Assembly: GCA_017460065.1 (NCBI GenBank)
Contig: JAFUBT010000003.1
Span: 71,134-106,018, forward strand
Reading direction: 5' to 3'
DNA length: 34,885 nucleotides
From: Candidatus Saccharimonadota bacterium
GTDB taxonomy: Bacteria; Patescibacteriota; Saccharimonadia; Saccharimonadales; Saccharimonadaceae
The notes under the pieces: generated by a model
What the model was told of the DNA's origin: nothing
Seen by the model: only the letters and a program-made list of their open reading frames with translations
Databases searched by the model: none
Position numbers and translations under genes: made by a program
In this document: in pieces, positions 1 to 34,885 of the stretch
How the letters are laid out: each line of letters starts with the position of its first letter
How positions within the stretch are numbered: the stretch's first letter is position 1

Positions 1-217
1 CATACGCAGGCCACGGGCAAAATAGTACTTGTCCAAGTCGCTAAACGTTTTCCTAAAGGAACATAACGGAGCTTGCTGGTGAAGCTTAAATTGCGCTTGA
101 GTAATTAATAGTAAGTTCTGGAACATACGCAGGCCACGGGCCGAAGTCACAGTAAGGCCCACCCGTAACGACGGGCTGGGCCTTACATGGTTCCAGAATT
201 GCTATTAATTACTCAAG
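1..217. repeat. Nested palindrome and direct repeat downstream of pilB
   Basis: An 18-bp direct repeat (CATACGCAGGCCACGGGC) lies at 1-18 and 124-141. A long near-perfect inverted repeat has arms at 96-123 and 191-217; the outer ends CTTGAGTAATTAATAG are identical. Inside it a second hairpin at 152-186 pairs GTAAGGCCCA at its base with TGGGCCTTAC and closes on an AACG loop. No T-tract follows on either strand, so it is not a canonical terminator. On the minus strand a frame is open from about 201 to the window edge, and the two direct repeats lie in the same frame (123 nt apart) encoding ARGLRM both times, but I cannot assign a gene. It could be a MITE-like repeat, a structured RNA element at the end of the pilus transcript, or the edge of an unknown gene. 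Confidence 0.6.
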
Positions 218-220
218 TAC

Positions 221-1975
221 CTATGCCAAATCACTTGCCACCCTATTCACCTCCTCCATCGTCGTCACCCCCGTCAGCACCTTCAACATCCCATCCTGCC
301 GCATCGTCACCGTCCCCTTCATCCGCGCCACTCGCATAATATCCCCCGACGTCGCATGCGCCACAATCAGCTTCTGAATATCCTCGTCAATCGAAATCGT
401 CTCGTAAACACCAGCCCGCCCTTTGTAGCCATTCGGCGCCTCGTCGCTCGCAATCCCTTTCACCAAACTAAAGCTCGGCGAATCCGCTAGCGGCAAACCT
501 TGGTAACCCAGCTTCTCCCCCACAATTGGCACTTCGGACGCCGTTTTCGGCAATAACTCACCCACGCCGTCTTTCAGCGCTGCCGTCTCCAACTCGCTCG
601 ACTGGTAAGTCTCCCGTCGTTCCGCTACTCGTCGCACCAGGCGCTGCCCAATCACTGTATTCAAAGTCGACGCAATCATAAAAGGCTCAATCCCCATATC
701 AATCAAGCGCGGCAAAATCCCCGCCGCCGAGTTCGTGTGTAGCGTCGAGAACACCAAGTGCCCCGTCAGCGCCGCCTGAATCGCCAGGTTCGCCGTCTCC
801 GCATCGCGAATCTCCCCCACCATCACAACGTCCGGGTCCTGACGCAAAATCGACCGTAAACCCGAAGCAAAGGTCAACCCCGCATCTACGTTAATCTGAA
901 TCTGGTTCACCCCCTCCATCTTGTATTCGACCGGATCTTCTAGAGTCACAATATTAATTGCTTCGTTCTTTATCTTCTTAATCAGTGCATACAAAGTTGT
1001 CGACTTGCCCGAACCCGTTGGCCCCGAAGTTAAAATCATCCCGTTCGGCTTCGAAATGCCCTCCGTTACATCCGCTAGCGCACGCCCGGTCATCCCCATC
1101 TTCTCGACTTCCATCGACGTACCAGACTTATCCAACAAACGAATCACTACCTGCTCGCCCCAAATTACCGGCGAGGTCGCAATACGCAAATCAATCACGT
1201 CACCATTCACATTCACGGCAAACTGGCCATCTTGCGGAATTCGGTGTTCGTCAATTTTCAGCTTTGCCATAATCTTAATCCGTGACACCAGGGCTGGCTC
1301 AATCGACTTTGGTAGCTCCATCGTCTTGCGCAACACGCCATCAATCCGACACCGAATAATCAACGAATTTTCTAGCGGCTCAATATGAATATCCGACGCT
1401 TTCGACTTCGCCGCATAGTCCAAAATCGACATCAAGGCTTTTGCAATCGGCGAATCTTGCGTAATCGTAATCACGTCCGCATTTTCGCTCGCAATCTCTT
1501 CTTCGCGTTCGGCAACCTTATTGACATCCTTCAGGTCTGCCACGTATTGCGACATCGCATTATCGATGCCCGCTTCCGATGTCATAACGCCGTGAATCGG
1601 CATATTCACCAGAGTCGAAATATAATCCATTCGCTGCACGTTGGAAGTATCAACCATCGCCACCACTAGGCGACCGTCCCTCTCTCCCAGTGGCACCACG
1701 CGCGACCGCTCTGCCACTCCCTGCGGAATCTTCAGTAAAGCCTGCCTATCAAAGCGAATATTTCGCAAATCTACATATGGCACGTTCAGTACAATTGCCG
1801 TCGCATGCTGAATCCTGTCATCATCGGCAATTTTCTTGCTTTTTAGCACCGCCAAAATCGGTTGCCCAGTTTTTCGCACCTCATTATAGGCGTTCTGCAC
1901 TAGACCGCTATCCACCAAGCCGTCTTCTACCAACAAATCAACGACTCTATCTTCTAGCTCTTTATTTAGCAACAT
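221..1975 (-). CDS. pilB: Type IV pilus assembly ATPase, PilB/GspE family
   Basis: This is the cytoplasmic hexameric ATPase that powers pilus extension. The 584-aa protein has an MshEN-type N-terminal domain (about residues 1-150), then the GspE core with Walker A GPTGSGKST at about 317-325 and an Asp box/His box (VGEIRDAETA, FSTLHTN) around 385-415. Known PilB/GspE proteins usually carry a zinc-binding tetracysteine after the QRLVRR motif. Here QRLVRR is followed by AERRE and a long segment with no cysteine; the whole protein appears to have only one (in LIIRCRID). The start ATG lies 20 nt after the preceding stop, with an AGGA site about 7 nt upstream. It is the last gene of the pilM-pilN-pilO-like operon. 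Assignment to the PilB/GspE family is secure; extension rather than retraction is inferred from length and the MshEN domain. Confidence 0.93.
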   Translation of the reverse strand: MLLNKELEDRVVDLLVEDGLVDSGLVQNAYNEVRKTGQPILAVLKSKKIADDDRIQHATAIVLNVPYVDLRNIRFDRQALLKIPQGVAERSRVVPLGERDGRLVVAMVDTSNVQRMDYISTLVNMPIHGVMTSEAGIDNAMSQYVADLKDVNKVAEREEEIASENADVITITQDSPIAKALMSILDYAAKSKASDIHIEPLENSLIIRCRIDGVLRKTMELPKSIEPALVSRIKIMAKLKIDEHRIPQDGQFAVNVNGDVIDLRIATSPVIWGEQVVIRLLDKSGTSMEVEKMGMTGRALADVTEGISKPNGMILTSGPTGSGKSTTLYALIKKIKNEAINIVTLEDPVEYKMEGVNQIQINVDAGLTFASGLRSILRQDPDVVMVGEIRDAETANLAIQAALTGHLVFSTLHTNSAAGILPRLIDMGIEPFMIASTLNTVIGQRLVRRVAERRETYQSSELETAALKDGVGELLPKTASEVPIVGEKLGYQGLPLADSPSFSLVKGIASDEAPNGYKGRAGVYETISIDEDIQKLIVAHATSGDIMRVARMKGTVTMRQDGMLKVLTGVTTMEEVNRVASDLA

Positions 1976-1995
1976 TGCCGAATCCTGTGTTTATT

Positions 1996-2337
1996 TTAGT
2001 TCGCTGCGTTTTCAGCACTCTCCCCACCGCTTGTCTCTGTCTGCTCTTCTTCTGTTTGTTCTTCTTCCGTCTTTTCCGCTACGCAAGTATTACGTTCGAC
2101 ATCCCAGACTTCGCCGCTCACACATTCACCTGTGTGCACCTCAACCGTCGGGTTGTTAGCATATGGATTGAACACTTCTGGCGCTGGGTCAGTCACCGAA
2201 TCGCTAATTTCCGTCGCAAAATCAATCTTCTCGAATTTCTCGTTTGGGTCACCAAAAATCCAGCCACCAACGAAGTACGAGACCACAATCGAAATCGCCG
2301 CTACAAAGATCGCTAGTGCAATATCACTTGTCTTCAT
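1996..2337 (-). CDS. Small single-pass membrane protein of the pilus operon
   Basis: I do not recognise this 113-aa protein. It has one N-terminal transmembrane helix (about residues 5-28), then a hydrophilic, acidic domain with a single pair of cysteines (in TGECVSG and RNTCVAE), ending in a tail of Glu/Thr repeats (TEEEQTEEEQTE). Its ATG directly follows the TAG of the upstream gene (TAGATG), so translation is probably coupled. By position, after PilN- and PilO-like genes and before pilB, it sits where PilP is found in proteobacterial operons, but I see no PilP sequence similarity or lipobox. An envelope subunit of the pilus machine is the most likely role. Confidence 0.75.
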   Translation of the reverse strand: MKTSDIALAIFVAAISIVVSYFVGGWIFGDPNEKFEKIDFATEISDSVTDPAPEVFNPYANNPTVEVHTGECVSGEVWDVERNTCVAEKTEEEQTEEEQTETSGGESAENAAN

Positions 2338-3177
2338 CTAGAACAATCCTCCCGTTGATGCCGGTGTCAAAGTATCGCCCGGACACTTCTTATTACTCTT
2401 GTCCGCACACAGAGTCTCGGTGTGCGTCTCGATGTTAACTCTATCCGAATAATACGTCCCGTAGGTACCCGAGAACTCAATCGTCGACGCCCCAGACGCC
2501 CCACTCGCATTATTAAAGCGAATTGACGCCGATTGTAAATCGTAGTTACGAATCGACGATTCAATCATATCTAGTGCACTCCGCACTTTCGATGATTCAT
2601 CCTTTACGCTCAGGCCAATCCCCAACGTATGAAAAGTATCCTTAAATACCTCAGTCGCTTGCGTTTCCGAAATACCACTGTAAGCAACACCTTTACCGCC
2701 GTCAGCCCAGTCCAAGAGTTGTTCCATGCTGGCCAACGCTGCAGTCTTGTTCTCTTCGCTCGGCACCGTTTCTGGCACCACGCGCAGCGCCGAACAAGTC
2801 CGGAATTGTGCAATATTGTCATGTGTAATCTCGGCATTTACGTCAAAATTTGCACAAGCCGCAAGACGGTTCGTGGTGTTACTGGCCACCGATTCCAGAT
2901 TCTTATTCTTCGCCAAATCCTGCACATCCTGCGAAACCGATTCAAGATTCTTCTGCACTAACGCGTAGCTGTTTTTCGCATCAGTCTCATGGCCAATCAA
3001 CTTTGCGTTATAAGTAATCACTTTAACCAGGTAAATCGTCGCCGCAACTGTCATCCCCAACACCAACGATGCGCCGCAAACCGCCGCAAACATCACTGAC
3101 TGCGCCTTATCAATCTTTGCGCGCTTCTCAATCGCGACGTTACCCTTTGACTCGCTACTACGTTTCTTCGTTGCCAT
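2338..3177 (-). CDS. PilO-like inner-membrane pilus protein (putative)
   Basis: A 279-aa bitopic protein with a basic cytoplasmic N-terminus (about 27 residues), a transmembrane helix at about 28-51, and a coiled-coil-prone stretch (about 55-100, containing KNLESVSQDVQDL) leading to a globular extracytoplasmic domain with several cysteines. This helix, coiled-coil and globular layout matches PilO alignment-complex proteins, as does the position after a PilN-like gene. The sequence itself is too diverged to prove the family. The start lies 1 nt after the upstream stop. The C-terminus carries cysteines in LCADKSNKKCPG, suggesting a disulfide outside the membrane. Confidence 0.65.
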   Translation of the reverse strand: MATKKRSSESKGNVAIEKRAKIDKAQSVMFAAVCGASLVLGMTVAATIYLVKVITYNAKLIGHETDAKNSYALVQKNLESVSQDVQDLAKNKNLESVASNTTNRLAACANFDVNAEITHDNIAQFRTCSALRVVPETVPSEENKTAALASMEQLLDWADGGKGVAYSGISETQATEVFKDTFHTLGIGLSVKDESSKVRSALDMIESSIRNYDLQSASIRFNNASGASGASTIEFSGTYGTYYSDRVNIETHTETLCADKSNKKCPGDTLTPASTGGLF

Positions 3178-3178
3178 T

Positions 3179-4504
3179 CTAGTTCCCCTCCATTACTAAT
3201 GCTTCGCTAAACATATCACGTACCTGGACATAGCTATCGGTTACGTTCTGGCGCGTTACATTCTTCACCTGCATGTGCGTATTCTTTGCCAAGAAAATCT
3301 CTTTCGATAGCGGCACGTTGGCTTCAAAGCTCAATGACAGCACGCCATCAGAATCACGGCCTACGCCCTGCTGGCCCATTATTAACTCATCAGCCAATAC
3401 CGGGCAGGCTGCCTGCGTCGCCGTTTCGTCAATCTGACTATCGTCATTACCGCCAGTATAAACAATACATCGGCTGGCGAAATAATACCCCTTTGGCGTT
3501 GCCGTCGGACGCTGCCCTTCAGCTAGCGTAGTATCTTTCGCAAGCTTATCCTGCACTTTTTCGTCTTTACCGTTCTTGTAATCCTGTAAATCTTTCTCGT
3601 ATTTAAAAGTCCGGCGAATCCACACGTCTTCCACGGCGTAATATACGTCATTTTCTTTGTATAGACGCTGATTATTGCCTAGCTTGTCTTGAACCTCAGC
3701 CAGCTTATCGACGTATTCCGTCTGCCCCCCACCGGTATTACTAGTTTCAGACTCTGTAGTATTCTCAGTATTGTTTGTCTGGCCATCCGTGTTCTGCTCA
3801 CCCGATTTTTCTTCTTCCGGCTTGCTGTTGTCTAGCACTACATTTTCCTCACAGTACGGCATACCCTTGTGGTAAACGCCAAACACATAACCGTTTACGG
3901 TCGTCTCATCGACACAGAAGGACGGAATCGCTACATAACCATCCGCGTCGCCCGATTCACCATCGTTCGCCTTCCGCATATAGCTACCGTAATCATAGTA
4001 GCTCAACGCCAAACCCTTCTTAAAGCTGTCTACCGCTCGGAAGTAAATCCCGTTGTTCGAATGTGCCGAAGCATTAAAGTAAATCGACCATCGCATCAGG
4101 TCGACCGACAACTCAGTCAAAGTCACCTGGTCTTCCGCGTTATTCGGCAAAATCACATCCAACACCCCAAAAATCCGCGACAACTTGACCTTTTCATCGT
4201 TCAAACGGCCTACATTCTCCATTTGCTTCTGAATCGTCAAAATATCTTCTGCGTTATCGAATTTCAAAATTGGCGTGCCCATATTTGCATTGCAGTTCTT
4301 GCCACTGCCATCATAGCGGCATCGAATTTCGTTCTTCAGGCCGCTAATCGTCAAGCTTTGTCCGCCCGAAATCAGACCCAAAATCAACAACAGCCCCACG
4401 CAAGCACCCGCCACAATAATACAAATCAAAATAATCAAGTTGCGTAACTTTTGCTTCTTCAGCAACTCACCTTTTACATCTGGAACAAGACTAATTTCGT
4501 ACAT
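3179..4504 (-). CDS. PilN-like pilus assembly protein with large extracytoplasmic extension
   Basis: The N-terminus MYEISLVPDVKGELL matches the short cytoplasmic INLLP-type motif by which PilN binds PilM, followed by one transmembrane helix at about 23-45. This and the position immediately after pilM support a PilN role. It is far longer than typical PilN (441 versus roughly 180-200 aa). The extra sequence includes a low-complexity Asn/Thr/Glu/Ser linker (about residues 230-265, with NTENTTESETSNTGGG) and cysteine-containing regions (RCRYDGSGKNC, FCVDE, YCEENV, RCIVYTG, AACPVL). The linker resembles wall- or surface-exposed spacers. Start ATG follows the pilM stop by 1 nt. Confidence 0.7.
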   Translation of the reverse strand: MYEISLVPDVKGELLKKQKLRNLIILICIIVAGACVGLLLILGLISGGQSLTISGLKNEIRCRYDGSGKNCNANMGTPILKFDNAEDILTIQKQMENVGRLNDEKVKLSRIFGVLDVILPNNAEDQVTLTELSVDLMRWSIYFNASAHSNNGIYFRAVDSFKKGLALSYYDYGSYMRKANDGESGDADGYVAIPSFCVDETTVNGYVFGVYHKGMPYCEENVVLDNSKPEEEKSGEQNTDGQTNNTENTTESETSNTGGGQTEYVDKLAEVQDKLGNNQRLYKENDVYYAVEDVWIRRTFKYEKDLQDYKNGKDEKVQDKLAKDTTLAEGQRPTATPKGYYFASRCIVYTGGNDDSQIDETATQAACPVLADELIMGQQGVGRDSDGVLSLSFEANVPLSKEIFLAKNTHMQVKNVTRQNVTDSYVQVRDMFSEALVMEGN

Positions 4505-4505
4505 A

Positions 4506-5552
4506 TTATCTACTGTTCGTCCTTTCCGCTAAACCAATTGCCACGGCAAATTCCGCCGCCACTTGCGACAAAGCTTGCTGCTGCTGTGGCGTCACCTGCA
4601 CCATTTGCCATGGGTTACCTTGTACTGTCGGAATACCGGTCTTCGCTTCAATATATTCCGCCATAAACGGGATAATCCCAGCAAAGCCAGACAGCACTAC
4701 GCCGCCAACTTTTACGTTCGGATATTTATTCTGGAAGAAACGAATCGACTTCGACAATTCTGAGGCAAAGTTCTCTAAAGTCTGATCCAGCGCCTTAAAG
4801 ACCTGACCGTCCAACTTATCCTGTGCCAAACCAAACTTTAAAATAAACTGTCTGGCCTGGCTCTCCTTCACATTCAAAGAATTTGCCACCGTACGCACCA
4901 ACATCGACAAACCGCCGGGCAGCATCCGTACTAGGCGTGGCGCCCCATACACCACCGACAAGTCCGTCGCATCTTCGCCGTAATCGATAATCAACCGCGC
5001 ATCGTTCAGTCCTGGCGGCGTCAAAGCTCGCGACATTGCAATCGGATCTGGCTCTTGTGCCACCAAGTTAAAGCCAAAGTTCTCTACCCCCTCCATCCGT
5101 TCTTCGGCATAGTTAATCGATGTGCAAGATAACAATACTTCAGTCAAATTCGGATCATTCGGGCTGGGCCCCAAAATCGCATAATCCACCTTGGCATCTT
5201 CAATCGGCATCGGGATATACTGATCCTCGTGATAGCGCACTACCTTCTCCATCGACTTACGGTCTTGAGTCGGTACCTCAATCACGGTCGTAAAAGTTTT
5301 GTTTGATGGCAAACCAAGCGCGATATTCTTCGTCTTGATTCCTGCTTGTTCGGCGGCGCTTGCAATCGTTTCACCGAGACGGCGCTTGCCCGTATCGCTA
5401 CTATCCTGCAAGATAGAGCGGCTCACGGGAACATAAGCAAAACGCTGCAAGGACCAACCATGCTGAGCATTCCCAGCTAGTTGCACCATCCTTAACGCGT
5501 CTGTCCCGATATCTAACGAGAAGAAGTCGCCCACACCATATCCTAGACTCAT
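4506..5552 (-). CDS. pilM: Type IV pilus actin-like ATPase PilM
   Basis: A 348-aa cytoplasmic actin-fold protein that binds the PilN tail and links the ATPase to the membrane alignment complex. Actin-family landmarks are visible: the phosphate-1 loop (FFSLDIGTDALRMVQL, about residues 10-25), IALGLPSNKTF, the phosphate-2 strand (LIIDYGEDATDLSVV), and the adenosine motif (VGGVVLSGFAGIIPFM). Length is normal for PilM/FtsA-like proteins. It is the first gene of the five-gene pilus operon. No Shine-Dalgarno precedes the ATG; instead an extended -10 lies only 6 nt upstream, so the mRNA may be leaderless. Confidence 0.93.
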   Translation of the reverse strand: MSLGYGVGDFFSLDIGTDALRMVQLAGNAQHGWSLQRFAYVPVSRSILQDSSDTGKRRLGETIASAAEQAGIKTKNIALGLPSNKTFTTVIEVPTQDRKSMEKVVRYHEDQYIPMPIEDAKVDYAILGPSPNDPNLTEVLLSCTSINYAEERMEGVENFGFNLVAQEPDPIAMSRALTPPGLNDARLIIDYGEDATDLSVVYGAPRLVRMLPGGLSMLVRTVANSLNVKESQARQFILKFGLAQDKLDGQVFKALDQTLENFASELSKSIRFFQNKYPNVKVGGVVLSGFAGIIPFMAEYIEAKTGIPTVQGNPWQMVQVTPQQQQALSQVAAEFAVAIGLAERTNSR

Positions 5553-5558
5553 ATCATT

Positions 5559-5567
5559 ATATTAGCA
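5559..5567 (-). promoter_or_regulatory. Extended -10 of the pilus operon
   Basis: On the minus strand the sequence reads TGC-TAATAT, then 6 nt, then the pilM ATG. Transcription would start at or next to the ATG. No convincing -35 hexamer is seen. An overlapping TATAAT (5556-5561) lies only 3 nt from the ATG and is less well placed. Confidence 0.55.
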
Positions 5568-5606
5568 TAAGCAACTTCTAAAACGCAAACCGAAATCGTG
5601 ACTTTT

Positions 5607-6665
5607 TTATACGTTAAACTTGAACTCCACCACGTCGCCGGCACGCATCACGTAATCCTTACCCTCAGTTCGCATTAGGCCAGCCTCGCGCACTGCCTTC
5701 TCCGACCCCAACCGCACCAAGTCGTCATAATTACACACTGTTGCCGCAATAAAACCTCGCTGAAAGTCCGTATGAATTACTCCAGCCGCTTCTGGCGCCG
5801 TCGCCCCTTGCTTAATCGTCCAGGCGCGCGTCTCCTTTTTGCCTGCAGTTAAATAGCTCTGCAAGCCCAAAGTATCGTAGGCCACGCGCACCAGCTGGCT
5901 TAAGCCGTCCTCTTCTATGCCGTAACTCTCCAAAAACACCGCTTTATCCTCGGCATCCATATCGGCCATCTCTGACTCCAACTTGGCGTTCACGAACACA
6001 CACTTCTGCGGCACCACTAAGTTCGCCAGCTCCTGCCGCCTCGTTTCATCGCCCAGCTCCGCCTCGTCCATATTGAACATATAAAATACCGGTTTCGCCG
6101 ACAATAAATCCAGGCCTTCAATTTTTTCAATATGGGTTTTACCACTCTGCAACTCCGCCAAGGCCTCCTGCACCTGCGCTAACCGTGCTTGCGCGTCCTT
6201 ATCGCCGCTCTTTGCTTCACGCTGCACTTTTGGCAACGTCTTTTCTAACGTCCCAATGTCTGCTAAGGCTAGCTCCATCTCGACCGTCTCGATGTCGCGT
6301 TTCGGGTCGGGCTGCCCCGCCACATGCGTCACATTCGCATCCGCGAACACTCGCACCACGTGGCAAATTACCGCACATTCCCGGATATTCGCCAAAAACT
6401 TGTTCCCCAAGCCTTCGCCTTTCGATGCCCCCGCAATCAACCCAGCAATATCTACAAACTCCACCGTCGCCGGCACCACTTTCTCAGAATCATACATCTT
6501 CGCTAACACCGCTAAGCGCTCATCCGGCACCCCCACCACGCCCGTGTTTGGCTCAATCGTCGCAAAAGGATAATTCGCCGCCAACGCCCCTGCATTCGTT
6601 AATGCATTAAAAAGCGTGCTTTTACCAACATTCGCCAACCCCACAATTCCAATCTGCAGACTCAA
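5607..6665 (-). CDS. ychF: Redox-regulated ATPase/GTPase YchF (OLA1 family)
   Basis: An Obg-related P-loop protein that binds ribosomes and hydrolyses ATP. It shows G1 (GLANVGKST, residues about 9-17), G3 (FVDIAGLI), an NMDE motif in the atypical G4 position (YMFNMDEAE), and the C-terminal TGS domain (from about 275, ending RAGDVVEFKFNV). The 352-aa length is close to the family norm. The start is TTG: MSLQIGIVG is the expected N-terminus, no in-frame ATG exists upstream before a stop, and an AAAGG site lies about 8 nt before it. It has its own promoter; pilM follows 54 nt downstream on the same strand. Confidence 0.95.
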   Translation of the reverse strand: MSLQIGIVGLANVGKSTLFNALTNAGALAANYPFATIEPNTGVVGVPDERLAVLAKMYDSEKVVPATVEFVDIAGLIAGASKGEGLGNKFLANIRECAVICHVVRVFADANVTHVAGQPDPKRDIETVEMELALADIGTLEKTLPKVQREAKSGDKDAQARLAQVQEALAELQSGKTHIEKIEGLDLLSAKPVFYMFNMDEAELGDETRRQELANLVVPQKCVFVNAKLESEMADMDAEDKAVFLESYGIEEDGLSQLVRVAYDTLGLQSYLTAGKKETRAWTIKQGATAPEAAGVIHTDFQRGFIAATVCNYDDLVRLGSEKAVREAGLMRTEGKDYVMRAGDVVEFKFNV

Positions 6666-6693
6666 AAACCAACCTTTCGTTAATTTAGTCTAC

Positions 6694-6702
6694 ATTATAC
6701 CA
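6694..6702 (-). promoter_or_regulatory. Extended -10 of ychF
   Basis: TGG-TATAAT on the minus strand, about 28 nt upstream of the TTG start. The leader carries an AAAGG ribosome site. No clear -35. Confidence 0.6.
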
Positions 6703-6726
6703 TCTTTAAGAGAAAGAATCAGACCT

Positions 6727-7161
6727 CTAGCTTGCGTAAGCCACCGTATGCGCCAAAGCTTGCTCTTCCAAGCGCGCCGCCCGCACCCCATCATCAATCG
6801 CAGAATTCACTGAGTGCTTCACGCGTGCACTCTCCTCGGCCTTTTTACCATCGTTCCATCGCTCCAAAGTCCCCACCAAATATCCAGTGATCCGGCGCAA
6901 ACGCTCAAATTTCTCTCCAAAATACTGCTCGTGCGCCGCAAAATACTCCTTCGCCTTAGCTTCACCGCCGTGCGCCTCAATCAAGGCCGTACCTAGTTCT
7001 ACCAAGCGACTCACATGTAAGTTCTCAAAATTCTCAAATTGTTTTAACGCCTGCTTAATTTCCGCCCCATCAACCTGCGCAAATTTATTCAAAGATTTCT
7101 GGAAACGGTCAAAATCAAATTTCGTTGCATCACTTGGTTCAAAATAAATGATATTTTTCAT
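6727..7161 (-). CDS. Small protein with NrdD-like glycyl-radical motif
   Basis: A 144-aa cysteine-free protein. Residues 90-116 contain RITGYL, then RWNDGKKAEE, then RVKH. This order (R-x-C/T/S-G-Y, then W/P-x-x-G-K-x-x-E, then R-V-K-H) is the pattern I know from the C-terminal glycyl-radical loop of class III ribonucleotide reductase NrdD, which would make Gly93 the radical position. The catalytic barrel and the zinc cysteines that normally precede the loop are absent; residues 1-88 look mostly helical. It may be an autonomous glycyl-radical domain, by analogy to GrcA for pyruvate formate-lyase, or a diverged relative without radical function. The promoter carries two NrdR-box-like palindromes, which independently suggests a ribonucleotide reductase link. 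An AAGGA site precedes the ATG. Function is inference. Confidence 0.5.
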   Translation of the reverse strand: MKNIIYFEPSDATKFDFDRFQKSLNKFAQVDGAEIKQALKQFENFENLHVSRLVELGTALIEAHGGEAKAKEYFAAHEQYFGEKFERLRRITGYLVGTLERWNDGKKAEESARVKHSVNSAIDDGVRAARLEEQALAHTVAYAS

Positions 7162-7192
7162 ATTATCCTTATGTTTATATTGTCTGCTCAGA

Positions 7193-7249
7193 ATTATAAA
7201 ACGCTATATCTAGCGTAGTCAAGCAGCAAAATTACGCCATATCTGGTGT
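7193..7249 (-). promoter_or_regulatory. Promoter with two NrdR-box-like operators
   Basis: Minus-strand promoter TTGACT (7217-7222), 18-nt spacer, TATAAT (7193-7198), about 25 nt leader to the ATG at 7161. Two 16-bp palindromes flank the -35: ACGCTATATCTAGCGT at 7201-7216 (inside the -35/-10 spacer) and ACGCCATATCTGGTGT at 7234-7249. Against the NrdR consensus ACACTATATATAGTGT they match at 13 and 12 of 16 positions. Centres are 33 bp apart, about three helical turns, as expected for tandem NrdR boxes. Repression by NrdR-(d)ATP is inferred; nrdR is not in this window. Confidence 0.7.
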
Positions 7250-7276
7250 TATTGTTGATTTTACAACATCACCTCT

Positions 7277-8206
7277 TTAGCGATATTTTAGGCAAAACTC
7301 AATCTCGCCTTTTGCTGAACTTGCCGTCAATTTCCAATGACATTTTTCCGCCACCGCTTTCGCAATCGCCAACCCCAAGCCCGTACCGCTCGTGCTTTTA
7401 TCCACCTGATAAAAACGATCAAATATTTTCGCCAATTTTTCTGCCGAAATCGTTTTTCCATCATTCCGCACCGTTAATTTCGTCGCCGTCAGCTCTACTC
7501 CAATCCGTGTCTTCGCATATTTTGCGGCATTATCTAACAAAATGTCCAAAATTTGTTCAAATTGCGCCACATAAGTTTCCACATTTAATTTATCCGGCAC
7601 CGCTAAACTCATCGTCTTATTCACTAGTCGCGGCTCTAACACGCTCGCACGTTTCCGCACTAATTCTGCCAAATCACTTTTCTGTCGCCGCTGCTCTTGT
7701 GCCACATCATCAGTCCGCGCCAAAGTCAACAAATCCAATACCAACTGATTTGCATGCGTCAATTCGGCATCAATATTTGAGCTCCATGGCTCATCCGTCG
7801 CCTCCAGCGCCTCAAAATTTGCCCGAATCGCCGCAATCGGTGTCTTCAATTCGTGCGACGCATTCGCGATAAAATCCCGTTGCTGCTCATAGGCTTGCTT
7901 AACCGGCTCAATCGATTTTTCGGCATACAAATAACTCACCACTAACATTACCACTTCGATACACAATCCTGCCACCACTAGGTTAATCGCTAAAGCGGCC
8001 AAATGCTTCTCTCGCTCCTCACGAATCGCCTCTCGAAAAGCTCCCTCGTTCATCCCCTCCCGAAATTCCCGCGGCACCTCAATTACCTCATTTGGTCGCA
8101 TCGACATTGCCGACGCCATATACACCGAGCCAAACGTCACTACGACAATCAAAGTTGTCGCTAACATCATCATCCAAATAAACCGGTTTCTTAATTTCCG
8201 AAACAT
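7277..8206 (-). CDS. Sensor histidine kinase
   Basis: Membrane sensor of a two-component system, 309 aa. Two transmembrane helices (about 9-32 and 72-94) enclose a short charged extracytoplasmic loop of about 40 residues, too small for a large ligand domain. The HisKA H-box has His118 (NASHELKTP), and the HATPase domain shows the N-box (LLDNAAKYA), F-box (IFDRFYQVD) and G-box (GTGLGLAIAK). No clear HAMP domain separates the second helix from the H-box, so the linker is short. The ATG directly follows the stop of the response regulator gene (TAGATG), indicating coupled translation. The stimulus is unknown. Confidence 0.93.
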   Translation of the reverse strand: MFRKLRNRFIWMMMLATTLIVVVTFGSVYMASAMSMRPNEVIEVPREFREGMNEGAFREAIREEREKHLAALAINLVVAGLCIEVVMLVVSYLYAEKSIEPVKQAYEQQRDFIANASHELKTPIAAIRANFEALEATDEPWSSNIDAELTHANQLVLDLLTLARTDDVAQEQRRQKSDLAELVRKRASVLEPRLVNKTMSLAVPDKLNVETYVAQFEQILDILLDNAAKYAKTRIGVELTATKLTVRNDGKTISAEKLAKIFDRFYQVDKSTSGTGLGLAIAKAVAEKCHWKLTASSAKGEIEFCLKYR

Positions 8207-8866
8207 CTACTTCTCCACTAATTTATAACCCAAACCTCGCACCGTCACAATTTCCGTCTTCATGCTGAGCTTTTTCAATAACTTCCGCAGCCGCGACACG
8301 TAGACTTCAATATAATTATCATCGCCGTAAGCCTCACCGCCCCACACTTTACTCAGCAAGTATTCCTTCTTCACAATATGCTCCGCCGACTTAATCAGCT
8401 CATACATAATATCTGCTTCTTTACCAGTCAGCGCCTCACCGTTCAAGCTTTTTTCGTCCACATTATATTCCAAATCCAAAAAGCCTACCGTCTCCTGTCG
8501 CAAATCTTGCGGCCGTCGCGCCAAAGCCATAATCCGTGCCACCAGCTCCGCCGTCTTGAATGGCTTCGCCAGATAATCATCCGCGCCCATATTTAAGCCA
8601 CGCACCTTATCTTCAACCTCAGATAAAGCCGACAGCATAATTACTGGCGTCTTAATCTCTTTTTCGCGAATCCGCGCCAAAATCTCCAAACCAGACAACT
8701 TCGGCAACATAATATCCAGCACGATACAGTCATAAATACTCGCCACCGCCATATTTAGCCCTTCCTCACCATCAAAGGCCAAGTCCGTCTTAATCCCCTG
8801 CTTCTCTAAATTGTGCTTCACTGCTTCGGCTAAGAATTTCTCGTCTTCAACATAAAGTATTCTCAT
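8207..8866 (-). CDS. OmpR/PhoB-family response regulator
   Basis: A 219-aa DNA-binding regulator with an N-terminal receiver domain: acidic pocket YVEDE, phospho-acceptor Asp51 (VLDIMLP), Ser79 and Lys101 (AKPF). The C-terminal winged helix (about residues 125-219) contains LTGKEADIMYEL and the recognition region NYIEVYVSRLRKLL, ending VRGLGYKLVEK as in the OmpR family. It is the first gene of a regulator-kinase operon. An AGGAG site precedes the ATG, with AT-rich -10-like sequences (about 8879-8896) upstream in the region shared with the divergent queA promoter. Targets cannot be read from the sequence. Confidence 0.95.
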   Translation of the reverse strand: MRILYVEDEKFLAEAVKHNLEKQGIKTDLAFDGEEGLNMAVASIYDCIVLDIMLPKLSGLEILARIREKEIKTPVIMLSALSEVEDKVRGLNMGADDYLAKPFKTAELVARIMALARRPQDLRQETVGFLDLEYNVDEKSLNGEALTGKEADIMYELIKSAEHIVKKEYLLSKVWGGEAYGDDNYIEVYVSRLRKLLKKLSMKTEIVTVRGLGYKLVEK

Positions 8867-8967
8867 AGTTGCTCCTATCTTATATTAACTATAATATGCC
8901 GCCAAACTAAACCAAAGCTTAAAAAGCTGAAAATCCGCCCCACCTCGCATAAACAGCATAATTATTG

Positions 8968-8973
8968 TATAAT
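8968..8973 (+). promoter_or_regulatory. -10 element of queA, leaderless type
   Basis: A perfect TATAAT ends 6 nt before the queA ATG at 8980, so the predicted transcript starts at the ATG. There is no Shine-Dalgarno. An in-frame TTG at 8965 overlaps this element and so is not a plausible start. Confidence 0.65.
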
Positions 8974-8979
8974 ATCAAA

Positions 8980-9984
8980 ATGCTAGTCTCAGATTTCGAT
9001 TACTATCTTCCCGACGAAAGTATCGCCAAACACCCACCCAAAGTGCGCGGCAGCACTCGTCTGCTCGTCCTTAATCGACAATCTGGCGCTATCTCCGACA
9101 GTTATTACACTCAACTCCCAGACCTACTCTCGCCTGGCGACCTCGTCATTCTCAACGACACCCGCGTCATGCGCGCTCGTCTATTCACTAGTCTCCCCGA
9201 CGGCCGCCCCCGCGAGCTTGTCGTTCTCGAGAAGCACAAGTCTGATCTCAACACCGTCATGTATCGCGGCAAACTTCATGCTGGCGATACTCTCACGGTC
9301 AATGGCACTCCTGACCAAATCACCATTCAAGAACTGCTCGGCAACGGCACTGCTACCGTCAGCAGCAATCGCCCTCTTATCGATATCGTCGAGGAGCACG
9401 GCCAAGTTCCGCTTCCACCATATCTGCACCGCGATGCCACACCTGAAGACATCGAACGCTACCAAACCGTCTGGGCCAAACAACTCGGCTCCGCCGCTGC
9501 CCCTACCGCTAGCCTTAATATGACAGACGGCACCATCGCCAAACTCCAGTCCAAAGGTGTCAAAATCGCCTATCTTACCTTACATGTGGGCCTCGGTACT
9601 TTCCTCCCTATCCGTAGCGACAAAGTCGAAGATCACCACATGCACTCCGAATGGTTTTATATTCCACCAGCCACCATCGACCTTATTCAATCTACCAAAC
9701 AAGCTGGCCATCGCGTTGTTGCCGTTGGCACAACCGTCACTCGCACCCTTGAATTTTGGGCTCAAAGCGGGCAAACTTCCGGCGAGGACAATATATTTAT
9801 CTATCCAGGTTTTCAATTCCAAGTCGTTGATGCCCTACTCACTAATTTCCATGCACCAAAATCTACGGTGCTGATGCTCGCCGCCGCTTTTGCTGGCTGG
9901 CAGCACCTCAAGCCCGCTTACGAACACGCCATTGCGTCCGGCTACCAACTCTTAAGTTACGGGGATTCAATGCTCATATGCTAG
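8980..9984 (+). CDS. queA: tRNA preQ1(34) S-adenosylmethionine ribosyltransferase-isomerase QueA
   Basis: Transfers and isomerises the ribosyl moiety of SAM onto preQ1 in tRNA wobble position 34, giving epoxyqueuosine. The 334-aa protein begins MLVSDFDYYLPDESIA, the family's usual start, and shows RLLVLNR, NDTRVMRARL, the VPLPPYLHR region, THVGLGTF-like LTLHVGLGTF, and the C-terminal LLTNFHAPKSTLLML-like segment. I chose the ATG at 8980: the upstream TTG would place the start within the -10 box. The 3' end overlaps tgt by 7 nt, so the two queuosine genes form one unit. Family and function are clear. Confidence 0.96.
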   Translation: MLVSDFDYYLPDESIAKHPPKVRGSTRLLVLNRQSGAISDSYYTQLPDLLSPGDLVILNDTRVMRARLFTSLPDGRPRELVVLEKHKSDLNTVMYRGKLHAGDTLTVNGTPDQITIQELLGNGTATVSSNRPLIDIVEEHGQVPLPPYLHRDATPEDIERYQTVWAKQLGSAAAPTASLNMTDGTIAKLQSKGVKIAYLTLHVGLGTFLPIRSDKVEDHHMHSEWFYIPPATIDLIQSTKQAGHRVVAVGTTVTRTLEFWAQSGQTSGEDNIFIYPGFQFQVVDALLTNFHAPKSTVLMLAAAFAGWQHLKPAYEHAIASGYQLLSYGDSMLIC

Positions 9985-11117
9985 CCCCCCAGCTGAAATT
10001 CGATATCGAAAAACAAACCGGCCTCATGCGCGCCGGCGTCATCCACACTCCTCATGGCGACATTCAAACTCCTGCTTTTGTAGGCGCCGCCACCCGTGCC
10101 ACCGTCAAAGCCCTCACCCACGCCCAAATGCGTGAGCTCGGCAGTCAAGCCATTCTCGCCAATACTTACCATCTTATCCTCGCGCCGGGACCCGCACTTA
10201 TCGCACAAGCCGGTGGGCTCGCCGCATTTACTGGTTGGAATGGTCCCACTTTTACCGACTCTGGCGGTTTCCAAATGCTCTCCCTTACTGATGCCAAAAT
10301 CGATCACGACGGCGTCACCTTCAAATCGCACATCAATGGCGACAAAATTCGCATGAACCCCGAAATTTCCATGCAAGCCCAGTGGCAAATCGGCGCCGAC
10401 ATCCACATGGCTTTCGATCAGGCCATCGATTCTACCGATAAAAATCTCGTCCGCCAAGCCATGGAACGCACCCACAACTGGCTACCGCGCAATATTCGTG
10501 AACACCAACACCTTGCCGCCGCCGCTCAGGCCGCCGGTCAGCCCGCACAATTTTTGTATGCAGTTGTCCAAGGCGGCCTCTTCGAAGACTTGCGCCGCCA
10601 ATCCGCCGAGCTAATGGCCGCTCAGCCCGTCGACGGCTTTGGCATCGGCTCGCTCTACACTACCGAAACCGAGGCCACTGCTAACATTATTAAACTTACC
10701 AACGAAATCCTCCCCCAAGACAAGCCTCGTCACCTACTTGGCATGGGTTCCGAACCTCGCGACCTCTTCATCGGTGCTCAATACGGTTGTGACACTTTCG
10801 ATTGTGTCGCCCCCACGCGCCAAGCCCGCAACGGCGCTCTCTACACCCCCAACGGTCGCGTCAATATCAAAAACGCCCGCTTCCGCCACCAATTTACTCC
10901 TGTTGATCCCGACTGCGACTGCTACCTCTGCCAATATTTCACCGCCGCCTACCTCCATCATCTCTTCAAAGTTGACGAAATCACCGGCAAAACGCTCGCT
11001 AGTATCCACAATGAGCGCTTCGTCGTTCGTACCACTGACCGCATCCGCGCCAGTATTCTTAATGACAGTTTCGAGGACTATAAGTCCGCCTTCCTCGCCC
11101 AATACTACGCCAATTAA
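9978..11117 (+). CDS. tgt: Queuine/preQ1 tRNA-guanine transglycosylase
   Basis: Exchanges guanine 34 of GUN-anticodon tRNAs for preQ1. The 379-aa TIM-barrel protein has the general acid/base Asp in FTDSGGFQM (about 93), the nucleophile Asp in TFDCVAPTRQARNG (about 274), and the zinc site C-x-C-x2-C (DCDCYLC, about 312-317) with the His 26 residues later (SIHNERF). It therefore looks catalytically intact. Its start overlaps the queA stop. No preQ1 synthesis genes are in the window, so the source of preQ1 (own synthesis or host) is unknown. Order in the pathway: Tgt first, then QueA. Confidence 0.97.
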   Translation: MLAPQLKFDIEKQTGLMRAGVIHTPHGDIQTPAFVGAATRATVKALTHAQMRELGSQAILANTYHLILAPGPALIAQAGGLAAFTGWNGPTFTDSGGFQMLSLTDAKIDHDGVTFKSHINGDKIRMNPEISMQAQWQIGADIHMAFDQAIDSTDKNLVRQAMERTHNWLPRNIREHQHLAAAAQAAGQPAQFLYAVVQGGLFEDLRRQSAELMAAQPVDGFGIGSLYTTETEATANIIKLTNEILPQDKPRHLLGMGSEPRDLFIGAQYGCDTFDCVAPTRQARNGALYTPNGRVNIKNARFRHQFTPVDPDCDCYLCQYFTAAYLHHLFKVDEITGKTLASIHNERFVVRTTDRIRASILNDSFEDYKSAFLAQYYAN

Positions 11118-11121
11118 GTTT

Positions 11122-11130
11122 TGCTATAAT
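11122..11130 (+). promoter_or_regulatory. Extended -10 of the AI-2E transporter gene
   Basis: TGC-TATAAT, followed by 6 nt and the ATG at 11137. No Shine-Dalgarno and no clear -35. It places the transcript start at the ATG, and separates this gene from the queA-tgt unit despite the 19-nt gap. Confidence 0.6.
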
Positions 11131-11136
11131 AAGCTT

Positions 11137-12291
11137 ATGAATGTCACCAAAGTCCAAATCGACACCAAAACCTTTATCCGTTTCTGGCTCGTGATTATCG
11201 GTTTTGTTGCCGCTGGATATCTTATTTACAAAGCCAGCTTCGGTCTTTCCATCATCTTTGCCGCTCTCTTCTTTGCCCTCGCCATTTCACCGCTCGTCAA
11301 AACCTTCGCCAACGTCTTCCCCAGCAAGAGCCGCAATTTCGCCATTTCATTATCCTATCTGCTTATTGTCGGCTTCATTATTACATTTCTTTCCATTGTT
11401 GTGCCAACTATCATCAACGAATCCATCAAATTCTTCAGTAACCTTCCCTCCGTCTTCGATACCGCTACCGGCGACATCGGCTTAATCAACAGCATTGGTA
11501 ACACTCTCGGCATCAGCAACCTCCAAGGGCAAATCTCCCAAATCGTCCAAACTTTCTCCGATAACGTCGCCAACAATTTCGGCAGCATTCTCACCACTTC
11601 GATTTCCAATGTCGGCAGCTTTTTTGCCGTAGTTATCCTCTCCTTGGTGCTTGCTTTCTTCATGCTCACCGAAGGACCTCGCATTATGAACTATTTCTGG
11701 AAGCTACTCGGCTCTACCAAATCCACGCAACGCACCGAGCACGTCCTTAGCCGCCTTGCGCAAACCGTCTCGCAGTACGTTTCTAGTGCCGTCACTGTTG
11801 CCCTCATCAACGCCTGTGCCACCGCCATCGTCGTCTTCGTCCTTTGCCTTATCTTCCATATTTCTCCAGGGCTTGCCTTCCCCTTCGGCCTTATTACCGG
11901 CGTCTTCTGCCTTATCCCCATGTTTGGCAGCTTCATTGGTGGCGCCATTGTTGCCCTCTTACTTAGCTTTAACGCCGTCTGGGCCGGCCTTGCTTTCCTC
12001 ATCTACACCATCATTTATCTTCAAATCGAATCCAACATCATCTCGCCCAAAATCCAGGGCAAAGGCATGCGCCTCCCCGCTCTTATCATCTTGTCCGCCG
12101 TCACTATCGGTGTTTACGCTTTTGGCCTACCGGGCGCTATCATTTCCATTCCAATTGCCGGCTGCATCAAGGTCCTCATCGAAGAATTCGGTGCCGACCT
12201 CATGGACGACGGCAAGCTTAACGGCAGCCATCTCAAAACCATTAAGCCCAAAAACAAAGACAAAGACCGCCTTATCGCCAAGCACTCTTAA
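11137..12291 (+). CDS. AI-2E family membrane transporter
   Basis: A 384-aa polytopic protein of the PerM/YdiK/TqsA superfamily, with paired hydrophobic segments near the N-terminus (about 14-65), a large amphipathic middle region (about 95-170), and a cluster of helices towards the C-terminus. The segment PALIILSAVTIGVYAFGLP matches the conserved C-terminal motif of this family. Members export small molecules such as autoinducer-2 or act in ion exchange; the substrate cannot be told here. The start at 11137 begins MNVTKVQID; the frame remains open upstream inside tgt, but the promoter supports the downstream ATG. It ends tail-to-tail with cysS, overlapping by 4 nt, with no terminator between. 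Confidence 0.9.
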   Translation: MNVTKVQIDTKTFIRFWLVIIGFVAAGYLIYKASFGLSIIFAALFFALAISPLVKTFANVFPSKSRNFAISLSYLLIVGFIITFLSIVVPTIINESIKFFSNLPSVFDTATGDIGLINSIGNTLGISNLQGQISQIVQTFSDNVANNFGSILTTSISNVGSFFAVVILSLVLAFFMLTEGPRIMNYFWKLLGSTKSTQRTEHVLSRLAQTVSQYVSSAVTVALINACATAIVVFVLCLIFHISPGLAFPFGLITGVFCLIPMFGSFIGGAIVALLLSFNAVWAGLAFLIYTIIYLQIESNIISPKIQGKGMRLPALIILSAVTIGVYAFGLPGAIISIPIAGCIKVLIEEFGADLMDDGKLNGSHLKTIKPKNKDKDRLIAKHS

Positions 12292-13646
12292 TCCGCATAC
12301 TGCCAGACCGAACTTTCCGCTCCGTCTAACAGCGCAACACCTGCTGCTGCAATCTCCTCACGCAACGCATCCGCTTTCGCAAAATCACGCTGCTTTTTCG
12401 CTGCGCCGCGTTGCGCAATCTTCTCTTTTAGCTCCGCATTAATGTCCGGACTCTCTGTTATCAAATTCAAGCCAAACACCTCATCCAAAAAACGCACAAA
12501 ATCTTCATCTGGTACGCATTGCGCCACACATTTATCGAGTTCCGCCAATGCACCCGCCGAATTTAAATTATTGTTCAACTGCGCGAGTATCGCCGCTTTT
12601 ACGTCACTCATGTCGGTTGTTTGCTTTTGCCAACGCAAAGCCGCAAAGTTCCGGTAGTTCAACCGTCGCTGCCGTGCTGCTGCTAAATCTTCAAAGGAGA
12701 AGTTTCGCTCGCTCTGGTAATGCCCTTGCAGCACCCACATTTTGTAATCCATGTGCGAAAAACCTTTTGCTTGTAAATCTTTAAACTCGTACACGTTGCC
12801 CAAAGATTTTGAAATCTTCTCTCCCTCGACCGTAATAAAATTATTGTGCAACCACACATCGGCCATTTTCTGCCCGTACGCCCCCTCAAGTTCAGCAATC
12901 TCATTCGTATGATGCACTGGCACATGATCTATACCGCCCGTATGAATATCAATCGGTTCACTCAATCTTTCGTGAATAATCGTCGCACACTCCAAATGCC
13001 ATCCAGGATAGCCCATCCGCCCTCGGTATTCCCACTGCATCGCATGGTCCTCACCTTCGCGCACCCACTTCCAGACCGCAAAATCCGACACGTTACGCTT
13101 CTCTGCGCTAAAGTCTATCCGCGCCCCTGCCCGCAAATGTTCCAAATCCAACCGTGCTAGCTCGGCGTATTTCGGAAACTTTGCCGTATCGTAGTACAGG
13201 CCATCACTCGTTTCGTATAGCAATCCTTTCGCATCCAAAGCCTCCACCAAAGCAATGTCCGCCTGAATAAAATCTGTCGCTCGACAAATCTGCGTCGGCT
13301 CAATCAGGCCCAAAGCGCGAAAATTTGCCAAAAAATCATTCATGTAAATTTCGGCCACTTCCCAGACAGTCTTCCCCTCTCGCTTTGCCCCCTTCTCCAT
13401 TTTGTCTTCGCCGTCATCGGCGTCCGAAGTCAGATGCCCCACATCAGTAATATTCAAGACTCTGTCTTCCGTCCAACCATTTTGACGCAACACTCTAATC
13501 AATAAGTCCCAATACACATAAGCCGTAAAGTTACCAATGTGTGCAAAGCTATACACCGTTGGCCCACACGTATAAATTTTTACTCGCTGCGGATCACGCG
13601 GCACAAAATCTTCCAGCTTTCGGGTCAATGTATTGTATAGCTTCAT
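12288..13646 (-). CDS. cysS: Cysteinyl-tRNA synthetase
   Basis: Class I aminoacyl-tRNA synthetase charging tRNA-Cys. The 452-aa protein has the zinc/cysteine-site Cys27 (YTCGPTVY), the HIGH motif as HIGN (about 36-39), the GWHLEC and GGIDHVPVHH zinc ligands, and the KMSKS motif as KISKS (about 276-280). Length is normal, including the C-terminal anticodon-binding region (KKQRDFAKADALREE). It is the last of four genes on this strand (pyrophosphatase, SPFH, zinc-ribbon, cysS) but has its own -10. Its stop overlaps that of the convergent AI-2E gene in the palindrome TTAA. Confidence 0.97.
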   Translation of the reverse strand: MKLYNTLTRKLEDFVPRDPQRVKIYTCGPTVYSFAHIGNFTAYVYWDLLIRVLRQNGWTEDRVLNITDVGHLTSDADDGEDKMEKGAKREGKTVWEVAEIYMNDFLANFRALGLIEPTQICRATDFIQADIALVEALDAKGLLYETSDGLYYDTAKFPKYAELARLDLEHLRAGARIDFSAEKRNVSDFAVWKWVREGEDHAMQWEYRGRMGYPGWHLECATIIHERLSEPIDIHTGGIDHVPVHHTNEIAELEGAYGQKMADVWLHNNFITVEGEKISKSLGNVYEFKDLQAKGFSHMDYKMWVLQGHYQSERNFSFEDLAAARQRRLNYRNFAALRWQKQTTDMSDVKAAILAQLNNNLNSAGALAELDKCVAQCVPDEDFVRFLDEVFGLNLITESPDINAELKEKIAQRGAAKKQRDFAKADALREEIAAAGVALLDGAESSVWQYAD

Positions 13647-13655
13647 GATATCTTT

Positions 13656-13677
13656 AGTATACCAAACCCCTGGTATA
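13656..13677 (-). promoter_or_regulatory. cysS extended -10 overlapped by an inverted repeat
   Basis: TGG-TATACT on the minus strand (13656-13664), 9 nt before the cysS ATG, without a Shine-Dalgarno. A perfect 7-bp inverted repeat, TATACCA at 13658-13664 and TGGTATA at 13671-13677 with a 6-nt spacer, covers the -10. It could be an operator or a chance palindrome in AT-rich DNA. Confidence 0.45.
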
Positions 13678-13679
13678 AA

Positions 13680-15149
13680 TTATTTGTTCTTTTTGAGGTC
13701 TAGCATCTGATCTACCCCTAGCCCCTTCGCCAGCTTCTCGCCTAGCATCTCGTAATTACTTTTCGATGACAAAGCGCCCTTCACGCTATTCCCGTTCTCC
13801 CCCTCAATTCGTGAAGAACGCAACCGTTTTCGCGTCTCGCGCTTTGTGTCGGTTGTCTTCATATTCTTCGTTTCGCACTTGGTATTTTGTTCGTGTCGAT
13901 GCCGCGCCGACATATTACGATAACGATTTGTAATTACCCAATAATAGATAAAGCCCGGCGTAAAACCAGCAAAACCCAGCCAAAACGGGTTATCGTCATC
14001 CATGTCCATGCCGAGCCAATACAATATCCAGCGCACGCCCAAAAATATTCCAATGACTTCGACGATTGCCGACACCAGCCGCAACCGCACCTTATTTATC
14101 GGCACACTGCCCATCGTTTCACCGGTCCGCGCATTTACCGCAACATAGTGCAACATTTTCTTGTCGTTCTTCACTTCTAGGTAGCTATAAAGCCACACCG
14201 GCAGATAAGCCGCTCGCCATTTACGTCCTTTAATTTCGAGCATCTCACTCGTCCATTTTACGCCACGGTTATAAAAATCCATTGTCGACCGCGCCTGGTA
14301 TCGCGCCATATCGCCAACTTGCAGCTCTACAATCGGTTTCAGGGCGTCAATATTTGTGTCACGCTTTTCGCTTGCATAACCTCGCAAATATCCAGGATTC
14401 CAATCCTCACAATTCTCCGTATCAAATGGCATCACCGAGCTAATTACGTTATTTGTATTAATTAGCGTATTTTGGTTCAACTTATCTGCCGACGCCTCAA
14501 TCGTCAAATCGTCCACCAACAAGTCAAAATCCCGCGACACATCATAAACATCCGCATCATAATATCGCGTTCGTGCATTGTTGCTACCAACCGTATAACT
14601 CCGCAACAAGTGCTCTGCTTCGCCCGTCAACGTCGCATGCGCATTCGCGTCCACTACCATATACGGCAAATACACGCCCATAATATTTTCGGCAGTATAC
14701 TCCTTCCGAAAAGTCGGGTGCGCATAAAATTGCCTCTTGCCAACAAATTCATCGATCTTACCCTGCGCCTCGGCCTTGGGCAACTTAAAGGGTAATACCA
14801 TATCTGGCACCGCCCCATTTTTCATTTTCTCGTTAATTGACAACACGTGCCGACACCAGTGACATCGCGCGCTCGTCACTTCCTCAGTATTAATCACCAC
14901 TTCAGCACCACACGCAGGACATTTGAGCGTCAAAATTACATCCTCACCCGGCACGATATCCCCCGCACCATCACCAACAATGTCGCCCTTTAGCGCTTCA
15001 ATGCCACCCTGCGCATTATTTAAACTACCAGCAAATTCGGCGCGACAAAAGCCGCACCGCAGTTTACCGGTTTTTTCGCTCAACGAAATATCCGTCGCAC
15101 CGCAGTGCGGACATCGATTAGCTCCGTTTTTTGTGACTTTATTGGTCAT
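13680..15149 (-). CDS. TFIIB-type zinc-ribbon membrane protein
   Basis: A 489-aa protein with two N-terminal zinc ribbons: Cys13/Cys16 with Cys32/Cys35, and Cys77/Cys80 with Cys96/Cys99. A large uncharacterised beta-rich region follows (about 110-360), then two hydrophobic helices (about 365-415) and a basic C-terminal tail (KRETRKRLRSSR). Proteins of this layout are usually annotated as TFIIB-type zinc-ribbon proteins without known function; the zinc ribbons alone do not imply transcription. The gene overlaps the SPFH gene by 11 nt, so the two products probably act together at the membrane. Confidence 0.85.
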   Translation of the reverse strand: MTNKVTKNGANRCPHCGATDISLSEKTGKLRCGFCRAEFAGSLNNAQGGIEALKGDIVGDGAGDIVPGEDVILTLKCPACGAEVVINTEEVTSARCHWCRHVLSINEKMKNGAVPDMVLPFKLPKAEAQGKIDEFVGKRQFYAHPTFRKEYTAENIMGVYLPYMVVDANAHATLTGEAEHLLRSYTVGSNNARTRYYDADVYDVSRDFDLLVDDLTIEASADKLNQNTLINTNNVISSVMPFDTENCEDWNPGYLRGYASEKRDTNIDALKPIVELQVGDMARYQARSTMDFYNRGVKWTSEMLEIKGRKWRAAYLPVWLYSYLEVKNDKKMLHYVAVNARTGETMGSVPINKVRLRLVSAIVEVIGIFLGVRWILYWLGMDMDDDNPFWLGFAGFTPGFIYYWVITNRYRNMSARHRHEQNTKCETKNMKTTDTKRETRKRLRSSRIEGENGNSVKGALSSKSNYEMLGEKLAKGLGVDQMLDLKKNK

Positions 15150-16290
15150 TTTCCGAAGCGTCTGCCCCTTGCTCTTCGCCCGCTTCAGTCGTATTTGGCG
15201 TCGTCGGCTGTTGTGCTGCAGGCGTTGCTGCCTGCTGTTGCTGCGCCGTCACCGGGTTCACGCCCATTGGCTGCGTCATCGCGCCCATGCCGCCCATCAT
15301 GCCGACACCCATCGCCATACCAGTCATACCGCCCCCACCGTTTTGGCCAGCCGCATTAAAACCTTCGGCAATTTGCGTTTGCGCATACGCTGCACCAACA
15401 CCGCCTTGCATCAAGTTACCAGTATTAAACTTATTAATGAGTTCAACCGACTGTTCATCCCAGTCGAGCCCCATTGGCTGGACGTTTACGATTTCCAGGC
15501 CATACTTCGTTGCCCACTGATAATTCGCCTCGACTGCCTCATTCAGCGCCTTCGCGAACTCTACCGTTCCGCCCTGAATATCGTCAATTGATTTACCGCC
15601 CTTCGTATAAGCCGACAGCGCCGCCGCCAAAGAGCCGACAAAGCCAGCAAACAAGCTGTCTTCCACGCCGCCATCAGCTTCGCCTAGCTCAAAGACGCCT
15701 CGGCCTTGTCCAGAAGTAATATCCACTGGAATTAAGTTCTTGAACAACAAAATTGGGTCAACAACCTTAATCGTATAAGTACCATTACTCGTCACGGCCA
15801 ACATTGTATTAGCATAATTTGCATCTTTGTAGCGAATTGGATTTTGCGTGCCATAGCGCAAACCAGCGATGTCTTTCAGATTCACATAGAAGGCAAATTG
15901 CTGGTTACCTGGCTGACCGCCGAATTTGAACTGGTTCCAGCTCTGGCCAAAAGTCGCCGCAAAGAACCCATCGCCCGCAAACATACTTTTTGCTTCTGGA
16001 ATGTTTTCGCTAGTGTAGGTGTAGCCACCTGGCTCTGCAATAACCGCCGCGATGCCGCCATTTTCCACCGTAATCAAACAGGTCCCCTCTGGTACCAAGA
16101 ATTTGCTACCGTTGCTGATGACATTGGCGTTTTCTTCGCCGTCATTGTTTTCGCTTTTGGCGGATTTAACCGGCGTTGCCTTGGCGAGTAGCACATGGTC
16201 GGTCATATTTGCCGGTGGCGCCATGTATTCAAGCCACTGATTCGCAAAACTCCCGCTTAACGCTCCGCTAAATGCTTTAATAAAGCCCAT
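15139..16290 (-). CDS. SPFH-domain (virion core protein-like, YdjI-type) protein
   Basis: A 383-aa protein with an SPFH/band-7 core (about residues 60-295: FLVPEGTCLITVENG, the YVNLKDIAGLRYGT segment, YGLEIVNVQPMGLDWD), followed by a Gly/Met-rich stretch (GGGGMTGMAMGVGMMGG) and a Gln/Thr/Pro-rich acidic tail. This matches the SPFH family called virion core protein, of which B. subtilis YdjI is a member. It lacks an obvious N-terminal transmembrane helix. SPFH proteins form membrane-associated oligomeric scaffolds. A strong AGGAGG site sits 5 nt before the ATG. Partnership with the overlapping zinc-ribbon gene is inferred. Confidence 0.88.
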   Translation of the reverse strand: MGFIKAFSGALSGSFANQWLEYMAPPANMTDHVLLAKATPVKSAKSENNDGEENANVISNGSKFLVPEGTCLITVENGGIAAVIAEPGGYTYTSENIPEAKSMFAGDGFFAATFGQSWNQFKFGGQPGNQQFAFYVNLKDIAGLRYGTQNPIRYKDANYANTMLAVTSNGTYTIKVVDPILLFKNLIPVDITSGQGRGVFELGEADGGVEDSLFAGFVGSLAAALSAYTKGGKSIDDIQGGTVEFAKALNEAVEANYQWATKYGLEIVNVQPMGLDWDEQSVELINKFNTGNLMQGGVGAAYAQTQIAEGFNAAGQNGGGGMTGMAMGVGMMGGMGAMTQPMGVNPVTAQQQQAATPAAQQPTTPNTTEAGEEQGADASENDQ

Positions 16291-16308
16291 TTTGCCTCCT
16301 TTTATTAA

Positions 16309-16830
16309 TTAGAAACGCTTTGTCGCGTCTTCGATAACCTTGATTGCTTCCTCTACGCCAAAGAAACCTTTTACTTCTGTCGTACCTGGCTTCTTCAGAT
16401 CCTTGTAATGGTTAAAGTGGAATTCAATCTGCTCGATTGTCCGCTTCGGTAAATCTTCTAGGCTCTTGATAGCATCGCCGTTGTTGCGATCATCGTCCAC
16501 TACGGCAATAATCTTGTCGTCGACTTCGCCGTCGTCTACAAACTTCATCACGCCGAGCACCTTCGCTTTCACATAAATCCCCGTCGTTAATGGCTGATCG
16601 GTAATCACTAGCACATCCAGCTCGTCACCATCTTCGTCCAAAGTTTGTGGGATAAATCCGTAGTTACATGGCTTCGCAAAAGCCATTGGCTCAATCCTGT
16701 CCAACATAAAACAGGCCCGCTTTCTGTCCCACTCAATTTTATGGTTGCTGCCAGTCGGAATCTCAATCACAACATTAATGTTGCCGTTCTTATAGTCTCC
16801 AGGTTCCAGAACTTGATTAAAGTCTGCCAT
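16309..16830 (-). CDS. ppa: Soluble inorganic pyrophosphatase (family I)
   Basis: Hydrolyses pyrophosphate to phosphate in the cytoplasm, pulling biosynthetic reactions forward. The 173-aa protein has the family I metal-binding signature DEDGDELDVLVITD (about 65-78), upstream substrate residues in IEIPTGSNHKIEWD, and NYGFIPQT. Length is typical of the bacterial hexameric enzyme. An AGGAG site lies before the ATG and a -10 about 55 nt upstream. It heads the operon with the SPFH, zinc-ribbon and cysS genes, and is divergent from gap. Confidence 0.97.
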   Translation of the reverse strand: MADFNQVLEPGDYKNGNINVVIEIPTGSNHKIEWDRKRACFMLDRIEPMAFAKPCNYGFIPQTLDEDGDELDVLVITDQPLTTGIYVKAKVLGVMKFVDDGEVDDKIIAVVDDDRNNGDAIKSLEDLPKRTIEQIEFHFNHYKDLKKPGTTEVKGFFGVEEAIKVIEDATKRF

Positions 16831-16885
16831 TGCACTCCTTTCGTTAATGAGAGTTACCCCTTGCTCCCAAATAGCATTTTACTTT

Positions 16886-16912
16886 ATTATACAACACCCC
16901 ATGTGCTACAAT
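16886..16912. promoter_or_regulatory. Interlocked divergent promoters of ppa and gap
   Basis: On the minus strand a TATAAT (16886-16891) directs ppa. On the plus strand the extended -10 TGC-TACAAT (16904-16912) directs gap, with an AGGAGA site (16939-16944) before the gap ATG. The two -10 elements lie about 12 bp apart, so RNA polymerase cannot occupy both at once. Confidence 0.55.
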
Positions 16913-16949
16913 AAACATAAGCAAAACTATATTTTTATAGGAGAAGACA

Positions 16950-17960
16950 ATGGTAAAAATTGCAATTAATGGTTTTGGGCGCATTGGTCGCAATGCTTTC
17001 AAAATTGCCTTTGACCGCAGCGACACCGAAATCGTCGCCGTTAATGACCTCACAGACACCAAAACTCTCGCCCATCTCTTAAAATACGACTCCAACTACG
17101 GCATCTACTCTAAAGATGTCAGTTTTGATGACGAAAACATCATTGTCAACGGCAAACCAATTCGCGTCTTTTCCGAAAAGGAACCCAGTGCTCTCCCTTG
17201 GCGCGACCTCGGCGTCGACGTCGTCATCGAGTCTACCGGCTTCTTCACCGACCCAGAAGCCGCCCGCACCCATCTTAACGCCGGTGCCAAAAAGGTCGTT
17301 ATTTCCGCCCCCGCCAAAGGCGAAGGCGCCAAAACCATTGTCCTTGGCGTCAACGAAGACCAAGTCTCTCCTGATGATCTCATTATTTCTAATGCCTCTT
17401 GCACCACCAACTGCATCGCACCTGTTATGAAGGTACTCGAAGACAACATCGGCATCGATAAGGCTATGATGACCACCGTACACAGCTATACGGCTAGCCA
17501 AAAACTTCAGGATGCCCCCGCCAAAGATATCCGCGAAGCTCGTGCCGCCGCCGAAAACATCGTCCCCACCACTACTGGCGCCAGCAAAGCCGCCGCGCTG
17601 ACTATTCCTAGCCTTCAAGGCAAATTCAACGGTCTTTCGGTCCGTGTACCAACTCCAGTTGTTTCACTTTCCGACATTACCGCCGTCACCAAACGCGACA
17701 CCTCCAAAGAAGAAATCAACGATCTCTTCAAGAAGGCCGCTCAGGATCCCTACTATCAAGGCATCCTCACTGCCACCGAAGAAGAACTCGTTTCCATTGA
17801 TTACCGCGGCAACTCCCATTCTGCCATTGTCGATCTCAAGCTAACCGACGTTATTGGCGGCACACTCATCAAAGTCGTCGCCTGGTACGACAACGAATGG
17901 GGCTACAGCAACCGCCTCGTCGAACTCAGCGTCGACCTCGGCAAAATGGAGCAAGCCTAA
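16950..17960 (+). CDS. gap: Glyceraldehyde-3-phosphate dehydrogenase
   Basis: Glycolytic oxidation and phosphorylation of glyceraldehyde 3-phosphate. The 336-aa protein has the Rossmann start KIAINGFGRIGRNAFK, an Asp after the second strand (VAVNDLTD) that favours NAD, the catalytic Cys at about 151 in ASCTTNC, the activating His in MTTVHSYT, and the conserved end WYDNEWGYSNRLVEL. It is intact and heads a five-gene operon with rpiB 1 nt downstream. It has an AGGAGA ribosome site and a short leader. No other glycolytic enzyme is in the window. Confidence 0.98.
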   Translation: MVKIAINGFGRIGRNAFKIAFDRSDTEIVAVNDLTDTKTLAHLLKYDSNYGIYSKDVSFDDENIIVNGKPIRVFSEKEPSALPWRDLGVDVVIESTGFFTDPEAARTHLNAGAKKVVISAPAKGEGAKTIVLGVNEDQVSPDDLIISNASCTTNCIAPVMKVLEDNIGIDKAMMTTVHSYTASQKLQDAPAKDIREARAAAENIVPTTTGASKAAALTIPSLQGKFNGLSVRVPTPVVSLSDITAVTKRDTSKEEINDLFKKAAQDPYYQGILTATEEELVSIDYRGNSHSAIVDLKLTDVIGGTLIKVVAWYDNEWGYSNRLVELSVDLGKMEQA

Positions 17961-17961
17961 C

Positions 17962-18399
17962 ATGCATATATTTCTCGGTTCCGATCACCGCGGCTTCGAA
18001 CTCAAAAAACAACTCATGCTTTGGCTCAATAATCGCCAAGTGACTTTTACAGACTGCGGTGCCACCGAATACACCCCCGACGACGACTATAACGACTACG
18101 CCAAACAAGTCGCTCAAGCTCTTCTCTCGAGCGAAGACCCCGAATCATACGGCGTGCTCTTCTGTGGCTCCGCCCAAGGCATGGCCATGCAGGCTAATCG
18201 TTACAATGGCATTCGGGCGGCCGTCTGCTATAACTCTACCGTCGCCGCCGAAGCTCGTAGCCACAACGACGCCAATATCGCCTGTATTCCTGCCTCCAAT
18301 CCCAATATCTCTACTGCAGACATTCTGACCACCTTTTTGTCCACTCCGGCCCTCCCCGACGAAAAATACCAACGCCGTAACCACAAGCTGGACGAATAA
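17962..18399 (+). CDS. rpiB: Ribose-5-phosphate isomerase B
   Basis: Interconverts ribose 5-phosphate and ribulose 5-phosphate. The 145-aa protein starts MHIFLGSDHRGFELKK and contains the catalytic Cys loop as LFCGSAQGMAMQANR, then GIRAAVCYN and HNDANIACIPA, all RpiB/LacAB hallmarks. The usual loop reads CGTGIG; CGSAQG is a mild variant that may affect specificity. The ATG at 17962 lies 1 nt after the gap stop; an upstream in-frame extension would lie within gap and lacks RpiB sequence. Confidence 0.94.
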   Translation: MHIFLGSDHRGFELKKQLMLWLNNRQVTFTDCGATEYTPDDDYNDYAKQVAQALLSSEDPESYGVLFCGSAQGMAMQANRYNGIRAAVCYNSTVAAEARSHNDANIACIPASNPNISTADILTTFLSTPALPDEKYQRRNHKLDE

Positions 18400-18402
18400 G
18401 CC

Positions 18403-19059
18403 ATGGCCATTGTCACTATTTCACCCGCCATCTTGAGTCAAAACCCTACTGAGTACAAGCAGACCGTGACGGATTTTTATGCCGTCAAAGGCATTAAGCG
18501 TGCCCACATCGACGTTTCTGATGGCACCCTAACGCCCAATCGCACTATTGCCGAACAAGCCGTTTGGTGGCCGCGCGGCTGGTCAATCGACATCCACATG
18601 ATGACCGCTACCCCGTCGCAACATCTTGCCATGCTCATTAAGCTGCATCCAGACATGGTCATTCTACACGCCGAGGCTAACGAAGACCTTCTGCCAATCT
18701 TCGACAAACTCAAACAAAACGGCATCAAAACCGGTGTCGCCATAGTCAAAAGCGTCTTCCCTGGCAGCATCAAGGCCATTCTCGCCGCTGCCGACCACGC
18801 CTTAATTTTCTCTGGCAACCTCGGCAAACAAGGTGGTAAAGCCGATCTTCTACTGCTTGAAAAAGTCGCCCTCATCAAAGAAATCAATCCGGCCATCGAA
18901 GTCGGCTGGGATGGTGGTGCTACTCTCGAGAACATCCACTACATCGCCCAAGCCGGCTGCACTGTCATCAACGTTGGTAGTGCTTTTGCTCGCGCCCATG
19001 ACAAGCAAAAACTCTTCGAAGATATGAATAAAGCAACCGAAAGTCAGGATCCAATCTAA
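18403..19059 (+). CDS. rpe: Ribulose-phosphate 3-epimerase family protein
   Basis: Epimerises ribulose 5-phosphate to xylulose 5-phosphate in the pentose phosphate pathway. The 218-aa TIM barrel shows ISPAILSQN, the metal/catalytic motif HIDVSDGTLTPN (about 34-45; normally HIDVMDG), DIHMM (normally DVHLM), ILHAEA, and the second catalytic Asp in VGWDGGATLENI. Some family positions differ (Ser for Met in the first motif), so an epimerase acting on a related pentulose or hexulose phosphate is possible. It lies between rpiB and the sugar kinase gene with gaps of 3 and 1 nt. Confidence 0.88.
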   Translation: MAIVTISPAILSQNPTEYKQTVTDFYAVKGIKRAHIDVSDGTLTPNRTIAEQAVWWPRGWSIDIHMMTATPSQHLAMLIKLHPDMVILHAEANEDLLPIFDKLKQNGIKTGVAIVKSVFPGSIKAILAAADHALIFSGNLGKQGGKADLLLLEKVALIKEINPAIEVGWDGGATLENIHYIAQAGCTVINVGSAFARAHDKQKLFEDMNKATESQDPI

Positions 19060-19060
19060 T

Positions 19061-20014
19061 ATGGCCAGAATTCTCAGCATCGGCGCAGCTTTGCAAGACG
19101 TCTATCTCATCGATCACGACGATTTCGGCACTAACAAGCGCGGCTTCCTCAACCAACTCGAACTTGGCACTAAGGTCGATATCGACGAAGTGTTTTTCAC
19201 GGTCGGCGGCGGCGCCACTAATGCCGCCACTACTTTCGCCCGCAACGAACATGAATCTATTTTTATGGGCTGCATCGCTAATGACCCAGCCGGTGCCGCC
19301 ATCATCGACGCACTCGACCGCGAGGGCATCGACACTAGCTACACCAACTATATCGACAAAGTCCACACCGGCTATTCCGTCTTGCTACTCTCCCCGACCG
19401 GCGAGCGTACCATTCTCACTTGCCGTGGCGCTTCCGCTAAGTTTGACTCGCTCAACCCCAAAGACCTTCGCAATATCTATCCCGACTGGCTCTACGTCAC
19501 TACACTTCGCGGCGATATGGACATGCTCGATCGGCTCTTTACCGAAGCCAACCGCCTCAAGGCCAAAATCATGTTTAACCCAGGCAACCTCGAGCTACAG
19601 CATCCTCGCAAACTCTTTGGACTCCTATCCGACGTCGAAGTCCTCCTGCTCAACAAAGCCGAGGCCAAACAGCTCATCGACGGCAAAAACCTCACCGAAC
19701 TCGCTACCCGTTTGTCCAGCTACGTCCCCACTGTCATCATTACCGATGGCAACCAAGGTGCCGTGGCCGCCTCTGGCAACACTATTATCCGTGTGGGTGT
19801 TTACGAGGACGTTCGCGTCAAAGATTCTACCGGCGCCGGCGACGCCTTTGGCTCCGGCTTCCTTGCTGCTTTCGCCGATGGCCAAGACCTTCAGCAATCA
19901 CTCGTTTTTGCCAGCGCCAACTCCACTTCCGTGGTTCAGCATATCGGCAGCAAAGCTGGTATCATTACAAAACATCAAAAATTACACATCATGCCAATAC
20001 AGGAAATTCGCTAA
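19061..20014 (+). CDS. PfkB-family sugar or nucleoside kinase
   Basis: A ribokinase-fold ATP-dependent kinase of 317 aa. It has the first PfkB signature (VGGGATNAATTFAR, about 47-60) and the second, with anion hole and catalytic base, in DSTGAGDAFGSGF (about 255-267). The substrate is not clear from sequence; ribose, adenosine/nucleoside and fructose phosphate kinases share these motifs. In an operon with RpiB, pentose epimerase and a LOG-type nucleotide hydrolase, ribose or a nucleoside is the likeliest substrate. No residue seen by eye distinguishes them. Confidence 0.9.
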   Translation: MARILSIGAALQDVYLIDHDDFGTNKRGFLNQLELGTKVDIDEVFFTVGGGATNAATTFARNEHESIFMGCIANDPAGAAIIDALDREGIDTSYTNYIDKVHTGYSVLLLSPTGERTILTCRGASAKFDSLNPKDLRNIYPDWLYVTTLRGDMDMLDRLFTEANRLKAKIMFNPGNLELQHPRKLFGLLSDVEVLLLNKAEAKQLIDGKNLTELATRLSSYVPTVIITDGNQGAVAASGNTIIRVGVYEDVRVKDSTGAGDAFGSGFLAAFADGQDLQQSLVFASANSTSVVQHIGSKAGIITKHQKLHIMPIQEIR

Positions 20015-20017
20015 CAT

Positions 20018-20737
20018 ATGGACGACACAATTCGCGCGTGGCTCGACGCCATCAACCAAAAACAATTCAGCAATGAAGACATTCAGCGCTCATTGCGCTA
20101 TGCTAAAGATCTTGAGCAAGGCCTCGCCAAGCTTCGCACTTTTTCGCAAGGCGTTTCAATTTTTGGCTCTGCCCGTCTCTCCGAGCGCGGCAAATGGTGC
20201 CGCCTCGCCGAAGAGCTCGGTCGACAACTCGCACACAATGGCCACACCGTCATCACAGGTGGTGGTCCTAGCATTATGCAAGCCGCTAATAAAGGCGCTT
20301 TTGAAGCCGGCGGCAAATCCATCGGCCTCAACATTCAGCTCGCCCACGAACAACACATCAACCCCTACGTCACCGACTCTCTCGAATTTCGCTATTTCTT
20401 CGCTCGCAAGGTCATGCTGACCATGTCCTCAAAAGTTTTTGTCTTCTTCCCAGGCGGTTTTGGCACCCTCGATGAATTTTCAGAAATCCTCCTCCTTGTC
20501 CAAGAAGCAAAAATGCCCCAAATGCCCCTCTTCTTGATTGGCAAATCCTTCTGGAAGCCACTTGATCGCTTCTTCTCCAGCAAAATGCAGAAGCTCAAGA
20601 CCATCAACGCTCGCGACCGCAAACTATATCGCATTACCGACGATATCACCGAAGTCGTAGATGCCGCCAACCAAATCGGCCACCCCAGCATCTACGAGAG
20701 CGTCTACGACCACGGCAAAACTAAATTTATTATTTAA
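20018..20737 (+). CDS. LOG family nucleotide 5'-monophosphate hydrolase (TIGR00730)
   Basis: A 239-aa Rossmann-fold protein with the lysine-decarboxylase-like/LOG motifs: ITGGGPSIMQAANKGA (about 80-95) and the signature PGGFGTLDEFSE (about 145-156). Proven LOG enzymes hydrolyse nucleoside or cytokinin riboside 5'-monophosphates to the free base and ribose 5-phosphate. As last gene of the operon it would supply the substrate for RpiB upstream. The name lysine decarboxylase should not be used. Its 3' end overlaps dnaE by 8 nt tail-to-tail, with no terminator between. Confidence 0.9.
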   Translation: MDDTIRAWLDAINQKQFSNEDIQRSLRYAKDLEQGLAKLRTFSQGVSIFGSARLSERGKWCRLAEELGRQLAHNGHTVITGGGPSIMQAANKGAFEAGGKSIGLNIQLAHEQHINPYVTDSLEFRYFFARKVMLTMSSKVFVFFPGGFGTLDEFSEILLLVQEAKMPQMPLFLIGKSFWKPLDRFFSSKMQKLKTINARDRKLYRITDDITEVVDAANQIGHPSIYESVYDHGKTKFII

Positions 20738-23700
20738 TCACAACATTCTCGGCCGTAAACACTTCTTGCAGCTCACTCACTAGGCCATCGTCTAATTCAC
20801 AACGAAACGGCATCCGCATCGCCTTTTTGTCTGCACCAATTACCAGAATCACCTCAGATAGTCCTGGGTGCAACGTGCATATTTGCTTTAACTTCATCAA
20901 ACCAGTTTTATCGCTGGCATCCATTATCCGCACAAACATCTTCTGCGTCTTCGCAGGCTTCGCATCAACTGTGCTAGCCGAAGTCTTAAAACTCGTACTC
21001 GTTTTTGACGCACTCTGCCCCATTCTCACCGCATCACTAGTAGTCTTTGACGCCGAAGCTTTGCCATGGCGCCGATGTGCCACGCCTTTCGTCGGCACCT
21101 TTAGCGTCGCCCCTGTCGATTCATATGACTCCAGTTCCTCATCCGTCACTACTACAATTTCTTCTGCATTTACCTTCGCTTCATCAATCTTATGACCATC
21201 GCGATCAGTCGCATTCACCTTACCGGTAATTTTCAGCACCGCGTCTTGCGCTAGTTTCGCCCCAACCGTCTCGTATAATTTCGGGAAGACAATCACTTCA
21301 ATCTCCCCCACCTTGTCCTCAATTTTCACAAAAGCCATCTTTGAGCCACTCTTCGTCACGAGCGAACGCACATTCGTCACAATCCCCCCAACAATCACCG
21401 TCGCACCATCAAGGTTCGGCTTAATTTCCGTCGTCGGCATACACTGTTCGCGGAAATATTGCTCATATTTATCTAATGGATGCGCCGAAATATATAAGCC
21501 CATCAAATCACGTTCCCACATCAGCTGCTCTTTGTCGCTATACTTTGCCGGTGCCGGCACAATCTCAACCTCTGGCACTTCTGCCGCCGCCCCCATGGCA
21601 CCAAACAAATCCGTCTGGCCCGATGCCACATCCTTCTGCATTTTTGCGCCGTAAGCTTGAATCTTCTCTAGGTTATACAATAAGTCACTACGATCACCAA
21701 AGCTATCAAAGCAACCCGTCTTAATCGCTGACTCCCAACTCTTCTTGTTGAACTTCGAGCTACTAACGCGCTTTGCAAAATCACACACCGACTTAAACTT
21801 ACCATTTTTGTCGCGTTCTTCAATCACCTCTTCCGCAAGCGCCTTGCCCATCCCCTTAATTGCCGCAATACCAAAGCGAATCGTCCCTGTTTTACCAACC
21901 GTCGCAAAATCCGCATAAGATTCGTTAATATCTGGCCCTAACACTTTCAGACCCATCCGCTTGCATTCGGACATTTCAATCGCCAACCGATCCGTCCAGC
22001 GCATATCAGACGTCATCAAAGCCGCCATGAATGCCGCCGGGTAATAGGTCTTCAGCCACGCCGTCCAGTAGGCTACCATTGCATAACACGCTGCATGACT
22101 CTTGTTAAAACAGTAGTTTGCGAAATCTAACAGCTGACTCCAGAAAGTCTCGGCGATTTCCTCTGTCGCCCCACCAACTTCCACGGCCCCTTTAATGAAG
22201 AGCGGCTTTACCTCGTTCATCAAAGCGATTTTCTTCTTACCAACCGCCTTACGTAAAGTATCCGCCTGACCGCCCGTAAAGCCGCACCATTCCTTGGACG
22301 CCTGCATGAACTGCTCCTGATAAATCAAAACGCCATAAGTACTCTTCAGCGAATTTTCCAATCCAGGATGCAGGTAGGTAATCGGCTCTTCGCCATGTTT
22401 ACGCTTGATGAACGTCTCAATAAACTGCATCGGCCCTGGTCGATACAACGCATTCATAGCGATTAAGTCGTCAAAATGCGTCGGCTGCAGCTCACGCAAA
22501 TAACGCTTCATACCGGCCGATTCAAACTGGAACACGCCCGTCGTGTCACCGCGACGGAACAATTCATAAACCTTATCGTCGTCCAGCGGCAAATTACCCA
22601 TTACGATTTCTTTGCCATATACCTTCTTCACAATCCGCAAGGCCTGCTGAATCACTGACAAGTTTGACAGACCCAAAAAGTCCATTTTCAACAAACCCAG
22701 CTCTTCTACCTGCGTCGACGGATACTGCGTCGCCAACGGCCCCTTAGCCGACACCTCCATCGGCAAGAACTTCACTAGCTCATCCGGCGCAATCACCACG
22801 CCGCAGGCATGCACGCCATGGCTCCGAATTGTCCCCTCCAGCCGCATCGCAAAATCAATCACTTCCTTTGCCGTCGGGTTCGTCTCGTACTCTTGTTTCA
22901 AGTCCGGCTCTTTCACAATTGCATCTTTCAGCTTTACGTGTCGCCCCATAACCGGATCCGGCACCAGCTTTGCTATCCTGTCAGCTTCGGCATACGGCAC
23001 TTCTAGCACCCGCGCCACGTCACGTACTGCGTTCTTCGCCATCATTTTGCCAAAGGTCACGATATTCCCTACCTTATCGCGGCCATATTTCTGCGTACAA
23101 TACTCAATCACCTCATCGCGTCGCGTGTCCTGAATATCTGTATCAATATCCGGCATCGAAATCCGATCCGGGTTCAAGAAACGTTCAAACAGCAAATCGT
23201 ACTTCAGCGGATCCAAATCCGTGATATGAATCGCATAGGCCAACAGCGAACCAGCCGCTGAACCACGTCCTGGACCATAAATAATCCCTTGATTCTTCCC
23301 CCAGTTAATGAAGTCCTGCACAATCAAGAAGTAACCGTTGTAGCCCATCTTATCAACGGTCGCGAGCTCAAAATCAATCCGCTCCAACACTTCTGGCGAT
23401 AATAGCTCCCGAATCTCGGCTACGGACTTCTGCTCCGCCTCCTCTTTGCTCAAAATGCCATACCGCTCCGCCAAGCCACGAAACACCAGTTTATCTAAAT
23501 ATTCTTTCTCGGTATCATCCGTCGGAATCGGGAACTTCGGAATCAAAATCCGCCCCAGATCAATCTCAACATTACAGCGGTCCGCAATTCGTTTCGTATT
23601 GCGAATCGCTTCCGGACAAGTCTTCCCCCATCGTTCGATTAATTCATCTGGTGGAATCACGTGTAAATCATAGTCCTTCAGAGTCATTCGGCGTTCGTCC

Positions 23701-24434
23701 GAAATATTACTACCCGTCCCCACACACAGTAACACCTCGTGCGCATCCTGGTCTTCCTTCGTCAGATAATGCGCATCACAAGTCACGACTAAATCTAGGC
23801 CAGTTTCTTTCGATAATTCCATCAACGTATCGTTGATTTTCATCTGTTCTGGATTATGCGTCGACGACTCTGGGTGGCCATGATCCTGCATCTCCAAATA
23901 AAAACGCCCGTCATAGGTCTTCGCATACCAATCAACCAGCTTACGCGCTCGCTCCATATCGTCATTGCGAATTGCCTGCGAAATCTCCGAACCCATACAG
24001 CCAGACAAACAAATAATCCCCTCGTTATATTGTTCCATAATTGCATGGTCAATTCGCGGCTTGTAATACTTGCCGCGCACTTCGGCCGCCGTCATGAGGC
24101 GACATAGGTTCTCAAAGCCCTTATTATTCATCGCTAACAAGGTAATATGAAAACGCTCCTTATCATATGCCGGGTCGCGATCTTCCATCCCTCGCGCCGC
24201 CACATAGGCCTCTAGGCCCAAAATTGGCTTAATCCCCTCCGCCTTGCAAGTCTTATATAAATCAATTAAACCCGACATCGTACCGTGGTCGGTCACCGCC
24301 ACCGCCTGCATGCCGGTCTTTTTCACAAACGCTACTAGCTCATCGACTTTCGTCAAACCGTCCAACAAGGAATAATGCGTATGATTATGCAGATGCACAT
24401 AGTCTGCCGCTGTAAGTTTTACCTCCTCTGCCAT
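20730..24434 (-). CDS. dnaE: DNA polymerase III alpha subunit
   Basis: Replicative polymerase catalytic subunit, 1234 aa from the ATG at 24434. Domains: PHP (YVHLHNHTHYSLLDG near the start, VTDHGTMSG; the H-x-H metal residues are kept, so the PHP site may be active), palm with GPGRGSAAGSLL (about 385-400) and the catalytic Asp pair in PDIDTDIQDTRR (about 425), helix-hairpin-helix (IAAIKGMGKALAEEV, about 865), and an OB fold (VIVGGIVTNVRSLVTKSG, about 1010). An in-frame GTG at 24482 immediately after the upstream stop would add 16 residues unlike DnaE; an extended -10 sits between the two, so the ATG is preferred. DnaE1-type, not PolC. Confidence 0.97.
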   Translation of the reverse strand: MAEEVKLTAADYVHLHNHTHYSLLDGLTKVDELVAFVKKTGMQAVAVTDHGTMSGLIDLYKTCKAEGIKPILGLEAYVAARGMEDRDPAYDKERFHITLLAMNNKGFENLCRLMTAAEVRGKYYKPRIDHAIMEQYNEGIICLSGCMGSEISQAIRNDDMERARKLVDWYAKTYDGRFYLEMQDHGHPESSTHNPEQMKINDTLMELSKETGLDLVVTCDAHYLTKEDQDAHEVLLCVGTGSNISDERRMTLKDYDLHVIPPDELIERWGKTCPEAIRNTKRIADRCNVEIDLGRILIPKFPIPTDDTEKEYLDKLVFRGLAERYGILSKEEAEQKSVAEIRELLSPEVLERIDFELATVDKMGYNGYFLIVQDFINWGKNQGIIYGPGRGSAAGSLLAYAIHITDLDPLKYDLLFERFLNPDRISMPDIDTDIQDTRRDEVIEYCTQKYGRDKVGNIVTFGKMMAKNAVRDVARVLEVPYAEADRIAKLVPDPVMGRHVKLKDAIVKEPDLKQEYETNPTAKEVIDFAMRLEGTIRSHGVHACGVVIAPDELVKFLPMEVSAKGPLATQYPSTQVEELGLLKMDFLGLSNLSVIQQALRIVKKVYGKEIVMGNLPLDDDKVYELFRRGDTTGVFQFESAGMKRYLRELQPTHFDDLIAMNALYRPGPMQFIETFIKRKHGEEPITYLHPGLENSLKSTYGVLIYQEQFMQASKEWCGFTGGQADTLRKAVGKKKIALMNEVKPLFIKGAVEVGGATEEIAETFWSQLLDFANYCFNKSHAACYAMVAYWTAWLKTYYPAAFMAALMTSDMRWTDRLAIEMSECKRMGLKVLGPDINESYADFATVGKTGTIRFGIAAIKGMGKALAEEVIEERDKNGKFKSVCDFAKRVSSSKFNKKSWESAIKTGCFDSFGDRSDLLYNLEKIQAYGAKMQKDVASGQTDLFGAMGAAAEVPEVEIVPAPAKYSDKEQLMWERDLMGLYISAHPLDKYEQYFREQCMPTTEIKPNLDGATVIVGGIVTNVRSLVTKSGSKMAFVKIEDKVGEIEVIVFPKLYETVGAKLAQDAVLKITGKVNATDRDGHKIDEAKVNAEEIVVVTDEELESYESTGATLKVPTKGVAHRRHGKASASKTTSDAVRMGQSASKTSTSFKTSASTVDAKPAKTQKMFVRIMDASDKTGLMKLKQICTLHPGLSEVILVIGADKKAMRMPFRCELDDGLVSELQEVFTAENVVIK

Positions 24435-24441
24435 AACATCT

Positions 24442-24450
24442 ATTTTATCA
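24442..24450 (-). promoter_or_regulatory. Extended -10 of dnaE, leaderless type
   Basis: TGA-TAAAAT on the minus strand, then 7 nt and the dnaE ATG, with no Shine-Dalgarno. It lies in the 48-nt interval after the TlyA-like gene and would give dnaE its own transcript in addition to read-through. Confidence 0.5.
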
Positions 24451-24482
24451 TGAACCGCCCCACCCAGCCCCGACTCTGACAC

Positions 24483-25040
24483 TTACTTCGCCAACTTTAG
24501 CCAATAAAATCGTTCGACGTTACCAAACCGCCCCGCTAGCTCATTATCCTTCTTCCCCACAATCAAAAATCCATTGCTCTTCAGCCAGGCCTCAAAGTCC
24601 ACAATAATCTCTCGTCGCATCTTATTATTTTTCAACACACCCCTGCGCAGTTGCCACGGCCGCGCCTCAAACTGCGGTTTCAGCATCACCAAAAATTCCG
24701 TCTGCCGCTTTGCTAATTTCGTACGCGCATAAGTCAAAACCTTTGTCAAACTCACAAAGCTCACGTCCGCCAAAATCACATCTGGCTGTTCGCTTGGCAT
24801 AAATTCAAAAATATCCGTCTTCTCATGTAATTCCACTCGCTCGTCGAACCGCAAGGGTGCTTTCATCTGTCGTGTTCCCTTTTCTACGGCCACCACCTTG
24901 CGTGCCCCCGCCCGCAGCGCCATCTCCGTAAAACCGCCCGTCGACGCACCAATATCCAGCACTAGTTTCCCTCGCAAATCAACCCCAAACTCTCGCAGCG
25001 CATCTGCCAACTTGTATTCCGCTCGCCCAACTACCGCCAT
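24483..25040 (-). CDS. TlyA-like FtsJ-fold rRNA methyltransferase without S4 domain
   Basis: A 185-aa SAM-dependent methyltransferase. Motif I is LVLDIGASTGGFTEMAL (about 26-42), followed by VVAVEKGTRQM, ILADVSFVSL and LVMLKPQFEA, in the order found in TlyA/YqxC 2'-O-methyltransferases and hemolysin-A family proteins. TlyA normally begins with an RNA-binding S4 domain of about 60 residues; here the protein starts directly with GRAEYKLADALREFGVDL, so S4 is missing. Its ATG overlaps the upstream stop (TAATG), so a longer form is unlikely. The RNA target is not known. Confidence 0.85.
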   Translation of the reverse strand: MAVVGRAEYKLADALREFGVDLRGKLVLDIGASTGGFTEMALRAGARKVVAVEKGTRQMKAPLRFDERVELHEKTDIFEFMPSEQPDVILADVSFVSLTKVLTYARTKLAKRQTEFLVMLKPQFEARPWQLRRGVLKNNKMRREIIVDFEAWLKSNGFLIVGKKDNELAGRFGNVERFYWLKLAK

Positions 25041-25957
25041 TATTTCATCACCACCAACAACGGCTTTGCTGCCTTCTGGACTTCAATCACTTTGACGTCA
25101 CTCTTTTTCTGGTACTCCCCCTCTGCCTGCAGCATTACCTTGGCCGGCTTCGCAAAAATAATTCTGTCCAAGTCACTTTCCGTCCCAGGCACCCGCCGCA
25201 ACATACTCTTTAGCATAAACCCTACCAAAGCAAAGAATTTCGTCAACGCTCCTGTCGTACTCAAAAAATAACTATCTTGTAAAAACCATTTCCGTCCTCG
25301 CATAATTTTCGCCACCGACACGCCATTCACCGCCATGTAGTCCGATTCGCCCTTGCTCGCAATATATTCATCCGACGAATTCCCCAAACTAAATTCCGGC
25401 AAAAAGTGCCGTTTCCGTTGCCGAAACCACCATTGCGCCAACACCAACAAACTAAAAGTCATATGTTTCTTGCGCCGCTTCTGCAAATGCTTGCGAGTCC
25501 GCGGATGGTCAAATACCGCACAAGCTTCGGCGAACATTCCCACCGTGAAATAACACATACCATAGCGCCAATGTTCACCATTTACGCGGCATTCCAACGG
25601 CCAAACTTCTTGCGTTTCACCCTTCAAAACCTCTTCCAACTTCAAATCGCCAAAACAGCGCGCCGTGTCGTTAAAATTTCCATAGCCCAACACACCCACG
25701 CGTACATCCTGCGCCTTTGTGAGCATCGCGGCATTCACCACAATCGTCGCTGTTGCGTCGCCTCCTGCAGCTATCACCAAGTCGCCATCAGCCAGTACCT
25801 TCGCCAAACGGCCCGCGTTATCATCCACGTCCGTATCCGCTACCTCAAATTTTCCGACCGCCCAACCCTTGAGCTCGCGCACTTGCGCCAACACGCTGCG
25901 CTCTACCCGCCAAAAATTCGCGCTTCTCCGGTTATAAACTAAAATCAACCTTCTCAT
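25040..25957 (-). CDS. Diacylglycerol kinase catalytic-domain (lipid kinase) protein
   Basis: A 305-aa protein of the DagK/YegS/BmrU family, which phosphorylates diacylglycerol or related lipids with ATP at the inner membrane face. It shows LVYNRRSA at the start, the nucleotide-binding GGDATATIVVNA (about 63-75), a GxGxxND-type motif as GYGNFNDTARCFG (usually GTGNDFAR), and the late acidic motif QAEGEY. The altered GYGNFND loop and a basic central region (RKHLQKRRKKH) are unusual. It overlaps both neighbours by 1-4 nt in a tight operon. Substrate is inferred from family only. Confidence 0.83.
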   Translation of the reverse strand: MRRLILVYNRRSANFWRVERSVLAQVRELKGWAVGKFEVADTDVDDNAGRLAKVLADGDLVIAAGGDATATIVVNAAMLTKAQDVRVGVLGYGNFNDTARCFGDLKLEEVLKGETQEVWPLECRVNGEHWRYGMCYFTVGMFAEACAVFDHPRTRKHLQKRRKKHMTFSLLVLAQWWFRQRKRHFLPEFSLGNSSDEYIASKGESDYMAVNGVSVAKIMRGRKWFLQDSYFLSTTGALTKFFALVGFMLKSMLRRVPGTESDLDRIIFAKPAKVMLQAEGEYQKKSDVKVIEVQKAAKPLLVVMK

Positions 25958-26694
25958 ATTTTCTCGTTCAAAATCGAAACTAACCCTTCTATGCTATCAT
26001 AGAACGCTATTACTTCGTCTTTTGAAAACCCAAAAATATCTCTAAAGCTTGCCTCCGCGTAATTATCCAGCAGTTCCTCCCCCTTTAATTGAAAGGCGCC
26101 GTAATCCTCAATCATGGTTTCTTCGTTTACGTTTTTACTGTCGGCGTACTTCTCGGCAAACTCCTGAGCAGCCTCCCAGTACTTGCGCAATTCGTCCGCC
26201 ATTTTGCGCAAAAACTCATTCTCATCTTCCGCCAAAGACGTCAACTGCTCGTCGTTCAGACCGTCTTCTGCGCTCACCAATTCTCGCAAAGTCTTCTCGA
26301 CACGTGCGACCTTTTCCAGCTTCGCAAAATCTTCCTTCGCCTTATCATACTGTGCGGCCACTGACTTATTCTTCAATGCCGCACTTGCGCTTAAGCTCTC
26401 CATGTATTGCGCCACCTTATCACTCGCTGCCGCAAAACTATCCAGCTTTGCTTGTGACTCATCATTCAGCTCAAACTTGTCAATTTCCGCATTCAAAAAC
26501 TCCGCCACCTCCGGCTTTGTTTTCAAAATCTCGTCAGCATAGTTACGCGCTTCTTTGCAGCCTAGATTCCCCCTTATTGCCAGCATGACGCCCAGCGTCA
26601 CGCCAAAAGCCAACACCCCCAATCCCAAGCAAATCGCAATCAATTTCCCCCTGGACAACCTTACCTTTGCTTTTCTGCTCTTAGTACGCTTCAT
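25954..26694 (-). CDS. Membrane-anchored coiled-coil protein, unknown function
   Basis: I do not recognise this 246-aa protein. A basic N-terminus (KRTKSRKAKVRLSRGK) leads into one transmembrane helix (about 18-40); the rest is highly charged, rich in Glu, Lys and Ala, and predicted helical or coiled-coil, probably outside the membrane. A cysteine (GNLGCKEARN) follows the helix but there is no true lipobox. The ATG at 26694 overlaps the upstream stop (TAATG) and has a GAGGGGG site; an in-frame GTG 18 nt upstream is less likely. It overlaps the lipid-kinase gene by 4 nt. Confidence 0.75.
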   Translation of the reverse strand: MKRTKSRKAKVRLSRGKLIAICLGLGVLAFGVTLGVMLAIRGNLGCKEARNYADEILKTKPEVAEFLNAEIDKFELNDESQAKLDSFAAASDKVAQYMESLSASAALKNKSVAAQYDKAKEDFAKLEKVARVEKTLRELVSAEDGLNDEQLTSLAEDENEFLRKMADELRKYWEAAQEFAEKYADSKNVNEETMIEDYGAFQLKGEELLDNYAEASFRDIFGFSKDEVIAFYDSIEGLVSILNEKI

Positions 26695-27296
26695 TATAGC
26701 CCCCTCACCCACAGTTCACTTGGCAGCGGCCACGCATTCGGCTGGCAGCCGCGCAAGCCCGTCGATTGTTGCAACATAATCGGCGCCAGGCCACTATCGG
26801 TCTCACATTCAACAATATGGTCATGTCCCAAGAAATGCCCCACTTCGTGGTTCACCACCATCTTGCGGTAATTCTGTAAACTTACCCCCAACTCGTTGTA
26901 GCTATCCGATCCACCCAGCCAACGGTCGTCATTAATATATACGTTCGGCTTAACCGTGCAACTTAGCTTGTCCGAACAGCCCGCACTAGCGGCGCTAATC
27001 TCTGCCGGCGAAGCCAGCAGCACATGCATCTTGCCACCGCTCTCCACCTCGGTAAATTTCACGCCAGCACGTATCCAGCCCCGGCTATCATTCAAGGTCT
27101 CAGCCACCAGGCTGCGGAATTCCTCCAGGCTCCCCCGCACTTCGCCCTTCGTAGCCACATCATAGCTGACTTCTACCACGTGCCCCTGCGCGCTCCCCGC
27201 CGCTTCGACGTAATACGAGTCGACCGTGTCCTGCACCGAAATCTGCGTCTTCATTACTTCCGCCTGCATTAACAGGCCCAGTAAGCCCTCTATCAT
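26694..27296 (-). CDS. DUF3152-type zinc metalloprotease
   Basis: A 200-aa protein with the extended zinc motif HEVGHFLGHDH (about 150-160), i.e. HExxHxxGHxH of metzincin-like peptidases, inside VVNHEVGHFLGH and followed by a Met-turn candidate (APIMLQQ). The fold and the C-terminal cysteine (RGCQPNAWPLPSE) fit the DUF3152 family, known mainly from actinobacteria. Those proteins are normally secreted or membrane-anchored, but the N-terminus here (MIEGLLGLLMQAEVM) is not a convincing signal peptide. Its start overlaps the upstream membrane-protein gene by 4 nt (ATGA). Protease activity is inferred from the motif. Confidence 0.8.
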   Translation of the reverse strand: MIEGLLGLLMQAEVMKTQISVQDTVDSYYVEAAGSAQGHVVEVSYDVATKGEVRGSLEEFRSLVAETLNDSRGWIRAGVKFTEVESGGKMHVLLASPAEISAASAGCSDKLSCTVKPNVYINDDRWLGGSDSYNELGVSLQNYRKMVVNHEVGHFLGHDHIVECETDSGLAPIMLQQSTGLRGCQPNAWPLPSELWVRGL

Positions 27297-27922
27297 TCCT
27301 TCTCTTCCTCCACTTTACACAAACCTATGTGTCCAAGAATCATTTTCTCATCATCCGACGACGTCTCACAAGCATCAGCATTATTACTACTGTCAAAATC
27401 CGCCATTACCCAGACACCATCCGCCACGCGCTCGTACATAATCACCCGCACGGAGCCGCTGCTACGCCGCACCCCCAAGCTCACGTATTTATACCCCGCT
27501 ACTTGGCGCACAAAGTTAATGTTCGAATCGGCAATGTCCAAAGCATAATTATCGCCAAAACTCTGATGCAGCAACTTATCCAGCTCCACCATATCGCCCC
27601 CGTTTAGCAACTCGCGTTCACCAATTCGCGCCATCGCCTGCTCTTGTGATTCCACCCCCAAGCCAGCATAAACTGACTCCAATTTCGTCTGGCTCTCCAA
27701 CTTCGCTTGCTCGAGCTGATTCTTCTCGCGGTTCACGCCGTCCACCAAAACTACCGCCACAATCACCGCGGCAATCAGCCCTGCCGCAATAATCATCACA
27801 CAAATCGCCAGCCGTTTCCAGATATGACTCACAACTTTATCGCCCGTCACAATACCATTCGCATTCACGGCGTTTATCACATTCATCTGCACGGCATCAG
27901 ACTCGTTATTCTGCGGATTCAT
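27293..27922 (-). CDS. Single-pass membrane protein, unknown function
   Basis: A 209-aa protein, not recognised. The cytoplasmic N-terminus is about 35 residues, Asn-rich; one long transmembrane helix follows (about 38-62), then a short coiled coil (REKNQLEQAKLESQTKLES) and a globular domain with two cysteines near the end. The ATG at 27922 has an AGGAGG site 4 nt upstream; the adjacent GTG is too close to that site. It heads the operon containing the metalloprotease, coiled-coil protein, lipid kinase and TlyA-like gene. It may be a partner or anchor for the following metalloprotease. Confidence 0.75.
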   Translation of the reverse strand: MNPQNNESDAVQMNVINAVNANGIVTGDKVVSHIWKRLAICVMIIAAGLIAAVIVAVVLVDGVNREKNQLEQAKLESQTKLESVYAGLGVESQEQAMARIGERELLNGGDMVELDKLLHQSFGDNYALDIADSNINFVRQVAGYKYVSLGVRRSSGSVRVIMYERVADGVWVMADFDSSNNADACETSSDDEKMILGHIGLCKVEEEKE

Positions 27923-27966
27923 CACACCTCCTCACCCCTTAAAATTTCCAAAAATCTTATGTTTAT

Positions 27967-27975
27967 ATTTTACCA
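27967..27975 (-). promoter_or_regulatory. Extended -10 of the protease/lipid-kinase operon
   Basis: TGG-TAAAAT on the minus strand, about 44 nt upstream of the ATG at 27922; no clear -35. An AGGAGG ribosome site follows in the leader. Confidence 0.45.
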
Positions 27976-28000
27976 CAAGCGCCCCGCCGTCTCCTAGCTA

Positions 28001-28052
28001 TTGACATTTTCATCATTTTGTGCTATTATACAGACATGCTCCCTTTTGGAGC
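28001..28052 (+). promoter_or_regulatory. Consensus sigma70-type promoter and 5' hairpin of the beta-helix gene
   Basis: TTGACA (28001-28006), 17-nt spacer, TATTAT (28024-28029). This is the only perfect -35 I noticed in the window. The predicted transcript opens near 28036 with a small hairpin, GCTCC (28038-28042) pairing with GGAGC (28048-28052). An AAGGAGG site at 28101-28107 serves the gene. Confidence 0.75.
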
Positions 28053-28116
28053 AGTACATTTTGGTGTTATATCCAAAGTCGTCCCAAAAAATGCAGCTTA
28101 AAGGAGGTCATCATGC

Positions 28117-28833
28117 ATGAAATACCGACTTGGAAAACAGACGTTATGCTTTTACGGTCATGTGCTACACCGAGTCATTGCCCTGAAGGATATCCCCTCA
28201 CGGGGCGTCAAAGCTGGCGATGTGGGCGGTTGGCTCGAAGACGAGCATAACCTCTCTCAACACGGCGATTGCTGGATCGCAGAAGAGGCAAAAGTCTTTG
28301 GCCGCGCCCGTGTGCGCAACAACGCTTACGTCCACGAACGAGCCCGCATTTACGATCATGCCACGGTCAGTGGCAACGCTGAGGTGCGTGGCTATGCCCA
28401 GGTTTTCCGCGACGCCGCCATCGGCGGCAACGCCTCGGTACACGGCTACGCCATGGTTCATGAACAGGCCAAGGTTAACGACTTCGCCGAAGTCTACGGC
28501 AATGCCATCATCTATGGCCACGCCTGGGTCACCGAGCACGCCAAAGTATCCGGCTTTGCCTGGATCTTCGACTTTGCCATCGTCCACGGTGCCGCTGTAA
28601 TCCACGGGCACGCGCAAATCTTTGGCGACGCTAACATCCGCGACTTCGCTCGCGTTCACGGCAACGCCGAAATCAAGGGCCACGTCCAAGTTTTCGATAT
28701 GGCCGAGGTCTACGGTCTCGCCCGCCTCTCTGGCTACGTCGAAATTTGCGGCGATGCACAGGTTTTCGGCAACTCAGTCGCCGAAAAACACTGCCGTATC
28801 GAAAGCGGCACCTTCGATAGCGGCCTAGTATAA
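28117..28833 (+). CDS. YdcK-like left-handed beta-helix repeat protein
   Basis: A 238-aa protein. The N-terminus (MKYRLGKQTLCFYGHVLHRVIALKDIP) and the segment GDVGGWLEDEHNLSQHGDCWI match the YdcK-type proteins seen in enterobacteria and many phages. From about residue 50 to 225 it consists of imperfect hexapeptide repeats of the x-A-x-V-x-G-x-A type (NAYVHERARIYDHATVSGNA and so on), which form a left-handed parallel beta-helix. No enzymatic role is established; acyltransferase activity is not supported by a visible active-site His motif. The ATG at 28117 is 9 nt after AAGGAGG; the ATG at 28113 is in another frame. It is monocistronic, with its own promoter and terminator, suggesting acquired DNA. 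Confidence 0.85.
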   Translation: MKYRLGKQTLCFYGHVLHRVIALKDIPSRGVKAGDVGGWLEDEHNLSQHGDCWIAEEAKVFGRARVRNNAYVHERARIYDHATVSGNAEVRGYAQVFRDAAIGGNASVHGYAMVHEQAKVNDFAEVYGNAIIYGHAWVTEHAKVSGFAWIFDFAIVHGAAVIHGHAQIFGDANIRDFARVHGNAEIKGHVQVFDMAEVYGLARLSGYVEICGDAQVFGNSVAEKHCRIESGTFDSGLV

Positions 28834-28856
28834 TGATGTTAGCACCCCCCAAAAAA

Positions 28857-28878
28857 GCCCCCTACATAGGGGGCTTTT
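28857..28878. terminator. Bidirectional rho-independent terminator
   Basis: GCCCCCT (28857-28863), loop ACAT, AGGGGGC (28868-28874), followed by TTTT on the plus strand and preceded by AAAAAA, which gives TTTTTT on the minus strand. It lies between the convergent beta-helix gene and the surface-protein gene and should serve both. Confidence 0.9.
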
Positions 28879-28904
28879 CCATATCCCAAGCTATCGCAGA
28901 GCTC

Positions 28905-31900
28905 TTAATACCAACTCGGCCGTGGCACCGTAGTCGGTACGCCATTAAACATCGTGCGCTTACTGGCCGCAGTCATTTTCGAGGTGTCCCAACCGTCCAA
29001 CGCGGTAAAACTGACAACGTTTCTGTCATTTACGAACATCTGCCCCACGTTCACTACATTCGACGTGTTCCAATTCGCTAGACCATCAACGTTCGTTAAC
29101 GCATACATATAGCCGAACATCGTATTCATCGTCGTCACGCTAGAAGTGTCCCAGTTCGCTAGTGCATTCAGGTTGGTTAAATTGCTAACACTCGCAAACG
29201 TGCTTGACATATGTGTGACCTTAGAAGTATCCCAATTCGCTAGTGCGTCTATATTAGTCAAATTGCTACTTCCAGCAAATGTCATCGTCATATTCGTGAC
29301 GCTGGAGGTGTTCCAGTTTGCTAGACCACTAATGTCGGCCAGACTCGAAGAATCTGCACAGTGGAATAGACGGGCAATATTTTCTACTTTCGACACATCC
29401 CAGTTGGACAATGCGTTTACATCAGTTAGCCTAATAAGCCCAGAAAACATACCAGACATATCTACCACGCTTGACACATCCCAGTTAGCTAACCCACGAA
29501 TATCGGCTATCTCTTCAGACGCATAGAACAGACTAGACATATCCTTTACTTTCGACACATCCCAGTTAGCCAATGCATCCACATTAGTAATAGCTCGCAC
29601 ATTCGAGAACATACCCTTCATCGTCGTCACGCTAGAAGTATCCCAGTTCGCTAGTGCATCAATACTAGTCAATCGATAGACTCCGTGGAATGTCTCTTGC
29701 ATATTTTCTACTTTCGACACATCCCAGTTAGCTAGGCCACTAATATCTGTCAACTTGTACAAACTATCGAATGCCTTATACATATCCGTAACATTTGAAG
29801 TATCCCAATCTGCCAAAAAGTCGATATTGGTCAATTCAAAGTCCTGACTAAACATTTCTCTCATGTTCGTCACATTCGAGCTATCCCAAACCGCAGGCCC
29901 ACTGATATTCTCTAGGTTTCTCAATGTATAAAACATATACGAAGAGTCCGGCGCCAAATATGCCTCTTCTGCCTCCGTGTATAGATAAATCGTATTATTG
30001 TCGTGCCAGGCCAGAATCTGCGTTTTAGAATCATCCGCAGACACAACGGCTGTTGTCACTGACGCATCCGGCGGCGCCGTGCTCCATACGATATTCGTGA
30101 TAGTTCTGTTTATCTGAAAGTGCGATTCGTGATCAGGGTTAGCTAGCCGCTTGATAGCCAAATTAAACTCCGCACCGCTCAAGAAATGGGCTGGCTTAGC
30201 AACCACATGCACTGTTCCGTCCATCGTCTTCTCGATGCCTACTTTGTGCCAAGTCGCTCGTATCACCACGTCGTCCTGTGGCATCGCAAAATAGTCATCG
30301 TTCATCATCTCAACCGGACCGTCGTCAGTAAATGCCACATAGCCGCCAAAGTTATATCCCGTGCAAACAGGCGCTGCCTCCTCAATCGCCACCGTAGCAT
30401 ACGGTGCGTAGCTTTTCGCATCGCTTGGCACGCCACTTAGGACACAGTCGGCTGGCGCATTCGCTTCATAAGATACCGTATAATCCGCCCTCAAAGTTGG
30501 TGTTAGTCCACTATTGACGTTTTCGTCTTCGCCATCTGGCAATTTCGAAGCCACCGACTCCCCCTTATTAGTCGGGAACTGACCGCCTAATCCCAAATAC
30601 TCGTCCCGTAGTCTAAGCTTAATCTCTAGCTGTGCGCGGTCTCCTAGTTGCATGCCATCTATCGTCCAACTTATCCTCGGCACTCCACCCACTTCATCTA
30701 TCGCTACACTTCCAACCGTCGCAAACACATTCTCTACCGTAAAATGATCATTATCCACTAAATCCGTCAATAGGAATGATTCATAATACGCTGGATCGCC
30801 AAACGTGGCATTAGGCAACACTTTCCCAAAGTTTACATGTTGCGCCGCAGCTTGCTCGTCAGATATGGCTTTCACGGCATCATATATTGTGTCGCCCATA
30901 TCGAACTGCACTGCGCTAAAATATGCAAAATCATATTTTTCCTTTATCAAGCGGTACAACGCCTCCTCATTCGGCGTATCGTCGTTTGGACAACCATCGG
31001 TAATAAATACCACTCGAACTTTTCTACCCGTACTCGCGTCATATTCATTAAGCAGTTGTTCTACCTCTTTTAATGCAAGATAATAGTTTGTCGTACCATA
31101 CGCATTCAGCTGATATACTGCATCGGCTACCGCGTCACGGTCGTCCGTGAAGCCACTAACGGTCTGTGCTGTTATATTGAAGCTCACTAAAGCAATTTTT
31201 CGCTCCCGTTGGCTTCTCATTCTATCGATGGTGTCCACCAAACTCTCTTTGATACGCTCAATCTTAGCATTATCCGTCATCGACCCACTCGCATCCACTA
31301 CAAACAACACATCCGTATCACTTTCACCTGGCTCTTTCGCCACTGTATCCACATCCATCGTCACAGTTGCCTTACCATAACCAGTCCAAGCCGCAGATTT
31401 CTCCATCTGCCAAGCACCGCCCTCTTTGTTGACGTAGCTAACTTTTTCCGAAGTCATTACCACGGTATTGTCGCGAATTACGCTTGGTTCAGCCGCAAAC
31501 AACTGCGCCCCCATCGCACCCGCTACCGCAATCAGCACTACATCTGCCACTGCCATAGCAGTTAGCTTACGTTTCGTAATATCCGCCTGCTTCACTTCGC
31601 GGCGCAACACAATCACGCAAATCCCCAATCCAGCAATTCCCGCCAGCACCACAGCTACGTATTTATCAATATCATCCAAAGTATTCACAACCTGCCCCAC
31701 GAACTGCGACCAGCCGTCCGTTCCCTCTGGCACGCTACCAGGCCCCTCCGGCGTTACCGGTGTTACTGGTGCACTTGGCTCTTCACTTCCTACAAAGAAG
31801 CCCGTCGCCGCCCTGTATTCTTTGCTCGTATCAAAGAGATAATTATTATCGGCAATCGCACCCTGGATCTCAACCGTATTAATAATCTCCTCATCCGTCT

Positions 31901-33536
31901 CTTCGGTCACCACATATTTGGCTTTGATTGTCACTGTACCACCAGCATCAATCGTCGGAATCAACACCACCGTGTCGCTTTTAATCGTATAGTCGCCCCC
32001 TGGCAGCAATTCCACCCCAGACAACAGCTCTTTTACAAACACATCATGGATATCATATCCTGCTGTATTTTTTACAACGATCTCAAACTCGACCTCATCC
32101 CCCACCTGGAATTTCTCTTTTTCGTTCGTAATCTTAATCGTAATCTCTGGCGAGAACAAACCAGCCACCCGCATCCATTCGCCCACAATCTCCACATCGG
32201 CCGCAGGCATCGTAAAGCTCTCATTGGCATACCAGCCCAAGAACCGATAACCTTCTGCCGCTGGATTAGCCGCCAACGCTACCGTCGCCCCAGCTGGGTA
32301 TTCCGCCGTTGCCGGCAGCAAACTTTCCGCGTTCGGTGGCAACACCGCACTATCAAATCGGTAAGTCACCTTATAAGTCTTCTTCTTAAAGCTGCCGTGC
32401 ACTACCACATCGCCTGTCGGCATCGCAAAACCATTTTCGTCCAAAACCACATCACTGGATGTCCAGCCTTCAAAGATATACTCACCCAACTCCAAACCAG
32501 CCGAGGTCGAATCAGGCGTTACGATCGCGCCCGCTTCATATGTCTTCTCGCGCGGCACCACATAACCTTCCGGGACCTCACCATCAATCACGTAAGTCAC
32601 CTTATACTGCTGAGCTGCCGGCTTTGGCGTAAAGCTCCCCACAAATGCTACGTCACCGCTCGGCATCGTAAAGCCATCACCACTTACTACCACGTCGCTT
32701 GTCTGCCAGCCCGAGAACACATAACCGTCAACTTCCGGTACCGCCGCTACGCCCACCGTCAAATCGGCGCTATAGCTCTGCTCTTCTGGTACCGCTGGCG
32801 CACCCGCAGGCACATCACCCGTATAAGCATAAGTCACTTTATAGATTGGCGTCTTCTCACGCCCCATCCATACATGCGCCGTGTTCGAGTTCAAGTTCAA
32901 CAAACCCTCACTCAAATTCGCTGTATTATAAAAGTCCATCCGCTGCGCTGCGCCCAACTGCGGCGTCTTTGTAACCACACCAACCGTCAGCTCACAGCCC
33001 GCCTGAATTTGCGCCGTCCGAAAACTCACCGTCCGTGTGTTCGCATTATAATGCAGCCCATGATAAGTATATTCACTATGATCCGCATTCCAGGCGCCCG
33101 TATCCGTTGCCGCCTCCTGCGTATCATCAATCACCTCGCCCGAGCAAGTCGTAGTCGCATCATCGCGCGCCACCGCGCCAATACTTCCGTTCGCCGTCGT
33201 GATAAAGCCCACGAACTCCAAGCCCGCCGGCAACTTATCCGTCACCGTCGCTTGTCCACTGAGAATCTCCGCCCGTGTATTATCGTTCGACTGCACACCA
33301 TTCTTGTCCACCCCATCCGCCTTAACGGTCAGGTAATAGGTCAATTCCGTTTCTTCCGCGACCCGCGCCCCATTCTCCAAAGCCTGCGAATTCAAACCCC
33401 CGTTATATACCAAAGTGGCCAACACGGCCACTAAACAAATCAATCCAAAAACTATCACTCCAGCAAAAAAATTTGCCTTATTCCGCACCTGCGCAACACT
33501 CCGCTGAGCAAACTCAGCCTCACCAAAAGACTTCAT
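28905..33536 (-). CDS. Giant surface protein: B-repeats, vWA domain and BspA/DUF285 repeats
   Basis: A 1543-aa envelope protein. Order: cytoplasmic N-terminus; transmembrane helix 1 (about 23-45); DUF11-like region; three InlB-B/Flg_new-type repeats (about 227-455, each with GYxFxGW and a MPxxDV segment); a second DUF11-like domain (about 465-570); transmembrane helix 2 (about 624-645); a basic loop (RREVKQADITKRK); transmembrane helix 3 (about 659-680); a von Willebrand A domain with intact MIDAS DASGSM (about 750), GTTNYY and ITDG; one more B-repeat-like unit (about 1018-1100); and about 12 DUF285 repeats of 27 aa (NWDTSxVTxMxxMF) to the end, RPSWY. Both large parts should face outside. AAGGAG precedes the ATG. 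Likely an adhesin for host-cell or matrix binding; ligand unknown. Confidence 0.9.
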   Translation of the reverse strand: MKSFGEAEFAQRSVAQVRNKANFFAGVIVFGLICLVAVLATLVYNGGLNSQALENGARVAEETELTYYLTVKADGVDKNGVQSNDNTRAEILSGQATVTDKLPAGLEFVGFITTANGSIGAVARDDATTTCSGEVIDDTQEAATDTGAWNADHSEYTYHGLHYNANTRTVSFRTAQIQAGCELTVGVVTKTPQLGAAQRMDFYNTANLSEGLLNLNSNTAHVWMGREKTPIYKVTYAYTGDVPAGAPAVPEEQSYSADLTVGVAAVPEVDGYVFSGWQTSDVVVSGDGFTMPSGDVAFVGSFTPKPAAQQYKVTYVIDGEVPEGYVVPREKTYEAGAIVTPDSTSAGLELGEYIFEGWTSSDVVLDENGFAMPTGDVVVHGSFKKKTYKVTYRFDSAVLPPNAESLLPATAEYPAGATVALAANPAAEGYRFLGWYANESFTMPAADVEIVGEWMRVAGLFSPEITIKITNEKEKFQVGDEVEFEIVVKNTAGYDIHDVFVKELLSGVELLPGGDYTIKSDTVVLIPTIDAGGTVTIKAKYVVTEETDEEIINTVEIQGAIADNNYLFDTSKEYRAATGFFVGSEEPSAPVTPVTPEGPGSVPEGTDGWSQFVGQVVNTLDDIDKYVAVVLAGIAGLGICVIVLRREVKQADITKRKLTAMAVADVVLIAVAGAMGAQLFAAEPSVIRDNTVVMTSEKVSYVNKEGGAWQMEKSAAWTGYGKATVTMDVDTVAKEPGESDTDVLFVVDASGSMTDNAKIERIKESLVDTIDRMRSQRERKIALVSFNITAQTVSGFTDDRDAVADAVYQLNAYGTTNYYLALKEVEQLLNEYDASTGRKVRVVFITDGCPNDDTPNEEALYRLIKEKYDFAYFSAVQFDMGDTIYDAVKAISDEQAAAQHVNFGKVLPNATFGDPAYYESFLLTDLVDNDHFTVENVFATVGSVAIDEVGGVPRISWTIDGMQLGDRAQLEIKLRLRDEYLGLGGQFPTNKGESVASKLPDGEDENVNSGLTPTLRADYTVSYEANAPADCVLSGVPSDAKSYAPYATVAIEEAAPVCTGYNFGGYVAFTDDGPVEMMNDDYFAMPQDDVVIRATWHKVGIEKTMDGTVHVVAKPAHFLSGAEFNLAIKRLANPDHESHFQINRTITNIVWSTAPPDASVTTAVVSADDSKTQILAWHDNNTIYLYTEAEEAYLAPDSSYMFYTLRNLENISGPAVWDSSNVTNMREMFSQDFELTNIDFLADWDTSNVTDMYKAFDSLYKLTDISGLANWDVSKVENMQETFHGVYRLTSIDALANWDTSSVTTMKGMFSNVRAITNVDALANWDVSKVKDMSSLFYASEEIADIRGLANWDVSSVVDMSGMFSGLIRLTDVNALSNWDVSKVENIARLFHCADSSSLADISGLANWNTSSVTNMTMTFAGSSNLTNIDALANWDTSKVTHMSSTFASVSNLTNLNALANWDTSSVTTMNTMFGYMYALTNVDGLANWNTSNVVNVGQMFVNDRNVVSFTALDGWDTSKMTAASKRTMFNGVPTTVPRPSWY

Positions 33537-33546
33537 GGGCCTCCTT

Positions 33547-33893
33547 AAAAAAATTTGTATTTTTAGCCCATTCCTATACCCCCAGCTTACCCCATTCCCT
33601 CACCAAGCGCAAGCGTTTTGCCCTGCTCCACCTTATCCCGCCGCTCCGCCCGGCCACATCAACGTTGTTTCTCGTCGGTATTACGGTCCTTCTTGATAGC
33701 GGTTTCAGGCATTTATATTCCCCCTTTCCTTATTTGATTGGGTCAGATGTTCCCATGTTGATGTGTTCTCGCTTAGTCTGAGATGTGGACGGAGAGATAA
33801 CAATGATGGCAAAAAACGGTTGATGGATAGACAACTGCAGACATAAAAAACAACCCACGGATTACCGTGGATTGTCAGTGGTTAGGCGCTATT
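33547..33893. other. 347-bp intergenic region between surface-protein genes
   Basis: No convincing gene. It holds the terminator of the right-hand surface gene and must hold the promoter of the left-hand one, though I cannot fix a -35/-10 pair (AT-rich candidates are the GTATAGG and GCTAAAAATAC segments near 33555-33580 on the minus strand). A 17-codon minus-strand frame (33659-33712) has a purine-rich AAGGAAAGGGGG stretch upstream, but no recognisable product. Base skew changes in this region. Confidence 0.6.
33845..33874 (-). terminator. Rho-independent terminator of the right-hand surface gene
   Basis: Minus strand: CAATCCACGG (33874-33865), loop TAAT, CCGTGGGTTG (33860-33851), then TTTTTT (33850-33845). 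A 10-bp stem with one G-U pair, about 20 nt after the stop codon. Confidence 0.92.
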
Positions 33894-34885
33894 TTAATAC
33901 CAATCTGGGCGGAAGATGGCGTTATGGATACCATAGAACATATTTGACTTGTCGGTAACCTTAGCGGTATTCCAGCCGTTTAAAGGAGAGAGGTTGGTTA
34001 TCTTGGTGTCACCATAAAACATGTTGCTCATGTCTGTCACGTTGGAGGTGTCCCAATTGGAGATGCCGCTAATATCATTGAGGCTAGTAGCCTTGTAAAA
34101 CATGGAGTCCATCTTCGTTACGTTGGAGGTGTCCCAGCTATTTAAAGGAGAGAGGTTGGTTATCTCGGTATTGTGGTAAAACATGCCACTCATACGTGTC
34201 ACGTTGGAGGTGTCCCAATTGGAGGCGCCGTCGATATTTGAGAGGCTGGTCGCCTCATAAAACATCTCCAGCAGACTTGTTGCTTCTGAAGTATCCCAAC
34301 TGGAAGCGCCGTCGATGTTCTTAAGCCCAGTAGCACCAGAGAACATCCGATATATGTATTTTACTTTTGACGTGTTCCAATTGGAAGCGCCGTCGATGTT
34401 GATGAGACTGGTGGCGTTGCGAAACATGTAAACCATAGTTGTAACACTGGAGGTGTCCCAGTTTAAGGCGCCGTCGATGTTGACGAGACTGGCGGCACCG
34501 GAGAACATGGATTCCATAGTCGTCACCTTGGAGGTGTCCCAGCCTGAAAGTGCGTCGATATTTGAGATTTTAGTGCTGGAGAACATGGAACTCATATACG
34601 TCACGTTGGAGGTGTCCCAGCCTGAAAGTGCATCGATATTTGAAATATTAGTGCTGGAGAACATGGCGCCCATACTCTCCACGCTAGAGGTATCCCAGCC
34701 TGAAAGTGCATCGATATTTGAAATTATAGTTCTGGAGAACATGCCGCTCATATGCGTCACACTGGAGGTATCCCAGCCTGAAAGTGCGTCGATATTTGAG
34801 ATTTTAGTGCTGGAGAACATGGAGTCCATCCTCGTCACGCTGGCGGTATTCCAGGCTGAGAGTGCGTCGATATTTGAGATTTTAG
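33894..34885 (-). CDS. BspA/DUF285 repeat surface protein, 5' end outside the window
   Basis: At least 330 residues of a DUF285 (BspA leucine-rich-like) protein. The frame runs through the window edge with no start; the internal ATG codons are part of repeats. Units follow IxNIDALSGWDTSxVTxMxxMF. Towards the edge they are exactly 26 aa and nearly identical; nearer the C-terminus they diverge (INIDGASNW, ITNLSPLN). The protein ends FRPDWY, like RPSWY of the neighbouring surface gene, which suggests a shared C-terminal cap. No signal peptide or anchor can be seen because the N-terminus is missing. Coding-strand base bias differs from genes to its left. Likely a surface adhesin. Confidence 0.88.
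   Translation of the reverse strand, partial: KISNIDALSAWNTASVTRMDSMFSSTKISNIDALSGWDTSSVTHMSGMFSRTIISNIDALSGWDTSSVESMGAMFSSTNISNIDALSGWDTSNVTYMSSMFSSTKISNIDALSGWDTSKVTTMESMFSGAASLVNIDGALNWDTSSVTTMVYMFRNATSLINIDGASNWNTSKVKYIYRMFSGATGLKNIDGASSWDTSEATSLLEMFYEATSLSNIDGASNWDTSNVTRMSGMFYHNTEITNLSPLNSWDTSNVTKMDSMFYKATSLNDISGISNWDTSNVTDMSNMFYGDTKITNLSPLNGWNTAKVTDKSNMFYGIHNAIFRPDWY
34473..34885 (-). repeat. 78-bp tandem repeats within the DUF285 gene
   Basis: The element TGCRTCGATA recurs starting at 34551, 34629, 34707, 34785 and 34863, exactly 78 bp (26 codons) apart. Units share long identical blocks (CAGCCTGAAAGTGC, GAGAACATGG), indicating recent duplication, and continue beyond the window. Such arrays can gain or lose units without frameshift. 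Confidence 0.85.

What the first reader, a model, noticed from the sequence alone, without database searches (positions are those of the whole stretch)
28905..33536. Two surface proteins fused into one three-helix envelope protein
Residues 1-645 look like a complete surface protein with an N-terminal membrane helix and a C-terminal anchor helix. After a short basic loop, residues 659 onward look like a new signal peptide (ending near AQLFAAE) followed by vWA and DUF285 domains. With three helices and a positive loop between helices 2 and 3, both halves would face outwards. This is an uncommon architecture and may tether two adhesive arms to one anchor.
Basis: partly seen in the sequence, partly recalled or inferred. 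Interest (0 to 1): 0.6.

Follow-up and report, generated by a model that had tools for sequence, protein, structure and literature searches.

The report
Fused double adhesin with internal signal peptide
A gene in a tiny gut/rumen-type Saccharibacterium joins two adhesive surface proteins, which in relatives are separate neighbouring genes, into one chain; the join keeps an internal export signal, so the chain is probably exported as two outward-facing arms and may then be cut in two.

Summary
One intact 1,543-aa ORF (28905-33536, minus) has helices at 25-43, 626-644 and 658-676 and a basic loop (net +4). It carries an Ig-like/InlB-repeat/DUF11 arm, then a vWA arm with 11 DUF285 (PARCEL) repeats. 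It is not a sequencing error: at least 32 fused homologues exist in 10 of 45 genomes of the genus. In other genomes the halves are adjacent separate genes (N to C in four genomes, C to N in two), and ruminant-gut Bacillota MAGs have them separate or fused. The N-arm is normally the first gene of an FctA/SipA/class-B-sortase pilus operon, and the fused gene takes that place in several genomes. The C-arm vWA resembles pilus-tip adhesins (PitA, SpaC, RrgA). At the join most relatives keep both a VPxTG sorting signal before helix 2 and a signal-peptidase-like V-x-A site after helix 3. I therefore favour a polyprotein with an internal signal peptide over two arms tethered to one anchor. This window's copy has lost VPxTG and has a weaker site (LFA|A), so tethering remains possible here. 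Cleavage is untested. In passing, a class-B sortase clade carries in-frame TGA at conserved Trp codons.

The parts
33540..33546 (-). Shine-Dalgarno AAGGAGG before the ATG of the fused gene
   Evidence: sequence read directly
28905..33536 (-). fused surface-protein gene, 1543 aa
   Evidence: fused homologues
33408..33464 (-). helix 1 (residues 25-43), signal peptide or signal anchor of the N-arm
   Evidence: hydropathy; AF2 helix
32847..33404 (-). N-arm domain N1 (residues 45-230), no Pfam name; all-beta in AF2
32157..32846 (-). InlB-type/Flg_new/SHIRT repeats (residues 231-460)
31842..32144 (-). DUF11 domain (residues 465-565)
31605..31661 (-). helix 2 (residues 626-644), C-terminal anchor of the N-arm; VPxTG sorting motif of relatives absent here
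31566..31601 (-). basic cytoplasmic loop (residues 646-657)
31509..31565 (-). helix 3 (residues 658-676), internal signal-peptide-like segment of the C-arm; weakly hydrophobic with D665 inside
31488..31502 (-). putative signal peptidase I site LFA|AE (residues 679-683)
   Evidence: alignment of the junction
30849..31313 (-). vWA domain with intact MIDAS (residues 742-896)
30207..30659 (-). beta-rich middle domain of the C-arm (residues 960-1110)
28908..29939 (-). DUF285/PARCEL repeats (about residues 1200-1543), 11 units of about 27 aa, ending RPSWY
33894..34883 (-). cut-off DUF285 protein upstream, probably the C-terminal part of a paralogue; the contig ends here

Best explanation
The gene arose by in-frame fusion of two neighbouring surface-protein genes. 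The first encodes an Ig-like/InlB-repeat stalk protein of the kind that heads a sortase-pilus operon in relatives. The second encodes a vWA plus PARCEL-repeat adhesin. The product is exported by Sec: helix 1 starts export of arm 1, helix 2 stops it, the basic loop stays inside, and helix 3 restarts export of arm 2 as an internal signal peptide. Both arms therefore end up outside. My preferred reading is that signal peptidase I then cuts after helix 3 (near 681/682), giving two surface proteins from one chain in 1:1 ratio; arm 1 stays in the membrane by helix 2 (in most relatives it is also a likely pilus-sortase substrate). Shown: fusion, domain content, helices, conservation of the junction motifs. 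Inferred: topology, Sec handling, cleavage, adhesion.
For: Fused ORFs with the same three helices in 10 genomes of the genus, including 14 copies in one genome. Separate adjacent genes in the same order with 0-50 nt gap or overlap (L045, L053, L055, L057) or in reverse order (L063, L064). Separate C-arms begin with a signal peptide and have no other hydrophobic segment. All loops are net positive, +3 to +19. SPase-like [AVSTLIGC]-x-A triple within 10 aa after the helix-3 core in 19/19 non-redundant fused proteins, 3/19 after helix 2, 49% in shuffles. Helix 3 is less hydrophobic than helix 2 in 26/32. A true signal peptidase I is present in the genome. vWA MIDAS intact; best folds are the pilus tip adhesins PitA, Mfa5, SpaC, RrgA, GBS104. 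Fused gene or N-arm heads pilin-sip-sortase operons in many genomes.
Against: No cleavage has been measured. P0001's own site has Leu at -3 (or Phe in the alternative register), which is weaker than the V/A/S/T of relatives. If cut, arm 2 has no visible anchor. The one Bacillota fusion (L135) lacks the SPase-like triple, so an uncleaved anchor is viable somewhere in the family. This gene is not next to a pilus operon: its genome's island lies about 66 kb away. Fused rows are related, so motif counts are not independent events.
Confidence: 0.55

Rival explanations
1. Tethered double arm: helix 3 is not cleaved, and one chain with a helix 2-loop-helix 3 hairpin holds two adhesive arms at one membrane anchor.
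For: Helix 3 is modelled as a 23-residue helix. P0001 lacks the sortase motif and has a weak SPase site. Bacillota homologues have C-arms with long cytoplasmic N-termini before the helix, typical of signal anchors, and the L135 fusion lacks the motif. Without an anchor the C-arm would be lost.
Against: SPase-like motif kept in all Saccharibacterial fusions scored, although the helix-3 sequences have diverged. VPxTG-type signals kept before helix 2 in most relatives; cutting there would release arm 1. Helix 3 in P0001 is weakly hydrophobic with an Asp inside.
Confidence: 0.35
2. Assembly or sequencing artefact that joined two genes.
For: The window is from a draft MAG, and the contig ends 1.3 kb beyond the gene inside repeats.
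Against: Fused homologues of 1,470-1,990 aa from many independent assemblies, with the junction at the same place; trees of each arm put P0001 with other fused proteins.
Confidence: 0.02
3. Non-functional read-through: the fusion is neutral decay of a former operon pair and only the N-arm matters.
For: The gene lies outside the pilus operon and lost VPxTG.
Against: MIDAS intact, C-arm domains complete, no stops in any fused ORF, and many paralogues kept (14 in G042).
Confidence: 0.05

Closest known systems
PitA and the pilus islet 2 (pitA-sipA-pitB-srtG1) of Mitis-group streptococci
   Same: vWA adhesin with MIDAS, best Foldseek hit of the C-arm region (7w6b); islet with SipA-like protein, pilin and sortase (PMC3178606) as in relatives here
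   Different: PitA carries its own C-terminal VPETG sorting signal; here the vWA part lies after a sorting-signal-like helix, has none of its own and ends in PARCEL repeats
FCT pilus region of Streptococcus pyogenes (Cpa, SipA, FctA, class B SrtC)
   Same: relatives' operons have an FctA/Spy0128-type pilin, a SipA-like protein without catalytic Ser and a class B sortase; sorting motifs VPPTG/QVPTG/EVPTG resemble VPxTG here (PMC7900414; PMC4049620)
   Different: Cpa is a single protein with the sorting signal at its end; here the first-gene protein is often fused to a second secreted protein
DUF285/PARCEL repeat surface proteins (mycoplasmas, ruminant and gut bacteria)
   Same: TIGR02167/DUF285 repeats in tandem at the end of the C-arm (PMC2996958)
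   Different: in mycoplasmas usually lipoproteins; here joined to a vWA domain and a second arm
FbcH polyprotein of Bradyrhizobium japonicum (cytochrome b plus c1, cut at an internal signal peptide); from my own knowledge, not found in the library
   Same: two membrane/exported proteins from one gene with an internal signal peptide between them
   Different: respiratory proteins, not adhesins; there cleavage was shown, here it is inferred

Membership tests
Sortase-pilus adhesin (FCT/PI-2 type) | gene lies in an operon with pilin, SipA-like protein and class B sortase | tested here: not met
   P0001 has none of these beside it; its genome's island is at G000:C8:31.6-33.8k. Met for relatives L036, L041 (fused) and L053, L055, L059, L066, L067, L068, L085, L089 (N-arm)
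Sortase-pilus adhesin (FCT/PI-2 type) | LPXTG-like sorting signal (VPxTG), hydrophobic helix, basic tail | tested here: not met
   P0001 has helix and basic tail but no xPxTG before helix 2; 25 of 33 fused proteins match strictly, and TPTG or SPATG in three more
Sortase-pilus adhesin (FCT/PI-2 type) | vWA domain with MIDAS of the pilus-tip kind | tested here: met
DUF285/PARCEL surface proteins | tandem 26-27-residue TIGR02167/DUF285 repeats | tested here: met
Polyprotein with internal signal peptide | two complete export units in one frame without internal translation start | tested here: met
   single ORF, SD only at the first ATG, no SD near helix 3
Polyprotein with internal signal peptide | signal-peptidase motif after the internal hydrophobic segment | tested here: inconclusive
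   19/19 relatives fit; P0001 has LFA|A with Leu at -3
Polyprotein with internal signal peptide | actual cleavage into two proteins | not testable with these tools
   needs N-terminal proteomics or immunoblot

The most novel reading that the evidence does not exclude
A family of bacterial surface polyproteins in which one chain carries signal peptide, arm 1, pilus-sortase signal, signal peptide and arm 2, so that sortase and signal peptidase together turn one gene product into a pilus-type stalk protein and a separate vWA/PARCEL adhesin at fixed 1:1 ratio. The fusion seems to have arisen or been lost more than once, on the surface of Saccharibacteria that live by attaching to other cells.
Probability: 0.4. 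Interest if true: 0.75.

Novelty: new variant of a known kind. Interest (0 to 1): 0.55.

Why it matters
Saccharibacteria live by attaching to other bacteria, and apart from type IV pili few of their binding proteins are known. The papers checked here on type IV pili (PMC12206443) and on genetics of the epibiotic lifestyle (PMC10633639) do not mention sortases. This gene leads to a whole family in one genus: FctA-type pilin, SipA-like protein and class B sortase operons headed by an N-arm protein that is often fused to a vWA/PARCEL adhesin, and shared with Bacillota of the ruminant gut. If the internal signal peptide works, it is a natural bacterial adhesin polyprotein with a defined cut site that can be tested with one antibody or one peptide.

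Tried and rejected
Sequencing error as cause of the fusion: rejected. Internal translation start giving a separate C-arm: no SD near helix 3. Single origin of all fused forms: rejected for the N-arm tree (AU p = 0.017), not rejected for the C-arm tree (p = 0.09), and long branches make both unsure. Scan of named genome contigs with the single protein found nothing, with the alignment it worked. Relatives in phages or viral contigs: none beyond a weak InlB-repeat match. PDB sequence search with the N-arm profile: nothing; fold search with the N-arm model: only generic Ig-like stalks with TM under 0.2. Library search for the FbcH precedent and for bacterial internal-signal-peptide polyproteins: nothing useful.

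Full report
Observation. The minus-strand ORF 28905-33536 is real and open: 1,543 aa, ATG start, AAGGAGG four bases before it. Hydropathy gives three segments, 25-43, 626-644 and 658-676. AlphaFold2 on an alignment of 36 relatives models helices at 623-650 and 657-679 followed by a confident vWA domain (mean pLDDT 84). Pfam finds InlB-type repeats, SHIRT and DUF11 in the first arm, and vWA and DUF285 in the second. NCBIfam calls the DUF285 part PARCEL repeats; 11 units at about 27-residue spacing end in RPSWY. The MIDAS residues are intact.

Not an artefact. In 32 of 44 other same-genus genomes, and in a few beyond, the protein finds matches. Domain mapping of fetched loci shows fused ORFs of about 1,470-1,990 aa with the same order and three helices in G003, G004, G021, G026, G034, G036, G038, G042 and G044 besides the window's genome. 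G042 alone has 14 copies. Some fused ORFs are cut by contig ends. Named records show these are rumen, goat, sheep, horse-faeces and similar MAGs.

Separate halves. In G022, G025, G032 and G043 the two halves are neighbouring genes in the same order, touching or overlapping by up to about 50 nt by mechanical start (L055, L057, L053, L045). In G017 and G010 the order is reversed (L064, L063). In MAGs labelled Bacilli, Clostridia or Erysipelotrichaceae from ruminant gut the pair is also separate, vWA gene first (L112, L113, L115, L116, L121, L122, L134, L139), and one Bacillales MAG has a fused form (L135). These labels rest on record titles; binning errors were not tested. Trees of the two arms place P0001 with fused L039, L041, L047 and L048 (88/91 and 87/75 support). 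Fused forms are not one clade on the N-arm tree (AU p = 0.017), undecided on the C-arm tree (p = 0.09), so more than one fusion or fission is likely but not proven.

The junction. In 33 fused proteins the loop between helices 2 and 3 is always net positive, +3 to +19, which fits an inside loop and two outside arms. Just before helix 2, 25 of 33 have VPxTG or PVLTG (three more have TPTG or SPATG), resembling the FctA-type pilins' own ends here (ILTGV, SPKTGV, VATGV) and the VPPTG/QVPTG/EVPTG motifs of S. pyogenes pili (PMC7900414). After helix 3, every one of 19 non-redundant Saccharibacterial fusions has an [AVSTLIGC]-x-A triple within 10 residues; after helix 2 only 3 do; shuffled sequences give 49%. 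Helix 3 is less hydrophobic than helix 2 in 26 of 32. Separate C-arms start with an ordinary signal peptide ending in the same kind of motif and have no other hydrophobic segment. So the fused proteins look like two complete export units placed back to back. P0001 differs: no VPxTG, and LFA|A with Leu at -3.

Genomic setting. In relatives the N-arm gene is followed by an FctA/DUF7601 pilin, a SipA-like signal-peptidase homologue and a class B sortase. The SipA-like protein lacks the catalytic Ser (GMNPNLKDGE or AMNPxLKDGE), as does streptococcal SipA (PMC4049620). In L036 and L041 the fused gene sits in exactly that first place, and in L042, L046 and L047 it is followed by the pilin. In G022, G032 and G033 the island lies between dnaE and a TlyA-like methyltransferase gene; in the window those two genes touch (24482/24483) and the fused gene lies 4 kb further on. 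The window genome has its own pilin-sip-sortase island about 66 kb away on the same contig.

Mechanism. Best reading: Sec export with helix 1 in, helix 2 stop, helix 3 as internal signal peptide, then signal peptidase I cutting near 681/682, giving an anchored stalk-like arm and a vWA/PARCEL adhesive arm. A true signal peptidase I is present. The C-arm's nearest solved relatives are pilus-tip adhesins (PitA, Mfa5, SpaC, RrgA, GBS104), so binding to another cell is the likely use; the target is unknown. How a cut C-arm stays on the cell is not explained; binding to the N-arm is a guess.

Membership. P0001 fails two defining tests of a sortase-pilus adhesin (operon, sorting signal) and is not filed as one; it works like, and descends from, such proteins. 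It is a PARCEL/DUF285 protein by test. It meets the sequence side of a polyprotein with internal signal peptide; cleavage is untested.

Verdict. Real, widespread within one genus, new variant of a known kind; the most novel reading is a processed adhesin polyprotein.

Noticed in passing
L144-L151, L153, L154, L158; own genome G000:C8:31650-32312 (L179 about 11744-12410): A clade of class B sortases in this genus carries, mostly, exactly one in-frame TGA with an intact catalytic LLSTC after it. Several TGAs sit at conserved Trp columns (TGA at W174 in six genes where L149 and L150 have W; TGA at W68 in L149 and L150 where 21 of 25 have W). In the genus search TGA is the in-frame stop in 14 of 63 sortase matches, TAA in one, TAG in none. 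Downstream codons are under purifying selection in pairwise comparisons (pN/pS 0.3-0.55). RF2 is present, TGA ends 64 of 500 ORFs and no UCA tRNA was found in the window's genome. This suggests read-through of UGA as Trp, perhaps to limit sortase synthesis; in the window genome's own sortase the TGA is near the start and could be avoided by a later start.
   Followed up: partly
L139:1586-1635, L134:1-50, also L113 and L116: The vWA genes of ruminant-gut Bacillota MAGs begin with (AGAC)n tetranucleotide repeats (12.5 perfect copies), read as DRQTDRQT: a candidate for phase-variable expression by slippage.
   Followed up: partly
L110, L112, L113, L116, L119, L122, L134, C-terminus of the N-arm protein: Bacillota N-arm proteins without a C-terminal helix end in a shared motif, NKVVQGGN / NQIVQGGS / VNEIKGGE / KNTVLGGN, possibly another attachment signal.
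   Followed up: no
window 33894-34883: DUF285 repeat protein cut by the contig end, ending IFRPDWY like the fused protein (SWY); probably the tail of a paralogue.
   Followed up: partly
window 26694-27296: DUF3152 protein with a zinc-metalloprotease-like HEVGHFLGHDH motif between two small membrane proteins; the set is also conserved near dnaE in relatives.
   Followed up: no
G042 (L034-L036, L073-L083): One Saccharibacterial genome carries about 14 fused copies whose loop between helices 2 and 3 varies while the VPLTG and V-x-A ends stay fixed.
   Followed up: partly
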